Source of the DNA: Streptomyces sp. ML-6
GTDB taxonomy: Bacteria; Actinomycetota; Actinomycetes; Streptomycetales; Streptomycetaceae
Direction of reading: 5' to 3'
Length of the DNA stretch: 64,000 nt
Assembly (NCBI RefSeq): GCF_030116705.1
Contig: NZ_JAOTIK010000001.1
Coordinates: forward strand, 6,724,501 to 6,788,500
The notes beneath the pieces are model-generated. The model did no database searches and had not been told where the DNA came from. It was given only the letters and a program-made list of their open reading frames with translations. Every line of letters starts with the position of its first letter. Positions within the stretch are counted from its first letter, which is position 1. The position numbers and the translations under genes are program-made. Below, one piece after another: positions 1 through 64,000 of this stretch.

Positions 1-1
1 C

Positions 2-1015
2 GTCTACCTGTGCGCCCTGCCCGCGGCCCACAACTTCCCGCTGTCCTCGCCGGGCACGCTCGGCGCGCTGTACGCGGGAGCCCGGGTGGTGCTCTGCCCG
101 CGCCCCAGCCCCGAGACCGCCTTCCCGCTGATCGAACGGGAACGCGTCACCATCACCGGCCTCGTCCCGCCGCTCGCCCTGATCTGGACCGAGGCGGCGC
201 CCACCACCCCGTACGACCTGAGCAGCCTGGACGTCCTGCTGGTCGGCGGCGCCAAGTTCAGCGAGCAGGCCGCGCGGCGGGTCCGCCCGGCCCTCGGCTG
301 CACGCTCCAGCAGGTGTTCGGCATGGCGGAGGGGCTGGTCAACTACACCCGCCTCGACGACCCCGAGGAGACCGTCGTCACCACCCAGGGCCGTCCCATC
401 TCCCCGGACGACGAGATCCGCATCGTCGACGACGCGGACGAGGACCTGCCCCCGGGCAGCTCCGGCCACCTGCTGACCCGCGGGCCCTACACCATCCGCG
501 GCTACTGGAACGCCCCCCGGCACAACGCCCGCGCCTTCACCCCGGACGGCTTCTACCGCACCGGCGACATCGTCCGCCGCACCGAAACCGGCCACCTGGT
601 CGTGGAGGGCCGGGCCAAGGACCAGATCAACCGGGGCGGCGAGAAGATCGCCGCGGAGGAGGTCGAGAACCACATCCTCGCCCACCCCGCCGTCCACGAC
701 GCCAACGTGGTCGGGGAACCGGACCCCTACCTCGGCGAACGCACCTGCGCCTACGTCATCCTGCGGGCCGGCGCCGAGCCGCTGAAGCCGGTGGCCGTCA
801 AACGCTTCGTCCGCGAACGGGGCCTGGCCGCCTACAAGGTGCCCGACCGCGTCGAGTTCGTGACCGCGTTCCCGCAGACCGGGGTCGGCAAGATCTCCAA
901 GAAGGACCTCCGGGCCGCCGCCCGCCCGGCGGGCACGGACGCCACCGCCCCCGAGCCCTCCGCCACCACCCCCGAACCGGCCGCTCCCCGGCTGTCCACC
1001 CCCGCACAGGACTGA
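2..1015 (+). CDS. dhbE: 2,3-dihydroxybenzoate-AMP ligase (5' end outside window)
   Basis: Adenylates 2,3-dihydroxybenzoate and loads it on an aryl carrier protein, the first step of catecholate siderophore assembly. The frame is open from base 2; 337 residues remain of a family that is usually about 540, so roughly 200 N-terminal residues lie upstream. Visible motifs are core A4 [10 protein letters not shown]5 [12 protein letters not shown]7 FYRTGD, A8 [13 protein letters not shown] and the A10 lysine in GVGKISKKD. By the published DhbE substrate code, the Ser of LSSPG (equivalent to Ser240) and the Val of GLVN (equivalent to Val337) favour dihydroxybenzoate over salicylate. A Pro/Ala/Thr-rich tail of about 30 residues follows A10. 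It is first in an operon with the isochorismatase (13 nt gap) and the carrier protein. Confidence 0.93.
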
Positions 1016-1028
1016 ACGAGACACCCCC

Positions 1029-1661
1029 ATGGCCCTGCCCAGGATCACCCCGTACCCCATGCCCGCCGCCGCGGATCTGCCGGCGAACCGGGTCGACTGG
1101 AAGGTCGACCCGGCCCGCGCGGTCCTGCTCGTGCACGATCTGCAGAACCACTTCCTCTCCGCCTACGACGTCGGCGCGTCCCCCGTCCCGGAACTCCTGG
1201 CGGGCGTGGCAGCCCTGAAGAAGCGCGCGGGACAACTCGGCATCCCCGTCCTCTACACCGCCCAGCCGGGCGGGCAGACCCGGGAGGAACGCGGGCTGCA
1301 ACAGGACTTCTGGGGCTCCGGCCTGCCGGACGACCCCACGGCCGCGGCGATCGTCGAAGCCGTCGCGCCCGGCCCGGACGACGAGGTCGTGACCAAGTGG
1401 AAGTACAGCGGCTTCGTCCGCACCGACCTGGCGGACCGGCTGGCCGCCCTCGGCCGTGACCAGCTCGTCGTCACCGGCGTCTACGCCCACATCGGCGTGC
1501 TGATGACCGCCTGCGACGCCTGGATGCGCGACATCCAGGCCTTCGTGGTCGCCGACGCCGTGGCGGACTTCTCGGCCGAGGAACACGCCATGGCCCTGCG
1601 CTGGGCCGCCGGCCGGTGCGCCGTCGTCACCACCGCCGACACCGTCCTGGAAGGGATCTGA
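1029..1661 (+). CDS. dhbB: Isochorismatase (isochorismate pyruvate-hydrolase)
   Basis: Converts isochorismate to 2,3-dihydro-2,3-dihydroxybenzoate and pyruvate for siderophore synthesis. The 210-residue protein has the catalytic aspartate in LLVHDLQNHF (Asp37), the lysine in VVTKWKYSGF and the segment VVTGVYAHIG. In that last segment the nucleophilic cysteine of related amidases is replaced by glycine, as in EntB and PhzD, which supports true isochorismatase chemistry. The protein stops where EntB and Bacillus DhbB continue into an aryl carrier domain; here the carrier is the next gene. It starts 13 nt after dhbE and ends 4 nt before the carrier gene, so co-translation is likely. Confidence 0.93.
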   Translation: MALPRITPYPMPAAADLPANRVDWKVDPARAVLLVHDLQNHFLSAYDVGASPVPELLAGVAALKKRAGQLGIPVLYTAQPGGQTREERGLQQDFWGSGLPDDPTAAAIVEAVAPGPDDEVVTKWKYSGFVRTDLADRLAALGRDQLVVTGVYAHIGVLMTACDAWMRDIQAFVVADAVADFSAEEHAMALRWAAGRCAVVTTADTVLEGI

Positions 1662-1665
1662 CCCC

Positions 1666-1896
1666 GTGGCACTCACCCTGCAGCAGATGCGCGAGGACAT
1701 CGCCGACATCCTCGGCGAACCCGTCGACGACATCCCCGACGACGAGAACCTCGTCGACTACGGACTCGACTCCATCCGTCTGATGGCCCTGGTCGGCCGC
1801 TGGCGCGAGGCGCACGGCATCGACATCGCCGTCGCGGACCTCGCCGAACGCCCGGCCGTGGAGGTTTGGGCCGAACTCCTGAAGGCCACCGCCTGA
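1666..1896 (+). CDS. Stand-alone aryl carrier protein of the siderophore NRPS
   Basis: Small acyl-carrier-type protein of 76 residues whose serine in DYGLDSIRLMAL (near residue 38) is the predicted 4'-phosphopantetheine site. It should receive dihydroxybenzoate from the upstream ligase and pass it to a non-ribosomal peptide synthetase outside the window. The GTG start lies 4 nt after the isochorismatase stop. In EntB and Bacillus DhbB this domain is fused to the isochorismatase, so the two genes here look like a split version. It is the last gene before a strong terminator. Confidence 0.9.
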   Translation: MALTLQQMREDIADILGEPVDDIPDDENLVDYGLDSIRLMALVGRWREAHGIDIAVADLAERPAVEVWAELLKATA

Positions 1897-1934
1897 CCCG
1901 CCCTCCCCGCCCGGGAAGCACCACGTCCCCGGAC

Positions 1935-1970
1935 AGCCGTCGGGCCGCTCGCACGAGCGGCCCGACGGCT
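1935..1970. terminator. Terminator between siderophore operon and tatA
   Basis: Perfect inverted repeat with 17-base arms (1935-1951 and 1954-1970) and only two bases between them, 38 nt after the aryl carrier stop codon and 31 nt beyond the tatA stop. It can end transcripts from both sides. Confidence 0.85.
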
Positions 1971-2001
1971 TGGCGGTTCGACGGCCCTGTGGCCCGGTGG
2001 A

Positions 2002-2256
2002 TCAGCCGTGCCCCGGTGCCCGGCCCGGGTCCGGCGCCGGACCCCCGGTGTCCCGGCGGTCGACGGCCTCGCCGCGGATGACCTGGGGCTGCGAGCTCCC
2101 CCCGTCACCGTTCGGGGCGTCCTTCATGGCTTTGGCCTCGGCCTTGAGGATGCGGGCCGACTTGCCCGCGGAACGGGCGAGGTCGGGGAGCCGCTTGGCG
2201 CCCAGGAGGAGTATGACCACGATCAGGATGATCGCGAGTTCGCTGATCCCGAACAT
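2002..2256 (-). CDS. tatA: Twin-arginine translocase subunit TatA
   Basis: 84-residue TatA/E family protein: a short N-terminal membrane helix (MFGISELAIILIVVILLLG), then an amphipathic helix with the family signature LPDLARSAGKSARILKAE and a polar tail. TatA forms the protein-conducting part of the twin-arginine pathway for folded proteins. The ATG shares one base with the stop of the upstream Spo0M-like gene (TGATG), so translation is probably coupled. No tatB or tatC is nearby, so this may be an accessory copy. Confidence 0.9.
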   Translation of the reverse strand: MFGISELAIILIVVILLLGAKRLPDLARSAGKSARILKAEAKAMKDAPNGDGGSSQPQVIRGEAVDRRDTGGPAPDPGRAPGHG

Positions 2257-3257
2257 CAGTCGTCGTCCTCGTCCTCGTCGTCGCCTTCGAGGAAGTCCCC
2301 GACCTCGTCGACGACTTCGGCCGCGACCATGCCGCCGACGACCCCGACCGCGAGCCCGGCGGCACCCACCGCGACGGCCGTGCCGATGCCCGGTCCCGAA
2401 CGGTGACCGCCACCGTGGGAATGGTCCCCGTGCTGCGCGGGGTACGGGCCGTCGTGCCCGTACGCGGACTCCGCCGCGTACGCCGACCGGTGCTCGACCA
2501 GCTGCCGCAGCCAGCCGTCCACGAGGGCCGTCCAGTCCTGGTGCTCCACGCCGTCGTGCGGGACCGTGAACCGGCTGAGCGCGTCGTGCCCGTCGGAGAA
2601 GGGACCGCCGCGCTTGTCGGCCTCCAGGACCACCTCCATGCCGCCCGGCGAGGCGAGGAAGGTGACCTCGATCTCGTTGACCGCGTGCGCGTACTGCGGC
2701 GCCGGGGACAGCTCGATCTCCTGGTAGAAGGGGAGCTGCTGCCCGGTGCCGCCGATGTGCCCGTACTCCAGGTCGGCGGACTTGAAGCCGAAACCGAGCC
2801 GGCCGAACGCCTCCAGGACGGCCTCCTGCACCGGCAGCGGGCGGACGGTGAGTTGGTCCAGGTCGCCCTTGTCCTTGGCCCCGGCCACCGCCAGCTCGGT
2901 GCGCACGCCGAGGACGATGCCCAGGGCCTGCCCGTACAGCTCGGTGATCGGGGTCTCCCACGGCAGGGCGACCGTGAACGGCACGCTGCGCTGCTCGCCC
3001 TCGGCCAGCCGGAAGCCGCCGCCGACGGTGAGGCGCTCGAAGGCCACGACGCCCTCGCTCTCGCCCTCCTCGTGCTCGGACTCCACCCGCGCGATGAGCT
3101 CCAGCGTGATGTGCTCGATGTCGAAGTCGGCGTTGCCGCCCTTGAGATGGACCTGGCCGGACAGCGGCCCGCCCGGGGCGACCGCCCCGGGATCGAGAAC
3201 CGTGTCGACGGTGGGGCCGCCCACGCCGAGCGAGCCGAGCAGTCGTTTGAACACCAT
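2256..3257 (-). CDS. Spo0M/SpoOM-family sporulation-control protein
   Basis: 333-residue protein starting MVFKRLLGSLGVGGPTVDT, matching Spo0M (arrestin-like beta-sandwich; regulator of sporulation in Bacillus, role in actinomycetes unclear). The Spo0M fold fills about residues 1-240. A His/Gly-rich linker follows, then a hydrophobic Gly/Ala/Val stretch near residues 285-315 that could insert in a membrane, and a tail of almost only Asp and Glu. I chose the ATG at 3257 because GGGAG lies 11 nt upstream; in-frame starts further upstream have no ribosome site. It is coupled to tatA through TGATG. Confidence 0.85.
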   Translation of the reverse strand: MVFKRLLGSLGVGGPTVDTVLDPGAVAPGGPLSGQVHLKGGNADFDIEHITLELIARVESEHEEGESEGVVAFERLTVGGGFRLAEGEQRSVPFTVALPWETPITELYGQALGIVLGVRTELAVAGAKDKGDLDQLTVRPLPVQEAVLEAFGRLGFGFKSADLEYGHIGGTGQQLPFYQEIELSPAPQYAHAVNEIEVTFLASPGGMEVVLEADKRGGPFSDGHDALSRFTVPHDGVEHQDWTALVDGWLRQLVEHRSAYAAESAYGHDGPYPAQHGDHSHGGGHRSGPGIGTAVAVGAAGLAVGVVGGMVAAEVVDEVGDFLEGDDEDEDDD

Positions 3258-3505
3258 GGCGGCGTTCACTCCCTTATGTGCGTACGAGGGGTGCGGGGAG
3301 CACGGGCACATTCGGAGGAAGCGCCCGAACTCTACAGGTGTGTAGAAGCATAGGGCTGCTGGGAGGGGGTGCAGGAATCCTGGGGCCCGGTGGGCGGGAA
3401 AGTCCGAAAAGGATCGCCCATGAGGTCCGGACAGCTGCTTGACGAGCGCGTTTTGCCGTGCTTTTGCCATGTCCCGGTGAGCGTACTGTCCGGCGCCGCA
3501 CCGTG

Positions 3506-3527
3506 GCACGCACGCACGCACGCACGC
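3506..3527. repeat. GCAC tetranucleotide microsatellite
   Basis: Five full copies of GCAC plus two bases, in the gap between the Spo0M-like gene start (3257) and the etfA terminator (3559). It lies about 250 bp upstream of the Spo0M-like start. I see no other gene in 3258-3558. Confidence 0.8.
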
Positions 3528-3558
3528 GTCGGGGCGGAGCCCGGCCCGTGCGGTACGC

Positions 3559-3600
3559 GACCGGCCCCGCCGACGCGGGGGAGCGTCGGCGGGGCCGGTC
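3559..3600 (-). terminator. etfA terminator hairpin
   Basis: 18-base arms (3559-3576 and 3583-3600) pair perfectly around a 6-base loop, 48 nt beyond the etfA stop on the minus strand. Confidence 0.88.
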
Positions 3601-3647
3601 GGTGGATCTCCGCGCGGCCCCGAAACCGGGGCGCCACGGGCCGGGTG

Positions 3648-4610
3648 TCAGCCCTTGCGGGTGTTGATTTCCTCGGTGAGCTGGGGGAGGACCTGGAAGA
3701 GGTCGCCGACGACGCCGTAGTCGACGAGGTCGAAGATCGGGGCCTCGGCGTCCTTGTTGACCGCGACGATCGTCTTGGACGTCTGCATCCCGGCCCGGTG
3801 CTGGATCGCGCCGGAGATGCCCGAGGCGATGTACAGCTGCGGGGACACGCTCTTGCCGGTCTGCCCGACCTGCGCGGAGTGCGGGTACCAGCCCGCGTCC
3901 ACCGCGGCGCGCGAGGCGCCCACCGCCGCCCCCAGCGAGTCGGCCAGCGCCTCGATCACCGCGAAGTTCTCCGCCCCGTTGACCCCGCGCCCGCCCGAGA
4001 CCACGATCGCCGCCTCGGTCAGCTCCGGACGCCCCGTCGACTCCCGCGCCGTGCGCCCCGTCACCCGCGTGCCCGTCGCCGCCGCCGAGAACTCCACCGC
4101 CAGCTCCTCGACCGCACCCGCCGCCGCGGCCGCCTCCACCGCCGCACTGTTCGGCTTCACCGTGATCACCGGCGTCCCCCGCACCACCCGCGAACGCGTC
4201 GTGAACGACGCCGCGAACACCGACTGCGTCGCCACCGGGCCCTCCGCACCCGCCTCCAGGTCCACCGCGTCGGTGATCACACCCGACCCCAGCCGCAGCG
4301 CCAGCCGCGCCGCGACCTCCTTGCCCTCCGCCGACGACACCACCAAAACCGCCACCGGCGCAACCACCTCGCACGCCGCCTGCAGCGCCTCCACCTTCGG
4401 CACCACCAGATACTCACCGAACTCCGCGGCCTGCGACACCAGCACCCGCACCGCACCGTGCCCGGCCAGCACCGCAGCCGTGTCCGCGGCCCCCGCACCC
4501 ACCGCCACCGCCACCGGATCACCCAGACGCCGCGCCAGCGTCAGCAGCTCCAGCGTGGGCTTGCGGACGGCACCGTCCACGTGATCGACAAAAACCAGAA
4601 CCTCAGCCAT
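3648..4610 (-). CDS. etfA: Electron transfer flavoprotein alpha subunit
   Basis: 320-residue ETF alpha subunit, which binds FAD together with EtfB and carries electrons from acyl-CoA dehydrogenases to the respiratory chain. The N-terminal domain starts [13 protein letters not shown]. The C-terminal FAD domain shows the family signature VSGGRGV, then [28 protein letters not shown] and [13 protein letters not shown]. It lies 123 bp downstream of etfB and shares its promoter. The operon appears controlled by the operators at 5563-5597, which recur upstream of the ethylmalonyl-CoA operon, whose acyl-CoA dehydrogenase needs an ETF. Confidence 0.96.
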
Positions 4611-4733
4611 GGAACCCCAACCTCCTGCGAATCAAAGACGGAACGACAACACCCACACCGGCCACCGCACCAGCAGCCACCGGCCACACCGGCCCACCAC
4701 CCCACCAGCGGCGGCGGTCACCGACGACCCCGG

Positions 4734-5519
4734 TCAGATGAACTTCTGGCCCGCCAGGAACCCGGCCAGCTGCCGCCCGCCCTCGCCCTCGTCCTTCACG
4801 ACCGTGCCCGCCGTGCGCGCCGGACGCTCCGCCACCGACTCCACCACGGTGCACGCACCCTGAAGGCCGACCTCCTCCGCCCCGATCCCCAGATCGGACA
4901 GATCCCACGACTGCACCGGCTTCTTCTTCGCCGCCATGATCCCCTTGAACGACGGATACCGCGCCTCGCCCGACTGGTCGGTCACCGACACCACCGCCGG
5001 CAACGACGCCTCCAGCCGCTCCGAGGCCACATCCCCGTCCCGGCGCCCCGACACCACACCGCCCCCGACCGACACCTCCGACAACAGCGTCACCTGCGGC
5101 ACCCCCAGCCGCTCCGCCAGCAACGCCGGCACCACCCCCATCGCCCCGTCCGTCGACGCCATCCCCGACACCACCAGATCGAACCCGGCCTTCTCCACCG
5201 CCCGCGCCAGCACCAGCGACGTCCCCATCACATCCGTACCGTGCAGATCCTCGTCCTCGACATGCACCGCCTTGTCCGCACCCATCGACAACGCCTTGCG
5301 CAACGCGTCCCGCGCATCCTCCGGACCCACCGTCACCACGGTGACCTCCGCACCCTCCACCCCGTCCGCGATCTGCAACGCCTGCTCCACCGCGTACTCG
5401 TCGAGCTCCGACAGCAGACCGTCCACATCCTCCCGGTCCACCGTCAGATCATCGGCAAAACGCCGCTCACCCGTGGCATCGGGCACGTACTTCACACAGA
5501 CAACGATCCTCAAGCTCAC
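4734..5519 (-). CDS. etfB: Electron transfer flavoprotein beta subunit
   Basis: 261-residue ETF beta subunit beginning MSLRIVVCVKYVPDATGERRF, with LDEYAVEQAL, VGPEDARDALRKALSMGADKAVHV, SGMASTDGAMGVVPALLAE and the C-terminal FKGIMAAKKKP that contacts the partner. GTG start at 5519 preceded by GGAGAG. Divergent from the TetR gene; the promoter holds two copies of the regulon operator. It is first of a two-gene operon with etfA. Confidence 0.96.
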   Translation of the reverse strand: MSLRIVVCVKYVPDATGERRFADDLTVDREDVDGLLSELDEYAVEQALQIADGVEGAEVTVVTVGPEDARDALRKALSMGADKAVHVEDEDLHGTDVMGTSLVLARAVEKAGFDLVVSGMASTDGAMGVVPALLAERLGVPQVTLLSEVSVGGGVVSGRRDGDVASERLEASLPAVVSVTDQSGEARYPSFKGIMAAKKKPVQSWDLSDLGIGAEEVGLQGACTVVESVAERPARTAGTVVKDEGEGGRQLAGFLAGQKFI

Positions 5520-5555
5520 GCCGGCTCTCCTACCTGGGTGTGGTTCGTAGGAACG

Positions 5556-5597
5556 ACATTATGGCACTCAGTACCCTCTGTAAAGGAACTCGGTGTC
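5556..5597 (-). promoter_or_regulatory. etfB promoter with paired TetR-type operators
   Basis: On the minus strand: -35 TTTACA (5579-5584), 17-nt spacer, -10 TAATGT (5556-5561). Operator-like pseudo-palindromes sit at 5585-5597 (GACACCGAGTTCC, directly abutting the -35) and 5563-5575 (GGTACTGAGTGCC, inside the spacer, 1 nt from the -10). Centres are 22 bp apart. The same layout recurs at 6358-6400 and 31072-31113. The upstream operator also overlaps the expected -35 of the divergent tetR gene. Confidence 0.82.
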
Positions 5598-5616
5598 AGA
5601 AAGCTCTTTTCGGTGC

Positions 5617-5622
5617 TACGTT
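5617..5622 (+). promoter_or_regulatory. -10 box of leaderless tetR promoter
   Basis: TACGTT exactly 6 nt before the ATG at 5629, the spacing expected when transcription starts at the A of ATG. No ribosome-binding site precedes the ATG. The second TetR in the window has the same box at the same distance. Confidence 0.65.
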
Positions 5623-5628
5623 CCCGGC

Positions 5629-6354
5629 ATGACTGACGCACGCAGACCGGCGAAGAAGGCCCCCATGCGGGAGGTGCTCGCCCAGGCGGCCTTCCAGCTC
5701 TTCCTGGAGCGGGGCTTCGAGCGGACGACGGTGGACGACATCGTGGCGCGGGCCGGGGTCGGGCGCCGGTCGTTCTTCCGGTACTTCCCCTCCAAGGAGG
5801 ACGCGGTCTTCCCGGACCACGAGCGCTGCCTCGCCGACATGACCGCCTTCCTGGCGGAGGCCGGCGACGCCGAGCCGGTCGACGTGGTGAGCGACGCGGC
5901 CCGGCTGGTGCTGCGCATGTACGCCGCCAACCCGGAGTTCTCCGTCCAGCGCTACCGGCTCACCCGGGAGGTGCCCGGACTGCGCACCTACGAACTGTCC
6001 GTGGTCCGCCGGTACGAACAGACGCTGGCCGGCTACCTCCGGGGCCGGTACGGCGACTCGGCCGACGGCGCGCTGCGGGCGGAGGTGATCGCCGCGTCCG
6101 TGGTCGCCGCGCACAACAACGGGCTGCGGAGCTGGCTGCGCTCGGGCGGCGAGGGCGACGCGGAGGCCGCCGTCGACCACGCGCTCGCACTGGTGCGCCG
6201 GGTGTGGGGGAGCGGGACGGACGAAAACGCCGCGCCGCCCTCCGCCGACGGCGACGTGGTGGTGATGGTCGCGGCGAAGGGTGCCCCGATGTGGCGCGTC
6301 GTCCAGCGGATCGAATCGGTCATCGGGCAGGACGGAGGCCCCGGAACGGCGTGA
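5629..6354 (+). CDS. TetR-family regulator, likely controlling etfBA and the DUF35 gene
   Basis: 241-residue TetR protein. The helix-turn-helix spans about residues 20-60 (QLFLERGFERTTVDDIVARAGVG..SFFRYFPSKED), followed by a ligand domain with MYAANPEFSVQRYRLTREVP. This last motif is nearly repeated in the TetR at 32107-32922 (MYAAKPAVSVARYKLTREVP), so the two are paralogues. I chose the ATG at 5629 over an upstream GTG because of the leaderless -10 box and because homologous N-termini begin here. It sits between two promoters, etfB and the DUF35 gene, that carry matching double operators. The inference is that it represses both and itself, responding to an acyl-CoA; the ligand cannot be read from sequence. 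Confidence 0.9.
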   Translation: MTDARRPAKKAPMREVLAQAAFQLFLERGFERTTVDDIVARAGVGRRSFFRYFPSKEDAVFPDHERCLADMTAFLAEAGDAEPVDVVSDAARLVLRMYAANPEFSVQRYRLTREVPGLRTYELSVVRRYEQTLAGYLRGRYGDSADGALRAEVIAASVVAAHNNGLRSWLRSGGEGDAEAAVDHALALVRRVWGSGTDENAAPPSADGDVVVMVAAKGAPMWRVVQRIESVIGQDGGPGTA

Positions 6355-6357
6355 TCT

Positions 6358-6400
6358 GGCACTGAGTGTCTTTACGTTTCGACACTCAGTGCCCTATGGT
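6358..6400 (+). promoter_or_regulatory. DUF35-gene promoter with paired operators
   Basis: -35 TTTACG (6371-6376), 18-nt spacer, -10 TATGGT (6395-6400). The operators GGCACTGAGTGTC (6358-6370) and GACACTCAGTGCC (6381-6393) are exact inverted copies of each other; the first abuts the -35 and the second ends 1 nt before the -10. The 13-base arms could also form a hairpin after tetR, but the fit to the etfB and ccr promoters favours protein binding. Confidence 0.82.
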
Positions 6401-6459
6401 GCGGACGCGTGCCGACGCGCAGACGCGGCGCGCTCCGAGCCGAGCGCAGGGGGTCGAAC

Positions 6460-6843
6460 GTGTCCCAGTCGTCAAGTGGCACCGTGCGGACGGTGCATGA
6501 GGAAGCCGGCCTGACCTACCACCGATGCCGCTGGTGCGGCACGGCCTCCTTCCGGAGACTGCTGTGCCCGGTGTGCGCGTCGAGCGACCTGGAGTCCGAA
6601 CACAGCGCCGGTCCGGGCGTCGTGGTGAGGTCGGGCGTGGTGCACCGCTACACCGAGGCGGCCCGCAACGAGTCCCTCGTCCGGTTCCCCGAGGGCTTCG
6701 TGTTCCGCTGCCGGGTCGTGGGCGCCGCGCCGGACCGGGTGGCGGTCGGCGCCCGGGTGCGCCCGGCCGTCGTCGAGGGCCCGGACACGGGAGAGGTGGT
6801 CTTCGAACTCTGCGACCCGCCGGGGAACGACGCCTGGTACTGA
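6460..6843 (+). CDS. DUF35 OB-fold protein with zinc ribbon
   Basis: 127-residue protein with an N-terminal rubredoxin-like zinc ribbon (CRWCG and CPVCAS, four cysteines near residues 22-41) followed by an OB fold (VVRSGVVHRYTEAA..VGARVRPAVVEGPDTGEVVF). DUF35 proteins usually partner thiolases or other CoA-thioester enzymes; no thiolase is adjacent here. The GTG at 6460 is preceded by GCAGGGGG at a good distance; an ATG at 6409 would add 17 Arg-rich residues without a ribosome site. Its promoter carries the same double operator as etfB and ccr, so it likely serves the same acyl-CoA pathway. Confidence 0.82.
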   Translation: MSQSSSGTVRTVHEEAGLTYHRCRWCGTASFRRLLCPVCASSDLESEHSAGPGVVVRSGVVHRYTEAARNESLVRFPEGFVFRCRVVGAAPDRVAVGARVRPAVVEGPDTGEVVFELCDPPGNDAWY

Positions 6844-6912
6844 CGCCGGCCGGTCACGTCCCCGTCACCACCGGGTCGTCGGCGTCCGGGAGGGACATGA
6901 TTGGCTGGGGGC

Positions 6913-7758
6913 ATGATCGATGACTTTCTCGCCGAGACCGCCGGGGACGCCGGACACCTGACCGAGGTCGAGGCGGCGGTGCGCGCCGCCGCCGCTGCCG
7001 AGATCCTGCCCCGCCACCGGCAGCTGGCCGCGCACGAGATCGTCGAGAAGAACGGCCCGCACGACCTCGTCACCGTCGCCGACCGCCTCGCCGAGGAACA
7101 CCTCACCGCCGCCCTCACCAAGCTCCTGCCCGGCTCCGTCGTCGTCGGCGAGGAGGCGGTGCACGCCGACCCGGGGGTGTACGACGCCCTGGGCGGCGAC
7201 GCCCCGGTGTGGATCGTCGACCCGGTCGACGGCACCCGCCAGTTCGTCCGCGGCGAGCAGGGCTTCTGCACCCTGGTGGCCCTCGCCCACCGCGGCGAGC
7301 TCCTCGCCTCCTGGACGTACGCGCCGGCCCTGGACGAGATGGCGATCGCGGTCCGCGGCCGCGGCGCCACGCTCAACGGCAGGCCGATACGGTCGGGGGC
7401 ACCCGCCCCCGGCGCCGTCCTGCGCGTGGCGATGTCGCACCCCGACTACACCACCGACGCCCAGAAGCGCGCCCTGCTCGGCCTGCGCACCGAGGGCATC
7501 GACGCCCGCCCCTGCGGCTCGGCGGGGCTCGAATACCTCGACATCGCCCGCGGCGACAAGGACGCCATCGCCTTCAGCTGGGAGTACGCCTGGGACCACG
7601 CGGCGGGCCTGCTGCTGGTCACCGAGGCGGGCGGCGCCCAGGCCACCCTCTCCGGCGCCCCGTTCCGCATAGCGGGCGGCAACGACCTGCCGTTCACCGC
7701 GGCCCGCGACGGGGCGACTGCCGCACGCGTCCTCGAAGCGCTGCGCACCGGAGCCTGA
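6913..7758 (+). CDS. Inositol monophosphatase-family phosphatase (possibly histidinol-phosphatase)
   Basis: 281-residue Mg-dependent phosphatase of the IMPase superfamily. The three metal-site motifs are present: VVGEEAVH, WIVDPVDGTRQF and WEYAWDHAAG with the following EAGG. The substrate could be inositol-1-phosphate, histidinol phosphate or another sugar phosphate; sequence alone does not decide. The ATG at 6913 is used; a TTG 12 nt upstream is possible. Terminated by the hairpin at 7765-7792. Confidence 0.88.
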   Translation: MIDDFLAETAGDAGHLTEVEAAVRAAAAAEILPRHRQLAAHEIVEKNGPHDLVTVADRLAEEHLTAALTKLLPGSVVVGEEAVHADPGVYDALGGDAPVWIVDPVDGTRQFVRGEQGFCTLVALAHRGELLASWTYAPALDEMAIAVRGRGATLNGRPIRSGAPAPGAVLRVAMSHPDYTTDAQKRALLGLRTEGIDARPCGSAGLEYLDIARGDKDAIAFSWEYAWDHAAGLLLVTEAGGAQATLSGAPFRIAGGNDLPFTAARDGATAARVLEALRTGA

Positions 7759-7764
7759 CCGGCC

Positions 7765-7792
7765 GTTCCCGGCGGCCACGGCCGCCGGGAAC
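7765..7792 (+). terminator. Terminator after the IMPase gene
   Basis: Two perfect 13-base arms (7765-7777, 7780-7792) beginning 7 nt after the stop codon. Confidence 0.75.
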
Positions 7793-7899
7793 CGCCGCCG
7801 TACCGTCCCGGGCCGGCCGAGGAGCGCGTGGGGCGGCGCCCCCGCGGGGTACGGCCGGCCCCGATGCCGGACGCCCGGCGCGTACGGCAGGCCCCGGGA

Positions 7900-8733
7900 T
7901 CAGGCGCCCGGGGCGAGCGCCGACCGCACCTCGCGCACCAGTTCCGCCGCCTGCTCCACCGCCGCCCCGTCCAGCCCCCGCAGCACCGCGCCGACCCGGT
8001 CGGCGTAGTCCGCCGGAGTGTCCGGCAGGGCCGCCGCGGCGGCCGTGGCGCCCTTCTCGTTGAGGCACCAGACACGATGGTGGGCGTGCAGGGACTGGGC
8101 CAGGACACCGAACGCCCGCGACAGGCACAGGGCGACATGGAGCGTGTCGCCGGCGGGCGCCGACTTGCGGGCGGCCGCCACCGAGAAGTCCGCCTCCCAC
8201 GCGGCTTCGACGAGCGCGGTGCGCAAGGGCTCCGGATAGTGCCTCGTACGCTCCTGAAGCGCCGTCAACTCGCCCCAGGGGTCGGCCAGTACGCGGCCCG
8301 CCGCGACCTCGCCCGGATACGCGGGGGACCAGAAACCCAATGGGTGCCCCGGCTGCACCCCCACTTCGAAGCGGCCCTCGCGGCAGTCCTCCCAGACCGC
8401 CTCCACCCGGTCCAGGTCGCGCAGGATCCAGTCCACCGCGACGCCGTCCACCCGCAGCCACGCCCCGCCGTCGACCCAGCGGCCCCAGCCGCCGGGACCG
8501 GCGACCTCGGCCGGGGCGCCCTGCACCTCGGACGCCAGCGCGGTCAGCGCGGCCACGTCGGGCGTGCCGCGGTAGTACAGGCCCAGATCCCAGTCGGAGT
8601 CCGGGCGGTGGGCGCCGCGGGCCCGGCTGCCGCCCAGGGCGACGGCCCGGATTCCGGGCAGACCGGCCAGGCGGGAGGCCATGTCGAGGATGTGGGCGGG
8701 CACGGACGCGGCGGGGGAGTTCGGCGGTTTCAT
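7900..8733 (-). CDS. MNT/KNTase-like nucleotidyltransferase domain protein
   Basis: 277-residue protein with the polymerase-beta-type nucleotidyltransferase signature ALGGSRARG..DSDWDLGLYY near residues 32-55, supplying the two metal-binding aspartates. The third is probably in VDWILRDLD. The helical C-terminal half matches the DUF4037-like region of such proteins. Stand-alone enzymes of this type may modify small molecules or proteins; no antitoxin-like partner is adjacent. Divergent from the oxidoreductase at 8820. Substrate unknown. Confidence 0.8.
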   Translation of the reverse strand: MKPPNSPAASVPAHILDMASRLAGLPGIRAVALGGSRARGAHRPDSDWDLGLYYRGTPDVAALTALASEVQGAPAEVAGPGGWGRWVDGGAWLRVDGVAVDWILRDLDRVEAVWEDCREGRFEVGVQPGHPLGFWSPAYPGEVAAGRVLADPWGELTALQERTRHYPEPLRTALVEAAWEADFSVAAARKSAPAGDTLHVALCLSRAFGVLAQSLHAHHRVWCLNEKGATAAAAALPDTPADYADRVGAVLRGLDGAAVEQAAELVREVRSALAPGA

Positions 8734-8819
8734 CGCGCGCGACCCTACCCCCGGCCGGGGCGCCGACGCCTCGGAATATCCTGGGTGTCCTGGCCGTCGG
8801 CTGACGAAGGAGTCCGAAG

Positions 8820-10235
8820 GTGCCGTCGATGCTCGATGCAGTCGTGGTGGGGGCGGGCCCCAACGGACTGACCGCCGCGGTCGAACTGGCCCGCCGCGGC
8901 TTCGCCGTGGAGGTCTTCGAAGCGGAGGGGACCGTCGGGGGCGGTGCCCGCACCGAGGAGCTGACCCTCCCCGGCTTCCGCCACGACCCCTGTTCCGCCG
9001 TCCACCCGCTGGGCATCGGCTCGCCCGCGTTCGACGCGATGCCGCTCGCCCGGCACGGCCTGGAGTGGATCCAGCCCGAGCTGGCGCTCGCCCACCCGTT
9101 CCCGGACGGCACGGCCGCCGTGCTCACCGGCTCGGTGGGGGAGAGCGCCATGTCGCTGGGCGCACGGGACGCGGGCGCGTACCGCAGGCTCGTCGCCCCG
9201 TACCTCGGCCACTGGGACACCCTCGCCGAGGACTTCCTGCGCACCCCGTGGGACGGGCTGCCCCGTGACCCGTACCGCTGGGCGCGGTTCGGGCTCGACG
9301 CGCTCCAGCCCGCCTCGCTGCTCTCCCGCCGCTTCCGCGGGGAGAAGGCGCGCGGACTGTTCGCCGGGCTCGCCGCCCACGCCATAGCCCCCACCAGCGG
9401 TCTGGCCACCGGCGGGATCGCCCTGCTCTTCGCCCTGGCGGCGCACGAGAAGGGCTGGCCCGTGCCGCGCGGCGGATCGCAGGCCATCTCCGACGCCCTC
9501 GCCTCGTACCTGCGCGAACAGGGCGGCACGATCCACACCGGTACGGAGGTCAAGCGGCTCGACGAACTCCCGCCCGCCCGCGCCTACGTCTTCGACACCT
9601 CGCCGACCGCCGTCGCCCGCATCGCGGGGCTCGGCCGGGCCTACCGCGGCTACCGGTACGGCGCCTCCTGCTTCAAGATCGATTACGCCCTGTCGGGCCC
9701 CGCCCCCTGGACGGCCGAGGAGGCCCGGCGTGCCGGAACGGTCCACATCGGCCCCACCGCCGGTGAGATCGACTCCGCGCTGACGGCCGCGGTGAAGGGG
9801 CACGACCCGAGCGTGCCGTTCCTGATCACCGCGCAGCCCAGCCTGATCGACCCGTCCCGCGCCCCCGAGGGCCGGCACGTCTTCTGGGCGTACGGGCACG
9901 TCCCGGCGGGCTGGGAGGGCGACGCCACCGACGTCATCGAACGCCAGCTGGAGCGCTTCGCCCCCGGCTTCCGCGACCTGGTGCTCGCCCGCGCGGTCGC
10001 CGGGCCGCCGCAACTCGCCGCGCGCAACGCCAACTACGTCGACGGCGACATCGCGTGCGGTGCGTTCGCCGGGCTGCAGACGGTGCTCCGCCCCAAGCTC
10101 GCCCGCGTCCCGTACGCGACGGCGCACCCGGCGGTGTTCCTGTGCTCCTCGGCCACCCCGCCCGGCCCCGGTGTGCACGGGATGTCCGGCCACCACGCGG
10201 CGAAGGCGGTCTGGCGACGGCTCCGGGCGTCCTGA
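8820..10235 (+). CDS. FAD-dependent phytoene-desaturase-like oxidoreductase
   Basis: 471-residue flavoprotein. The N-terminal dinucleotide-binding motif is [20 protein letters not shown], with [18 protein letters not shown] following and a C-terminal FAD contact in [13 protein letters not shown]. It belongs to the COG1233 group (phytoene desaturase/amine oxidase superfamily). No carotenoid genes are nearby, so the substrate is unknown. GTG start at 8820 with GAAGGAG seven bases upstream; an ATG 9 nt later is less well placed. It ends in an array of hairpin repeats at 10250. Confidence 0.87.
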
Positions 10236-10249
10236 GAACGCCCCGGGAG

Positions 10250-10320
10250 CCGGGCGGCCCGAAAACAGCCGGGCGGCCCGAAAACAGCCGGGCGGCCCGA
10301 AAACAGCCGGGCCGCCCGGG
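10250..10320. terminator. Tandem-repeat terminator: three 19-bp copies plus hairpin arm
   Basis: Three identical head-to-tail 19-bp units (10250-10268, 10269-10287, 10288-10306; CCGGGCGGCCCGAAAACAG), then a single complementary arm CGGGCCGCCCGG at 10308-10319. Any of the three left arms can pair with the one right arm. It lies between the convergent genes ending at 10235 and 10322. Confidence 0.85.
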
Positions 10321-10321
10321 G

Positions 10322-10630
10322 TCACCGCGGAGGGCGTTCGGCGGACTGTTTCACCAGCTCGGCCCGGAGCTCCTCCGGGTCCAGGGCCAGCAGCTCGCCG
10401 ATCTGCCCGTCCCACCCCTCGGCGGCCCGCTCCCCCGCGGACCGGAACCCCTGCCGCACCCGGCCCCCGGCCACGGCCAGGGCGACCGCGACGACCGGCC
10501 GCAGCAGCCACCGGCCGCGCACCGTGACCGACACGTCCACCCGCCACAGCCCGCCGTCCGCCCGGCTCGGCCGCAGCCGCGCCTCGCCCAGCCGGTGCCT
10601 CAGCCGGGCCGTCATCGGGGCCCGCGCCAC
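10322..10630 (-). CDS. Hypothetical protein (102 aa)
   Basis: I do not recognise a family. It is a basic, Arg-rich N-terminal stretch, a hydrophobic segment near residues 42-56 (LLRPVVAVALAVAGG) and an amphipathic C-terminus. Codon third positions are almost all G or C, consistent with a real gene. GTG at 10630 or ATG at 10615 could start it. It follows the gene at 10667-11101 by 36 bp on the same strand, so the two are probably co-transcribed. Confidence 0.5.
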   Translation of the reverse strand: MARAPMTARLRHRLGEARLRPSRADGGLWRVDVSVTVRGRWLLRPVVAVALAVAGGRVRQGFRSAGERAAEGWDGQIGELLALDPEELRAELVKQSAERPPR

Positions 10631-10666
10631 CGGCGGGGCCCCGGGCAGGAGGCCGGCCGCCGCCCA

Positions 10667-11101
10667 CTACGCGGCCAGGTCGAGCCTGGCCCTCCCCGTG
10701 CCCCGGTACAGCGTCCCCGAGCCCTCCGGCCCCCGCAGCTCCCCCTCGGCCTCCAGCAACCGGGGCCGGTCCGGGCTGCTCAGCCGGAGAACCAGGCGCG
10801 CCGTGAGGTCGTCCTGGGCCGACAGCTGCTCCACGGCGATCGCCTTGGTGCGCCGCCACTCGTGCACGAGGACGACGGTCCGCTCCGTGGAGTCGGCCTC
10901 CGTGATCTCGTACCGGGCGCCGGCCCGCAGATGGCGCCCCTTCAACAGACGCACGCCCACGACCGGCTGCCCGTTCTCCAACAGGACCTGCTCGCCGTCG
11001 GCCCGGCTGGATTCGGCGAAGTCGCAGAGTATCCCGATGAGTTCGCGGACTCGGCCGGGCTCCAGGGGGCGGACGACGACGGAGTGGTGGAAGGAGGTCA
11101 T
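10667..11101 (-). CDS. Hypothetical protein (144 aa), possible SRPBCC-like fold
   Basis: Starts MTSFHHSVVVRPLEPGRVREL at 11101. The alternation of strand-like segments (ARYEITEADSTERTVVLVHEW, LTARLVLRLSSPD, GTLYRGTGRARLDL) resembles a beta-rich START/SRPBCC fold, but there is no diagnostic motif. It lies 40 bp downstream of the gene at 11142-11579 and upstream of the 102-aa gene; all three look like one small operon of unknown function. Confidence 0.65.
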   Translation of the reverse strand: MTSFHHSVVVRPLEPGRVRELIGILCDFAESSRADGEQVLLENGQPVVGVRLLKGRHLRAGARYEITEADSTERTVVLVHEWRRTKAIAVEQLSAQDDLTARLVLRLSSPDRPRLLEAEGELRGPEGSGTLYRGTGRARLDLAA

Positions 11102-11141
11102 ACGGCCCCGGCCACGGAGCCGGAACGTTCGTACGGATCGC

Positions 11142-11579
11142 TCACTGTTCCCCACCCACTTCCGGCCATTTCCCGTGCGTCCTGTCGAGTGTGCACGACG
11201 GCGCCCGCGCGAGTCCGCCGGGGTGCGGGTCGAAGGCGCGCCGCAGCCACTGCGCGAGCCGGGCCCCGAAGTCCTCGGCGGAGACGATGTCCGAGGCCGG
11301 GAGCATCCCGAAGTCGTCGAGGGAGGCGGCGAATTCGACGTCGGCCCAGCCGCCCCGGAACAGCACCACGACCAGCTCGGCGTCGTCCGGGCCGCGGGCG
11401 ACGACGCCCAGCGAGTCGGGGTCGCCCACCCGCGCCCGGTCGGTTTCCAGCGGCTGGGGCCAGGACGCCTCCGCGTCCCGCCACGTCACCGGGCCGAACA
11501 CCACTCCGCGATCGCGCCAGAGCGCTGCCTCACCGGCGAGCACGGCGGCGGCCCGATCGAGATCGACGATCCTCTCCAT
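11142..11579 (-). CDS. Hypothetical protein (145 aa)
   Basis: Family not recognised. The ATG at 11579 begins MERIVDLDRAAAVLAGEAALWR; the rest is acidic, with VVVLFRGGWADVEFAASLDDFGMLP and AEDFGARLAQWLRRAFD. No membrane segment or signal peptide. It is divergent from the Ada-AlkA gene (163 bp between starts) and heads the three-gene minus-strand group down to 10322. Confidence 0.6.
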   Translation of the reverse strand: MERIVDLDRAAAVLAGEAALWRDRGVVFGPVTWRDAEASWPQPLETDRARVGDPDSLGVVARGPDDAELVVVLFRGGWADVEFAASLDDFGMLPASDIVSAEDFGARLAQWLRRAFDPHPGGLARAPSCTLDRTHGKWPEVGGEQ

Positions 11580-11742
11580 CCCGGGATCATGACCGCCCGG
11601 AGCCCCGCCATCAACCGTGTCACGGGGCGGGCGGCGAAACGCCGCCGACGGGCGGGGAGGCGAATCCGAAGGAGCCTGGCAGTGCCGCGTCGATGTCGGA
11701 ATTCCGCCAGCCTCCCGGGTGTCCGTACCGGATGCTTGAGGC

Positions 11743-13239
11743 ATGTACACCGACACCGAGCGCTGCGTACGGGCCGTCCGGTCCAAGGACGCCCGCTTCG
11801 ACGGCTGGTTCTTCACGGCGGTCCTGACCACCCGGATCTACTGCCGCCCCAGCTGCCCCGTCGTGCCGCCCAAGGTCGAGAACATGACCTTCTACCCCAG
11901 CGCCGCCGCCTGCCAGCAGGCCGGGTTCCGGGCCTGCAAGCGATGCCGGCCCGACACCAGCCCCGGCTCCCCGGAGTGGAACGCCCGGGCCGACTCCGTG
12001 GCCCGCGCGATGCGCCTCATCCGGGACGGCGTCGTCGACCGCGAGGGCGTCCCCGGGCTCGCGGCCCGGCTCGGCTACTCCGCCCGGCAGATCGAACGCC
12101 AACTGCTCGCCGAACTCGGTGCGGGCCCGCTCGCCCTGGCCCGCGCCCAGCGCGCCCAGACCGCGAGGCTCCTCATCGAGACGACCGCGCTGCCCATGGC
12201 CGAGGTCGCGTTCGCCGCCGGGTTCTCCTCGATCCGCACCTTCAACGAGACCGTCCGCGAGGTCTTCGCGCTCGCCCCGGGCGAACTGCGCAGCCGCGCC
12301 GCCCGCTCCCCGAGCCCTCCCGCCACCCCGGGTACGACAGCGCTGCGGTTGCCGTACCGGGCCCCGCTCAACCCCAGCAACCTCTTCGGCCACCTCGCCG
12401 CGACCGCGGTCCCCGGCGTCGAGGAGTGGCGGGACGGCGCCTACCGTCGCACGCTCACCCTGCGGTACGGACACGGCACCGTCGCCCTCTCCCCGCAGCC
12501 CGGCCACATCGCCTGCCGCCTCTCCCTCACCGATCCGCGGGACCTCACCCTCGCCATCAGCCGCTGCCGCTGGCTGCTCGACCTGGACGCCGACCCGGTG
12601 GCCGTCGACGAACAGCTGCGCGCCGACCCGCTGCTCGCGCCCCTGGTCGAGGAGGCCCCCGGCCGGCGGGTCCCGCGCACCGTCGACGAGGCGGAGTTCG
12701 CCGTCCGGGCGGTGCTCGGCCAGCAGGTCTCGACCGCCGCCGCCCGCACCCACGCCGCCCGTCTGGTCACCGCGCACGGCACCCCCGTCGACGACCCGGA
12801 GGGCGGCCTCACCCATCTCTTCCCGACCCCCGGGGCGCTCGCCGGGCTCGACCCCGAACGGCTCGCCCTGCCGCGCAGCCGCCGCACCACCCTCACCACG
12901 CTCGTCGGGGCGCTGGCCGACGGATCGCTCGGCCTCGGCACCGGCACCGACTGGGAACGGGCCCGGGCCGAACTGGCCGCCCTGCCCGGCTTCGGACCCT
13001 GGACCGTGGAAGTGATCGCGATGCGGGCGCTCGGCGACCCCGACGCCTTCCTCCCCACCGACCTCGGCATCCGCCGCGCGGCCGGGAAGCTCGGCCTCCC
13101 GTCCACCCCCGCGGCACTCACCGCCCGGGCGGCGGCCTGGCGGCCCTGGCGGGCGTACGCGGTCCAGTACCTGTGGACCGTCGACGACCACCCCATCAAC
13201 CACCTGCCCACCCCAGAAAGCCGGGAAGTCCAGTCATGA
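11743..13239 (+). CDS. Ada-AlkA fusion: methyl-phosphotriester sensor, AraC domain and 3-methyladenine glycosylase
   Basis: 498-residue alkylation-damage protein in three parts. Residues 1-75 form the Ada zinc domain with the four cysteines (YCRPSCP and ACKRCRP) that sense methyl-phosphotriesters. Residues 85-190 form an AraC-type DNA-binding domain (FAAGFSSIRTFNETVREVF). Residues 200-490 form an AlkA-type DNA glycosylase with the helix-hairpin-helix LPGFGPWTVEVIAMRAL and the catalytic aspartate in FLPTDLGIRRA. The fusion presumably senses damage and activates its own operon. Its stop overlaps the ogt start (ATGA). Confidence 0.94.
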   Translation: MYTDTERCVRAVRSKDARFDGWFFTAVLTTRIYCRPSCPVVPPKVENMTFYPSAAACQQAGFRACKRCRPDTSPGSPEWNARADSVARAMRLIRDGVVDREGVPGLAARLGYSARQIERQLLAELGAGPLALARAQRAQTARLLIETTALPMAEVAFAAGFSSIRTFNETVREVFALAPGELRSRAARSPSPPATPGTTALRLPYRAPLNPSNLFGHLAATAVPGVEEWRDGAYRRTLTLRYGHGTVALSPQPGHIACRLSLTDPRDLTLAISRCRWLLDLDADPVAVDEQLRADPLLAPLVEEAPGRRVPRTVDEAEFAVRAVLGQQVSTAAARTHAARLVTAHGTPVDDPEGGLTHLFPTPGALAGLDPERLALPRSRRTTLTTLVGALADGSLGLGTGTDWERARAELAALPGFGPWTVEVIAMRALGDPDAFLPTDLGIRRAAGKLGLPSTPAALTARAAAWRPWRAYAVQYLWTVDDHPINHLPTPESREVQS

Positions 13240-13760
13240 CCACGAAACCCACGAGCACGGCGCCCCGGCGGCACACGGTCGTCGACAGTCCGTACGGCCC
13301 GCTGACCCTCGTCGCCACCGACGGGATCCTCTCCGGCCTCTACATGACCGGACAGCGCCACCGCCCGCCCGAGGAGACCTTCGGGGAACCGGACCCGCGC
13401 CCCTTCACGGAGACCGTCCGCCAGCTCGACGCCTACTTCGCCGGTGAACTGCACGAGTTCGACCTGCCGCTGCACCTGGACGGCACCCCGTTCCAGCGCA
13501 GCGTCTGGGAGCAGCTCCAGCAGATCCCGTACGGCGAGACCCGCTCGTACGGCGAACTGGCCGAGATCCTCGGCAAACCGGGCGCCTCGCGCGCGGTGGG
13601 GCTCGCCAACGGCAAGAACCCGGTGGGCATCATCGTCCCCTGCCACCGCGTCATCGGCGCCTCGGGCGGGCTCACCGGCTACGGCGGCGGGCTCGACCGC
13701 AAGCAGCGGCTGCTGGCCTTCGAGAGCGGCACGCAGGACGCCATCCCGGCGCTCTTCTGA
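13236..13760 (+). CDS. ogt: Methylated-DNA--protein-cysteine methyltransferase
   Basis: 174-residue O6-alkylguanine transferase that moves the alkyl group to its own cysteine. The active site is in VGIIVPCHRVIG, with the DNA-binding helix FQRSVWEQLQQIPYGETRSYGELA and the arginine finger SRAVGLANGKNP. The start overlaps the stop of the Ada-AlkA gene by four bases, so the pair is translationally coupled and forms an adaptive-response operon. Ends in the terminator at 13787. Confidence 0.95.
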   Translation: MTTKPTSTAPRRHTVVDSPYGPLTLVATDGILSGLYMTGQRHRPPEETFGEPDPRPFTETVRQLDAYFAGELHEFDLPLHLDGTPFQRSVWEQLQQIPYGETRSYGELAEILGKPGASRAVGLANGKNPVGIIVPCHRVIGASGGLTGYGGGLDRKQRLLAFESGTQDAIPALF

Positions 13761-13786
13761 CACCGCCCCGTGCGGAGAAAACACGG

Positions 13787-13820
13787 GGGCGGTCCCGGAC
13801 GGGAACGTCCGGGACCGCCC
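13787..13820. terminator. Terminator between ogt and the GDT1 gene
   Basis: Perfect 15-base arms (13787-13801, 13806-13820) with a GGAA loop, between convergent genes ending at 13760 and 13855. Confidence 0.9.
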
Positions 13821-13854
13821 TCCGGGCAACCGGGAAGTACTGGGCCGACCGGGG

Positions 13855-14439
13855 TCAGCCGGTGAAGATCTCCACCAGGGTCCAGATCGCCAGCCCCAGC
13901 ATGCAGAGCCCGCCGATCCGCTGGACCGTCTTGAGCGGCACCCGCTTCGCGATGAACTGCCCCGCCAGCAGCGCCAGCGCCGAGACGGACATCAAGGCCG
14001 CCGCCGACCCGATCGCCGTGGACCAGGTGCCGTTGCTCGCGGCCAGGTTGGCCGTGGTGATCTGGGTGAGGTCGCCCCACTCACTGATGAAGACGGCCAT
14101 GAACGCGGTCGAGTAGACCGGCCAGAAACCGGTCACCGTCCTGGGGCCGGCCTCGTCGTCGTCATCGTCGCCACCGGAGCGCAGCAGCATGAACGCACCG
14201 AAGGCGAAGAGGGAGGCCGACACCAGCTTCACGATCCAGTCGGGCAGCAGCCCGAGCAGACTGCCCGCCCCCACCGCGATGGCGACGTGCACGATGAACG
14301 CGGACGAGGTGCCGAACCAGACGTACAGCGGCCGCATGCGGGTGCCCATGGCAAGCGACGCGAACATCGTCTTGTCGGGGAGTTCCGCGAGGAAGATCAG
14401 CCCGAAGGCGGTGAGGATCGCCAGGGGGTCGAGGTGCAT
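13855..14439 (-). CDS. GDT1/UPF0016-family exporter, probably manganese
   Basis: 194-residue membrane protein of the TMEM165/GDT1 family with six predicted helices. The two signature metal-binding motifs of the internal repeat are FLAELPDKTMFASL (near residue 16) and ISEWGDLTQITTANLA (near residue 118). An Asp-rich cytoplasmic loop (GGDDDDDEAG) separates the halves. Bacterial members export Mn2+, and the probable yybP-ykoY manganese riboswitch 110 nt upstream supports that. Start ATG at 14439. Confidence 0.88.
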   Translation of the reverse strand: MHLDPLAILTAFGLIFLAELPDKTMFASLAMGTRMRPLYVWFGTSSAFIVHVAIAVGAGSLLGLLPDWIVKLVSASLFAFGAFMLLRSGGDDDDDEAGPRTVTGFWPVYSTAFMAVFISEWGDLTQITTANLAASNGTWSTAIGSAAALMSVSALALLAGQFIAKRVPLKTVQRIGGLCMLGLAIWTLVEIFTG

Positions 14440-14549
14440 TCCGGGTGGCTTTCTGTGAGAGCCGGGCCCCGGGCCTTCGCGAAGCGCCGGACGGCTCTCG
14501 GAGGACCACTCGGCCCGGCATGACGTCACCGCCCACGGGCGCGGGCGTG

Positions 14550-14665
14550 TCATACCTGACCGAAGGTCTCGCCCGCCCGCCATGATTCACGGGCCCGGCC
14601 ACCGGGAACCCGAGGGCTCCAGTGTGTCGACGACCGGTTTGCGGGGCTACTCCCCTTCGCAGCCG
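14550..14665 (-). promoter_or_regulatory. yybP-ykoY (manganese-sensing) riboswitch
   Basis: The minus-strand leader of the GDT1-type gene carries the recognisable ends of the yybP-ykoY aptamer: GAAGGGGAGTAGC (reverse complement around 14648-14658) and GAGACCTTCGGTC (around 14558-14570), with a variable GC-rich stem between. A further hairpin, formed by GAGAGCCG and CGGCTCTC close to the start codon, could be the expression platform. Boundaries are approximate. Confidence 0.78.
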
Positions 14666-14772
14666 CCAACTCTACCCCACCCCGCCCCCGGGGTAGCGCG
14701 GATGTTCGACCCGGCGGCGGGCCGGTACAGTCCCGGGGTGATCACCCGAGCCGGTACCGGAAGCGCCCCCGC

Positions 14773-15174
14773 ATGAGCCGCACACGCAGGACCGCACCCA
14801 CCGGGGGCACGCCCCGGCCCACCGTCAGCGTCTGCCGCGGCTGCTGCTGCGGGACGCCGAAGATCCCGGGCGTGGACCACGCCGCCCAGCTCGCCGGGCT
14901 GCGGAGCTCGCTCGGCGATTCCGCCACGGTGCGCGTGGTGGACTGCCTCGACGCCTGCGAGCAGGCCAACGTGATCGTCGTGCAGCCGTCGGCGGAGGGC
15001 CGCAGGGCGGGCGGCCGGCCGGTCTGGCTCGGGCTCGTCAACGACCCGGACGCCGTGACGGACGTGGCCGCCTGGGCCGGGGCGGGCGGACCGGGGCTGG
15101 CGGACCCGCCCGAGATCCTCGACCTGTACGTGTTCCGCCCCTCGCGCCGGGTGCAACGGGAACTGGGGGACTGA
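14773..15174 (+). CDS. Thioredoxin-like [2Fe-2S] ferredoxin
   Basis: 133-residue protein with the thioredoxin-fold ferredoxin cysteine pattern: VCRGCCCGTP near residues 20-29 and VVDCLDACEQANVIVVQP near residues 60-75. Such proteins carry a 2Fe-2S cluster; the electron partner is unknown and no redox operon surrounds it. Divergent from the riboswitch-controlled exporter and convergent with the sirtuin gene 11 bp downstream. Confidence 0.82.
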   Translation: MSRTRRTAPTGGTPRPTVSVCRGCCCGTPKIPGVDHAAQLAGLRSSLGDSATVRVVDCLDACEQANVIVVQPSAEGRRAGGRPVWLGLVNDPDAVTDVAAWAGAGGPGLADPPEILDLYVFRPSRRVQRELGD

Positions 15175-15185
15175 CGGCCCCCGCC

Positions 15186-15929
15186 TCAACTCCCCTGAGC
15201 CGTCCCGGTTTCCGCCGCCAGCCGCCTCAGCAGCGCGGGAAGAGCCGTGCCGATGGGCTCGCGCACGATTTCCTCGGCCAGTTCGTCGTACGGCGTCGGC
15301 TCCGCGTTCACCACGATCAGCCGGGCGCCGTGGTCCGTCGCGACACCGGCCAGCGAGGCGGCGGGCTGCACCTGGAGCGTCGTACCGACCGCGATGAACA
15401 CCTCGCAGGCCTTGGCGATCGCCATGGCCTGCCCCAGCACCATCGGATCGAGCCGCTCGCCGAACATGACCGTCGCCGACTTCAGGATGCCGCCGCAGAC
15501 CTCGCACGGCGGATCGGCCTCGCCCGCCTCGACCCGGGCCAGTGCGTCGGCCATGGCGGAGCGGGCGTGGCAGCGGGTGCAGACCACCTCGCGCGCGGTC
15601 CCGTGCAGCTCCAGGACCTTGCGGGCGGGGAGCCCGGCGAGCTGGTGCAGACCGTCCACGTTCTGCGTGATCACCCGCACCGGCGTGCCGGACCGCTCCA
15701 GCTCCGCCACCGCGCGGTGGGCCGCGTTCGGCTCGGCGTTCCAGGCCGCACTGGCGCGGCGCATCTGCCAGGAGCGGCGGCGGATCTCCGGGTCGGCCAT
15801 GTAGAAGTCGTACGTGACGAGCTTCTCGGCCTCCGGGTCCTTGCGCCAGAGGCCGTTGGGGCCGCGGTAGTCGGGAATGCCGGAGTCCGTGGACACACCG
15901 GCGCCGCTGAGGATCGCGACGAGAGCCAT
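15186..15929 (-). CDS. SIR2-family NAD-dependent protein deacylase
   Basis: 247-residue sirtuin: NAD-binding SGAGVSTDSGIPDYRG (residues 8-23), catalytic TQNVDGLHQLAG and LHGTAREVVC, a four-cysteine zinc site (VCTRCH and CEVCGG), then FGERLD and IAVGTTLQVQPAA. Removes acyl groups from lysines, for example on acyl-CoA synthetases. The ATG at 15929 gives the usual N-terminus; a start 21 nt upstream is possible. Confidence 0.92.
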   Translation of the reverse strand: MALVAILSGAGVSTDSGIPDYRGPNGLWRKDPEAEKLVTYDFYMADPEIRRRSWQMRRASAAWNAEPNAAHRAVAELERSGTPVRVITQNVDGLHQLAGLPARKVLELHGTAREVVCTRCHARSAMADALARVEAGEADPPCEVCGGILKSATVMFGERLDPMVLGQAMAIAKACEVFIAVGTTLQVQPAASLAGVATDHGARLIVVNAEPTPYDELAEEIVREPIGTALPALLRRLAAETGTAQGS

Positions 15930-16016
15930 GGCCCCGAGCGTACGCAGCACCGGGCGCCGCCCGCGAGACGATTTCGCCCGGTGCCGGGCGTCACGGGCGG
16001 CGGTCCGGCGCCGCGG

Positions 16017-17228
16017 TCAGGCCGTGGGGGCCACGGGACTGAACGGCGAGGGGGTCAGCCCCGTCCAGGTGTTCAGCTCGGCGCGGGCGGTCTGCTTGGT
16101 GACCTCGCCGTCCTGGAGCGTGCCGCTGCGCGCGACGTAGAACCGCCCGTCGTCGAGCGAGACCAGCCCGTACTGCCCGTACTGACCCGGCGCGGGCCAC
16201 CCGTACGTGCCGCTCGCCGCGTCGTGCGCGCCCTCCCGCAGCAGGGGGAGCAGCAGACCGCGCTCCGGTTCCTGCTGGCCGCGGACCGGACCGCGCACCG
16301 GCTTCCGCGCCCCGTCCAGCGCGAAGACCGAGTAGTTGGGGAAGCCCGGCTTGGTGCCCTTGTAGGCGGCCATCAGCCAGTTGCCGCTGTGCCCGTCGTA
16401 CTCCAGGTTCTGCACGCCGTACGTGGTGTTCCCGGTGTACGCGAAGAACTTGCCGTCGGGCCGGGCGGGGCCGCTGGTGTGCGGGGCCGACTCGGTCAGC
16501 GGGCGCTCGTACTTCTTCCACCGGGTGACGTCGTACTGGAGCAGCACCTGGTGGTCGTTGTCCGTGCGGTCGGCGTTGGCGTACACGCCGTAGGCGACCG
16601 TCAGCCTCTTCCGGGCGTGCTTGCCGCGCCGGTCGCCGAACGCCGGGCCGAACGCGACGCCGTCGATGCCGCTGCAGCCGTACCGGTGGTCGGGCGTCCT
16701 GCCCGTGTCGCCGTCGAAGACGCCGTCGCCGTTCATGTCGGCGGTGAAGTCCTCCACCACCTCCTTGAGGTGGACGGTCGAGACGACCCCCGTGGTCTGG
16801 GCATCCATGTCCATCCGGGTGATCCGGTCCACGTCGAGGATCGCGATGTAGAAGGACTTCGCCTCCTTGTACTCCAGCGAGCCGTAGACCCGGCCGTCCC
16901 GCTCGTCGAAGTCCAGGTCGCCGAGGTGGCCGGTGAAGCCGGTGACCGAGCCGACCGGATTGCCCCCGAGGTCGGTCTTCACCAGCAGGTTGGTCATCGA
17001 GAAGTACATGAAGCCCTTGCGGCGGTCGATGGCCATGCCCTGGACGTGGCCGGACCGCCAGGCGCCCCCGTCCACCGACGAGGGCAGCCCGCCGTGCGCG
17101 GGGCGGGCCGGGGACGGCACCGGCTCCGCGAGCGCCGTCGAGGCCGTGGTGACGACTGCCGTGCAGGCGAATACGGCCGCGACGATCGCGGCCAGTGGTC
17201 CGCCGAGGTGCCCTGTGTGCGTACGCAT
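16017..17228 (-). CDS. Secreted protein of unknown function, probably beta-propeller
   Basis: 403 residues with a clear Sec signal peptide (hydrophobic AAIVAAVFACTAVVTTAS, cleavage likely after ALA near residue 34). The mature part has repeated strand motifs typical of propeller proteins (GMAIDRRKGFMYFSMTN, DLDFDERDGRVYGSLEY, GLVSLDDGRFYVARSG). It also has a possible calcium loop DMNGDGVFDGDTG. No catalytic signature recognised. It has its own promoter region upstream of 17228. Confidence 0.75.
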   Translation of the reverse strand: MRTHTGHLGGPLAAIVAAVFACTAVVTTASTALAEPVPSPARPAHGGLPSSVDGGAWRSGHVQGMAIDRRKGFMYFSMTNLLVKTDLGGNPVGSVTGFTGHLGDLDFDERDGRVYGSLEYKEAKSFYIAILDVDRITRMDMDAQTTGVVSTVHLKEVVEDFTADMNGDGVFDGDTGRTPDHRYGCSGIDGVAFGPAFGDRRGKHARKRLTVAYGVYANADRTDNDHQVLLQYDVTRWKKYERPLTESAPHTSGPARPDGKFFAYTGNTTYGVQNLEYDGHSGNWLMAAYKGTKPGFPNYSVFALDGARKPVRGPVRGQQEPERGLLLPLLREGAHDAASGTYGWPAPGQYGQYGLVSLDDGRFYVARSGTLQDGEVTKQTARAELNTWTGLTPSPFSPVAPTA

Positions 17229-17410
17229 GATCCCTCCGCATCCGTGGAGTCCGGATGATGCCGGTCGAGCGTGGACTGCGGACGAATGGCATCTGAACTC
17301 GCGCGCCCGGCAGCCGTCGTCCGGAATACCGGTGACAGGCCGTCAGGACAACGGGACACAGGGGGAATACGGGGCGAACGGGACGGAGAGGGGGTGGGGC
17401 GGTCCGCGGC

Positions 17411-17905
17411 TCAGTCGGCCACCGGGCGGCCGTCCACCAGCTCCACCGTGCCGCCACCGGAGTCGAGGACGTCCAGGGCCGCCCGCAGGCGCGGCCCGAG
17501 GGTGCCGAGGAGATGCCGGTCCAGCGCGTCGCGCTCCACCAGCTTCCAGGACAGGAGCTCCTCCTCCTGCAGCCGGATCGCCTTCAGCTCGGCCTCGCCG
17601 AGCACTCCGCCGTCGTACAGGTACGCGGCGATCGGCGGCCGTCGCGGACTGCGCGACCAGTCGACGGCGAGCAACCGCCCCGGCTCGATGTCGAGTCCGA
17701 TCTCCTCGGCCGTCTCGCGCCGTGCGGCCTGGCGCGGGCTCTCGCCCTCGTCGGACTCGATCGTTCCGCCGGGCAGGGTCCAGCCCTCCCGGTAATTCGG
17801 CTCGACGAGCAGCACCCGCCCCCGGTCGTCCCGGAACAGCATGGCCGCGGCGGCCAGTACCCGGGGGAGGCCCGTGATGTAGGCGGCGTAGTCGGTGGTG
17901 GTCAC
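17411..17905 (-). CDS. Nudix hydrolase
   Basis: 164-residue Nudix protein. The Nudix box is near residues 46-70: LPGGTIESDEGES, then RRETAEEIGL. The first spacer is two residues longer than the classical G-x5-E pattern, but the catalytic REtAEEiGL is intact. The C-terminal part carries EEELLSWKLVE, common in this family. Substrate unknown (nucleoside diphosphate derivatives are typical). GTG start at 17905; divergent from the glycerate kinase gene. Confidence 0.87.
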   Translation of the reverse strand: MTTTDYAAYITGLPRVLAAAAMLFRDDRGRVLLVEPNYREGWTLPGGTIESDEGESPRQAARRETAEEIGLDIEPGRLLAVDWSRSPRRPPIAAYLYDGGVLGEAELKAIRLQEEELLSWKLVERDALDRHLLGTLGPRLRAALDVLDSGGGTVELVDGRPVAD

Positions 17906-17988
17906 GCGGGCAGCGTAGCGGAGCCCGGGCGCGCACCGGCCCGGGCGAAGGCCGCCCGACCGGTGCGACGGTGGCCCTGGGCAGCGGG

Positions 17989-18003
17989 TATCCGCTGCGG
18001 ATA
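17989..18003. promoter_or_regulatory. Perfect 15-nt palindrome in the Nudix/glycerate kinase promoter region
   Basis: TATCCGCTGCGGATA, symmetric around its central T, in the 143-bp gap between the divergent genes and 46 nt before the GTG at 18049. A plausible regulator binding site; no assigned factor. Confidence 0.5.
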
Positions 18004-18048
18004 AGGTCGGGGCGGCGCGACTGCCTGTTCGAGAGCAAGGGATGCAAG

Positions 18049-19191
18049 GTGGCGGACGGAGCAGTGATGGAGACCGCACGCGTGCTCGTCGCGGCGGACA
18101 AGTTCAAGGGCTCGCTCACGGCCGTGCAGGTCGCGGAGCGGGTGACGGCCGGGCTGCGGCGGATCGCCCCCGGCGCACGGGTCGAGACCCTGCCCGTGGC
18201 CGACGGCGGCGACGGCACGGTGGCGGCGGCGGTGGCCGCCGGATTCGAGCGCCGCGAGGCCAGGGTGACCGGCCCCCTCGGCGACCCGGTGACCGCGGCG
18301 TACGCGCTGCGCGACACCACGGCGGTGGTGGAGATGGCCGAGGCGTCGGGGCTCCAGCACCTGCCCGCGGGGGTGTTCGCCCCGCTCACGGCCACCACGT
18401 ACGGGTCCGGCGAACTGCTGGCCGCCGCGCTCGACGCGGGGGCCCGGACGATCGTGTTCGGGGTCGGCGGCAGCGCGACCACGGACGGCGGCGCGGGCAT
18501 GCTGGCCGCGCTCGGCGCCCGGTTCCTGGACGCGGACGGCAAGCCCGTCGGCCCCGGGGGCGGCGGCCTCGCCGCCCTGGCCGAGGCGGACCTGTCCGGC
18601 CTCGATCCACGACTGGCCGGGGTGGACCTGATCCTCGCCAGCGACGTCGACAACCCGCTGACGGGGCCGAAGGGCGCCCCCGAGGTCTACGGCAGGCAGA
18701 AGGGCGCGACCGAGGACGACATCGCGGTCCTCGACGCCGCGCTCGCCCACTACGCCTCCGTCCTCGGCCCGGACCACGCGCGGCTGCCCGGAGCGGGGGC
18801 GGCGGGCGGTATCGGCTACGGGGCGCTGGTCGCCCTCGGTGCCCGGTTCCGCCCCGGCATCGAGGTCATGCTCGACGTCCTGGGCTTCGCCCCCGCACTG
18901 GCCCGCGCCGACCTGGTGATCACCGGGGAGGGCTCGCTCGACGCGCAGACCCTGCACGGCAAGGCGCCGGCGGGAGTGGCCGCCGCGGCCCGCGCCGCGG
19001 GCATCGAGGTCGTCGCGGTCTGCGGCCGGCTGGCGCTGTCGCAGGAGGCCCTGACCGGGGCGGGCATCAGCCGCGCGTACGCCCTGGCGGACCTGGAACC
19101 GGACCCGGCGGTCTCGATGGCCCAGGCGGGGCCCCTGCTGGAACGCGCCGCCGAGGCGATCGCGCACGACTTCCTGACGCGGCCCCGGTAG
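18049..19191 (+). CDS. Glycerate kinase (GarK/GlxK type)
   Basis: 380-residue glycerate 2-kinase, type I. Motifs: VLVAADKFKGSLTA at the N-terminus, LPVADGGDGT, EMAEASGLQHL, TYGSGELL, FGVGGSATTDGGAGML, DVDNPLTGPKGAPEVYGRQKGA and VITGEGSLDAQTLHGKAP. It feeds glycerate into glycolysis or the glyoxylate/serine route. GTG at 18049 is preceded by AAGGGA; an ATG at 18067 with GGAG is an equally possible start. Confidence 0.92.
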   Translation: MADGAVMETARVLVAADKFKGSLTAVQVAERVTAGLRRIAPGARVETLPVADGGDGTVAAAVAAGFERREARVTGPLGDPVTAAYALRDTTAVVEMAEASGLQHLPAGVFAPLTATTYGSGELLAAALDAGARTIVFGVGGSATTDGGAGMLAALGARFLDADGKPVGPGGGGLAALAEADLSGLDPRLAGVDLILASDVDNPLTGPKGAPEVYGRQKGATEDDIAVLDAALAHYASVLGPDHARLPGAGAAGGIGYGALVALGARFRPGIEVMLDVLGFAPALARADLVITGEGSLDAQTLHGKAPAGVAAAARAAGIEVVAVCGRLALSQEALTGAGISRAYALADLEPDPAVSMAQAGPLLERAAEAIAHDFLTRPR

Positions 19192-19339
19192 CCGCCCCCG
19201 GCCGGCCGGACGGCCCGGTGACCGCCCCCGCCGGACGGGCCCGGGCCGCCGGGACCGCCCGGCCCATGGCGCTCCGGGACGGGCGGGGCGGCATCCGGGC
19301 CGGCCCGCCCCGCGCCCCGGCCGGGACACCGCCCGCACG

Positions 19340-19903
19340 TCATCCGACGGACGGTGCGGTTCCCAGACCGCTTCCGTCGACGGCTTCCCCGGTGCCGTCC
19401 CCGCCGGCCCCCGCTCCGGGGAGGCCCGGGACCACGCCTTCGTCAGGGCGCGGGCCGGAGCCGTTCCCGCCGGCCAGCAGGTCGGCCAGGCACTGGAGCT
19501 CCGACGGCAGGTCACGCCGCCAGGCCATCGTCACGAACGGCGCGAGCACGATCATGCCGCCGTCCAGATGGGGCCTGACCGAAACGGTGACCGTCGTGCC
19601 CCGGAGGCCCGGACTGAGCCGGAACTCCAGCTCCGGGGAATGCCGGCCCAGCGGGGTCCACATGCCCGCACCCCGGAAGACCAGGTACTCGACGGGGGCG
19701 CTCGCGGTGCACCGGAGGCGGTGCGTCCGTCGTCTGCCCGGAAACTTGCAGATGTACTCGTCGCCGAGTTCGGCGGCGAGGGGACCGTCGATCACCCGGT
19801 CGATGCTCGACGACCACTCGGCCAGATTCCGCGGATCCCGGAGGAACGAGAAGACCTCGTCGGCGGGGCGGGACACATGGACATTCGCAGACACATGGGG
19901 CAT
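19340..19903 (-). CDS. SRPBCC-family protein
   Basis: 187 residues. The first 140 form a START-like (SRPBCC) fold: MPHVSANVHVSRPADEVFSF, LRDPRNLAEWSSSIDRV, then long strands ending TTVTVSVRPHLDGGM. Such domains bind hydrophobic ligands; the ligand here is unknown. The last 40 residues are a Gly/Pro-rich tail. The ribosome site GAGGTGGAG precedes the ATG at 19903. It lies downstream of the MASE1 gene on the same strand. Confidence 0.78.
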   Translation of the reverse strand: MPHVSANVHVSRPADEVFSFLRDPRNLAEWSSSIDRVIDGPLAAELGDEYICKFPGRRRTHRLRCTASAPVEYLVFRGAGMWTPLGRHSPELEFRLSPGLRGTTVTVSVRPHLDGGMIVLAPFVTMAWRRDLPSELQCLADLLAGGNGSGPRPDEGVVPGLPGAGAGGDGTGEAVDGSGLGTAPSVG

Positions 19904-20031
19904 GGCTCCACCTCTTACGGCGCCCGGCCGCCCGGGTATCGGCGTCCGGTTGCCCTTGTCGCGGTGCCGTCGCCCCTCAGCCTGCTCCGGTTCACCGGTT
20001 CGCGCACCCGTCGCGCGCCCGATGGAGTGAA

Positions 20032-20988
20032 TCACGGGTCCTGCCGGGCCAGCTTCTCGGAGAGTCGCGCGCAGAGCCGTCGGATCTCGTGGTGGGTCCG
20101 GTTGCGTTCGGTGACGGCCGCGCCGAGCAGCAGCGCGGTGAGCGCGGTGACCCCGTTGAACGCCTGGAGGACGATCATGGAGGCGACCAGACCGTAATCG
20201 GCGAAGGGGCCGGTCATCCGTCCGGCGGCCAGGATCGCGAGCGTGGACACGCCCAGCGCGCAGCAGGCGGCGCCGGCCCGCTCGAAGCGGAAGGCGGCCC
20301 AGATGAGGAAGGGGAACACGAGGAACAGCAGCGAGGGGATCGTGACGGTCGCCAGGAGGGTGGCGCCCAGGGTGGCGGCCACCAGGGCGGCGGCCTCGAT
20401 CCATCGTGCCGGGCCGATGTCGCGCGGCCACCGGGCCCTGCGGGCGGCCAGCAGCAACGGCGTCACGACCATGATGCCCATGGCGTCGCCCGTCCACCAG
20501 ACCAGCCAGGTCGGCCAGAACTCGGCGGCCGGGAGCGCCCCCGACAGCACGAGGGCTCCGGAACCCGCGGACGCGCTGATCAGCGTACCGGCCAGGGCGC
20601 CGAGGAAGACCAGCGCCAGCGCATCCCGCAGCCGGTCGAGGTCCTTGTGGAAACCCGCGCGCCTCAGCATCAGGAACGAGCAGACCGGGGCGAGGGTGTT
20701 TCCGGCGGTGATCAGCGGCACGGACACCGGCGAGGGATCGATGGCGCCGTTGACGACGAACGCCCCGAGCGCGATTCCGGGCCAGACCCGCACACCGAAC
20801 ACGAGCAGCGCCGCCATCGCGATCCCGGTCGCCGGCCACAGCGGGGTGACCTGGCCCCGCACCAGCTGCTGGAGCAGCCCCAGCCAGGCCGTCGCGCAGT
20901 AGCAGGCGGCCACCCCCAGAACCGTCAGGACCGTGACCGCCCGCCGCCGGAGCCGCGCTCTGTCCACCACAGCAGCATCAGACACCAC
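20032..20988 (-). CDS. MASE1-domain integral membrane protein
   Basis: About 318 residues with eight predicted membrane helices matching the MASE1 sensor domain (VTPLWPATGIAMAALLVFG, GIALGAFVVN, AGNTLAPVCSFLMLRRAGF, WWTGDAMGIMVVTPLLLA). MASE1 normally precedes a kinase, GGDEF or phosphatase domain. Here the chain ends after a short charged helix (VTERNRTHHEIRRLCARLSEKL) with no output domain. The SpoIIE-type phosphatase upstream could be the output partner, but a 236-bp gap separates them. The start is uncertain between adjacent GTG codons at 20988 and 20985. Confidence 0.75.
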   Translation of the reverse strand: MVSDAAVVDRARLRRRAVTVLTVLGVAACYCATAWLGLLQQLVRGQVTPLWPATGIAMAALLVFGVRVWPGIALGAFVVNGAIDPSPVSVPLITAGNTLAPVCSFLMLRRAGFHKDLDRLRDALALVFLGALAGTLISASAGSGALVLSGALPAAEFWPTWLVWWTGDAMGIMVVTPLLLAARRARWPRDIGPARWIEAAALVAATLGATLLATVTIPSLLFLVFPFLIWAAFRFERAGAACCALGVSTLAILAAGRMTGPFADYGLVASMIVLQAFNGVTALTALLLGAAVTERNRTHHEIRRLCARLSEKLARQDP

Positions 20989-21224
20989 ACCGAGGCATCC
21001 CGCAGGGGCGGGCACGCCGAGGTCCCGCCGATGCCACGGACGAAGGGGCGCCTCCGGCGCACCCCTGGACCACCCGCCGCGCCCCGCTGCCTGCGCCGCA
21101 TCCGCCGTGCCTCGCCGCCTGTGCCGTGCCCCGGTCCGGTCCGCCGTGTCCGCCCGCCCTGCTCGCTCGTCGTGCCCGCCCGCCGGGTCCGCCCGCCGGG
21201 TCCGCCCCGACCCCGCCCGTTCCG

Positions 21225-22055
21225 TCAGCCGGCGGTCTCCGCCGGGCCCTCGTGACGGACGACGAGCACGGCGGCATCGTCCTCGTGACCGGTCAGGTCC
21301 GCCACCCGGATCACCCGTGCGGCCAGCTCGTCGGGGTCGGCCCCGTCCGCGGCACCGACCAGCTCCGCCACCGCGGCGAGCCCCTCGTCGATCGGGCAGG
21401 ACGGCCCCTCCACGACCCCGTCGGTCAGCAGGACCAGGTACCCGGGCTCCGTCAGCCCCCGCCGGGTCACCGGGTACGGCTGGTCGCGCAGTATCCCCAA
21501 CGGCATCCCGCCCGCGTCCAGGCAGATGCCGCGGTCGCCCGAGTCGGTGCCCCACACGAGCGGCACGTGCCCGGCCCTGGCCACGAAGAACTCTCCCCGC
21601 TCCGGGGCCACACGCAGCAGACAGCAGGTCGTGAACAGTTCGCAGTCCAGCGAGATCAGCAGCTCGTTGGCGAGCGCCAGCACCTCGCCCGGGTCGGTCG
21701 TCATACCGGCGAGCGCCCTGAGACCGGCCCGGGCCTCGCCCATGAAGGCGGCGGCCTCCACGCCGTGCCCCTGCACGTCGCCGATGACGATTCCCGTCGT
21801 TCCGTCCCGCATCGGGAACGCGTCGTAGAAGTCGCCGCCGATGGCCAGCCCGTCCTGCGAGGGCGTGTAACGGACGCCGATCCGCAGCCCCGGGAACTCG
21901 GGCAGCCCGGCCGGGAGCAGATGCCGTTGCAGCGCCATGCCCAGTTCCGCCCTGATCCGGTGGAGCTCGATGTTCTCCAGGGCCCGGTCGACCAGGTTCC
22001 CGAGGGTGAGCAGGAGGTCCTGGGGGTCGTCCGGTGCGCTGCGGTGTCGGTGCAT
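21225..22055 (-). CDS. PP2C-family (SpoIIE-like) serine phosphatase
   Basis: 276 residues. A short N-terminal helical region (LGNLVDRALENIELHRIRAE) leads into a SpoIIE/RsbU-type phosphatase domain with LQRHLLPAGLP, IGGDFYDAFPM, VIGDVQGHGVEAA, LLTDGVVE and EDDAAVLVV, which supply the metal-binding aspartates. Such enzymes act on phosphorylated anti-sigma antagonists. There is no PAS, GAF or kinase domain. No anti-sigma partner lies nearby. Confidence 0.88.
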   Translation of the reverse strand: MHRHRSAPDDPQDLLLTLGNLVDRALENIELHRIRAELGMALQRHLLPAGLPEFPGLRIGVRYTPSQDGLAIGGDFYDAFPMRDGTTGIVIGDVQGHGVEAAAFMGEARAGLRALAGMTTDPGEVLALANELLISLDCELFTTCCLLRVAPERGEFFVARAGHVPLVWGTDSGDRGICLDAGGMPLGILRDQPYPVTRRGLTEPGYLVLLTDGVVEGPSCPIDEGLAAVAELVGAADGADPDELAARVIRVADLTGHEDDAAVLVVRHEGPAETAG

Positions 22056-22227
22056 GGCATCCCCGGGCAGTCCGATCCGTCCCTTTTTGAAACCTTAGCT
22101 CCCCGCCGTCACCCGCAGGAGGGTTCGTGGCCGGGGCACGGAGCAGGGCAACGGCGGGGGCGGACACCCGCCGGTGGCCGGTACGGGAACGGCACCGGCC
22201 GGGGCGCTCCTCCGGCCGGGACCGGTG

Positions 22228-22626
22228 CTACTGGATGAACCGGGGGAGCCACCTGGCCCGGTACTCGGGATGGCCGGCGTGCTCCGCTGCCAGCTGACGC
22301 ACGGCGAACCCCAGCCCCACCGCCCGGCCGGACCGGAAATCGTGCTCGGGGCGGTCGGTGTCCAGGTCGGCCACCTCGGCGTACTCGTTGAGGAGCACCC
22401 GGCTGGTCTCGATGCGGCGCAGCGTGCGCGCCGGGTCCTGGAAGGCGATGTGCTGGTCGAAACCGAGATTCCGCACGCTGAACGCGATGCCCCCGGACCG
22501 GTCGTGCACCTCGCCGGGCACGTCGGCCGGGCAGCGCCAGCTGTCGCCGCCCGCCCCCTGCGCGATCCGTTCTTCCTCGGCGAGCCGCGCCCGGACGAAA
22601 GCGATCATCTCGGCGTTGTCTGTCAT
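22228..22626 (-). CDS. DUF6221-family protein
   Basis: 132-residue protein with the typical actinobacterial opening MTDNAEMIAFVRARLAEEERIA, HIAFQDPARTLRRIETSR and a C-terminal AAEHAGHPEYRARWLP. The family is common in Streptomyces and has no known role. Single gene with its own upstream region. Confidence 0.8.
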   Translation of the reverse strand: MTDNAEMIAFVRARLAEEERIAQGAGGDSWRCPADVPGEVHDRSGGIAFSVRNLGFDQHIAFQDPARTLRRIETSRVLLNEYAEVADLDTDRPEHDFRSGRAVGLGFAVRQLAAEHAGHPEYRARWLPRFIQ

Positions 22627-22940
22627 CGGGTTCCGAATCCTTCATCGTCATGGCCTGATCCGGGGACGGCGCACACGGCCGGCACCGCCGTTCGCCCGGC
22701 TGTTCACCGCTCCGGACGGTCGGGTGCCCGGGAGGAGGACGGGCCGGTCCCGGCGGGAGGACACACGACGGCGCCGGCCCGTCCCGAGGACGAGCCGGCG
22801 CGGACAGCCGTGGAAGAAGCCCCCGTTCCCATGGGCCCAACATACTGTGCCGGTGCCCCCGGCCGGTCCCGGCGAATCGCCGCGGAGGCAGACGAATCCG
22901 GCACGCCGCACCGGTCGGCCCCGCCTCCGCGGCATGCGAA
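22627..22940. other. Intergenic region, no gene seen
   Basis: About 310 bp of GC-rich sequence between the DUF6221 start and the pssA terminator. I see no ORF with a ribosome site, no repeat and no RNA gene; it should contain the DUF6221 promoter. Confidence 0.5.
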
Positions 22941-22973
22941 AGGGCCCGGGTGCTGGGGGAGCACCCGGGCCCT
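22941..22973 (-). terminator. pssA terminator
   Basis: Perfect 14-base arms (22941-22954, 22960-22973) with a GGGGG loop, followed on the minus strand by TTCGC, 31 nt beyond the pssA stop. Confidence 0.9.
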
Positions 22974-23003
22974 CTCGTGCCGTTCGTTCCGTCGTGTGCC
23001 GCT

Positions 23004-23861
23004 CTACGGGAGCTGCGCCGCCCGCGCCTCGCGCCGGTTGCCGCGGAAGGTGTTCACCCGCCGGGCCGTCGCGAAGAGCGGGATGACCGCTCCCAGGACC
23101 ACCTGGAGCGCGCAGCCGGTCTGGAGGAGCAGCTGACCGCCGGGGGCATCGAACGCCCAGGCGGCGAGCAGCCCCATCGCGGCCACGATCCAGCTGAGCA
23201 TCGCCACCGCGAGGATGCCCCGCGGCTTCGGGTACTCGACCCGGCTGACCATCAGCCACGCCACCCCGACGATCGCGAGGAGCGTCGGCACGAAGGGCAG
23301 CTCCAGGAGCACGATCGAGACGACCGTGAGCGCTCCGAAGGGGCTCGGCATGCCCTGGAACATGCCGTCCTTCATGGTCACGCAGGAGAATCTGGCGAGT
23401 CTGAGCACCACCGCCAGCAACACCACGACCGCCGCCAGCGCGGACACCCGCTGGTGCGCGTCGTCCGCGACCATGCCGTAGACGAGGACGAAGTACGCCG
23501 GGGCGAGCCCGAAGCTGATCAGGTCCGAGAGGTTGTCCAGCTCGGCCCCCATCGGCGAGGAGCGCAGCTTGCGGGCCACGAGCCCGTCGAAGAGGTCGAA
23601 GACCGCCGCGAGGAGCATCAGGATGACGGCGGTGGCCGCGGAGTGCCGCGCCATGCCGCTCTCGTCGCTGCCCGTGAGGTGCGGAATGAGGATTCCGGTG
23701 GTGGTGAAGTACACCGCCATGAACCCGCAGGTGGCGTTGCCGAGCGTGAGGGTGTCCGCTATCGACAGCCGCAGAGAGAGCGGCATGTCCTCGCCGGCGT
23801 CCTCCTCGGACTCCGCCTCCGGCACCCAGCCGGCCTGTGTGTCGGGATCAATCACGGTCAA
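23004..23861 (-). CDS. pssA: CDP-diacylglycerol--serine O-phosphatidyltransferase
   Basis: 285-residue membrane enzyme making phosphatidylserine. The CDP-alcohol phosphotransferase signature DGLVARKLRSSPMGAELDNL then SD (D-G-x2-A-R-x8-G-x3-D-x3-D) lies near residues 90-112, followed by several membrane helices. The N-terminal 30 residues are acidic and soluble. Its start lies inside the end of psd (14-bp overlap), so the two steps toward phosphatidylethanolamine are coupled. Ends at the terminator 22941-22973. Confidence 0.95.
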   Translation of the reverse strand: MTVIDPDTQAGWVPEAESEEDAGEDMPLSLRLSIADTLTLGNATCGFMAVYFTTTGILIPHLTGSDESGMARHSAATAVILMLLAAVFDLFDGLVARKLRSSPMGAELDNLSDLISFGLAPAYFVLVYGMVADDAHQRVSALAAVVVLLAVVLRLARFSCVTMKDGMFQGMPSPFGALTVVSIVLLELPFVPTLLAIVGVAWLMVSRVEYPKPRGILAVAMLSWIVAAMGLLAAWAFDAPGGQLLLQTGCALQVVLGAVIPLFATARRVNTFRGNRREARAAQLP

Positions 23862-24495
23862 TTCGAGTCACCCCCGCGGTGGTGGCCTGGCCGACCTCGA
23901 CCGCGACATCGACACCCTCCGGAAGGTAGATGTCGACCCGCGAGCCGAAGCGGATCAGGCCGATGCGCTCGCCCTGCTCCACCTTCGTGCCCTGCGGGAT
24001 GTACGGGACGATGCGCCGGGCGACCGCGCCGGCGATCTGCACCATCTCGATGTCGCCGAGCTCGGTGTCGAAGTGCCAGACAACGCGCTCGTTGTTCTCG
24101 CTCTCCTTGTTGAACGCCGGAACGAACCCGCCGGGGACGTGCTCGACCGAGGTCACCCTGCCGGCCAGCGGCGCCCGGTTGACGTGGACGTTCAGCGGGC
24201 TCATGAAGATCGCGACGCGGGTGCGTCCGTCCTTCCACGGCATGATGCTCTGCACCACTCCGTCGGCCGGTGAGATCACCCGGCCCCGGGTGATCTCGCG
24301 CTCGGGGTCGCGGAAGAACCACAGCATGCCCGCCGCGAGCGCGGTGGTGGGCACGGCCACCGCGGCCCAGCGCCCGGACTTGCGGGCCCGGGCGAGGCTG
24401 AGTGCCGCGGTGGCGACGGTCGGGAGGAGCCACGGCGAAGCTCCGCGTGCAAGGCGGACCCCGCCGCGTGGTGCAGAGGTTTGGCTGTCGGGCAT
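23848..24495 (-). CDS. psd: Phosphatidylserine decarboxylase (short archaeal-type)
   Basis: 215-residue proenzyme: hydrophobic N-terminus (LLPTVATAALSL, VAVPTTALAAGMLWFF), then RDPEREI, SPADGVVQSI, FMSPLNVHVNRAPLAG, AFNKESENNER and the self-cleavage Gly-Ser in RFGSRVDIYLP that yields the pyruvoyl group. The start at 24495 is favoured over one 36 nt upstream by family length. It follows mcd after a 181-bp gap that includes a possible TAACAT -10 (24556-24561), so it may have its own promoter. Overlaps pssA. Confidence 0.93.
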   Translation of the reverse strand: MPDSQTSAPRGGVRLARGASPWLLPTVATAALSLARARKSGRWAAVAVPTTALAAGMLWFFRDPEREITRGRVISPADGVVQSIMPWKDGRTRVAIFMSPLNVHVNRAPLAGRVTSVEHVPGGFVPAFNKESENNERVVWHFDTELGDIEMVQIAGAVARRIVPYIPQGTKVEQGERIGLIRFGSRVDIYLPEGVDVAVEVGQATTAGVTRIDRD

Positions 24496-24676
24496 GGATG
24501 ACCTTCGTAGCGGATGATGCCGCGCTGGCAACGGGGGACGGCGGCTTTTCCGGCGATGTTATCGGTTGCGAGCCGCAACTGGGCAAGCCAGCAGCCGAGT
24601 CGGACGACTGGAAGGCACTGACCGAGGATGACAGGATGTGATCTTCTTCGCGGCTAAATTACCTCGAAAGGGACAA

Positions 24677-25882
24677 TCACCCCTGGAACCGGTACTCCTC
24701 GAGGAGTCGGCGCCCGATGATCATTTTCTGGATCTCGGCGGTACCTTCGCCGATGAGCAGCATCGGGGCCTCCCGGTAGAGGCGCTCGATCTCGTACTCC
24801 TTTGAGAAGCCGTAGCCGCCGTGGATACGGAAGGCGTCCTCGACGACTTCCTTGCAGTATTCGGAGGCGAGGTACTTCGCCATCCCTGCCTCCAGGTCGT
24901 TTCGTTCCCCGGAGTCCTTTTTGCGGGCTGCGTTCACCATCATTGCATGGGCGGCCTCGACCTTGGTGGCCATTTCGGCCAGCTTGAACTGGATCGCCTG
25001 GTGCTGGGCAATCGGCTTTCCGAAGGTCTGGCGCTGTTGCGCGTAGGAAACGCCGAGTTCGAACGCACGCTGCGCGACGCCGCAGCCACGTGCCGCCACA
25101 TTCACCCGGCCGACCTCTACGCCGTCCATCATTTGGTAAAACCCTCGACCGGTGGTGCCGCCCAGTACCCGATTGGCCGGAATGCGCAGCCCGTCCATGA
25201 TGAGTTCGGTCGTATCGACGCCCTTGTATCCCATTTTGTCGATCTTGCCGGGAATGGTGAGGCCGGGGCGGACCTCGCCGAATCCGGGTTCCTTCTCCAC
25301 CAGGAACGTCGTCATCGACTTGTGCGGGGCCGTGCCCTCGGGGTGTCCTTCGTCACTCCGGCACAGGACGGCGACGAGCGAGGACGTGCCACCGTTCGTC
25401 AGCCACATCTTCTGGCCGTTCAGGACGTACTCCTTGCCGTCCCGGACCCCCTTGGAGGTGATCGCCGAGACGTCCGAGCCCAGCGCCGGCTCGGACATCG
25501 AGAACGCGCCCCGGACCTCGCCCAGCGCCATCCGCGGCAGGAAGGTGTCCTTCTGCTCCTGGGTGCCGTGCTGCTTGAGCATGTACGCCACGATGAAGTG
25601 CGTGTTGATGATTCCCGAGACGCTCATCCAGCCGCGGGCGATCTCCTCCACGCACAGCGCGTATGTGAGAAGCGACTCACCCAGGCCGCCGTACTCCTCG
25701 GGGATCATCAGCCCGAACAGGCCGAGTTCCTTGAGTCCCTCCACGATCTCGGTGGGGTACTCGTCACGGTGCTCCAGCTGGGTCGCGACCGGAATGATCT
25801 CCTTGTCGACGAAATCCCGGACCGTGGAGAGGATTTCCCGCTGGACGTCGTCGAGGCCGGCGGTCTGGGCGAGTCGCGTCAT
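24677..25882 (-). CDS. mcd: (2S)-Methylsuccinyl-CoA dehydrogenase (acyl-CoA dehydrogenase family)
   Basis: 401-residue FAD acyl-CoA dehydrogenase that, by operon position, oxidises methylsuccinyl-CoA to mesaconyl-CoA in the ethylmalonyl-CoA pathway. Motifs: IPEEYGGLGES, FSMSEPALGSDVSAI, KMWLTNGG, GRVNVAARGCGVAQRA, YAQQRQTFGKPIAQHQAIQFKLA and RIHGGYGFSKEYEIERLYREA, with the base region LLIGEGTAEIQKMIIGR. It needs an electron transfer flavoprotein; etfBA at 3648-5519 shares promoter architecture with this operon. The gene starts 2 nt after mch. Its 3' half has noticeably lower GC than its neighbours. Confidence 0.9.
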   Translation of the reverse strand: MTRLAQTAGLDDVQREILSTVRDFVDKEIIPVATQLEHRDEYPTEIVEGLKELGLFGLMIPEEYGGLGESLLTYALCVEEIARGWMSVSGIINTHFIVAYMLKQHGTQEQKDTFLPRMALGEVRGAFSMSEPALGSDVSAITSKGVRDGKEYVLNGQKMWLTNGGTSSLVAVLCRSDEGHPEGTAPHKSMTTFLVEKEPGFGEVRPGLTIPGKIDKMGYKGVDTTELIMDGLRIPANRVLGGTTGRGFYQMMDGVEVGRVNVAARGCGVAQRAFELGVSYAQQRQTFGKPIAQHQAIQFKLAEMATKVEAAHAMMVNAARKKDSGERNDLEAGMAKYLASEYCKEVVEDAFRIHGGYGFSKEYEIERLYREAPMLLIGEGTAEIQKMIIGRRLLEEYRFQG

Positions 25883-25884
25883 GG

Positions 25885-26412
25885 CTACTTCTCCACGTTC
25901 TTCTGCGAAGGCTGGTTCAACTCGGGACGGCCGGGCTGCTCCCCGCCGCGCTCCTTGATGTACGTCTCGGTGGGGACCATCACCTTGCGGCGGAACACGC
26001 AGACGAGCGTGCCGTCCTGCTTGTAGCCCCTGGTTTCCACGTGGACGATTCCGCGGTCGCTCTTCGACCTCGACGGCGTCTTGTCGAGAACGGTCGTCTC
26101 GCCGTAGATCGTGTCGCCGTGGAAGGTCGGCGCGACGTGCTTCAGCGACTCGATCTCCAGATTGGCGATGGCCTTTCCGGAGACGTCCGGGACGGACATG
26201 CCGAGCAGCAGCGAGTAGATGTAGTTGCCGACGACGACGTTCTTTCCGAAGTCGGTCGTCCGTTCCGCGTAGTTGCTGTCCATGTGCAACGGGTGATGAT
26301 TCATGGTCAGCAGACAGAAGAGGTGGTCGTCGTACTCCGTGACCGTCTTCCCGGGCCAGTGCTTGTAGATCGCACCGACCTCGAACTCCTCGTACGTGCG
26401 TCCGAACTGCAT
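25885..26412 (-). CDS. mch: Mesaconyl-CoA hydratase (MaoC family)
   Basis: 175-residue MaoC-type hot-dog hydratase that converts mesaconyl-CoA to beta-methylmalyl-CoA. Motifs: MQFGRTYEEFEVGAIYKH, LTMNHHPLHMDSNYAE (hydratase site region), GNYIYSLLLGMSVPD and VAPTFHGDTIYGET. A polar C-terminal tail of about 20 residues ends PSQKNVEK. It lies 2 nt from both mcl (upstream) and mcd (downstream), in one tightly packed operon. Confidence 0.88.
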   Translation of the reverse strand: MQFGRTYEEFEVGAIYKHWPGKTVTEYDDHLFCLLTMNHHPLHMDSNYAERTTDFGKNVVVGNYIYSLLLGMSVPDVSGKAIANLEIESLKHVAPTFHGDTIYGETTVLDKTPSRSKSDRGIVHVETRGYKQDGTLVCVFRRKVMVPTETYIKERGGEQPGRPELNQPSQKNVEK

Positions 26413-26414
26413 GA

Positions 26415-27431
26415 TCAGGCCTCCGGGGCTTCGAACTTGGAGGTGCGCTGCATGCCGGCGGCACGGCCCTTGCCTGCGATGACGAGGGCCATCTTGCGGC
26501 TGGCCTCGTCGATCATCTCGTCGCCGAGCATCGCCGAGCCCTTCTTGCCGCCCTTCTCCGAAGTGCACCACTCGTACGCGTCGAGGATCAGCTCGGCGTG
26601 GTCGTAGTCCTCCTGCGAGGGCGAGAACACCTCGTTGGCCGCCTCGACCTGACCGGGGTGCAGCACCCACTTGCCGTCGAAGCCCAGCGCCGCCGCCCGG
26701 CCCGCGACCTCGCGGTACGCGTCCACGTCGCGGATCTGGAGGAAGGGGCCGTCGATCGCCTGGAGGTCGTGCGTACGGGCCGCCATCAGGATGCGCATCA
26801 GGATGTAGTGGTAGGCGTCCGCCGGGTAGCCGGGCGGCTGCTGGCCGACGACCAGGGTCTTCATGTTGATCGACGCCATGAAGTCGGCCGGGCCGAAGAT
26901 CAGCGTCTCCAGGCGGGGCGAGGCGGCGGCGATGTCGTCGATGTTCACCAGGCCCTTGGCGTTCTCGATCTGCGCCTCGATGCCGATCCGGCCGACCTCG
27001 AGGCCCATCGTCTTCTCGATCTGGGTCAGCAGCAGGTCGAGGGCGACGACCTGCTGGGCGTCCTGGACCTTGGGCAGCATGATGCAGTCGAGGTTCTGGC
27101 CCGCGCCCTCGACGACCGTGATGACGTCGCGGTAGGTCCAGTGGGTGGTCCAGTCGTTGACCCGCACGACCCGGGTCTTGCCCGTCCAGTCCCCGTTGTT
27201 CAGCGCATCGACGATGGTGTGCCGCGCGCCCTCCTTGGCGAGCGGCGCGCAGGCGTCCTCCAGGTCGAGGAAGACCTGGTCGGCGGGGAGCCCCTGGGCC
27301 TTCTCCAGGAACCGCGGGTTCGAGCCGGGCACGGCCAGGCACGAGCGGCGCGGACGCAGCCGGGAGGTGCCGTCCCGCAGGGACGTCGCCTGGGAGTGGG
27401 GGGAGACGGGCGGGGGGGTGACGGCAGTCAT
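26415..27431 (-). CDS. mcl: L-malyl-CoA/beta-methylmalyl-CoA lyase (HpcH/CitE family)
   Basis: 338-residue member of the citrate-lyase beta family; cleaves beta-methylmalyl-CoA to glyoxylate and propionyl-CoA. Motifs: RSCLAVPGSNPRFLEKA, DQVFLDLEDACAPLAKE, RVNDWTTHW, IMLPKVQDAQQV, IGIEAQIENAKGLVN (metal Glu), LIFGPADFMASINM (metal Asp) and GKWVLHPGQVEAANEVF. Its ATG overlaps the ecm stop by four bases. Confidence 0.92.
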   Translation of the reverse strand: MTAVTPPPVSPHSQATSLRDGTSRLRPRRSCLAVPGSNPRFLEKAQGLPADQVFLDLEDACAPLAKEGARHTIVDALNNGDWTGKTRVVRVNDWTTHWTYRDVITVVEGAGQNLDCIMLPKVQDAQQVVALDLLLTQIEKTMGLEVGRIGIEAQIENAKGLVNIDDIAAASPRLETLIFGPADFMASINMKTLVVGQQPPGYPADAYHYILMRILMAARTHDLQAIDGPFLQIRDVDAYREVAGRAAALGFDGKWVLHPGQVEAANEVFSPSQEDYDHAELILDAYEWCTSEKGGKKGSAMLGDEMIDEASRKMALVIAGKGRAAGMQRTSKFEAPEA

Positions 27432-29440
27432 GCGGGGACCTCCAGAGGGTCGAGCTTGTTCGCTTTCCGGATCTCGTCGACGATACGGCCGATGATCTCC
27501 GTGATACCGAAATCCTTCGGGGTGAACACGGCGGCGACACCGGCCCCGACGAGGGCCGCGGCATCGGCGGGCGGAATGATCCCGCCCGCGATCACCGGGA
27601 TGTCGGCGGCGCCCGCCTCGCGCAGCCGGGTGAGCACGTCCGGCACGAGTTCGGCGTGCGAGCCGGACAGGATCGACAGGCCGACGCAGTGCACGTCCTC
27701 GGCGAGCGCGGCCGAGACGATCTGTTCGGGAGTCAGCCGGATCCCCTGGTAGACGACTTCGAAGCCGGCGTCGCGGGCCCGTACGGCGATCTGCTCGGCG
27801 CCGTTGGAGTGCCCGTCCAGGCCCGGCTTGCCGACCAGCAGCCGCAGCCGTCCGGCACCCAGGTCGGCCGCGGTCCTGGCGACCTTCTCGCGGACCAGGG
27901 CGAGCGGCGTGCCGGCCTCGGCGGTCACCGCCACCGGGGCGGACGAGACGCCCGTCGGGGCCCGGAACTCGCCGAAGACGTCGCGCAGCGCCCAGGACCA
28001 CTCGCCGGTGGTGACGCCCGCGCGGGCGCACTCCAGGGTCGCCTCCATCAGGTTCCCGGTGCCCGCCGCGGCCTTCTTCAGGGCGGCCAGGGCGTCACCG
28101 GCGCGGGCCTCGTCCCGGTTGTCGCGCCACTGGTGCAGGGCCGCCACGACCCCGGCCTCGTTGGCGGGGTCGACCGTCATGATCGCCCCGTCGAGGTCGG
28201 CGGTGAGCGGATTCGGCTCGGTCGTGTCGTGGATGTTGACGCCGACGATCTTCTCCTCGCCGCCCTCGATCCGGGCCCGGCGGGCGGCGTGCGAGGAGAC
28301 CAGCTCGGACTTCAGATAGCCGGACTCGACGGCTGCCATGGCGCCGCCCATCTCCTGGATCCGGTCGATCTCGGCGAGCGCCTCGGCGACCAGCTCGTCG
28401 ACCTTGGCCTCGATGACGTGCGACCCGGCGAAGATGTCCTCGTACTCCAGCAGGTCGCTCTCGTGCGCGAGCACCTGCTGGATGCGCAGCGACCACTGCT
28501 GGTCCCAGGGCCGGGGGAGCCCCAGCGCCTCGTTCCAGGCGGGCAGCTGGACGGCGCGGGCGCGGGCGTCCTTGGAGAGCGTGACGGCCAGCATCTCCAG
28601 GACGATGCGCTGGACGTTGTTCTCCGGCTGCGCCTCGGTCAGACCGAGCGAGTTGACCTGGACGCCGTAGCGGAAACGGCGCTGCTTGGGGTCGGCGATG
28701 CCGTACCGGTCGCTGGTGATCCGGTCCCAGATGCGGCCGAAGGCCCGCATCTTGCACATCTCCTCGATGAACCGGACGCCCGCGTTCACGAAGAAGGAGA
28801 TCCGTGCGACCACGTCGCCGAACTTCTCCTCGGGCACCTGGCCGGAGTCGCGCACGGCGTCCAGGACCGCGATGGCCGTCGACATGGCGTACGCGATCTC
28901 CTGGACCGGGGTGGCGCCCGCCTCCTGCAGGTGGTAGCTGCAGATGTTGATCGGGTTCCACTTCGGGATGTGCCGGACCGTGTACGTGATCATGTCGGTG
29001 GTCAGCCGCAGGGAGGGGCCCGGCGGGAAGACGTGCGTCCCGCGCGAGAGGTACTCCTTGACGATGTCGTTCTGCGTCGTCCCCTGGAGCCGGGCGATGT
29101 CGGCGCCCTGCTCCTCCGCGACCACCTGGTAGAGCGCCAGCAGCCACATCGCGGTGGCGTTGATCGTCATCGAGGTGTTCATCTGCTCCAGCGGGATGTC
29201 CTGGAACAGCCGGCGCATGTCACCGAGGTGCGACACCGGCACGCCGACCCGGCCGACCTCGCCGCGGGCGAGGACGTGGTCGGGGTCGTAGCCGGTCTGG
29301 GTCGGCAGGTCGAAGGCGACCGACAGGCCGGTCTGGCCCTTGGCGAGGTTGCGCCGGTAGAGCTCGTTGGACGCCTCGGCGGTCGAGTGACCGGCGTACG
29401 TCCGCATGAGCCACGGGCGGTCCTTCTGACGGCCGCTCAT
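27428..29440 (-). CDS. ecm: Ethylmalonyl-CoA mutase (B12-dependent, MeaA type)
   Basis: 670-residue single-chain acyl-CoA mutase that turns ethylmalonyl-CoA into methylsuccinyl-CoA. The N-terminal barrel (LMRTYAGHSTAEASNELYRR, SVAFDLPTQTGYDPDH, MNTSMTINATAMWL, QGTTQNDIVKEYLSRGTHVF) extends to about residue 530. The cobalamin domain follows, with GKPGLDGHSNGAEQIA (axial His), LSILSGSHAELV and IAGGIIPPADAAAL. It lies one base after the ccr stop. Methylmalonyl-CoA mutase is the main alternative; the ccr-mcl-mch-mcd context decides for ethylmalonyl-CoA. Confidence 0.93.
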   Translation of the reverse strand: MSGRQKDRPWLMRTYAGHSTAEASNELYRRNLAKGQTGLSVAFDLPTQTGYDPDHVLARGEVGRVGVPVSHLGDMRRLFQDIPLEQMNTSMTINATAMWLLALYQVVAEEQGADIARLQGTTQNDIVKEYLSRGTHVFPPGPSLRLTTDMITYTVRHIPKWNPINICSYHLQEAGATPVQEIAYAMSTAIAVLDAVRDSGQVPEEKFGDVVARISFFVNAGVRFIEEMCKMRAFGRIWDRITSDRYGIADPKQRRFRYGVQVNSLGLTEAQPENNVQRIVLEMLAVTLSKDARARAVQLPAWNEALGLPRPWDQQWSLRIQQVLAHESDLLEYEDIFAGSHVIEAKVDELVAEALAEIDRIQEMGGAMAAVESGYLKSELVSSHAARRARIEGGEEKIVGVNIHDTTEPNPLTADLDGAIMTVDPANEAGVVAALHQWRDNRDEARAGDALAALKKAAAGTGNLMEATLECARAGVTTGEWSWALRDVFGEFRAPTGVSSAPVAVTAEAGTPLALVREKVARTAADLGAGRLRLLVGKPGLDGHSNGAEQIAVRARDAGFEVVYQGIRLTPEQIVSAALAEDVHCVGLSILSGSHAELVPDVLTRLREAGAADIPVIAGGIIPPADAAALVGAGVAAVFTPKDFGITEIIGRIVDEIRKANKLDPLEVPA

Positions 29441-29441
29441 G

Positions 29442-30839
29442 TCAGGCGTTCCTGCCGTGCTCGTCGGTCCGCTCCGCCACCGCGTCACGGAACAGGTTGA
29501 TGGCGTCGAGGTGCTTCTCGCGCATCTCCCGGTCCCGGACGCCGAGTCCCTCGCGGGGGGCCAGGGCCAGCACGCCGACCTTGCCCTGGTGGAGGTTGCG
29601 GTGGACGTCGTAGGCGGCCTGGCCGGTCTCCTCCAGGGAGTAGACCTTGGAGAGGGTGGGGTGGATCTTTCCCTTGGCGACCAGGCGGTTGGCCTCCCAG
29701 GCCTCGCGGTAGTTGGCGAAGTGCGAGCCGACGATCCTCTTCAGCGACATCCACAGGTAGCGGTTGTCGTACTCGTGGTGGTAGCCGGAGGTGGAGGCGC
29801 AGGTGACGATGGTGCCGCCCTTGCGGGTGACGTAGACGGAGGCGCCGAAGGTCTCGCGGCCGGGGTGCTCGAAGACGATGTCCACGTCCTCGCCGCCGGT
29901 CAGCTCGCGGATGCGCTTGCCGAAGCGCTTCCACTCGCGCGGGTCCTGGGTGTGCTCGTCCTTCCAGAACTTGTAGTCCTCGGCGCTGCGGTCGATGATC
30001 GCCCCGGCGCCCATCCGCCGGCAGATCTCCGCCTTCTGCGGCGAGGAGACCACGCAGACCGGGTTGGCGCCGCCGGCCAGGGCGAACTGGGTCGCGTACG
30101 AGCCGAGTCCGCCGCTGGCGCCCCAGATCAGCACGTTGTCGCCCTGCTTCATGCCGGCCCCGTTGCGCGAGACGAGCTGGCGGTAGGCGGTCGAGTTCAC
30201 CAGGCCCGGGGCCGCCGCCTCCTCCCAGCTCAGGTGCCGCGGCTTGGGCATCAGCTGGTTCGACTTCACCAGCGCGAGCTCGGCCAGGCCGCCGAAGTTG
30301 GTCTCGAAGCCCCAGATGCGCTGCTCGGGGTCCAGCATCGTGTCGTTGTGGCCGTCGGAGGACTCCAGCTCCACCGACAGGCAGTGCGCGACGACCTCGT
30401 CCCCGGGGCTCCAGGCGTTGACGCCGGACCCGGTGCGCAGGACGACGCCCGCCAGGTCGGAGCCGATGACGTGGTACGGCAGGTCGTGGCGCCGGGCCAG
30501 GTCGCTGAGCTTCCCGTACCGCTCCAGGAAGCCGAAGGTCGGCATCGGCTCGAAGATCGAGGTCCACACGGTGTTGTAGTTCACCGAGCTCGCCATGACG
30601 GCGACCAGGGCCTCGCCGGGCCCGAGCTCCGGCACCGGGACCTCGTCGATGTGCAAGGACTTGCGGGGGTCCTTGTCGCGGGTGGCGAGTCCGTGGAACA
30701 TCTCGGTCTCGTCCTTGTGCACGGTCACCGCGCGGTACGACTCGGGGACGGGCAGGGCCGCGAAGTCCGCGGTGGTGACCGCGGCGGAGCCGCTTCCCGA
30801 TTCCGTCTGCGACTGGATCGCGTCCAGGATTTCCTTCAC
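29442..30839 (-). CDS. ccr: Crotonyl-CoA carboxylase/reductase
   Basis: 465-residue zinc-independent MDR-family enzyme that reductively carboxylates crotonyl-CoA to ethylmalonyl-CoA with NADPH and CO2. Motifs: VPELGPGEALVAVMASSVNYN, GSDLAGVVLRTGSGVNAW, LMPKPRHLSWEEAAAPGL, VLIWGASGGLGSYATQFAL (nucleotide site), FEHPGRETFGAS and IVGSHFANYREAWEANRL. GTG start at 30839 with GGAGG nearby; reading further upstream adds non-conserved sequence. It is the first gene of the ethylmalonyl-CoA operon, behind a long leader and a double-operator promoter. Confidence 0.96.
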   Translation of the reverse strand: MKEILDAIQSQTESGSGSAAVTTADFAALPVPESYRAVTVHKDETEMFHGLATRDKDPRKSLHIDEVPVPELGPGEALVAVMASSVNYNTVWTSIFEPMPTFGFLERYGKLSDLARRHDLPYHVIGSDLAGVVLRTGSGVNAWSPGDEVVAHCLSVELESSDGHNDTMLDPEQRIWGFETNFGGLAELALVKSNQLMPKPRHLSWEEAAAPGLVNSTAYRQLVSRNGAGMKQGDNVLIWGASGGLGSYATQFALAGGANPVCVVSSPQKAEICRRMGAGAIIDRSAEDYKFWKDEHTQDPREWKRFGKRIRELTGGEDVDIVFEHPGRETFGASVYVTRKGGTIVTCASTSGYHHEYDNRYLWMSLKRIVGSHFANYREAWEANRLVAKGKIHPTLSKVYSLEETGQAAYDVHRNLHQGKVGVLALAPREGLGVRDREMREKHLDAINLFRDAVAERTDEHGRNA

Positions 30840-31071
30840 GGTGTGCCTCCGGCGGATGGGGGCGCTCGGGAACGCGTGAGCAGTCCCTGCGAGCAAGGGC
30901 GAGCAGTGTGGTGTGGAGGTGGTGCCGTCGGTTCGGCTGTCAAAGCTTCGGCGTGCTCTGTGGAGCGGAAGGGTTCGCCTGTGACGCAGGCGTCCGGGCG
31001 CGCAGGCACATCGCTTGCGGGGACAGCCGACGTGCGTGAGATCCCAGCACGCCGGCCGCCCGGACACCTTC
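30840..31071 (-). other. Long 5' leader of the ccr operon
   Basis: From the predicted -10 (31072-31077) transcription should start near 31065, leaving about 225 untranslated nt before the ccr GTG. I see a small hairpin (GCCTG..CAGGC near 30979-30991) but no cobalamin or other riboswitch motif and no leader peptide with a ribosome site. Confidence 0.55.
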
Positions 31072-31113
31072 AACGTATGGCACTCCGTGACACCTGGCAA
31101 GGCACTGCGTGCC
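31072..31113 (-). promoter_or_regulatory. ccr promoter with paired TetR-type operators
   Basis: Minus strand: -35 TTGCCA (31095-31100), 17-nt spacer, -10 TACGTT (31072-31077). Operators GGCACGCAGTGCC (31101-31113, abutting the -35) and GTCACGGAGTGCC (31079-31091, inside the spacer, 1 nt from the -10), centres 22 bp apart. Geometry is identical to the etfB promoter at 5556-5597. Confidence 0.85.
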
Positions 31114-31208
31114 AACAATTTCTCTCACTTGTCACCCGCTGGGCACCGATGAGCGTCGTGCGGGGTGTTTCGCCGAGGTATGCCCCGTAAAGGACCTCGA
31201 ATGATCGA

Positions 31209-32003
31209 TCAGCGCGACCGGTACACGTAGGGCGTCGTGGTGCTCAGGGCCACGAATCCGAGCCGCCGGAGAATCGGGGCACTCATCCCGGAGGCGTCGA
31301 CCTGGAGGTGCTCGTACCCCCGCTCCGCCGCGATCCGGGCCCGGAGGGCCACCAGGGCCCGGTAGACGCCCCGCCCGCGCCATTCCCCGACCGTGCCACC
31401 GCCCCAGAGCCCCGCGAAGCCCGTCCCCGGATACAGCTCCATCCGGGCCGAGCTCACCGCTTCGCCGCCCGCCATGGCGAGCACCCCGACGAAGTGCTCC
31501 GGATCCCGTTCGAGCCGGCTCAGCACCTGGTGGCGCAGGTGCGGCAGCTCCTGCCCGAAGGCCCGCTCATGGGTGCGGACCAGCAGCTCCGCGTCGTCCG
31601 CGTCACGCACGGTGCGCAACCGGACGCCCTCGGGCGGCTCCACCGCCGTCGACAGCTCCGCCACCGGGGCGACCAGCAGGGTCTCCGGCTCCTCCGCCTC
31701 GAAGCCGGCCGCCAGGAGGCGCCGGCCCAGATCGGCCGGCCGGTCGTGCGCGTACAGCTTCCACTCGAACTCGTCCCGGCCGAGCGCCGCGTAGCGTGCC
31801 ACCTGGGCCGCGATCACCTCGTCCGTCCGGGCGGGGTCCAGGCCCGGGGACGACCAGACGATCCCGTTCCAGTCCTCGGCGCCGCCGATCTGTCGCACGA
31901 CGTCGCCGGTGCGCTCCACCTCCACGCCGGGGCCGTCGGGGCGGGCGTGCTCGCGCATCTCCCGGTCGAACAGGGCCAGCAGTGTCCCGCGCTCATGAGT
32001 CAT
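31209..32003 (-). CDS. GNAT-family N-acetyltransferase
   Basis: 264 residues. The C-terminal GNAT domain shows the acetyl-CoA loop GTVGEWRGRGVYRALVALRA and the late motif GYEHLQVDASGMSAPILRRLGF. The N-terminal 120 residues hold a second, degenerate GNAT-like half (EFEWKLYAHDRPADLGRRLLAAGFE). Substrate unknown. It lies between the TetR gene (103 bp upstream) and the ccr promoter. Confidence 0.83.
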   Translation of the reverse strand: MTHERGTLLALFDREMREHARPDGPGVEVERTGDVVRQIGGAEDWNGIVWSSPGLDPARTDEVIAAQVARYAALGRDEFEWKLYAHDRPADLGRRLLAAGFEAEEPETLLVAPVAELSTAVEPPEGVRLRTVRDADDAELLVRTHERAFGQELPHLRHQVLSRLERDPEHFVGVLAMAGGEAVSSARMELYPGTGFAGLWGGGTVGEWRGRGVYRALVALRARIAAERGYEHLQVDASGMSAPILRRLGFVALSTTTPYVYRSR

Positions 32004-32106
32004 CCGCCCACCCCAGCACCGGCAGGGGGGCGCGGCAACGGGGTTTCGGCGCGGTGACGACGGACGGGGCGTGCCTCGGAACCGGGCGCGCCCCGTCCGC
32101 AGGACC

Positions 32107-32922
32107 TCAGCGCTCCCGGAGCGCCTGCTGGATGGTGCGCATCACTTCGTCCAGCGGTGCGTCGGTGCGGGCCACCGCGACCAGCACCTCGTCGTGGGAC
32201 GTCACCGAGGCGGCCGGCTGCTTCGCCGGTTCGGTGCCGGCGATCCGGCCCGCGCCGATGCCGGTGCCGAAGGTGTCGCGGACGATCGCGAAGGCGTGGT
32301 CGAGCTGGGCCTCCACGTCGCCCTCGCCGCCCGCCCGCAGCCAGCGGCGCAGCACGTGGTTGTGGGCGGTGACCACGGCGGACGCCGCGACCTCCGCCAG
32401 CAACGGGTCGTCGTTGCCGACCTGGTGGTCGCGCTCGTCGAAATGGCCCAGCAGATAACGCGTGAAGAGCCGCTCGTAGCGGGCCACCGAGGCGATCTCG
32501 GCCTCGCGCAGGGTGGGGACCTCGCGGGTCAGCTTGTAGCGGGCCACGGAGACCGCGGGCTTCGCCGCGTACATCTTCATGACTTCCTTGATGCCGCGGC
32601 AGACGGTGTCGAGGGGGTGCTCGTGCGGCGGTGCGGCGTTGAGGACGGCCTCGGCCCTGACGAGGGTGTCGTCGTGGTCCGGGAAGATCGCCTCTTCCTT
32701 GGAGCGGAAGTGCCGGAAGAAGGTGCGCCGGGCGACCCCCGCGGCGCCCGCGATCTCGTCGACCGTCGTCGCCTCGTAGCCCTTCGTGGCGAAGAGTTCC
32801 ATGGCCGCAGCGGCCAATTCACGCCGCATTTTGAGCCGTTGGGCGGCGGCGCGGGTGCCTGCGGCACTTTCCTGGGCGTCGGGCGCGGCGGAGGCACGGG
32901 GGGACCTGGCGGGCTGGGACAT
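32107..32922 (-). CDS. TetR-family regulator, paralogue of 5629-6354, likely controlling ccr operon
   Basis: 271 residues. After a 30-residue polar N-terminus comes a TetR helix-turn-helix (ELFATKGYEATTVDEIAGAAGV..TFFRHFRSKEEAIFPDH), then a ligand domain with MYAAKPAVSVARYKLTREVP and AHNHVLRRWLRAGGEGDVEAQ. Both segments match the TetR at 5629-6354 closely, so the two arose by duplication. The ATG at 32922 is 6 nt after a TACGTT box (leaderless layout); an ATG at 32940 is a weaker choice. It lies in the same neighbourhood and orientation as the hydroxyacyl-CoA dehydrogenase and ccr genes. Inference: it binds the double operators at ccr and possibly etfB. Confidence 0.9.
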   Translation of the reverse strand: MSQPARSPRASAAPDAQESAAGTRAAAQRLKMRRELAAAAMELFATKGYEATTVDEIAGAAGVARRTFFRHFRSKEEAIFPDHDDTLVRAEAVLNAAPPHEHPLDTVCRGIKEVMKMYAAKPAVSVARYKLTREVPTLREAEIASVARYERLFTRYLLGHFDERDHQVGNDDPLLAEVAASAVVTAHNHVLRRWLRAGGEGDVEAQLDHAFAIVRDTFGTGIGAGRIAGTEPAKQPAASVTSHDEVLVAVARTDAPLDEVMRTIQQALRER

Positions 32923-32928
32923 GGTGTG

Positions 32929-32934
32929 AACGTA
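32929..32934 (-). promoter_or_regulatory. -10 box of the second leaderless tetR promoter
   Basis: TACGTT on the minus strand, exactly 6 nt before the ATG at 32922, the same box and distance as at 5617-5622. Confidence 0.6.
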
Positions 32935-33013
32935 CTGCATCGGGCCGGGGGAGTGCGCCCGCGGGGGAGGACCGCCCGAGGGATCGAGCAGCCCTCCCCA
33001 CCCGGATCCCCGC

Positions 33014-34795
33014 TCAGCGCCGGGCATGTTCGCGGAAGCCGCGCCCCGTCTTGCGGCCGAGGCAGCCGGCGGCCACCAGGTGTTCGAGCAGCGGTGCCGG
33101 GGCCAGGCCCGGGTCGCGGAACTCTTTGTGCAGCACCTTCTCGATGGCCAGCGAGACATCGAGGCCGACCACGTCCAGCAGTTCGAACGGGCCCATCGGG
33201 TAGCCGCCGCCCAGCTTCATCGCGGCGTCGATGTCGTCGAGGCTCGCGTAGTGCTCCTCGACCATCTTGATCGCGTTGTTGAGGTACGGGAACAGCAGCG
33301 CGTTGACGATGAAACCGGCCCGGTCGCCGCAGTCCACCGGGTGCTTGCGGATCTTGCCGCAGACCTCGCGGACGGTGGCGTGGACGTCGTCGGCGGTGAG
33401 CACCGTACGGACCACCTCGACCAGCTTCATCGCGGGCGCCGGGTTGAAGAAGTGCATCCCGATCACGTCCTGCGGCCGCGAGGTGGCCCGGGCGATGGCC
33501 ACCACCGGCAGCGACGAGGTGGTGGTGGCCAGGACCGCCCCCGGCCGGCACACCTTGTCCATGGTCCCGAACAGCTGCTGCTTGACCGCCAGGTCCTCGG
33601 CGACGGCCTCCACCGCGAGGTCGACGTCGGCGAAGGCGTCCAGCGACCCGGCCGCGGTGATCCGGCCGAGCGCCTCGTCCCGCGCCCCCTCCGTCAGCCG
33701 CCCCTTGGCGACGGAACGCTCCAGCGACTTGGCGATCCGGGCCTTCGCCGCGTCCGCCTTCTCCTGGCCGCGCGCGGCCAGGACCACGTCGTAACCGGCC
33801 TTCGCGAACACCTCGGCGATCCCCGAGGCCATCGTCCCGGAGCCGGCGACCCCCACCGAACGCACCGCGCGCCCGGCCGCCGCGGCGGTGCCCTCCCGCG
33901 GGGTCAGCGCGTCCGGCACCACGCTCTGGCCGCCGGGCGACTCGTACGTGTAGAAGCCGCGCCCCGCCTTGCGGCCGGTCAGCCCCGCGTCGCTCAGCTG
34001 CCTGAGCACCGGCGCCGGGGCGTGCAAGCGGTCGCGCGACTCGGCGTACATCGCCTCCAGGACGGTGCGGGCGGTGTCGATCCCGATCAGGTCGAGCAGG
34101 GCGAGCGGGCCCATCGGCAGGCCGCAGCCGAGCCGCATCGCCGCGTCGATGTCCTCGCGGGAGGCGTAGTTGGCCTCGTACATCGCGGCGGCCTGGTTGA
34201 GGTAGCCGAACAGCAGCCCGTCGGCGACGAAGCCCGGCCGGTCGCCGACCGCCACCGGCTCCTTGCCCAGGCTGCGGGCGAGCGCGGTGACCGCCTCGAC
34301 GGCCGGCGGCGCCGTCAGCACCGAGGAGACCACCTCGACCAGCTTCATCGCGGGCGCCGGGTTGAAGAAGTGCAGGCCGAGCACGCGCTCGGGGCGCAGC
34401 GACTCGGCGGCCAGCCGGGTCACCGACAGGGCGTTGGTGCCGGTCGCCAGGATCGTGGTGGGGGAGACGATCCCGTCGAGCTCCCGGAAGACCTGCTGCT
34501 TGATCTCGTACGACTCGGGCACGACCTCGATGACCAGCTCCGCCTCCGCGGCGGCCCGCAGGTCGTCGAAGGTGCGGAACCGGGCGAGCACGTCGCCCCG
34601 TTCCTCCTCGGTGATCCGGCCGCGCCCCACGGCGCGGGCGGTCGAGGACTCCAGGGCGGCGACGGCGCGGACGGCGGCCTCGTCGCTGATGTCGATGCCG
34701 ATGACCTCGTGGCCGGCGCGGGCCAGGACCTCGGCGATGCCGGTGCCCATGGTGCCGAGACCGACGACGGCAATGGTGCTGAGCGGGGTGTCCAT
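33014..34795 (-). CDS. 3-Hydroxyacyl-CoA (hydroxybutyryl-CoA) dehydrogenase, internally duplicated
   Basis: 593 residues made of two tandem dehydrogenase units, about 1-295 and 305-593. Each starts with a Rossmann motif (VVGLGTMGTGIAEVLARAG and VAGSGTMASGIAEVFAKAG) and each contains HFFNPAPAMKLVEVV with the catalytic His and Glu. The second unit keeps the catalytic Ser (TTTSSLP) and Asn (GFIVNALLF). In the first unit these are changed (GTNALS and GFVADGLLF), so it may be inactive or structural. The likely reaction is reduction of acetoacetyl-CoA to 3-hydroxybutyryl-CoA, feeding the ethylmalonyl-CoA pathway. ATG at 34795 with GGAG upstream. Confidence 0.9.
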   Translation of the reverse strand: MDTPLSTIAVVGLGTMGTGIAEVLARAGHEVIGIDISDEAAVRAVAALESSTARAVGRGRITEEERGDVLARFRTFDDLRAAAEAELVIEVVPESYEIKQQVFRELDGIVSPTTILATGTNALSVTRLAAESLRPERVLGLHFFNPAPAMKLVEVVSSVLTAPPAVEAVTALARSLGKEPVAVGDRPGFVADGLLFGYLNQAAAMYEANYASREDIDAAMRLGCGLPMGPLALLDLIGIDTARTVLEAMYAESRDRLHAPAPVLRQLSDAGLTGRKAGRGFYTYESPGGQSVVPDALTPREGTAAAAGRAVRSVGVAGSGTMASGIAEVFAKAGYDVVLAARGQEKADAAKARIAKSLERSVAKGRLTEGARDEALGRITAAGSLDAFADVDLAVEAVAEDLAVKQQLFGTMDKVCRPGAVLATTTSSLPVVAIARATSRPQDVIGMHFFNPAPAMKLVEVVRTVLTADDVHATVREVCGKIRKHPVDCGDRAGFIVNALLFPYLNNAIKMVEEHYASLDDIDAAMKLGGGYPMGPFELLDVVGLDVSLAIEKVLHKEFRDPGLAPAPLLEHLVAAGCLGRKTGRGFREHARR

Positions 34796-35155
34796 CACGG
34801 GACTCCAGAGAATGAGTGACGACTGAGAGGAGGGCACGGCACGCGCGGCGGAGGAGAACGGGCGCGGCACGTGCGGAGACTGCGTGTCGTGGTGCTCGGG
34901 CCGGGGCGCCGTGGGCGTACCCGGACCCGGAAGGGGCGACGGACTCTGTCCCGGAGTCACGTCTCGCAAAGCTGCCGAACCGACAAGCACTCCGGGTGGC
35001 TGCGTCACCAGGCCACCGGAGCAGGCGGGGAGTGTGTCCCGCTCACATGAGATTAACTCCCGGGTAACGAGCGCGCCAGCCCCCTCCTGCTGTGGGCCAC
35101 GTCATATCCGTCCCGGATCTCGATACGCACGGTCCCCGCCGATACGCTGAGAGTC
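34796..35155. other. Divergent intergenic region upstream of the hydroxyacyl-CoA dehydrogenase
   Basis: 360 bp without a supportable gene. It must hold promoters for the dehydrogenase (minus) and the HEAT-repeat gene (plus). I found only one weak match to the regulon operator (GAGACTGCGTGTC near 34877-34889) and no second copy at 22 bp, so I do not call a regulon promoter here. Confidence 0.5.
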
Positions 35156-35737
35156 ATGGACGAGGAGTTCCGGTCACTGGCGGACCGGCTTGCGGACGAG
35201 GCGGGCGCGGCGGGGGAGTCGGCGGCCTGCCGCGCCCTCCTCGCCACCGACGACGAGGAAGAACTGGCCCGCGTCCTGGTGGAGCGCGAACGCCCGCTCT
35301 GGGCCCGCGAGATCGCCGCGTTCCGGCTCGGCTGCGGCGGCGACCGGCGGGCCTTCGAGGCGCTGGTCCTGCTGCTCAACCACCGCGATCCCGAACGCTG
35401 CGTGTCCGCCGCCCACGCCCTGGTGCTCCTCGGCGACCCCCGCACCCCCCGGGCTGCCGCCGCCCTCGCGACCAACACCCTGCGCACCGCGTACGCCCTG
35501 CACCCGGTGCGGCTGCTCACCGCCCTGCGGGCCCCGGAGTCGGTGCCCGCCCTGATGAGCACCCTGGAACGGCTGCTGCACCCCGGCGAGCCGCACTGGC
35601 GGGTCGCGCTCGCCTGCGTGGAGGGGCTCGGACGGCTGGGGGACGAGCGGGCCCGCCCGCTCCTGGGGGCGGCGCTCACGCACCCGAGGCTGGGCGCCGC
35701 CGCCAGGGACGCGCTCGCCCTGCTGGACGCGTCCTGA
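35156..35737 (+). CDS. HEAT-repeat protein
   Basis: 193-residue all-helical protein with repeated HEAT motifs (LWAREIAAFRLGCGGDRRAFEALVLLL, RCVSAAHALVLLGDPRTPRAAAAL, WRVALACVEGLGRLGDERARPLL). Probably a protein-binding scaffold; partner unknown. ATG start at 35156. Convergent with the GNAT gene 15 bp downstream. Confidence 0.8.
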   Translation: MDEEFRSLADRLADEAGAAGESAACRALLATDDEEELARVLVERERPLWAREIAAFRLGCGGDRRAFEALVLLLNHRDPERCVSAAHALVLLGDPRTPRAAAALATNTLRTAYALHPVRLLTALRAPESVPALMSTLERLLHPGEPHWRVALACVEGLGRLGDERARPLLGAALTHPRLGAAARDALALLDAS

Positions 35738-35752
35738 GGGAACCGGCCGGCC

Positions 35753-36322
35753 TCAGGGCGCGACGGGCCTGCCGAGAGCGCGTACGTAGCGCACCTCGGG
35801 CACGAGCACGCCGTCCGCCTCGAAGGACTCCTCGGCGCCGTCGGGCCGGAAGCCCGCGCGCTCGTAGAAGCGGCGGGCCGGAGCGTTCTCCCGCAGCACC
35901 CACAGGACCAGGTCGGGGAAGCCGTCGGCGGCGGCGCGGGCGAGCACCTCCGCCATCAGCGCCCGCCCCGCCCCGGTACCGATCAGCCCGGGCGTCACGT
36001 AGAGCGCGTACAGCTCACCCCGTGCGAGCGGCCTGCCGTTCTCGCGGTACGGGCCGTAACAGGCCCAGCCGATCACCCCCGGGCCCGGCCGTTCGGCCAC
36101 CACGTGCACGGTCGTGAGACCCCGGGCGAAGGCCGCGCGGCGGCGCTCCACGTCCTCGGCGACGGCGAGGTTCATGCCGTCCAGGTACGACTGCGGCACC
36201 AGCCCCGCGTACGCGGCCCGCCAGCCGCGCACCCGGAGGTGCGAGACCGCCTCGCAGTCGTCGACGGTCATGTCCCGCACGCGGGTCGCGGGCTCCCGGG
36301 CGGGCGTGGCCGGTGTCGTCAT
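35753..36322 (-). CDS. GNAT-family N-acetyltransferase
   Basis: 189 residues with a full GNAT domain: VRDMTVDDCEAVSHLRVRGW, GELYALYVTPGLIGTGAGRA (acetyl-CoA loop) and LWVLRENAPARRFYERAGF. The length and last motif resemble small-molecule or RimI-like acetyltransferases. Substrate unknown. ATG at 36322 with AGGA upstream; ATG at 36331 is possible. Confidence 0.87.
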   Translation of the reverse strand: MTTPATPAREPATRVRDMTVDDCEAVSHLRVRGWRAAYAGLVPQSYLDGMNLAVAEDVERRRAAFARGLTTVHVVAERPGPGVIGWACYGPYRENGRPLARGELYALYVTPGLIGTGAGRALMAEVLARAAADGFPDLVLWVLRENAPARRFYERAGFRPDGAEESFEADGVLVPEVRYVRALGRPVAP

Positions 36323-36382
36323 ACGGGCCATCCTGGCGCAGCCGCCGGGACGGCCCGTACCCGGGCCCGGGGCGCGGACCGG

Positions 36383-37987
36383 TCAGGCCCGGGGGCCGAG
36401 CAGTCCGTGCAGGGTGGCGCCCCTGCTGCCGGAACCCGTCCGCCGCGCCGACTTCACCGCCGCCTCGCCGGTCAGCGGGCGCGGCTCGGGGGACGCGGCG
36501 CAGACCGCGTCCGCGTCGGCCCGGCTGCCCCTGCCGCGCGGCACGGTGCCCTCGGCGAGATAGGCCACGAGGTACTCGTCGAGGCAGTCGTTGCCGCTCA
36601 GCGTGATGCCGTGGTTCCCGCCGCCCTGCTCGACGACCAGGCCGGAACCGTGCAGCCTGCGGTGCAGGGTGACCCCGCCCTCGTACGGCGTCGCCGCGTC
36701 CTCGGTCGCCTGGAGGAGCAGCACCGGCGGCAGGGCGCGGTTGGAGACCCGCACCGGGTCGAGCGGCTCCACCGGCCAGTCGGCGCAGGGGGCGTTGTAC
36801 CAGGTGTTGTTCCAGGTGAAGAAGGGGGCCTTGGCGTGCACCCGTCGGCTGTCGTTGCGCCAGGTGTTCCACGGCCGGGGCCACCGGGCGTCGCGGCACT
36901 GCACGGCCGAGTAGACCGAGTACCCGTTGTCGCCCTCCGCGTCGAGCGCGCCGAACCGCTCGTACGCCTTCATGAGCGCGTCCTGGTCGTGGTCGTGCAC
37001 GTACCGGGCGAACACGTCGGCCAGCCGGGGCCAGTACCCGTTGTAGTAGCCGCCCGGCAGGAAGGTGTCCTCCAGCTCGCTCGCGCCGACCTTCCCGCCG
37101 GCGGGCCGCGCCCGGACGGCGTCGCGCATGGCGTACCAGGCGCGCTCGACCGCCGCCGGGTCCGTGCCCAGCCGGTACGTGGCGTCGTGCTCGGCGACCC
37201 AGGCGGCGAACGCCTTGTGGCGGGCGTCGAAGGCGTGGTTCTGGCCGATGTTGTCGTCGTACCAGACACCGTCCGGGTCGACGATCGAGTCGAGCGCCAT
37301 GCGCCGCACCCGCTCCGGGTACAGCTTGCCGTACACCGCGCCGAGGTAGGTGCCGTACGAGTAGCCGAAGTAGTTGAGCTGCCGGGAGCCGAGGGCCCGC
37401 CGGATCACGTCGAGGTCCTTGGCCGTGCTGACGGTGTCCATGTACGGCAGCAGATCGGGGTACTTGCGCCCGCACGCCTCGGCGAAGGCACGGGCCCGGT
37501 TCCGGTTGGCCCGCTCGATCCCGGGCGCGTCCGGCGTCGAGACCGGCCGCACCGGATCGAAGTACTTCGGCACGCAGTCCAGTGCCGGCCTGCTCCTGCC
37601 GACGCCGCGCGGGTCGAAGCCGATCACGTCGTACTGCGCGGCGAGCGGCTCCGGCAGCGAGGACGCCACGAAACCGGCCATCGCCAGGCCGCTGCCCCCG
37701 GGGCCGCCCGGATTGACGAGCAGCGGACCCTGGAAGGTCTTCGCGGTGTGCGGGATCCGGGACAGGGCGAGGGTGATCCGCCGGCCCGACGGGTCGTCAT
37801 GGTCGAGCGGCGTGCTGACCGATGAGCACTGCAGCCGCGGATACGACTCGGTGCCGCAGTCGGTCCACGTGAGCCCGGCGGCGCCGGGCCGCGCGGCGGT
37901 GCCGGCGGTCGCCGCGGCCGGGACCGCGGTCACCAGACCGGCGACGGTCGCACCGACGGCGAGCAGAATTCCTGGACGTTTCGTCAT
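36383..37987 (-). CDS. Secreted TAP-like alpha/beta hydrolase (tripeptidyl aminopeptidase family)
   Basis: 534 residues. A signal peptide (MTKRPGILLAVGATVAGLVTA, cleavage after ATA near residue 28) precedes an alpha/beta hydrolase of the Streptomyces tripeptidyl aminopeptidase/SlpD-SlpE group. Oxyanion region: LLVNPGGPGGSG; nucleophile: YFGYSYGTYLGAVYG; acid: LLQATEDAATPYEGG; histidine: GGGNHGITLSGN. It probably trims peptides outside the cell. The start ATG at 37987 follows GGGAGG closely. It is divergent from the SRPBCC gene at 38236, with 248 bp between. Confidence 0.9.
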   Translation of the reverse strand: MTKRPGILLAVGATVAGLVTAVPAAATAGTAARPGAAGLTWTDCGTESYPRLQCSSVSTPLDHDDPSGRRITLALSRIPHTAKTFQGPLLVNPGGPGGSGLAMAGFVASSLPEPLAAQYDVIGFDPRGVGRSRPALDCVPKYFDPVRPVSTPDAPGIERANRNRARAFAEACGRKYPDLLPYMDTVSTAKDLDVIRRALGSRQLNYFGYSYGTYLGAVYGKLYPERVRRMALDSIVDPDGVWYDDNIGQNHAFDARHKAFAAWVAEHDATYRLGTDPAAVERAWYAMRDAVRARPAGGKVGASELEDTFLPGGYYNGYWPRLADVFARYVHDHDQDALMKAYERFGALDAEGDNGYSVYSAVQCRDARWPRPWNTWRNDSRRVHAKAPFFTWNNTWYNAPCADWPVEPLDPVRVSNRALPPVLLLQATEDAATPYEGGVTLHRRLHGSGLVVEQGGGNHGITLSGNDCLDEYLVAYLAEGTVPRGRGSRADADAVCAASPEPRPLTGEAAVKSARRTGSGSRGATLHGLLGPRA

Positions 37988-38235
37988 ATGGCCTCCCATC
38001 ACGGGGAAAACGCGACTGCGCGGGGCGCAGCCCCCGCCGCATGCTCCCCGCATTCGTGCCCGGAAGGACCGTTCGGGCCGAGAGTTGACCCGTTTGCCCG
38101 CTCGGGCCCCACGGAGCCGGGCAGCGGCACCCCACCGGGCCGGCAGCCCCTTCGCCCCGGGCCGGATTTTGAGCCGCGTGCCGGAGATGGTTGGCTCGTC
38201 ACACCCCCGGACAACCGAGTGTTGGAGGAACAGGC

Positions 38236-38682
38236 ATGGCGCAGGTCGAGGCCACCACGGAACGAGTCATCGCGGCGGACGCGGAGACGGTGTTCGACGC
38301 CCTGGCCGACTACGAGCAGGTCCGGGGCAAGGTGCTGCCCGGACAGTTCAGCGAGTACGAGGTGCGCGAGGGCGGCGACGGCGAGGGCACCCTCGTCCAC
38401 TGGAAGCTCCAGGCCACCAGCAAGCGGGTGCGCGACTGCCTGCTGGAGGTCACCGAGCCCACGGACGGCCGGCTCGTCGAGAAGGACCGCAACTCCTCGA
38501 TGGTCACCACCTGGACCGTCACCCCGGCCGGCGAGGGGAAGTCGAAGACGGTCGTCTCGACCGTGTGGAACGGCGCCGGCGGCATCGGCGGATTCTTCGA
38601 GAGGACCTTCGCCCCCAAGGGACTCGCGCGGATCTACGACGAACTGCTCCAGAATCTCGCCGCCGAGGTGGAGAAGAAGTAG
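38236..38682 (+). CDS. SRPBCC-family protein
   Basis: 148-residue START-like protein (MAQVEATTERVIAADAETVF, LADYEQVRGKVLPGQFSEYE, WNGAGGIGGFFERTFAPKGL) of the polyketide cyclase/dehydrase superfamily. It covers the whole domain with nothing else attached. Ligand unknown. GGAGGAA lies 5 nt before the ATG. Confidence 0.85.
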   Translation: MAQVEATTERVIAADAETVFDALADYEQVRGKVLPGQFSEYEVREGGDGEGTLVHWKLQATSKRVRDCLLEVTEPTDGRLVEKDRNSSMVTTWTVTPAGEGKSKTVVSTVWNGAGGIGGFFERTFAPKGLARIYDELLQNLAAEVEKK

Positions 38683-38869
38683 CCCGGTACGGCGTTGACC
38701 GGCCTCACCGTATCGAGTGGTTTTCCCACCCCGCCGGTCGTACGCCGTAGCGGCTCCCACCGGGGGTTAAACCCCCCGAGTGCGCCGTCGCCGCCCCCCG
38801 TCGCGTTTGCCCTCGCTTCTCGCACGATGCGAGAAAAGGGCGGCGCAGACGCGACGAGGGGAGCGGCAC

Positions 38870-41374
38870 GTGGTGGGTGGGATCACTCTGCGGGGGGAGG
38901 AACCGGGCGGTACGGGGACCTCCGGCCCGGCGACCGCACCACCCTCCGCTCCTCCACCGCCGCGCACGGCGACGGAGGGGGACGGGACCGGGAAGGGGAG
39001 CGCCCCCGCCCCGCCCGCCGCACCGGAGCTCAGTCCCCGCCGCATCCGGCTCGTCTTCCTCGGGCTGATGCTCACGCTGCTGCTCGCGGCGCTCGACCAG
39101 ATGATCGTCGCCACGGCGCTGCCGAAGATCGTCGGTGAACTGCACGGCCTGGAGAAGATGTCCTGGGCCGTCACCGCGTACCTGCTCGCCTCCACCATCG
39201 GACTGCCCCTCTACGGCAAGCTCGGCGACCTCTTCGGCCGCAAGGGTGTCTTCCAGTTCGCGATCGTCGTCTTCGTCATCGGCTCCGCGCTGGCCGGCTG
39301 GTCGCGCACCATGGACGAGCTGATCGCCTTCCGCGCCGTCCAGGGCATCGGCGGCGGCGGTCTGATGATCGGCGTCCAGGCGATCATCGCGGACGTCGTC
39401 CCGCCCCGGGAACGCGGCCGGTTCATGGGCCTCATCGGCGCGGCGTTCGGTCTCGCCTCCGTGGCGGGCCCGCTGCTCGGCGGCTTCTTCACCGACCACG
39501 CCTCCTGGCGCTGGTGCTTCTACATCAACGTCCCGTTCGGGCTGGTCACCCTCGCCGTCATCACCGTCGTGCTGAGGCTTCCCCGGCCCGCCGTCCGGCC
39601 CCGCCTCGACGTCCTCGGCTCGCTGCTGCTCGCCGCCGCCTCCACCTGCCTGGTGCTGCTGACCAGTTGGGGCGGCACGGAGTACGCGTGGGGATCGGGC
39701 GTCATCCTGGGGCTCGGCGCCGGGGCCCTCGGAACGACCCTGCTCTTCCTGGTCGTCGAGCACCGGGCCGTCGAACCGGTCATCCCGCTGCGGCTGTTCC
39801 GCGACTCGATCTTCAACGTCACCGCGCTGGTCGGCGCGGTCGTCGGGGTCGCGCTGTTCGGTGCCGCCAGCTATCTGCCGACCTTCCTGCAGATGGTCGA
39901 CGGGGCCACGGCCACCGAGTCCGGACTGCTGATGCTCCCGATGATGGGCGGGATGGTCGTCGCGTCCGTGGTCTCCGGCCAGATGATCTCGCGCACCGGC
40001 CGCTACCGCGCCCACCCGATCGTCGGCGGCGCGGTCTCGACGGTCGGGATGTGGCTGCTGTCCCGGCTGGAGACCGACACCCCGCGCCTCGAGTACAGCA
40101 TCGCGCAGGCCGTGCTCGGCCTCGGGATCGGGCTGGTCATGCCGGTACTCGTGCTCGCCGTGCAGAACTCCGTCGCACCCGCCGACCTCGGCACCGCGAC
40201 CAGCGCCAACAACTACTTCCGGCAGATCGGCGGAAGCGTCGGCGCCGCCGTCTTCGGGACGCTCTTCGCGGGCCGGCTCGCGGACGCGCTCGCCGTGCGG
40301 CTGCCGGCCGGCGCCGACCTGCCCGACCCCGCGTCGATCACCCCGCAGCTGGTCCACTCGATGGAACCCGCGTTGCGGGACGGCTACATCCAGGCGTACG
40401 CCGACGCGATGCCACGGATCTTCCTCTACCTCGTGCCGGTGCTCGCACTCGGCCTCTTCCTCGCCTTCTTCCTCAAGGAGAAACCGCTGGTGTCCCACCA
40501 CAGCCCCGAAAGCGCCGTCGAGACCACCGCCGAGACCGACCCCCGGGCCGCCATCGGGTCCGTGACCGTGACCGTCCCGGCCGCCCGGGCCACCGCCGCG
40601 CCGCCCGTGTACCTGTCGGGCGTGCCGGTGTGCGGCAGCGTCCAGCACCCCGACGGCACGAAGGTCCCGCGCGCCGCCCTCACCCTCATCGACGTCCAGG
40701 GCCGGCAGGTCGGCCGGGGCGCGAGCGGCGACGACGGGCGGTACGCGCTGAGCGTGCCGGGCGCCGGTTCGTACGTCCTCATCGCCGCGGCCGGCGGACA
40801 CCAGCCGCAGGCCGTCAGCGTCACCGCGGGCGAACGGCCCGTGGAACTCGACGTGGTGCTCGGCGGGGCGGGGCGCCTCGCCGGGGCCGTCCTCACCGCC
40901 GACGGTATCCCGGTGCGCGACGCCGCCGTCACCCTCACCGACGTGCGCGGCGAGGTGGTCGCCTCCACCCGCAGCGGACGCGAGGGCGGCTACGTCATCA
41001 CGGAGCTGGTGGCCGGCGAGTACACCCTCGCCGCCAGCGCCCCCGCCTTCCGGCCCGCCGCGCTGCCGGTGAGCGTGCAGGCGGCCCGGGAGACCCGGCA
41101 GGACATCGAGCTCGCCGGCGGCGCGGTGCTCCGCGGCACCGTGCGGGCGAGCGGCGGCCGGCCCGTCGAGGACGCCCGGGTCACGCTCCTGGACGCGGCG
41201 GGCAACGTGGTCGACACCCTCACCACCGGACCCGACGGGGCGTTCCGGTTCGTGGACCTGTCCACCGGCGAGTACACCGTGATCGCCGCCGGATACCCGC
41301 CGGTGGCCACCGTCCTCCAGGTGGCGGGCGGCGGACGCACCGAACGGGACCTCCAGCTCGGGCACGAGGACTGA
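38870..41374 (+). CDS. DHA2 (14-helix) MFS exporter with three C-terminal carboxypeptidase-regulatory-like repeats
   Basis: 834 residues. After a Pro/Ala-rich 60-residue N-terminus comes a 14-helix drug:H+ antiporter ([74 protein letters not shown]) up to about residue 560. Three tandem beta-sandwich repeats of about 83 residues follow (583-664, 665-750, 751-834), each with the carboxypeptidase-regulatory/Cna-B pattern ending in a GEYTL or GSYVL strand. In DHA2 proteins the C-terminus faces the cytoplasm. Substrate unknown. The GTG at 38870 has AGGGGAG six bases upstream. Confidence 0.9.
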
Positions 41375-41387
41375 GGGCACACAACGA

Positions 41388-41427
41388 CCGCGGGGCCGGC
41401 CGGTGCGACCACCGGCCGGCCCCGCGG
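41388..41427. terminator. Bidirectional terminator
   Basis: Perfect 18-base arms (41388-41405, 41410-41427) with a CGAC loop between convergent genes ending at 41374 and 41485. Confidence 0.9.
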
Positions 41428-41484
41428 CGTCAGCCGCCCCGCAGGAGCCGCGCCGTAGGCCCCCGCGTGGGCGGCGCGGTGCCG

Positions 41485-42951
41485 TCAGCCGTCGTGCGGC
41501 CGCAGGGCCGCCACCGCCCGTTTCGCCCGGGTGGACAGCTCGCCGAGCTGCTTCGCCGACCCCTTGGCGATGGTGTCCAGCAGGAGCCGGGAGTGCGCCG
41601 CCGTCGTACGCGCGAGTTCCGTGTCGCCCGCCTCGACGGCCGCGAGCGTCAGCTCCAGGTGCTGCTCCGTGATCAGCCGGCCGAGCCCCCGGCGGTGCCA
41701 CCCCTCGACGGTCCCGTCGGGCGCGGCGCCGTCGAAGCCGACTGCCGCCCTCGCCCGCCCCAGTGCCCGGCCCGCCGCCGCGAGGTCGCCCCCGAGGCGC
41801 TCCAGACGGGCCAGGACGTACGCCTCCGAGGCCCGGTCCCACCCCGTGTCCTGGAGGGAGAGGAGGTTGACCTGGGCGCGGGCCGCCTGCGCGTGGTCGC
41901 CGATCCGCTCCAGCGCCCGGCTCAGTTTCCGGAGCCGGTCCGGGTCCGGGCCGGTGTCGTCCAGGAGGCGGATGAGCGCGACCCGGGCGTGCTCGACGCG
42001 GCCCTGGCGGTGGGCGAGTTCGATCCAGGTGAACTCGTCCTCCGGGGCCGCGCCGGGGCCGCCCCGGCCCGACTCCGCGGCGCGGGCCCACTCGACGGCC
42101 CCGGCGCCGTCGGTGACCTGCCCGTCCGTGGCCGACCGCAGCAGCGGAACGTCCTCGTCCCGCCCGTGCGCCGCCACCAGCGCCGCGGCCCGCCACCGCT
42201 CCTCGTGCCCCCCGGTCCGGGCGGAGTCCTCCTGCTCCAGCAGGGCCCGCAGCAGCGGCAGGTCCCCGTCGCGGTGGTCGTGGTGCGCCGCCCGCAGCAC
42301 CCCCGCCCGCAGCACCGGGTCGGCGGCCGTCTCCGCCAGGACGCCGGGATCGCCGTGGCGCATCCGCTCCAGCGCCTCCCGCCCCGGGGCGAGGACGACG
42401 TCGCGCAGGCACTGCCGGTAGGGCTTCTCCAGCCGGTAGGCGCAGAGCTCGTGGGAGTTGAGCAGGAGATGTTCCGGCTCGGTGCGCCGGGTGACCGACT
42501 CCGACAGCGCGAAGAGCTCGGACAGTGGCCGGTCCGGCAGCCCCAGACCGCCGATCAGCGCCGCACGCTGCTCGTCGAGTTCGGGGGCGAACTCCTCCCG
42601 GGCCTCCTCGTCCGCCCGGCGCACCGCGGCGAGCAGAGCCTCCTCGTCCATTCCGGCGGAGAGGTCCTCGCACCACCAGGGCAGCCGGACGAGGAACTGG
42701 AGCGCGTCGCCGACACTGTCGGCGAGCAGCGAGGCGTACCCCTCGGAGGACGCGTGGAGCACGGCCGTTCCCCCGCTCAGGAAGTACGTGCCACCGGTGT
42801 CGTCACCGGCGATCGGCTCCAGCGAGGCACCGGACGCCAGATGCACCTCCTCGACGTGGCGGGCCCGCTCCAGGTCGAAGTTGAAGGGGAATGCGGCCAG
42901 TTCGGCCAGGTCGGGGCGGCTGCGCAGCAGTTCCAGGACGGGGTCGGTCAT
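41485..42951 (-). CDS. Hypothetical repeat protein (488 aa), TPR/HEAT-like
   Basis: No named family recognised. Residues 1-120 are mixed, with a ligand-like strand region (GTYFLSGGTAVLHASSEGYASL) resembling SMI1/SUKH-type proteins. From about residue 150 it is helical with TPR/HEAT-like units (LRKLSRALERIGDHAQAARAQ, AYVLARLERLGGDLAAAGRAL, AAVEAGDTELARTTAAHSRL). Probably cytoplasmic and protein-binding. It is a single gene ending at the terminator 41388-41427. Confidence 0.7.
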   Translation of the reverse strand: MTDPVLELLRSRPDLAELAAFPFNFDLERARHVEEVHLASGASLEPIAGDDTGGTYFLSGGTAVLHASSEGYASLLADSVGDALQFLVRLPWWCEDLSAGMDEEALLAAVRRADEEAREEFAPELDEQRAALIGGLGLPDRPLSELFALSESVTRRTEPEHLLLNSHELCAYRLEKPYRQCLRDVVLAPGREALERMRHGDPGVLAETAADPVLRAGVLRAAHHDHRDGDLPLLRALLEQEDSARTGGHEERWRAAALVAAHGRDEDVPLLRSATDGQVTDGAGAVEWARAAESGRGGPGAAPEDEFTWIELAHRQGRVEHARVALIRLLDDTGPDPDRLRKLSRALERIGDHAQAARAQVNLLSLQDTGWDRASEAYVLARLERLGGDLAAAGRALGRARAAVGFDGAAPDGTVEGWHRRGLGRLITEQHLELTLAAVEAGDTELARTTAAHSRLLLDTIAKGSAKQLGELSTRAKRAVAALRPHDG

Positions 42952-42997
42952 GGGGCCGAACCCTAACGCGGCGCCGCCGGACGCCGTCCCCGTCCCG

Positions 42998-43393
42998 TCA
43001 GAGGTCCGTCTCCGCCGGATACACGGTCGCGCAGGCCGACCGGAAGAGGGCGTCGACCTCCTGGCCGCTGAGGCCCTGGGCCCGGGCCTCGGTCAGCCAC
43101 TCGACGAGCGAGGCGCGCAGGGGGGCGGTGGGGCCGTCCTGGGCCGGCACGAGGGTGCGGGTGATGAAGGTGCCCGCCCCCTGCCGGACCTCGGCCAGCC
43201 CCGCGCGCTCCAGTTCGCGGTACGCCTTGAGGGTCGTGTTGGGATTGACCTTGGTCTCCGCCGCGACCTGCGCGGCCGTCGGCAACCGGTCACCCTCCTC
43301 CAACGCGCCCATGCGCAGCGCCTGTTCGACCTGACGCACGATCTGGAGGTACGTCGCCACCCCGCTGCGTCTGTCGATGCGGAACACGACCAT
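42998..43393 (-). CDS. GntR-family regulator, YtrA subfamily
   Basis: 131 residues: an N-terminal winged helix (YLQIVRQVEQALRMGALEEG, LPTAAQVAAETKVNPNTTLK, AYRELERAGLAEVRQGAGTF) and the short helical tail typical of YtrA-type regulators, which control ABC transporter operons. It is the third gene of the ATPase-permease-regulator operon (38 bp after the permease). The inverted repeat at 45355-45378 is its likely operator. Ribosome site GAGGTGAGGAAGG before the ATG. Confidence 0.92.
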   Translation of the reverse strand: MVVFRIDRRSGVATYLQIVRQVEQALRMGALEEGDRLPTAAQVAAETKVNPNTTLKAYRELERAGLAEVRQGAGTFITRTLVPAQDGPTAPLRASLVEWLTEARAQGLSGQEVDALFRSACATVYPAETDL

Positions 43394-43431
43394 CGCCTTC
43401 CTCACCTCCTGTTCGACTGCCGGAACACGCC

Positions 43432-44400
43432 CTAGAGCGGGCGACGGGACACCCGCCACAGGACGAACGCGGTGAGTACGACGGTTCCCGCGAGCAGGAT
43501 GCCCGCCCCGGTCCACTGCATGGCCGGCATCTGGTCGTACCCGAGGTACTCGTAGACATTGTTGACGATGCCGTGCTTCTCGATGCAGGCGTCGCTCGCC
43601 TTCTCGGTGGGTTCGGCGCACAGGCCCCACCCGTAGAGCTGCCCGTCGGCGGAGCCGATCCAGCGGTCCACCTCCCGTGCCTCGTCCAGCTGTGCGGGCA
43701 TCTCCGCGTTCAGCGGGTAGACGAGCGTACGCGTCGGGGCGAGGTTGGCGATCACCCTCTCGTCCCAGAACACCCCGATGAACCAGGAGAGGACCAGCGT
43801 GGTCGCCATGGCCGGGAGGAGCCGGCGCACCAGCGCACCGATGGTGATGCCGACGGCGGTCAGGAAGAGGCAGAGCGCGGGGAGCACCGGACCGGTGTTG
43901 TCGAAGATCGACCCGCTCGACCAGTCGTACATGAACATCGAGCGGTCGGGCTTCCACCACCAGGTGAAGACCGCGGACAGCACCACGCCGGTCGCGAGCG
44001 CCGCGCCGTAGGCCCAGGCGATCTTCGCGGTCACCCAGCGCAGGCGCGTCACGGACTGGGTGGTGACCAGCTGCGCGGTGCCGTGCTCCTGGTCCCCCGC
44101 GATCAGCGGGGCGCCGACGAAGACGGCGAGCAGCAGCGGCAGTGCCCCCAGCGCGCTGATGATCAGGCCCACGTCGTTGGAGTCGAAGGCCGGCAGCTCC
44201 TTCCCCGAGCCCGCGGCCTCCAGGATCTCCTTCATCCGGCTGCGTTCGTAGACGAGCCAGATCGAGCCGAGGACCGTCGCGCCGAGCAGGCTGAGCAGCG
44301 TGGCCCGGTGCTGCCGTGCGACGAGCCAGTTCAGTCCGTGCAGCAGACGGGGCCGGGGGGCCCGTCCGGTGCGGGGGGTGTCGGTCGTGGTGGTGCTCAT
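43432..44400 (-). CDS. ABC transporter permease (ABC-2 type)
   Basis: 322 residues with about six membrane helices (ATLLSLLGATVLGSIWLVY, LIISALGALPLLLAVFVGAPL, IAWAYGAALATGVVLSAVF, LPALCLFLTAVGITIGALV, LLAGTVVLTAFVLWRV) and the ABC-2 motif GAPLIAGDQEHGTAQLV. A large extracytoplasmic loop with paired cysteines lies between the last two helices. Start overlaps the ATPase stop by four bases. Confidence 0.88.
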   Translation of the reverse strand: MSTTTTDTPRTGRAPRPRLLHGLNWLVARQHRATLLSLLGATVLGSIWLVYERSRMKEILEAAGSGKELPAFDSNDVGLIISALGALPLLLAVFVGAPLIAGDQEHGTAQLVTTQSVTRLRWVTAKIAWAYGAALATGVVLSAVFTWWWKPDRSMFMYDWSSGSIFDNTGPVLPALCLFLTAVGITIGALVRRLLPAMATTLVLSWFIGVFWDERVIANLAPTRTLVYPLNAEMPAQLDEAREVDRWIGSADGQLYGWGLCAEPTEKASDACIEKHGIVNNVYEYLGYDQMPAMQWTGAGILLAGTVVLTAFVLWRVSRRPL

Positions 44401-45341
44401 GCGGCGTGGATCCCTTCGTCCTCGACGCGGGCGCCGGGGGTGAACAGCGCGGGCACGTCCGGCGAGCGGAGGTGTGCCAGCAGTACTTCCTCCAGGCTGG
44501 GTTCGGCGACCACCCAGTCGCCCGGCAGCGGCCCGTTCGGCCGCACCAGCGCGTGGAACTGCCTGCCCTGGACCCGGGACTCGATCACCGTGTGCGGGGC
44601 CAGCAGGGCGGCCGGGTCCCCGTCCGTCGCGAGCCCCGTCACCAGCGCGTGGGCCGGGACGAGGGCGTCCGCGTCACCCGCCATCCGGATCCGGCCGCCG
44701 GCGAGGACGAGCAGGTAGTCGCACATGTCCTCCAGCTCGGACAGCATGTGGGAGGACATCAGCACGGTGGTGCCGCGCTCGACGGCCTCCGACATCAGCA
44801 GGGTGCTCATGTCGTGGCGGGCCAGCGGGTCGAGGTCCGACATCGGCTCGTCGAGCAGCAGCAGGTCGGGCCGCTTGCCGAAGGCGAGCGCGAAGGCGAC
44901 GCGGGTGCGCTGGCCGCCGGAGAGGGAGCCGACGCGGGCGTCCATCGGCACCTGGCCGGACCGTACGATCCGCTCCGCCGCGGCCGCGTCCCAGCCGGGG
45001 TTCAGTTCGCTGCCCATGCGCAGCGTCTCCGCCACGGTGAACCGCTTGAACAACGGCTTGTCCTGTCCGAGGAAGGCGAACCGCGGCAGCACCGCGGGAT
45101 CGTCCACGGACACGCCGCAGACCCGGATCTGTCCCTCCGACGGCTGGATCTGCCGGGTCGCGAGCTTCAACAGGGTGCTCTTGCCCGCCCCGTTGGGGCC
45201 GACGAGACCGCAGATCCGTCCGGCCGGCAGCCGGAACGAGCAGTCCCGCAGCGCCCAGCCGCGCCGGTAGCGCTTACCCAGGCTGCGGACCTCCAGCGCC
45301 CACGCGCCGGACGTGGGGGCCGGAGTGAATGCGTCTGCCAT
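44397..45341 (-). CDS. ABC transporter ATP-binding protein
   Basis: 314-residue nucleotide-binding subunit: Walker A GLVGPNGAGKSTLLKLA, Q-loop FAFLGQDKPLF, signature SLSGGQRTRVAFALAF, Walker B LLLLDEPMSDLDPLAR and the H-loop SSHMLSE. The C-terminal 80 residues form a YtrB-like regulatory region. ATG at 45341 with GAGGTGAAG just upstream. First gene of the YtrA-controlled operon; substrate unknown, with cell-envelope antibiotics being typical for this family. Confidence 0.93.
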   Translation of the reverse strand: MADAFTPAPTSGAWALEVRSLGKRYRRGWALRDCSFRLPAGRICGLVGPNGAGKSTLLKLATRQIQPSEGQIRVCGVSVDDPAVLPRFAFLGQDKPLFKRFTVAETLRMGSELNPGWDAAAAERIVRSGQVPMDARVGSLSGGQRTRVAFALAFGKRPDLLLLDEPMSDLDPLARHDMSTLLMSEAVERGTTVLMSSHMLSELEDMCDYLLVLAGGRIRMAGDADALVPAHALVTGLATDGDPAALLAPHTVIESRVQGRQFHALVRPNGPLPGDWVVAEPSLEEVLLAHLRSPDVPALFTPGARVEDEGIHAA

Positions 45342-45354
45342 GCGCTTCACCTCA

Positions 45355-45406
45355 ATTCCATTAGTCAATTAATGGAATCATGGTCTGGGGCGGGAAAATC
45401 TGTCAA
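45355..45406 (-). promoter_or_regulatory. Promoter and YtrA-type operator of the ABC operon
   Basis: Minus strand: -35 TTGACA (45401-45406), 18-nt spacer, -10 CATGAT (45377-45382). A 9-base inverted repeat ATTCCATTA / TAATGGAAT (45355-45363 and 45370-45378) with a 6-base spacer starts at the -10 and covers the transcription start, a layout that would block RNA polymerase. Confidence 0.78.
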
Positions 45407-45556
45407 GGCGGACCGGGCGAACCGCGCCCCGGGCGAGGTCGGTTGTCCGTGATGCACCTGTTCGGGGTGTGCGTCTCGCTCCCTTCGGAGGACTGGACCT
45501 CTGAACGTGTCCGGCGCTCTGGCCTGGCGGTTCTCCGGCGCGTACCGTGGCCCGGC

Positions 45557-46390
45557 ATGAAGATCCTGATCAGTGCGGACATGGAAGGCGCCACCGGTGT
45601 GACCTGGCCCGCCGATGTGCTGCCGGGCAGCCCCCAGTGGGAGAGATGTCGCGCCATGTTCACCTCCGACGTGAACGCGGCGGCCCTCGGCTTCTACGAC
45701 GGCGGCGCCGACGAGGTGCTCGTCAACGAGGCCCACTGGTCCATGCGCAACCTGCTGCTGGAGCGGCTCGACGACCGGGTCGAGATGCTCACCGGCCGGC
45801 ACAAGTCCCTGTCCATGGTCGAAGGCGTCCAGCACGGCGACATCGACGGCATCGCCTTCATCGGCTACCACACCGGGGCCGGCGCCGAGGGGGTCCTCGC
45901 CCACACCTATTTGGCGAACTCCATCACCGGCGTCTGGCTCGACGGCAGCCGGGCCAGTGAGGGGCTGCTCAACGCGCACGTCGTGGCCGAGTACGGCGTC
46001 CCCGTGGTCCTCGTCACCGGCGACAACCTGACCTGCGTGGACGCGGAGGGCTACGCCCCGCGGGCGCACAAGGTCGCCGTGAAGGACTACGTCTCGCGGT
46101 ACGCCGCGGTCTGCCGCACCCCGGCCCGTACCGCCGCCGACATCCGTGCGGCGGCCAAGGAGGCCACCGCGCTCGCCGTGCGCCACACCCCGGCGAAGGG
46201 CGGCCCCCACACCATCGAGCTGGAGTTCGACGCCGAGCACCTGGCGGGCGCGGCCACCGTCGTCCCGGGCGTGGTCCCCAGCGGCGAACGGCGCGTCGCC
46301 TACACCAGCGCGACGATGTACGAAGCAATCCGCACGTTCAAGGCGGTGACGACGATCGTCTCGTCCGCCGTGGAGGAACAGTATGGCTGA
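45557..46390 (+). CDS. M55-family D-aminopeptidase (DppA-like)
   Basis: 277-residue zinc D-aminopeptidase. Metal ligands appear in MKILISADMEGATG (Asp8, Glu10), GYHTGAGAEGVLAHT and VTGDNLTCVDAEGY; the nucleophile region is LVNEAHWSMRNLLL. DppA-type enzymes remove N-terminal D-residues from D-amino-acid peptides such as D-Ala-D-Ala. It is the first gene of a four-peptidase operon and overlaps the M20 gene by 8 bp. The ATG at 45557 fits the family N-terminus. Confidence 0.92.
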   Translation: MKILISADMEGATGVTWPADVLPGSPQWERCRAMFTSDVNAAALGFYDGGADEVLVNEAHWSMRNLLLERLDDRVEMLTGRHKSLSMVEGVQHGDIDGIAFIGYHTGAGAEGVLAHTYLANSITGVWLDGSRASEGLLNAHVVAEYGVPVVLVTGDNLTCVDAEGYAPRAHKVAVKDYVSRYAAVCRTPARTAADIRAAAKEATALAVRHTPAKGGPHTIELEFDAEHLAGAATVVPGVVPSGERRVAYTSATMYEAIRTFKAVTTIVSSAVEEQYG

Positions 46391-47726
46391 GACGACCGCC
46401 CTCCCGGACAGCGTCGACCAGCGGGCGCTCGACGAATCGGTGACGTTCACCTCCGAACTGATCCGGATCGACACCACCAACCGCGGCGACGGCGCATGCC
46501 GGGAACGCCCGGCCGCCGAGTACGTCGCGGAGCGGCTGGCCGACGCCGGCCTGGAACCCGTCCTGCTGGAACGCACCCCCGGCCGCACCAACGTGGTGGC
46601 CCGGATCCCCGGCACCGACCCGTCCGCCGACGCCCTGCTCGTGCACGGCCACCTCGACGTGGTCCCGGCCGAGGCGGCCGACTGGACCGTGCACCCCTTC
46701 TCCGGCGAGGTCCGCGACGGGGTGGTCTGGGGGCGCGGCGCCATCGACATGAAGAACATGGACGCGATGGTCCTGGCCGTCGTCCGCGCCTGGGCGCGCA
46801 CCGGCGTCCGGCCCCGCCGCGACATCGTCGTCGCGTACACCGCCGACGAGGAGGCCAGCGCCGACGACGGCTCCGGCTTCCTCGCCGACCGGCACGCCGC
46901 GCTCTTCGAGGGGTGCACCGAGGGCATCAGCGAATCCGGCGCCTTCACCTTCCACGCCGGACCGGACCTGTCGCTCTACCCGATCGCCGCGGGCGAGCGC
47001 GGCACCGCCTGGCTGAAGCTCACCGCGCACGGCAGGGCGGGACACGGCTCCAAGGTCAACAAGGACAACGCCGTCAGCAGGCTCGCCGCGGCCGTCGCCC
47101 GGATCGGCGAGCACACCTGGCCGGTCCGGCTCACCCCCACCGTCCGGGCCGCGCTCACCGAGATCGCCGCCCTGCACGGCATCCGCCCCGACCTGGACGC
47201 CCCCGGCTTCGACGTCGACGAACTCCTCGACAAGCTCGGCCCCGCCGCCGACCTGGTCCGGCCGACCGTCCGCAACAGCTCCAACCCGACCATGCTGGAG
47301 GCCGGGTACAAGGTCAACGTGATCCCGGGCCACGCCACCGCCTTCGTCGACGGCCGGATGCTCCCCGGCGGCGAGGACGAGTTCCGCACCACCCTGGACC
47401 GGCTGACCGGCCCCCACGTCGACTGGGAGTTCCACCACCGCGAAGTGCCGCTGCAGGCCCCGGTCGACTCGCCGACCTTCGCGAAACTGCGCGCCGCGAT
47501 CGAACGCTTCGACCCGGCCGGCCACGTCGTGCCGTACTGCATGTCCGGCGGCACGGACGCCAAGCAGTTCTCCCGGCTGGGCATCACCGGCTACGGCTTC
47601 TCGCCGCTGAAACTGCCCGTCGGCTTCGACTACCAGGCGCTGTTCCACGGCGTCGACGAACGCGTCCCCGTGGAGGCCCTGCACTTCGGCGTCCGCGTTC
47701 TCGACCACTATCTGCGCACGGCCTGA
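46383..47726 (+). CDS. M20-family zinc dipeptidase/deacylase
   Basis: 447-residue M20 peptidase. Metal motifs: LLVHGHLDVVPAE, GRGAIDMKNMDAMVL, AYTADEEASADDG, with the dimerisation-domain histidine in HGRAGHGSKVNKDN and C-terminal YCMSGGTDAKQFSRLGI. It hydrolyses dipeptides or N-acyl amino acids. It overlaps the D-aminopeptidase gene and precedes the S9 peptidase by 21 bp. Confidence 0.93.
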   Translation: MAETTALPDSVDQRALDESVTFTSELIRIDTTNRGDGACRERPAAEYVAERLADAGLEPVLLERTPGRTNVVARIPGTDPSADALLVHGHLDVVPAEAADWTVHPFSGEVRDGVVWGRGAIDMKNMDAMVLAVVRAWARTGVRPRRDIVVAYTADEEASADDGSGFLADRHAALFEGCTEGISESGAFTFHAGPDLSLYPIAAGERGTAWLKLTAHGRAGHGSKVNKDNAVSRLAAAVARIGEHTWPVRLTPTVRAALTEIAALHGIRPDLDAPGFDVDELLDKLGPAADLVRPTVRNSSNPTMLEAGYKVNVIPGHATAFVDGRMLPGGEDEFRTTLDRLTGPHVDWEFHHREVPLQAPVDSPTFAKLRAAIERFDPAGHVVPYCMSGGTDAKQFSRLGITGYGFSPLKLPVGFDYQALFHGVDERVPVEALHFGVRVLDHYLRTA

Positions 47727-47747
47727 CCGCAACAGGGGGAAACGACC

Positions 47748-49727
47748 ATGCTGCCCACCGGGGCCCACGGAACCTGGCCGTCGCCGATCGACGCCGCGCT
47801 CGCCGCCTCGCGCGACGGACGCCCGGAGTACGCCGGCACCATCGGCGAGGAGGTGTGGTGGACGGAGCCGCGCCCCGCGGAGGCGGGCCGCCGCGCCCTG
47901 ATCCGCCGCCGGGCCGACGGGAGCACCGACTGCGTGCTGCCCGCGCCCTGGAACGTACGGAGCCGGGTCATCGAGTACGGCGGCCGGCCCTGGGCCGGGG
48001 CCGAACGCGCCGAGGGCGGTCCGCTGGTCGTCTTCGTCGACTTCGCCGACCAGCGGCTGTACGTCCACGCTCCCGACGGCCCCGACGCGCCCCGGCCGCT
48101 CACGCCGGTCTCGGCCGTCGGCGGCGGGCTGCGCTGGGTGGACCCGCAGATCCACCTCGACCGGGGCGAGGTCTGGTGCGTCCTGGAGGAGTTCACCGGC
48201 GAGGGCCCCACCGATCTGCGCCGGGTGATCGCCGCCGTCCCGCTGGACGGATCGGCGGCCGACGACCGGTCGGCGGTGCGCGAACTCACCGACGACGGTC
48301 ACCGGTTCGTCACCGGCCCGAAGCTCTCGCCCGACGGGCGGCGGGCGGCCTGGATCGTCTGGGACCACCCGCGGATGCCGTGGGACGGCACCGAGGTGAT
48401 GCTCGCGGACGTCACCGACGACGGCACCTTCGCCGACCCGCGCCGCTTCTGCGGCGGCCCCGAGGAATCGGTTCCGCAGATCGAGTGGGACACCGACGGC
48501 CGGCTCCTGTTCGCCAGCGACCGCAGCGGCTGGTGGAACCTCTACCGCGCCGACCCGGACCGGGGCGCGGTCGCGCTCTGCCCCCGCGAGGAGGAGTTCT
48601 CCGGCCCGCTCTGGAAGATCGGCCTCAGCTGGTTCCGGCCCCTGGAGAACGGCCTGATCGCCACCGTCCACGGCAGGGGCGCCACCACGCTCGGCATCCT
48701 CGACCCGCAGAGCGGCGAACTCGTCGACGTCGTCGGCCCCTGGACCGAATGGGCCGAGACCCTCGCCGTGCACGGCAGCCGGGTCGTCGGCATCGCGGCG
48801 AGCCCGCACAGCGCGTACGAGGTCGTGGAACTGGACACCATGACCGGCCGCACCCGGGTCATCGGCGCCCCGCACGAGGACGTCGTCGACCCCGCGTACT
48901 GCCCGCGCCCCGAGGAACGCACCTTCACCGGGCCCGACGGACGCGAGATCCACGCCCACCTCTACCCGCCGCGCAACCCCGAACGGACCGGCCCCGAGGG
49001 CGAACTGCCGCCCTACGTGATCTGGGCGCACGGAGGTCCCACCGGACACGCCGCGCTCGTGCTCGACCTGGAGATCGCCTACTTCACCTCGCGCGGCATC
49101 GGCGTCGCCGAGGTGAACTACGGCGGCTCCACCGGCTACGGCAGGGCCTACCGCAACCGGCTGCGCGAACAGTGGGGCGTCGTCGACGTCGAGGACTGCG
49201 CGGCCGTCGCCGAGGCCCTGGCAGCCGAGGGCACGGCCGACCGGAACCGGCTCGCCATCCGGGGCGGCAGCGCCGGCGGCTGGACCACCGCCGCCTCGCT
49301 GACCGGCACCGACGTCTACGCCTGCGGGACGATCATCTACCCCATCCTCGACCTGACCGGCTGGGGCACCGACGAGACCCACGACTTCGAGTCGCAGTAC
49401 CTGGAGTCCCTGGTGGGCCCGCTCGCCGACGTCCCCGACCGCTACCGCGAACGGTCGCCGATCAGCCGCACCGAACGGCTGGCCACCCCCTTCGTGCTGC
49501 TCCAGGGACTCGACGACCCGATCTGCCCGCCCGTCCAGTGCGAACGCTTCCTCGCCGCCCTCGAGGGACGCGGCATCCCGCACGCCTACCTCACCTTCGA
49601 GGGGGAGGGGCACGGGTTCCGGCGCGCCGACACCATGATCCGGGCCCTGGAGGCCGAACTCTCCCTGTACGCCCAGACCTTCGGGATCGAACACCCCGAC
49701 GTACCGACGGTGGAGCTGAAGAAGTGA
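47748..49727 (+). CDS. S9-family prolyl-oligopeptidase-like peptidase
   Basis: 659 residues: an N-terminal beta-propeller (LSPDGRRAAWIVWDHPRMPW, LFASDRSGWWNLYRADPDR) to about residue 390, then an alpha/beta hydrolase. Nucleophile Ser508 lies in IRGGSAGGWTTAASL, the aspartate in LLQGLDDPICPP and the histidine in FEGEGHGFRRADT. Cytoplasmic, no signal peptide. Probably an acylaminoacyl- or dipeptidyl-peptidase. Ends in a 4-base overlap with the next gene (GTGA). Confidence 0.93.
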   Translation: MLPTGAHGTWPSPIDAALAASRDGRPEYAGTIGEEVWWTEPRPAEAGRRALIRRRADGSTDCVLPAPWNVRSRVIEYGGRPWAGAERAEGGPLVVFVDFADQRLYVHAPDGPDAPRPLTPVSAVGGGLRWVDPQIHLDRGEVWCVLEEFTGEGPTDLRRVIAAVPLDGSAADDRSAVRELTDDGHRFVTGPKLSPDGRRAAWIVWDHPRMPWDGTEVMLADVTDDGTFADPRRFCGGPEESVPQIEWDTDGRLLFASDRSGWWNLYRADPDRGAVALCPREEEFSGPLWKIGLSWFRPLENGLIATVHGRGATTLGILDPQSGELVDVVGPWTEWAETLAVHGSRVVGIAASPHSAYEVVELDTMTGRTRVIGAPHEDVVDPAYCPRPEERTFTGPDGREIHAHLYPPRNPERTGPEGELPPYVIWAHGGPTGHAALVLDLEIAYFTSRGIGVAEVNYGGSTGYGRAYRNRLREQWGVVDVEDCAAVAEALAAEGTADRNRLAIRGGSAGGWTTAASLTGTDVYACGTIIYPILDLTGWGTDETHDFESQYLESLVGPLADVPDRYRERSPISRTERLATPFVLLQGLDDPICPPVQCERFLAALEGRGIPHAYLTFEGEGHGFRRADTMIRALEAELSLYAQTFGIEHPDVPTVELKK

Positions 49728-50668
49728 CCCTCGCTCCCCTGACCCGCCCGGCCCGGCTGCGCCCCGGAGCGCGGGTCGCCGTCGTGGCCCCGAGCGGGCC
49801 GGTGCCCGCCGAACGGCTGGAGGCCGGGCTCGACGTCCTGCGCGGCTGGGGCCTCGAACCCGTCGAGGCCCCCCACGTGCGCGACGTCCACCCGGAGCTG
49901 GACTACCTGGGCGGTGCGGACGCGGCACGCGCCCGGGGGCTCCAGGAGGCGTGGTGCGATCCGTCCGTGGACGCGGTGATCTGCGCCCGCGGCGGATACG
50001 GCGCGCACCGGATGGTCGACCTGGTCGACTGGGCGGCGATGCGCGCCGCCGGCCCGAAGGTGTTCGTCGGGTACAGCGACATCACCGTGCTCCACGAGGC
50101 GTTCGCCCGGCACCTGGGGATCGTGACGCTGCACGGCCCGATGGCGGCCACCGAGACCTTCCTCAAGGACCCGGACACCCAGGAGTCCCTGCGGGCCACC
50201 CTGTTCGAGCCCGAGACGGTGCGGACCCTCGGTCTGCCCGGCGCCGGGGCGCTGGTGCCCGGTCGCGCCCGGGGCGTCACGTACGGCGGCTGTGTGAGCC
50301 TGCTCGCCGCCGACATCGGGACGCCGCACGCCCGGACCTCCGCCCGGGGCGGCCTGCTGGTGATCGAGGACACCACCGAGGACCCGTACTGCATCGACCG
50401 CATCCTCACCCAGCTGCTGCGCTCCGGGGCCCTGGCCGGGGTGGCCGGGGTGGCCTGCGGCTCCTGGGCGGGATGCGGCCCGTACGAGGAGGTGCGGGCC
50501 GTCCTCCTGGACCGGCTCGGCCCGCTGGGCGTCCCCGTCGTCGAGGAACTGGGCTTCGGGCACGGACCGACGGCTCTCACGATCCCGCTCGGCGTGCTCG
50601 CCGTGCTGGACGCCCCGGCCGACGGCGGCCCCGCCACGCTCACCACGCAGGTACCGGCCCTGGCCTGA
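49724..50668 (+). CDS. S66-family LD-carboxypeptidase (LdcA/MccF type)
   Basis: 314 residues. Motifs of the Ser-Glu-His peptidase family S66: RVAVVAPSGPVPAERLEAGL, VICARGGYGAHRMVDLV, VFVGYSDITVLHEA (nucleophile Ser), GGLLVIEDTTEDPY and LGFGHGPTALTIPLG. It cleaves LD bonds in murein tetrapeptides or MccF-like targets. The GTG at 49724 overlaps the stop of the S9 gene, so it is translated with it. A larger open frame continues upstream in phase but lies wholly over the M20 and S9 genes and is not coding. Confidence 0.9.
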   Translation: MTLAPLTRPARLRPGARVAVVAPSGPVPAERLEAGLDVLRGWGLEPVEAPHVRDVHPELDYLGGADAARARGLQEAWCDPSVDAVICARGGYGAHRMVDLVDWAAMRAAGPKVFVGYSDITVLHEAFARHLGIVTLHGPMAATETFLKDPDTQESLRATLFEPETVRTLGLPGAGALVPGRARGVTYGGCVSLLAADIGTPHARTSARGGLLVIEDTTEDPYCIDRILTQLLRSGALAGVAGVACGSWAGCGPYEEVRAVLLDRLGPLGVPVVEELGFGHGPTALTIPLGVLAVLDAPADGGPATLTTQVPALA

Positions 50669-50820
50669 ACCGTACCGAAGGGTGGGAAAACGGCCCCGAA
50701 CGGCGAGGAAACGGAACCGAACCGGACCGAACGGCGAAGAAGTTGAGCGGCATTCAGGAAACGCCGTCCGGAGCGTTGACAGCACTATGACGCATGTCAC
50801 AGCATGAGCGCCGCCCAGCA

Positions 50821-50836
50821 CTTACCGGCTGGTAAG
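50821..50836. promoter_or_regulatory. Perfect palindrome upstream of the secreted S15-type peptidase
   Basis: CTTACC-GGCT-GGTAAG, 24 nt before the GTG at 50860. A second short inverted repeat (TGAC-GCAT-GTCA) lies at about 50788-50799, next to TTGACA (50776-50781). Both look like regulator sites; no factor is assigned. Confidence 0.55.
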
Positions 50837-50859
50837 GCGCCCTCGCTGTGGAGGTCCTC

Positions 50860-52677
50860 GTGTCACGTGCTGTTCCCCGCACCCGGTCCGGTCACCGGGC
50901 ACCGTCCCGGAAGCCGGCCGTGTACCTGGCCTCGGCCGCGCTCGTCGCACCCCTCCTCCTCGCCGGGGCGGGACGGGCGAGCGCCGACGGAACCGCCCCG
51001 TACACCGTCACCCCGCTGACGTTCACGACGCGGGTGGACGGGAAGTCGTGCACCGTCGACGCCGACCTGTACCGCCCCACCGGGACCGACGCGCGGCGCC
51101 CGGCCCCCGCCGTGCTCGCCACCAACGGGTTCGGCGGCAGCAAGACGGACGGCACGACCGACGCCATCGGCAGGGCGGTCGCCTCCCGCGGCTACGTCGG
51201 CCTGGTCTACTCCGGGCTCGGATTCGGCAAGTCGGGCTGTCTGATCACCCTCGACGACCCGGCCGTCGACGGCCGGGCGGCCACCGCCCTGATCGACTTC
51301 CTCGCCGGCACCCGCGCCGCCGACGACGGCACCCGGGCGGACTTCGTCACCCGGGACGGCGCCGGCGACCCCAGGGTCGGCATGATCGGCGGCTCCTACG
51401 GCGGCGCCGTCCAGATGGCCGCCGCGTCCGTCGACCGCCGCGTCGACGCCCTCGTGCCGCTGGTCACCTGGAACGACCTGGCCTACGCGCTCGCCCCGAA
51501 CAACGCCGGTACGCGCAAGGGCGTCTCGTCCGACACCGCCGGGGTCTTCAAGTGGCAGTGGACCAACGGCTTCTACCTGATGGGGGAGGGGCAGACGGTA
51601 CTGAACGCGAGCCTCGACCCGTCCCGGTTCAACAACCTCACCTGCCTCCACTTCGCGTCCCGGGCGTGCGACACCATCCAGCTGCTCAACTCCGGCCGCT
51701 ATCCCGCGGACCGGACGGCGAGGATGCTCGCCTACGCGCGCAGCGTCTCGCCCGTCGACTACCTGAGCCGGGTCGAGGCGCCCACGCTCCTCGTCCAGGG
51801 CCAGGCCGACAGCCTGTTCAACCTGAACGAGGCCACCGCCACGTACGAGGCCCTCAAGGCGCGGGGCACCACCACCAAGATGATCTGGCAGGCCTGGGGA
51901 CACAGCGGCGGCCAGGCGCCCGGTGAACTCGACCTGAAACAGGGCAACTTGGAGACCAGCTACGTCGGACAGCGCGTCCTGGCCTGGTTCGACCGCTACC
52001 TCCGGCACGACCGGAACGCCGACACCGGACCCGACTTCGCCTACTACCGCGACTGGCAAAGCGGCTACGGCACGGCGTCCTCCGTACCGGCCCTCTCGCG
52101 GAAGCTGTACCTGTCCGGCGACGGCAAACTCGTCGACGAGCGGTCCGAGGTGGCCCGGGGCAGCCGCCAGTACACCAACTGGCTCGTCCCGACCAGCCAT
52201 TCGGAGAGCTCCCTCGCCGGACTGCTCGGCCTGCCCGACTCCCGGCCGTACGACACCAAGGGCACCTACCTCGGCTGGACCAGCGCCCCGCTGCCCTCCG
52301 CCGTCGATGTCGTCGGCGCGCCGAGGGCCACCCTGAAGGTCGTCTCGCCGAGGACGGAACGGGTGCAGAACAGCGGGGACGCCGCCGACAAGCTCGTCCT
52401 GTTCGCCAAGATCTACGACGTCGCCCCGGACGGCGGCAGGACGCTGGTCAACCGGCTCGTGGCCCCGGTCCGGGTCCCGGACGTCACCCGGCCGTTCACC
52501 GTGCGACTGCCGGGCATCGTCCACCGGTACGAGGCGGGCCACCGGCTCGAGTTCGTGATCGCGGCGAGCGACACCGCCTACGTGGGCAACCGCGGGATCA
52601 AGCCGGTCACGGTGGTCAACGCCCCCGGGGACACCGGCGTACTGGAACTGCCGGTGGTCGGCGACCGGGTGGGGTGA
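50860..52677 (+). CDS. Secreted S15/CocE-type X-Pro dipeptidyl-peptidase-like hydrolase
   Basis: 605 residues. A signal peptide (Arg-rich start, VYLASAALVAPLLLAGAGRASA) is followed by an alpha/beta hydrolase with TNGFGGSKTDGTTDAIGRAV, nucleophile in MIGGSYGGAVQMAAA, aspartate in LLVQGQADSLFNL and histidine in AWGHSGGQAPGE. A C-terminal beta domain (APLPSAVDVVGAPRATLKV) matches the X-Pro peptidase C-domain. The GTG at 50860 has GGAGGT five bases upstream; an in-frame GTG at 50848 overlaps that site. It acts outside the cell, while the upstream four peptidases are cytoplasmic. Confidence 0.9.
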   Translation: MSRAVPRTRSGHRAPSRKPAVYLASAALVAPLLLAGAGRASADGTAPYTVTPLTFTTRVDGKSCTVDADLYRPTGTDARRPAPAVLATNGFGGSKTDGTTDAIGRAVASRGYVGLVYSGLGFGKSGCLITLDDPAVDGRAATALIDFLAGTRAADDGTRADFVTRDGAGDPRVGMIGGSYGGAVQMAAASVDRRVDALVPLVTWNDLAYALAPNNAGTRKGVSSDTAGVFKWQWTNGFYLMGEGQTVLNASLDPSRFNNLTCLHFASRACDTIQLLNSGRYPADRTARMLAYARSVSPVDYLSRVEAPTLLVQGQADSLFNLNEATATYEALKARGTTTKMIWQAWGHSGGQAPGELDLKQGNLETSYVGQRVLAWFDRYLRHDRNADTGPDFAYYRDWQSGYGTASSVPALSRKLYLSGDGKLVDERSEVARGSRQYTNWLVPTSHSESSLAGLLGLPDSRPYDTKGTYLGWTSAPLPSAVDVVGAPRATLKVVSPRTERVQNSGDAADKLVLFAKIYDVAPDGGRTLVNRLVAPVRVPDVTRPFTVRLPGIVHRYEAGHRLEFVIAASDTAYVGNRGIKPVTVVNAPGDTGVLELPVVGDRVG

Positions 52678-52735
52678 GACGGCCCGCGGGGCGCCGGACC
52701 CCCAGGGTCCACGAGGCAGCCCTTAGGCTGGCCGG

Positions 52736-53389
52736 ATGTCCGAGACCGACCGCCCGGCCCCGGGGCGCCGCGTGCTGATCCGCCCCCTCACCCGGGCGGA
52801 TGCCGAAGAGTTCACCGTCCGGGCGAGGGAGAGCCGGGACCTGCACCACCCCTGGCTCTTCCCGCCCGTCGACACCCGCGCGTACGCCGCCTACGCGGAC
52901 CGGCTGATCGACGACCCCGCCCGGGCGGGCTTCCTCGTCTGCGAACGCGAGAACGCCGGAGGCGCAGGGGGAGTCGGGGACGCAGGGGACGCCGGAGGCA
53001 CAGGGGGTGCCGCGGGCGGAGCCGTCGGCGGGATCGCGGGGTTCATCAACATCAACAACATCGTCACCGGCGCGTTCCGCTGCGGCGCGCTCGGCTACGG
53101 CGCCTTCGCCCACGCGGCGGGGCGCGGCCTGATGGGCGAAGGGCTGGACCTGGTCCTGCGGCACGCCTTCGGACCGCTCGGCCTGCACCGGCTCGAAGCC
53201 AACATCCAGCCCGGCAACGAGGCCTCGATCGCCCTCGTCCGCCGGGCCGGTTTCCGTCTGGAGGGATTCTCGCCCGACTTCCTCTTCATCGACGGGGCCT
53301 GGCGCGACCACGAACGATGGGCGATCACGGCCGAGATGCTCGCCCCGGAGAGCCCCGGGAACCCGCCGACGGGGGCGCGGCGCCCGTAG
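52736..53389 (+). CDS. RimJ/RimL-type GNAT acetyltransferase
   Basis: 217-residue GNAT: RRVLIRPLTRADAEEFTVRA, GYGAFAHAAGRGLMGEGLDL (acetyl-CoA loop), HAFGPLGLHRLEANIQPGNE and FLFIDGAWRDHERWAI, typical of enzymes acetylating protein N-termini or small amines. A Gly/Ala-rich insertion (about residues 75-100, built from GGAGG/GDAGD-like units) lies between the first strands and looks like a recent repeat expansion. Confidence 0.88.
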   Translation: MSETDRPAPGRRVLIRPLTRADAEEFTVRARESRDLHHPWLFPPVDTRAYAAYADRLIDDPARAGFLVCERENAGGAGGVGDAGDAGGTGGAAGGAVGGIAGFININNIVTGAFRCGALGYGAFAHAAGRGLMGEGLDLVLRHAFGPLGLHRLEANIQPGNEASIALVRRAGFRLEGFSPDFLFIDGAWRDHERWAITAEMLAPESPGNPPTGARRP

Positions 53390-53403
53390 CCGTCCGACGG
53401 GGC

Positions 53404-53493
53404 GGCCGGACGGCCACGGGCCGGATCTCCGCAGGCCGGACGGCCGGCGACCAGATGTCCACCGGCCGGACGGCCGGCGGCGCGGGCCGGGGG
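53404..53493. repeat. Imperfect 30-bp tandem repeat between convergent genes
   Basis: GGCCGGACGGCC recurs at 53404, 53434 and 53464, exactly 30 bp apart, each a near-palindrome. It lies between the GNAT gene and the response-regulator gene and may act as a composite terminator. Confidence 0.65.
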
Positions 53494-53500
53494 AGAGGGC

Positions 53501-54151
53501 TCAGGTCGGGGGGACGCCGGGGTGCATCCAGCCGTCCTCCCGGACCCGCAGGGCCAGGTCGATCTTGGTGTAGGTCGGCCGTCCGGCGTCCTGGTACTTG
53601 GCCTTGACCCGGTCCAGGTAGTACTTCGCGGTGTTGGCGGTGATCCCGGCCCGGCGGGCGGTGGCCTTGAGGGTGAGCCCGGAGGCGTAGCACACGAGCA
53701 CCTCGCGTTCCTTCGGCGAGAGCTTCGGGCGGATGCCCTGGTCGCAGGCCCAGGCGAAGGCCAGTTCCGGGGAGTGCGCAGTGCCCCCGGCGGCGACCTC
53801 CTCGATCGCCTCGACGAGGACGGACAGGTCGTGGTCCTTGGTGAGGTAGCCGTCGGCGCCGTCCGCGATGGCGGCCACGATCCGGTCGCGGTCCGGCACC
53901 ACACTGATCATCAGCACCCGGCTGCCGGCCTCCCGCAGCCGGCGGATGTTCTCGGCCGACGGACGCCCGTCGCGCAGGACGAGGTCCAGCAGGACGACGT
54001 CGGCCCGCTCCCGCCGCCCGTCGAGCAGCTCGTCCACCGTGCAGGCGCAGCCCACGAGCCGCAGCCCCGGTACCCCGGCCAGCCAGGACCGGATTCCGTC
54101 GAGCAGCATCCGGTCGTCGTCGACCACGGCGACGGTGATCACCTCGGCCAT
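53501..54151 (-). CDS. NarL/LuxR-family response regulator of the lanthipeptide region
   Basis: 216 residues: a receiver domain (VAVVDDDRMLLDGI; phosphoacceptor Asp56 in DVVLLDLVLRDG; SVVPDRD; lysine in DGYLTKDHDL) and a C-terminal LuxR helix-turn-helix (LSPKEREVLVCYASGLTLKA, ITANTAKYYLDRVKAKYQ). Its start overlaps the histidine kinase gene by 13 bp, so the pair is co-translated. Divergent from the LanL gene, it is the probable pathway-specific regulator. Confidence 0.93.
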   Translation of the reverse strand: MAEVITVAVVDDDRMLLDGIRSWLAGVPGLRLVGCACTVDELLDGRRERADVVLLDLVLRDGRPSAENIRRLREAGSRVLMISVVPDRDRIVAAIADGADGYLTKDHDLSVLVEAIEEVAAGGTAHSPELAFAWACDQGIRPKLSPKEREVLVCYASGLTLKATARRAGITANTAKYYLDRVKAKYQDAGRPTYTKIDLALRVREDGWMHPGVPPT

Positions 54152-55260
54152 CTCAGCTCCACGCTCACACCCTCGCCGGGAGCGCTGTCCACGGTCGCGT
54201 GGCCCCCTATGCCGCGCATCCGCTCGTGCACGGAACGGGTGAGGCCGAGGCCCCCGCCGCCGCTCCCGGGCTCGAATCCCCGCCCCCGGTCGACCACGGT
54301 GACCACCAGCCGGCCGGAGTCCCCGGTGACCGTCAGATAGGCGTGGCCGGTGCCCGCGTGGCAGCGGACGTTGTTCAACGCCTCGGTCACGGCCCGGGCG
54401 AAGGGCAGGGCCACGTCGCCGGGCACCCTGGGCGGTTCGTGGTACCGGGCGGTCACCTGCAGCCCCAGCGCCTCCGCGGCCCGCACCGACTCCTCCAGCG
54501 CGGCGAGGAGCTCCGAGTCGGTCCCCTGGTCGTCCGTCTGCTCGACCAGCCGTCGCAGATAGGCCGCCTCGCGGGCGCATCTTCGCCGCATCTCGGGGGT
54601 GTTGGCGTCGATGCCGCCGCCGGAGATGGCGGTCAGGGTGGCGAGGACCGTGTCGTGCAGCGCCTGGTGGTGGGAGATCCGCTCCGCGTACCTGGCGCGG
54701 TGCGCCTCCGCGGCCAGCGCCCGCTCGTTGGCGGCGTCGAGAAGGGCGCCCTGCCTGCGGAAGTACCACCAGAGCACCCCGGAGACGACGGCCGAGAAGA
54801 CCAGGGCGTTCAGATGCCCTCCGGTCACGGCCGCGTCGGCGCCGACCAGCAGGTACCCGGCCAGGTGCGTCGCCACCAGGAGCGCGGTGGCGACGACGAC
54901 CAGCCGGATGGGGAAGGCCGCGGCCGCCATGGCCGCCGACGATCCGCCCAGCAGCATGACCCAGGCGATCGAGGCGGGAGTGTGCTCCCCGCCCCATAAG
55001 TAGGCGCAGAACGGGAGCAGGCAGCCGACCACGATCACGTCGATCCAGACCGAACGGGGAACAAGTCGCCCCTTCCGCCTGGCAGTTGTGTGGACCACGG
55101 CGCTGGAGGACAGGGCCGCGGCCAGGATCAGCCACTGGACCGGGCGATTCCACTGATGCTGGACGACGCCGGCGATCCCGGCGACGAGATGACTGCCCCG
55201 GTAGAGGGACGTGGCCAGAACCATGGAGGTCTGTGCACGGTGGAGCCCGGTTTCATCCAT
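54139..55260 (-). CDS. Sensor histidine kinase of the lanthipeptide region
   Basis: 373 residues. About six membrane helices (residues 40-195: VQWLILAAALSSSAVVH, VWIDVIVVGCLLPFCAYL, LVVVATALLVATHLAGYLLV, ALVFSAVVSGVLWWYF) precede a phosphoacceptor helix with ISHHQALHDTVLATLTAI and an ATPase domain (VTEALNNVRCHA, VVDRGRGFEPGSGGGGLGL). The region before LHD lacks the usual Arg-Glu of NarL-type kinases. The ATG at 55260 has GGAAGG seven bases upstream; an ATG at 55266 is too close to it. Confidence 0.9.
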   Translation of the reverse strand: MDETGLHRAQTSMVLATSLYRGSHLVAGIAGVVQHQWNRPVQWLILAAALSSSAVVHTTARRKGRLVPRSVWIDVIVVGCLLPFCAYLWGGEHTPASIAWVMLLGGSSAAMAAAAFPIRLVVVATALLVATHLAGYLLVGADAAVTGGHLNALVFSAVVSGVLWWYFRRQGALLDAANERALAAEAHRARYAERISHHQALHDTVLATLTAISGGGIDANTPEMRRRCAREAAYLRRLVEQTDDQGTDSELLAALEESVRAAEALGLQVTARYHEPPRVPGDVALPFARAVTEALNNVRCHAGTGHAYLTVTGDSGRLVVTVVDRGRGFEPGSGGGGLGLTRSVHERMRGIGGHATVDSAPGEGVSVELRWPR

Positions 55261-55643
55261 GTACATGCCTTCCCGTTCGCTGTCCGCAACCCCCCAGAAC
55301 GGGTGGTACACCGATCCCTCGGTGCACCGTTAACGTCACCCATGGCGGTCAGGGGGCGCCTCACGGCCACCATATGCGCGGCCGCGCGAGCGCTCTCCGA
55401 GAAATGCAGAAAGCTGATCATTTTGCCCGAACAGTTCTGATACTCCCGTAGTTGACTCCTCATCAGGTGATGTGGACGACCTCTCAGGAACAGCGCTTCC
55501 CGGCCAGTCGGCCGCCGGACCGGACCATCACGCCCCGGCACCGCGCGGGCAGCCCCGGCCGGCTCCCGGCCGCCCTCCCGCCTCCTCCCGTGGCAGTCCG
55601 ACCGCTCCCGCGCACCTCGATGCCGCACCCGGAAGGAAAACCC
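55261..55643. other. Divergent promoter region of the lanthipeptide cluster
   Basis: 383 bp between the histidine kinase and LanL starts. It is locally AT-richer near 55405-55460 (AGCTGATCATTTTGCCC, TTCTGATACTCCC), where the lanL promoter most likely lies, but I cannot assign -35/-10 boxes with confidence. An in-frame open extension of lanL to 55452 runs through Pro/Arg-rich sequence without a ribosome site and is not called. Confidence 0.5.
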
Positions 55644-58493
55644 GTGACCGCTGATGGCCAGGCACCCGGCGCCGATGGGTACTTCGTGGTGAGTACCACC
55701 CTGCTGCCCGGAATCGTCGAGGGCGTACTGCACCGGCGCGGCGCGACCGGATGGGCCGTCGACCGGGGCGACTTCTGGTGCTCGGTCCGCCCCCGGGGCC
55801 ACCGCGGCCCCGAGCAGGGCTGGAAGCTGCATCTGTCGGCCACCCCGCTGTCCGCGGCCCTGGTGCTGGCGGCGGCGTCCGAGGTGCTGATCGAGGAGCG
55901 GGCCTCGTTCAAGTTCGCGGGCAGCGTGGAACGCGTCGCCGAGCTGACGGGCGGCCGGGCGGACCGGGGCGGCGGCGGCAAGTTCATCACCGTGTACCCC
56001 GACGACCCGGACCACTTCCGCCGGCTCGCGCGGCGGCTGCACGGGGCGACCTTCGGGCTCCGGGGCCCCGGTATCCTCTCCGACCGGCGCTACCGCCCCG
56101 ACAGCCTCGTCCACTACCGCTACGGGGTGTTCCGCGGCGTGCGCACCATGACCAACGACGGCGACGCGGACGTCAGGCTCCGCCGGCCCGACGGGGGGCT
56201 GGAGAAGGACCGGCGCCAGGCGTGGCCGACCACGCCGGACTGGGCCCCGCCGCCGTTCCCCGACGATCCGGACCCCGCGAAACCACCGGCCCCCGCCCAG
56301 TCCCCGGCCAAGTCCCCGGCCGGGCCGCCGGTTTCCGCCGGGGCCCCGGCGCCGGCGAAGTCCCCCCGGAAGAAGCCGGTGGTGCTGCTCAACGACCGCT
56401 ACGTCGTCAGCAGGGCGATCCGGCACGCCTACAAGGGCGGCGTCTACCTCGCCACCGACCGCGACACCGGCCGGGAGGTGGTCGTCAAGGAGGCCCGCCC
56501 GCACGTGGGGGTGCGCATGGACGGCACCGACCTCCAGGACACCCTGCGCCACGAGGCCGAGCTGCTGGACCTGATGGCGCCGCTGGGCTTCACCCCGGCC
56601 AGGATCGACCTCTTCTCCCAGGGCGGGAACCTCTTCCTCGTCCAGGAACGCGTCCCGGGACAGACCCTGCGCGAGCGGATGCCGGAGCGGCCGGTGCGGG
56701 ACATGGCGGAATTCCTGGACCTGGCACGGCAGGTGGTGGACATCGTCGAAGGGGTCCACGGCACCGGCCACGTGCTGCGGGACCTCTCCCCGAACAACCT
56801 CATGGTCACCCCCGACGGCGAGGTGCGCCTGATCGACGTCGAGTACCTGGCCCGGCAGGGCGTCCCGGTCCGCCGCGGGTACACGCCGGGCTACGCCGGC
56901 CCCGAGATCAGCTCCCTGGTCGACTACGAACCCACCGCCCCCGAGTACGAAGGGGACCTCTACGGCCTCGGAGCCGTGCTGCTGCACCTGGTGGCGGGTG
57001 TGGACATGCTCCTCGTCCCCGACGAGCGCCCGGCCGGCGACCGCACGGACGCGCTGATCACCCTCGCGGTGGCCGACCACCCCTGGGCCCGCCCGCTGCT
57101 CCCCCTGCTGCTCGCGCTCTGTGCCGCCGACCCCGCCGAACGGTGGGACCTCACCCGGGTCCGGGAGGCACTCGCCGCCCCTGACCCCGGCCCCGCCGCC
57201 CCCGACCCCGGCCCCGCCGCCGACCCCGGCCTGCGCATCGCCGACGAGGAACGCGACCGGCTGATCTCCGACGGCCTCGCGTACCTGCTCCGCACCCGGG
57301 GCAGCGGCACCGGAGGGCACCTCTGGCCGATCAACGGCTTCGGGGCCACCACCGACCCGCTGAACGTGCAGTACGGCGCGGCCGGGGTCCTGGCGGTCCT
57401 CACCCGGGCCGCCGCGACCGGCGGCGACGCTCAACTGCGCGACGGAACGGCGGAGTTGACGCAGTGGATCCGCGAGCGGCTGGCCGATCCGTCCGCCGGA
57501 CGGGCCGCCGACGGGACGACCCTGCCGGGGCTGCACTTCGGCCGCTCCGGCACCGCCTGGGCCCTGCTGGACGCGGCCCGCCTGCTCGGCGACGAGACGG
57601 CGGAGGCGGAGGCGGCCGCGCTGGCCCGTACCGTCCCCGTCGACTGGCCCAACCCGGACATCTGCCACGGGACGGCCGGGGCGGGCATGGCCCAGCTGCA
57701 CTTCTGGCGGACCACCGGCGACCCGGAGTTCCTCGACCGGGCGGCCGCCTGCGCGAAGACGCTCCTCGCCGCCGCCGAGGACCACCCCGCCGGAGTGATC
57801 TGGCCGGTCCCCGCCACCTTCGATTCGAACCTCGCCGGGGCCCGCCACTACGGGTTCGCCCACGGCATCGCGGGCATCGGCGCCTTCCTGCTGGCCGCCG
57901 GGACCGCCACCGGCCGGGAGGACTTCCTCCGGGCGGCCCGCACGGCCGGCGACACCCTCGTGACGCTCGCCCGGGTCGCCGACGGGCAGGCCCGGTGGGC
58001 GGCCGGGGACCGCATCGCCGACGGCGTGACCGGACAGACCCACTGGTGCAGCGGCTCCTCCGGCATCGGCACCTTCCTGATCCGGCTGTGGCGGACCACC
58101 GGCGACGCCCGCCACCGGGACACCGCCGTGCTCGCCGCGGCGGGGGTGCGACGCGCGATGTGGTTCTCCTCGCCCGCCGCCTGCCACGGGCTGGCCGGCA
58201 ACGCGGAGTTCCTCCTGGACATGGCCGCGGCCCTCGGCGAGCCCCACTACCGGGACCTGGCCCGGGAACTGGCGCAGTGCATCCGCACCCGGACCGTGCT
58301 CAGGGACGGACTCCTGGTCGTCCCCGACGAATCGCTGGAGGCGGTCGTCGCCGGCTACCAGACGGGACTCGCCGGAACCCTCGGCATGCTCCTGCGCCTG
58401 CGCGACGGCGGCCCCCGGCTCTGGATGCCGGACCCCCCGGCACCGACCGCCCCCGCCGGACCGGACCTCCCGCTCGCGGCCGGTGCGGCATGA
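55644..58493 (+). CDS. lanL: Lanthipeptide synthetase LanL-type (lyase-kinase-LanC, class IV by zinc ligands)
   Basis: 949-residue trifunctional enzyme that phosphorylates Ser/Thr of a precursor, eliminates phosphate and adds Cys thiols. Residues 1-205: lyase domain. 210-250: Pro/Ala/Lys-rich linker. 255-520: Ser/Thr kinase with Lys282 (VVVKEARPH), catalytic Asp380 (LRDLSPNNLMV) and metal Asp398 (LIDVEYL). 545-935: LanC cyclase with His740 (YGFAHGIAG), Cys802 (HWCSGSSG) and Cys847-His848 (ACHGLAGNAEF), the zinc set. Class III LanKC enzymes lack these ligands, so class IV is favoured. I chose the GTG at 55644 because GGAAGGA lies six bases before it. The stop overlaps the peptidase start (ATGA). 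Confidence 0.92.
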   Translation: MTADGQAPGADGYFVVSTTLLPGIVEGVLHRRGATGWAVDRGDFWCSVRPRGHRGPEQGWKLHLSATPLSAALVLAAASEVLIEERASFKFAGSVERVAELTGGRADRGGGGKFITVYPDDPDHFRRLARRLHGATFGLRGPGILSDRRYRPDSLVHYRYGVFRGVRTMTNDGDADVRLRRPDGGLEKDRRQAWPTTPDWAPPPFPDDPDPAKPPAPAQSPAKSPAGPPVSAGAPAPAKSPRKKPVVLLNDRYVVSRAIRHAYKGGVYLATDRDTGREVVVKEARPHVGVRMDGTDLQDTLRHEAELLDLMAPLGFTPARIDLFSQGGNLFLVQERVPGQTLRERMPERPVRDMAEFLDLARQVVDIVEGVHGTGHVLRDLSPNNLMVTPDGEVRLIDVEYLARQGVPVRRGYTPGYAGPEISSLVDYEPTAPEYEGDLYGLGAVLLHLVAGVDMLLVPDERPAGDRTDALITLAVADHPWARPLLPLLLALCAADPAERWDLTRVREALAAPDPGPAAPDPGPAADPGLRIADEERDRLISDGLAYLLRTRGSGTGGHLWPINGFGATTDPLNVQYGAAGVLAVLTRAAATGGDAQLRDGTAELTQWIRERLADPSAGRAADGTTLPGLHFGRSGTAWALLDAARLLGDETAEAEAAALARTVPVDWPNPDICHGTAGAGMAQLHFWRTTGDPEFLDRAAACAKTLLAAAEDHPAGVIWPVPATFDSNLAGARHYGFAHGIAGIGAFLLAAGTATGREDFLRAARTAGDTLVTLARVADGQARWAAGDRIADGVTGQTHWCSGSSGIGTFLIRLWRTTGDARHRDTAVLAAAGVRRAMWFSSPAACHGLAGNAEFLLDMAAALGEPHYRDLARELAQCIRTRTVLRDGLLVVPDESLEAVVAGYQTGLAGTLGMLLRLRDGGPRLWMPDPPAPTAPAGPDLPLAAGAA

Positions 58494-60280
58494 CGCGCCC
58501 GCCCGACCGGATCAGCTTCCGGTTCTCGGCCCGGGCACGCCACGCGGCCTGCCTGGTGAGCACCGCGGAGGGCGGGTTCGTCCCGGCCCGCTGGGACCTG
58601 GGCGGCACGTCGCCGCGGTACCGGGAGGGCACCTCCACCGAGTCCACGGCGACCCAGGTCCTGCCGACCGACGACGGCGAACTGCTGCTGCTGCGCAGCG
58701 CGGTGGGCAGCGGACGCCACCGGCTCGCCCTGACCGGCCCCGACGGCGGGGCCGGCCCGGCCACGACGATCGCCGCCCGGGGACTGCGGCTGGTCCCGGG
58801 CGGCCCGCCGGACACCCTCGCCCTCGCCGTGGAGACCGACGCGGGAGGCCGCACCCGGGTGTGGCAGGTCAGGAACGAACCCCTGCGCCTGGCCCATCCG
58901 GTGATGCTGCCCGGCCGCATCACCGGCCTCCTGCCGCTGGACGAGGAGGGCATCCGGTACGTCACCGACCTCGGCCGGGCAGGCGGATGCCGCCCGGTCG
59001 TCCTGAACCTCCGGGAGGCGACCTGGGGAGGGTTCCTGCTGCCCGAGGGCGGGCACATCCACCGGGTCCTGCTGTCGGCCCCGCGCTCGGGGCTGCTGCT
59101 GACCGCGAGCGACCCCGGGGACGGGCGGCTGCGGATCGGCCGCACCACCGTCGACGGCCGCACCGCCCTGAACTTCCCCGAACGGCTCAACTCGCTCGAC
59201 GGCTCGGTGTTCCCGCTCGCCGCCGACCCGGCGGGCGAACGCGTGGCCCTGCGGGTCACCAAGGGGGCCGCGGCACGCCTGTTCCGCTACGACGTCGCCG
59301 ACGACCGGCCGTCCCCCACCCGGCTGCCCGCCGGAGCCGTCCACCCGGCCGCCGGATGGAACGAGCACGGCCTGCACGTCGTGTACGCCAACCCCGCCCG
59401 CCCCGCAGACCTCGTGACCGTCCCGGACGACCCCGCACGGCAGGGAACACTGCCCCCGCCCGCCCCCGCCGCCCGCACCGAATGGTTCGACACGCCCGAC
59501 GGCGGGTTCGAGGCCGTCTGCCTCGGCGACTGGCGCACCGCGGACACCGTGACCGTCGCCCTGCACGGCGGACCGGAGGACGCCTGGACCCTGGGCTTCC
59601 ACCCGGTGCTGCACCGGCTTTCCGAGGCCGGGACCGCCGTGGTGGCACCCAACCAGCGCGGCAGCACGGGCTACGGCCGGGCGCACACCTCGGCCGTGCA
59701 CGGCGCCTGGGGGGTCCCCGACCTCGCGGACATCCGCGCACTGGTGAGGACGCTGACGGAGCACCGGCCGCCCGGCGCGCAGCCCCCCGCCCTCCTGGGC
59801 GTCAGCTACGGCGGCTTCCTCGCCCTGCTGGCCGTGTGCGCCGACCCCCACGCCTGGTCCCGGTGCGCGGCGGCCGCGCCCTTCCTGTCCGCCCGGGGAC
59901 TGTACGAACGGGCGACACCGGCCGTGCGCGCCCTGATCGAGCGGCACGGCCTGGGCACACCGCCGGACGACGAACTCGGGCCCCGCGACGTCGAGTTGCT
60001 CGCCCACCGCATCAGGGTGCCGCTGCTCGTCGTCCACGGCACCGACGACCCCCTCGTACCGGTGGAGGAGACCCGGCGGCTGCGGAAACGGCTCATCGAG
60101 GCGGGGCGCGTGGAGCACACCCACTTCGCCTGCCTCGAAGGCGCGGGCGTCGGCCACGACCTCCTCCAGGAGCGTGCCGGAGCCGCACTCACCGACCGGC
60201 TGGTGACGTTCCTGACCCCCGGACCCGCGGCCACCGCGCGGCCCGCCCCCGATCTCACGGCCGCCCACGCGACCGTGTGA
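58490..60280 (+). CDS. S9-family peptidase of the lanthipeptide cluster (candidate leader peptidase)
   Basis: 596 residues. An N-terminal seven-bladed-propeller-like half (LPTDDGELLLLRSAVGSGRH, VFPLAADPAGERVALRVTKG) leads to an alpha/beta hydrolase from about residue 340: oxyanion VALHGGPEDAW, PNQRGSTGYGRAH, nucleophile Ser439 in LGVSYGGFLALL, aspartate in VVHGTDDPLVPVEE and histidine in GAGVGHDLLQE. No signal peptide, so it is cytoplasmic. Coupled to lanL by a 4-base overlap and followed by the precursor genes. Prolyl oligopeptidases trim some class III leaders, but neither precursor here contains proline, so specificity must differ. Confidence 0.88.
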   Translation: MTRPPDRISFRFSARARHAACLVSTAEGGFVPARWDLGGTSPRYREGTSTESTATQVLPTDDGELLLLRSAVGSGRHRLALTGPDGGAGPATTIAARGLRLVPGGPPDTLALAVETDAGGRTRVWQVRNEPLRLAHPVMLPGRITGLLPLDEEGIRYVTDLGRAGGCRPVVLNLREATWGGFLLPEGGHIHRVLLSAPRSGLLLTASDPGDGRLRIGRTTVDGRTALNFPERLNSLDGSVFPLAADPAGERVALRVTKGAAARLFRYDVADDRPSPTRLPAGAVHPAAGWNEHGLHVVYANPARPADLVTVPDDPARQGTLPPPAPAARTEWFDTPDGGFEAVCLGDWRTADTVTVALHGGPEDAWTLGFHPVLHRLSEAGTAVVAPNQRGSTGYGRAHTSAVHGAWGVPDLADIRALVRTLTEHRPPGAQPPALLGVSYGGFLALLAVCADPHAWSRCAAAAPFLSARGLYERATPAVRALIERHGLGTPPDDELGPRDVELLAHRIRVPLLVVHGTDDPLVPVEETRRLRKRLIEAGRVEHTHFACLEGAGVGHDLLQERAGAALTDRLVTFLTPGPAATARPAPDLTAAHATV

Positions 60281-60300
60281 CACCGCCGGCCCCGGCGGTG
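60281..60300 (+). terminator. Hairpin between the peptidase and precursor genes
   Basis: CACCGCCGG-CC-CCGGCGGTG begins at the base after the peptidase stop codon. It could partly terminate or process the long mRNA ahead of the precursors; it has no T-run. Confidence 0.5.
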
Positions 60301-60334
60301 TACCGCAACCACCCGTGACAGGAGGTGAAACACC

Positions 60335-60454
60335 ATGACCATCGACGTGGACGAGCTCCAGACGCTGGAGAGCGAGGAGGCGGTTGCCCTGGCCGCCTGC
60401 GGCATCACCTGCACCTGGACCTGTCGCATCACCAGCATCGAGCAGCAGCAGTGA
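60335..60454 (+). CDS. lanA1: Lanthipeptide precursor A1 (39 aa)
   Basis: Starts MTIDVDELQTLESEEAVALA (leader, acidic, no Cys or Pro), followed by the predicted core ACGITCTWTCRITSIEQQQ. The core holds three cysteines at 22, 26 and 30, each followed three residues later by threonine (CGIT, CTWT, CRIT). The leader segment DELQTLE resembles the LQxLE recognition motif of class III leaders. A near-perfect ribosome site (AGGAGGTGA) lies 8 nt before the ATG. The second precursor is 71% or more identical by eye. Exact leader-core boundary is inferred. Confidence 0.9.
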   Translation: MTIDVDELQTLESEEAVALAACGITCTWTCRITSIEQQQ

Positions 60455-60537
60455 CGCACCGGCGGCACCGGTCGGTGACCGCGCCCGGCTGCCGCACCCG
60501 TACGGCAACGACCTCTCATCGACGAAAGGAAAGCACC

Positions 60538-60657
60538 ATGATGACCATCGACGTGGACGAGCTGCAGACCCTCGAGGGCGAGGAGGCCGTCGCCCTGGCC
60601 GGCTGCACCCGCACCTGCACCTGGACCTGCACGATCACCAGCATCGAGCAGCAGTAG
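60538..60657 (+). CDS. lanA2: Lanthipeptide precursor A2 (39 aa)
   Basis: Begins with two consecutive ATG codons; from the second it reads MTIDVDELQTLEGEEAVALA, then core GCTRTCTWTCTITSIEQQ. The leader differs from A1 at one position (Gly for Ser) and the core keeps the triple Cys-x-x-Thr pattern (CTRT, CTWT, CTIT) and the central CTWTC and ITSIEQQ. AAAGGA lies 7 nt before the first ATG. Ends TAG. The variable core residues are Gly-Ile to Thr-Arg and Arg to Thr, so the products are sister peptides, possibly a two-component pair. Confidence 0.9.
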   Translation: MMTIDVDELQTLEGEEAVALAGCTRTCTWTCTITSIEQQ

Positions 60658-60663
60658 TGCACC

Positions 60664-60702
60664 GGTGCCGGGCGTGTCCGCGTCGGCGGCGCGCCCGGCA
60701 CC
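60664..60702 (+). terminator. Attenuator-like hairpin after the precursor genes
   Basis: Arms GGTGCCGGGCG (60664-60674) and CGCCCGGCACC (60692-60702), 11 bp, start 6 nt after the A2 stop and precede the exporter gene. It would let precursors be made in excess over exporters. Confidence 0.6.
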
Positions 60703-60753
60703 CCCGGTACACCCGCGGCCCCACCGGCCGGCGCACCACCCGGAGGAGGAACC

Positions 60754-62553
60754 ATGACGTCCCCGCAGCGGCTCCTGCGGGCAGCCACCGCCCGGTCCCG
60801 GGGATGGTTCGCCCTCGCGGGCGCGGCGGCCGTCATCGGCTCCGCCGGCACGCTCGCCCTGCCCTGGACCCTGGCCACCGCACTCGACTCGGTCATCGGC
60901 GAACGGCCCTCCGCCACCCCCGTGTACGTGTTCGCCCTGGTCCTGGCGGTCGTGGTGGCCGCCGGGGCCCTGCAGACCCTGGCCGGCGGGACGTACGGCG
61001 CCGCGGCGGTGGCCACGCTGCGCCGGGACCTGGCCGTGCGCGCCCTGGACGCCGGGATCCCCGGGGCGGCGCGGTTCCCGGCGGGCGACCTCGCCGGCCG
61101 CCTCTCGGCGGGCTGCTCCCAGGCGGGCCAGGCCGGATACACCGTGGTCACCGCCGCGGCCTCGGTGCTGACGTCGCTGGGCGGCGTGGTCGCGCTGTGG
61201 CTGCTGGACTGGCGGTTGGGCCTCGCCTTCCTGCTGGGCGTGCCCCCGCTGGTGCTGATCGCCCGCGCGTTCATGAACCGCAGCTCGCACCTGTTCCTCT
61301 CCTACCAGGAGACGCAGGGCAGGATCTCCGCGCTGCTGCTCGAAGCGCTGGGCGGTGCCCGGACCATCGGCGCGAGCGGCACGGCGGACGCCGAGATCTC
61401 CCGGATCCTCCGTCCGCTGCCGGAACTCTCCGGGACGGGGCACCGCATCTGGCGCCTGCAGCGCGACACCGGCTGGCAGGTCGGCCTGCTGGTCCCCGCC
61501 GTGGAGGTACTGGTCCTCGGCATCGGCGGCCTCGCCCTGGTGAACGGGGACATCAGCGCGGGGCAACTCGCCGCCGTGGTGGGCTACACCGCGGTCGCGA
61601 TGTCCCTGCTCGACCAGCTCGACGCGCTCTTCTCCCTCGGCGTCTCGCTCGCCGGGGCGCGCCGGGTCGCCGAGGTCACCGACCAGCCGGTGGCCGCCCC
61701 CGGCACCCGGACGGAGACCGGGCCCGCGACCGGCGCGGTGACGTTCTCGGGGGTCGGGGTCCGCTCCGGCGACCGGGTCGTCCTCGACGCCGTGGACCTC
61801 GACGTCCCGGCCGGCACGTCGCTGGCGGTGGTGGGCCGGTCCGGCTCGGGCAAGAGCACCCTGGCCGCGCTGCTCGGCCGGCTGCGTGACCCGGACGAGG
61901 GCACGGTGTGCATTGACGGCCACCCGCTGCGCGAACTCGCCCCGCACACCCTCCGTTCCCTGGTCGGATACGCCTTCGAACGCCCCGCCATGCTCGGCGG
62001 AACGATCCGCGGCATGATCGCCTTCGCCCGCCCCGACGCCTCCGACGACACGGTGGAGGCCGCCGCCGCGGCGGCCCACGCGGACGACTTCGTACGGCGG
62101 CTGCCGCACGGCTACGACACCCCCCTGTCCGACGCCCCGCTCTCGGGCGGCGAGGTCCAACGGCTGGGCCTGGCACGGGCCCTGGTGCACGACCCGGCCG
62201 TGATCGTCCTCGACGACGCCACGTCCAGCCTGGACACCGCCACCGAGGCACGGGTCGACGACGCCCTCACGGCCGCCTGGTCCGGCCGCACCCGCGTCGT
62301 GATCGCGCACCGGGTCTCCACCGCGGCCCGGTCCGACCTGGTGGCCTGGCTGGACGAGGGGCGGATCCGCGCCGTGCGACCGCACCACGAACTGTGGCGA
62401 CTGCCCGAGTACCGGGAGCTGTTCGCCGCCGCGACCCCTCACGCACAGAAGGCGGCGACCCCTCACCCGCAGGAGGCGGCGACCCCCCACGCACAGGCGG
62501 CGGCCCTCCACCCGCAGGAAGCGGCGACCCTCCACCCGCAGGAGAAGGCATGA
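60754..62553 (+). CDS. lanT1: ABC exporter half-transporter 1 (membrane domain plus ATPase)
   Basis: 599 residues: about six membrane helices (residues 15-310) then an ATPase with Walker A VVGRSGSGKSTLAALLG, signature PLSGGEVQRLGLARALV, Walker B VIVLDDATSSLD and H-loop VVIAHRVS. No N-terminal C39 peptidase domain, so it exports but does not cleave the leader. The last 40 residues are a degenerate tandem repeat of AATPHPQE-like units. GGAGGA lies before the ATG. Probably a heterodimer with the next gene, whose start overlaps its stop. Confidence 0.92.
   Translation: MTSPQRLLRAATARSRGWFALAGAAAVIGSAGTLALPWTLATALDSVIGERPSATPVYVFALVLAVVVAAGALQTLAGGTYGAAAVATLRRDLAVRALDAGIPGAARFPAGDLAGRLSAGCSQAGQAGYTVVTAAASVLTSLGGVVALWLLDWRLGLAFLLGVPPLVLIARAFMNRSSHLFLSYQETQGRISALLLEALGGARTIGASGTADAEISRILRPLPELSGTGHRIWRLQRDTGWQVGLLVPAVEVLVLGIGGLALVNGDISAGQLAAVVGYTAVAMSLLDQLDALFSLGVSLAGARRVAEVTDQPVAAPGTRTETGPATGAVTFSGVGVRSGDRVVLDAVDLDVPAGTSLAVVGRSGSGKSTLAALLGRLRDPDEGTVCIDGHPLRELAPHTLRSLVGYAFERPAMLGGTIRGMIAFARPDASDDTVEAAAAAAHADDFVRRLPHGYDTPLSDAPLSGGEVQRLGLARALVHDPAVIVLDDATSSLDTATEARVDDALTAAWSGRTRVVIAHRVSTAARSDLVAWLDEGRIRAVRPHHELWRLPEYRELFAAATPHAQKAATPHPQEAATPHAQAAALHPQEAATLHPQEKA
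62434..62550 (+). repeat. 24-bp degenerate tandem repeat at the 3' end of exporter gene 1
   Basis: About five in-frame units encode ATPHAQK, AATPHPQE, AATPHAQA, AALHPQE and AATLHPQE. The repeat stays in frame and places the ATG of the next gene directly behind it. Confidence 0.8.
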
Positions 62554-64000
62554 GCGAGCCGTCATCGTCGGCCCCCGCCCTGGCACCCCCGCCCGCACCC
62601 CCCGCCCCGGCGGCGCACGGCCCCGCCACCGGACCCGCCGCCGGCCCCGCGCCGGTGGGCCTGCGGATGCTCGGCGGCTTCGTCCGGCGCCACCGCGCCG
62701 CGACTGCGGCGGTGGCGGGATGGTCCGTCATGGAGTCGCTCCCGGCGCTCTTCTCCGGCCTCCTGGTCGCCGCCGCCCTGGACCGGGGCTTCCTCGCGGG
62801 GCGCCCGGCCACGGGCATGTTCTGGCTCGGGCTGCTGGGGGCCGCGATGGTGCTGCGCGCCGTCATGACCCGCGAACTCACCCCGCGACTGGGCCGGCTC
62901 GTCGAGCCCCTGAGGGACGAGCTGGTGACCGAGGTGGTCTCCGGCGCGGTGCGCCGGGCCGTCGGCGGGGCCCGGGGCGACGCCGGGGCGGGGGTGGCAC
63001 AGCTGACGGTCCAGGTCGAGAGCGTGCGCTCGCTGGTCTCCGCCCTGCTGCGCTCGGCCCGGCAGCTGGGCGTCTCCCTGGTGATGGCCCTCATCGGCCT
63101 CGCCGCGCTGTCCGCGCCGGTGGCGGCGGCGACCCTGCCACCGGTTCTCCTCACCCTGGTGCTGTGCGTACCGAGGCTGCGGAGACTCGCCGGACGACAA
63201 CGCGCCCAGCTGCGGGCGGAGGAACGCCTGACCACGACCGCGGGCGAGGCGTTCGGCGGCATCCGGGACGTCGTCGCGTGCGGCGCCCGCGACCGGGTGG
63301 CGTCCGACATCACCGCCCGGATCACCGGCCACGAGGACGCCTGCCGTGCCACCGCGCGCACGATGTCCGGCAACACCCTGCTGGTGGCGGCGGGCAGCCA
63401 GCTGCCGCTGCTCGCCCTGCTCCTCGCCGCCCCCGCCCTGCTGCGCGGGGGCACCCTGTCGGTGGGTGAACTCCTCGGGGCCACCAGCTACCTGATGAGC
63501 GGGGTGACTCCCGCGTTGCGGGCCCTCGTCGCCGTCCTCGGCTCCTGGGGGGTGCAGCTGGACACCGTGCTGCGCCGGCTGGGCGGCGCCATGACACCCC
63601 CCGCCCCCGCGCCCGCGCCGGGCCGCACCCCGCTCTCCGCGGACCTCTCGCTGGAGGGGGTCGGCTACGCGTACGGGCCGTGCGCCGCCCCGGTGATCGA
63701 CGACCTCTCCCTGGACGTCCCCACCGGCTCCCACCTCGTGGTGGTCGGCCCGAGCGGGGTCGGCAAGTCGACCCTGACCACGCTGATGGCGGGGCTGGCG
63801 GTCGTGGACAGCGGCCGGCTGACCCTGGGGGGAGTACCGGTCGAGGAGACCGACCGGGCATGGCTCCGCCGCGAGGTGACGCTGATTCCCCAGGAGGCGT
63901 ACGTGTTCACCGGTACCGTCCGGGACAACCTGCGCTACCTGCGGCCGGAGGCCACCGACGCCGAACTGACGGCCTCGCTGGCGGCGGTCGGCGCCCTCGA
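62550..64000 (+). CDS. lanT2: ABC exporter half-transporter 2 (3' end outside window)
   Basis: The frame is open from the ATG at 62550 to the window end (483 residues so far). A Pro/Ala-rich N-terminus of about 35 residues precedes six membrane helices (SVMESLPALFSGLLVAAALD, VSLVMALIGLAALSAPVAAA, LLVAAGSQLPLLALLLAAPAL) and the start of an ATPase with Walker A VVVGPSGVGKSTLTTLMAG and Q-loop VTLIPQEAYVFTGTVRDNL. The signature and Walker B motifs should lie just beyond 64000. ATGA overlap with exporter 1 supports a heterodimer. Confidence 0.9.
   Translation, partial: MSEPSSSAPALAPPPAPPAPAAHGPATGPAAGPAPVGLRMLGGFVRRHRAATAAVAGWSVMESLPALFSGLLVAAALDRGFLAGRPATGMFWLGLLGAAMVLRAVMTRELTPRLGRLVEPLRDELVTEVVSGAVRRAVGGARGDAGAGVAQLTVQVESVRSLVSALLRSARQLGVSLVMALIGLAALSAPVAAATLPPVLLTLVLCVPRLRRLAGRQRAQLRAEERLTTTAGEAFGGIRDVVACGARDRVASDITARITGHEDACRATARTMSGNTLLVAAGSQLPLLALLLAAPALLRGGTLSVGELLGATSYLMSGVTPALRALVAVLGSWGVQLDTVLRRLGGAMTPPAPAPAPGRTPLSADLSLEGVGYAYGPCAAPVIDDLSLDVPTGSHLVVVGPSGVGKSTLTTLMAGLAVVDSGRLTLGGVPVEETDRAWLRREVTLIPQEAYVFTGTVRDNLRYLRPEATDAELTASLAAVGAL

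Follow-up and report, generated by a model that had tools for sequence, protein, structure and literature searches.

Tandem Cys-x-x-Thr cores of putative class IV lanthipeptide precursors and a proposed pattern of abutting rings that join each Cys to a later residue

How would a lanthipeptide cyclase close rings on a core in which every unit begins with Cys? The question is raised by two small genes in a 64,000-nucleotide stretch of DNA from Streptomyces sp. ML-6, here called the window. The original prediction described them as two precursors with three tandem Cys-x-x-Thr units each, and both open reading frames and the motif positions were confirmed. The core of the first precursor, A1, is CGITCTWTCRITSIEQQQ (motif at positions 60398-60432), and that of the second, A2, is CTRTCTWTCTITSIEQQ (60604-60638). 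As had also been pointed out, neither core offers a Ser/Thr upstream of its first Cys; in the leader, the sequence places the nearest one 9 residues upstream of that Cys in A1 and 12 in A2.

The complete layout is MTIDVDELQTLESEEAVALAA-CGITCTWTCRIT-SIEQQQ for A1 and MMTIDVDELQTLEGEEAVALAG-CTRTCTWTCTIT-SIEQQ for A2, which has 38 amino acids when translated from its second ATG. Purine-rich stretches that look like ribosome-binding sites precede both starts (AGGAGGTGA for A1 and AAAGGAA for A2). The genes are separated by 83 bases, contained in 60335..60657, and their alignment identifies them as diverged copies. A search of the whole genome of the strain with the A2 protein returned A2, A1, and one chance-level match (E 2.41). 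In the DNA of the window, the pattern encoding (CxxT)3 is present twice, at the two positions given above, and none of 100 dinucleotide shuffles contained it. Both leaders match NCBIfam NF038157 ("ALQxL family class IV lanthipeptide"), a model whose 17 positions all lie in the leader and do not cover the core. Two other matches, of A1 to a proteasome repeat (E 0.13) and of A2 to the radical-SAM-target repeat TIGR04114 (E 0.21), were below the cut-off and were taken as chance. With a class IV leader and a core of Ser, Thr, and Cys in short proteins encoded near a LanL enzyme, A1 and A2 are best explained as class IV lanthipeptide precursors.

The enzyme itself reached 1016.8 bits with the class IV model NF038150 (cut-off, 650) and 446.2 bits with the class III model NF038151, short of the cut-off of 575. 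Lyase, kinase, and LanC-like cyclase are combined in one protein that scores as LanL and whose true start may lie inside the open reading frame listed in Table 1. Its cyclase carries the Cys and Cys-His zinc motifs (HWCSGSSG and ACHGLAGN), which are kept in 23 of 24 aligned LanL enzymes. The sole exception is the second enzyme of genome G100, 33% identical, which reads QCCGLAG. Class III enzymes are reported to lack these zinc ligands. A class III (labionin) system was considered and rejected, as the zinc motifs are present and neither core contains Ser-x2-Ser-x(2-5)-Cys. By sequence, the solved relatives of LanL are 8car, named only as a Ser/Thr protein kinase, and class III LanKC chains. The genes are ordered lanL, S9 peptidase, A1, A2, and two ABC transporter halves, and a kinase and a regulator lie upstream in divergent orientation (Table 1).

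Table 1. Features of the lanthipeptide locus in the window and the matches on which their assignments rest
Feature	Position	Strand	Evidence and remarks
Putative X-Pro dipeptidyl-peptidase	50848-52677	+	PF02129, PF08530; 2.8 kb upstream of lanL
Response regulator (receiver + LuxR-type HTH)	53501..54169	-	PF00072, PF00196; start approximate
Sensor histidine kinase, divergent from lanL	54139..55311	-	PF02518; adjoins lanL in near relatives too
lanL, class IV lanthionine synthetase	55452..58493	+	NF038150; Pfam RamC_N, Pkinase, LANC_like
S9 protease (prolyl oligopeptidase / acylaminoacyl peptidase family), candidate leader peptidase	58490..60280	+	PF00326, 79.8 bits
lanA1, putative precursor gene	60335..60454	+	39 aa; NF038157, 26.3 bits (cut-off 19)
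lanA2, putative precursor gene	60538..60657	+	39 aa; NF038157, 26.5 bits (cut-off 19)
ABC transporter half, membrane + ATPase	60754..62553	+	PF00005, PF00664
Second ABC transporter half	62547..63998 (beyond window end)	+	PF00005 above cut-off; PF00664 below cut-off

Near relatives of the precursors keep the three-unit pattern. A2 found matches at E 0.01 or better in 10 of 392 genomes of the same genus, its own included. Close matches came from five genomes besides its own, and these relatives retain C-x-x-T-C-x-x-T-C-x-x-T-S. With Cys1 taken as position 1, the core of Streptomyces sp. ADI96-02 (G100/L087), CTATCAWTCAITSIEQQ, has Ala in place of two of the extra Thr and keeps the Thr of every unit, so that Thr6 and Thr10 are dispensable. 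Among eight distinct three-unit cores, Cys1, Thr4, Cys5, Trp7, Thr8, Cys9, Thr12, and Ser13 are invariant, and positions 2, 3, 6, 10, and 11 vary. This set includes CTWTCTWTCSITSFQQ from Glycomyces xiaoerkulensis (L120), where LanL is 44% identical. Trp7, in the middle ring of the pattern proposed below, and Ser13, after the last unit, are thus constant in eight of eight cores though the ring grammar does not require them.

To place these cores in a wider context, we surveyed LanL loci. NF038157 had matches in 20 of 392 genomes of the genus and in 8 of 394 genomes of the class, and LanL was above the cut-off in 19 of the 21 of these genomes that were searched for it. An alignment of eight LanL sequences served for a genome scan, from which the best 80 of 587 confirmed stretches (those closest to the window's group) were kept. 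Applied to the 80 loci, a leader rule blind to the tandem pattern yielded 85 distinct peptides; these came from 69 loci, and the other 11 gave none. Wider rules found tandem cores at five of those 11 (L104, L111, L115, L120, and L161), which stand outside the statistics given below and are unlabelled in the LanL tree. The tandem group is defined here by at least three Cys and by a Ser/Thr at the end of every inner Cys-to-Cys segment, and A1 and A2 belong to it. Tandem precursors were located at no fewer than 24 of the best 80 loci, a frequency that differs from that among all LanL loci because the 80 were chosen from the 587 as best matches. The core is not the isolated curiosity for which it had been taken. 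Together with L120 and L104, the 24 loci span six actinobacterial families (Streptomycetaceae, 14 loci; Streptosporangiaceae, 7; Micromonosporaceae, 2; Pseudonocardiaceae, Thermomonosporaceae, and Glycomycetaceae, one each). A protein search with a 43-amino-acid relative returned two close relatives of the precursor, each 43 amino acids long, both of which NCBI names ALQxL family class IV lanthipeptide.

The grammar of these cores consists of Cys-x(2-5)-Ser/Thr units without a spacer, so that the Ser/Thr closing one unit is followed immediately by the Cys that opens the next. This is seen, for example, in CEKTCTATCGITCTATQA (G162), CRLSCKVSCQYTCAATGA and CGYSCQVSCPNTCAVTGR (both G134), CPSSCSWSCSWSCSWTNV (L152), CTNSCLLTCGYSCDITCDITSNPF with five units (L108), CSYTCGYTCQVTFKPTK (L135), CGWLITCGITCGDATCDVTCDITKKI (L093), and CQYTCLILTCLIFTIS (L126). 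Cores have three to five units, and successive Cys are separated by 3, 4, 5, and 6 residues in 64, 17, 13, and 4 cases. The Ser/Thr-Cys junction, which is itself the selection criterion, stays constant while single units change in length. When no leader rule was applied, 67 of 1938 small frames with at least three Cys at the 80 loci fitted the inner rule; by eye, the leader motif is present in 39 of the 67, and the others look like chance frames.

Two sets of cores were used to examine the grammar statistically. For the main set, peptides of L113, L116, and L142 (doubtful or spurious) were removed by hand before the main tests, and 25 peptides from the window and further genomes were added by hand, some of which had been picked up through their resemblance to A2. 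Near copies of included peptides, matches of the DvalAA-43 type, and one CSCC peptide (L044) were left out by hand. This gave 107 peptides in 70 core clusters. The repeat set comprised the 85 leader-rule peptides with none added or removed, in 55 clusters. In the main set, a Ser/Thr closes 132 of 157 inner segments, compared to 57.4 (standard deviation, 5.7; maximum, 77) in 2000 shuffles, a statistic that, like the others in this section, marks important residues and not bonded pairs. The leader-rule set behaved alike (96 of 122 versus 44.9; standard deviation, 5.0; maximum, 60). The inner rule is obeyed throughout by 33 of the 70 clusters. In 32 of these 33 tandem clusters a Ser/Thr is found 3 to 5 residues after the last Cys, and in 28 it lies exactly 3 after it; 5000 shuffles of the tail averaged 10.8 such clusters and never exceeded 21. 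This test is independent of the choice of tandem cores, because the last Cys takes no part in the selection. The leader-rule set gave 17 of 21 (shuffled mean, 6.8; maximum, 15). Clusters that share a genome are not independent; with one cluster per locus the count was 13 of 16 (shuffled mean, 5.3), which 1 of 5000 shuffles attained. A chance origin of the motif and of the grammar was rejected on the shuffle tests.

For a pairing analysis, each Cys was given its own Ser/Thr 2 to 8 residues away, with eight leader residues allowed upstream. Later Ser/Thr can serve every Cys in all 33 tandem clusters (131 of 131 Cys), and earlier Ser/Thr can do so in 11 (101 of 131 Cys). The corresponding figures in the leader-rule set are 21 and 5 of 21 clusters. 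For the 37 non-tandem clusters, later partners suffice in 17 and earlier partners in 11. Four cores have equal numbers of Ser/Thr and Cys; in one of them, CGYSCQVSCPNTCAVTGR, four Cys face four Ser/Thr, and forward pairing serves two of the four Cys. The 11 tandem clusters that forward rings could serve fully, and the 20 of 33 that do have a Ser/Thr within eight residues before Cys1, speak against an all-reverse rule, and mixed ring directions along a core are possible.

Judging from the conserved residues, LanL probably makes three contiguous, non-overlapping reverse rings, Cys(i)-Dhb(i+3), in A1 and A2. The enzyme would bind the leader and would phosphorylate and eliminate Thr4, Thr8, and Thr12. 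Its zinc cyclase would then add to each Dhb the thiol of the Cys three residues earlier. The predicted product carries three abutting four-residue methyllanthionine rings (1-4, 5-8, and 9-12), in each of which the Cys lies on the N-terminal and the Dhb on the C-terminal side, and ends in a linear SIEQQ tail. Dehydration may or may not extend to Ser13 and the additional Thr (position 6 in A1; positions 2, 6, and 10 in A2). The S9 peptidase would remove the leader, possibly leaving Cys1 at or near the N terminus, and the two ABC halves would export the product. One ring per unit is preferred because it is the simplest pattern that uses every Cys, the conserved Thr, and the varying unit lengths. 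The direction from Cys to a later Dhb is supported by venezuelin, the class IV precedent. More broadly, we lean towards the view that A1 and A2 stand for a widespread class IV branch in which three to five small rings abut. All of them would join a Cys to a later dehydro residue in a chain that can grow by single units, the LanL cyclase imposing a single direction on the whole core, as a mirror of nisin-like T-x-x-C rings.

Known systems offer parts of this arrangement. Rings A and B of nisin (class I) abut without a linker, with Thr before Cys, and are made by LanB/LanC enzymes; the rings proposed for the window would mirror these abutting T-x-x-C rings. Prochlorosins and synechococsins come from class II LanM enzymes and are not known to contain a tandem unit of the window's kind. 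For their enzymes, ProcM and SyncM, both ring directions and non-overlapping rings are documented. For venezuelin (VenL/VenA), Goto and others assigned rings by tandem MS of Cys variants as Cys34-Dhb39, Cys45-Dha49, Cys32-Dhb43, and Cys50-Dhb31; three of the four run from Cys to a later residue, Cys50-Dhb31 is forward, and the authors asked for confirmation by NMR. Like the window, the system has a LanL enzyme and, as proposed here, mostly Cys-first rings, and its small Cys45-Dha49 ring lies directly before Cys50. Unlike the window, it has a core of the type TCECVGLLTLLNTVCIGISCA (also seen at L149), overlapping rings, one of them forward, and no tandem units; the venezuelin-type pattern (TCxCxGLLTLLNTVCxGxSC-like) is absent from A1 and A2. 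SflA (Ren 2020), also of class IV, is described as having two non-interlaced rings, in which it resembles the proposal. Its leader is described as cut at PDLLK, which was not found in the Cys-containing small frames of the retrieved LanL loci. The LanL product of Streptomyces sp. DvalAA-43 is reported to have three dehydrations and two possibly overlapping rings. It is probably encoded by the cluster at L109, whose core (CRWHTSGC), unlike A1 and A2, does not follow the tandem grammar. A 2022 paper counts two earlier characterized class IV lanthipeptides and adds two more.

Other ring patterns can be drawn on the same cores. One alternative keeps the direction from Cys to a later Dhb but has the rings nested or interlocked (say, 1-12 or 1-8 enclosing shorter ones), so that the peptide would be globular like venezuelin or cinnamycin. 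The overlapping rings reported for venezuelin, itself a class IV product, among them the long Cys32-Dhb43, speak for such a topology. However, the peptides vary by whole units (three to five Cys) and in the length of single units, and nesting gives no reason for the Ser/Thr that 28 of 33 clusters have exactly 3 residues beyond their last Cys. These observations are suggestive, and we consider nested rings unlikely. Of the two possibilities raised in the original prediction, reverse closure from i to i+3 is the one best supported by the relatives and the venezuelin precedent, and short overlapping rings are less likely. Reverse rings might also form at some positions only, either because partial dehydration of Thr leads to a mixture or because Ser13 rather than Thr12 closes the last ring. 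The invariant Ser13 of the three-unit cores would fit the latter, but other groups have Gly, Gln, Lys, Asn, or other residues after the last closing Ser/Thr, and we give this reading very little credence.

Ordinary forward rings (Thr6-Cys9 and, in A2, also Thr2-Cys5), with one or two Cys left free or disulfide bonded, would follow the commoner direction of closure in lanthipeptides. A2 has a Thr at position -3 of both Cys5 and Cys9, so that two of its three Cys could be served in this manner, but only one of three could be in A1; later residues can serve all three Cys in either core. Moreover, Thr6 is replaced by Ala in G100/L087, A1 and the two L091 cores carry Gly or Ala at position 2, and 13 of the 33 tandem clusters have no Ser/Thr within eight residues before Cys1. 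Forward closure is, in our judgment, decidedly improbable. Seven-membered rings between adjacent Thr-Cys pairs would account for the strict junction. Ser/Thr does occupy position -1 of 100 of the 131 Cys in the 33 clusters, 98 of them due to cluster selection, and the unselected figure is the 132 of 157 inner segments given above. Such rings, however, would leave Cys1 without a partner and give no role to the Ser/Thr at +3 of the last Cys (28 of 33). We know of no seven-membered ring of this kind in any characterized lanthipeptide and regard this as the least credible of the readings.

How the leader might be removed is suggested by the neighboring S9 gene. FlaP is a prolyl-oligopeptidase-family protease of class III clusters. 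The S9 protein of the window has acylamino-acid-releasing enzymes as its best solved matches and GVSYGG in its translation, and its gene sits between lanL and the precursors. S9 homologues were found near lanL at 17 of 24 tandem loci versus 19 of 56 others, or 22 of 29 versus 14 of 51 when L104, L111, L115, L120, and L161 are moved to the tandem group. The S9 gene was rejected as tandem specific, homologues being present at other loci as well. Pro directly before Cys1 was likewise rejected as a general S9 cleavage mark; it occurs in 11 of the 33 tandem clusters, and A1 and A2 have Ala and Gly there, respectively. A prolyl-oligopeptidase-family protease named LanPB is described for class III clusters in PMC7268733. 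We infer that the S9 protein is the leader protease.

The wider neighborhood was tabulated for 28 loci, namely the 24 tandem loci plus L086, L104, L115, and L120. Both ABC halves are present at 23 of the 28. The histidine kinase is found at seven (59 to 97% identical), only beside the lanL genes nearest to that of the window. The closest lanL in the scan, that of Streptomyces sp. sk2.1 (L086), is 94% identical over 855 columns, and its contig stops short of the precursor region. The X-Pro dipeptidyl-peptidase of the window could trim exported peptides; within the flanking DNA of the 28 tabulated loci, which extended to 10 kb at most, no homologue of it was found.

On the LanL tree, the tandem label is scattered among other cores. 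It requires nine changes for 28 tandem rows, of which at least six are forced by well supported branches, compared to a mean of 23.5 after shuffling, the five loci named above being unlabelled. A single cyclase clade carrying tandem cores was rejected, as the tree does not support one origin. Since tandem and other cores are mixed on it, the design was gained or lost more than once, or else the enzymes are tolerant.

The class IV lanthipeptides characterized so far are few. If ring partners can be read from the core, as they perhaps can here, the question of what sets ring direction in lanthipeptide cyclases becomes testable with one enzyme and few peptides. Natural variants of three, four, and five units, and cores in which the number of Ser/Thr equals that of Cys, would aid that question. 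A modular chain of four-residue rings, if true, would further offer a simple scaffold on which cyclic peptides could be designed. What would be new is the tandem all-reverse core; reverse closure as such, class IV enzymes, and the leader family were known before. Text searches of the accessible literature turned up neither a class IV core of the type (CxxT)n nor a product built of abutting reverse rings, and the sequences of these peptides may well appear in the tables of the precursor survey PMC7268733.

Several loci of the survey showed further variety in their cores. In Kutzneria sp. 744 (L118:14405-15270), six different precursors, four fully tandem and two nearly so, lie behind one LanL and S9 homologue, a natural library for one enzyme. 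In each of the four precursors at L009 (G388), the core opens with two C-x-x-T units near its start and continues into a tail, 16 to 39 residues long, that is rich in Asn, Val, and Thr and in two cases contains a further Cys. At L099 and L100 (Geodermatophilus and Actinophytocola), the short cores CRCTCHTAE and CKCTC lie approximately 4.5 kb upstream of LanL; they cannot form the tandem rings and, if truly precursors, would represent a different core type. Finally, ALQxL precursors at L102, L114, L129, and L018 (G168) have CSCC or CLCC cores after Pro/Thr-rich stretches, another core type within the ALQxL leader family.
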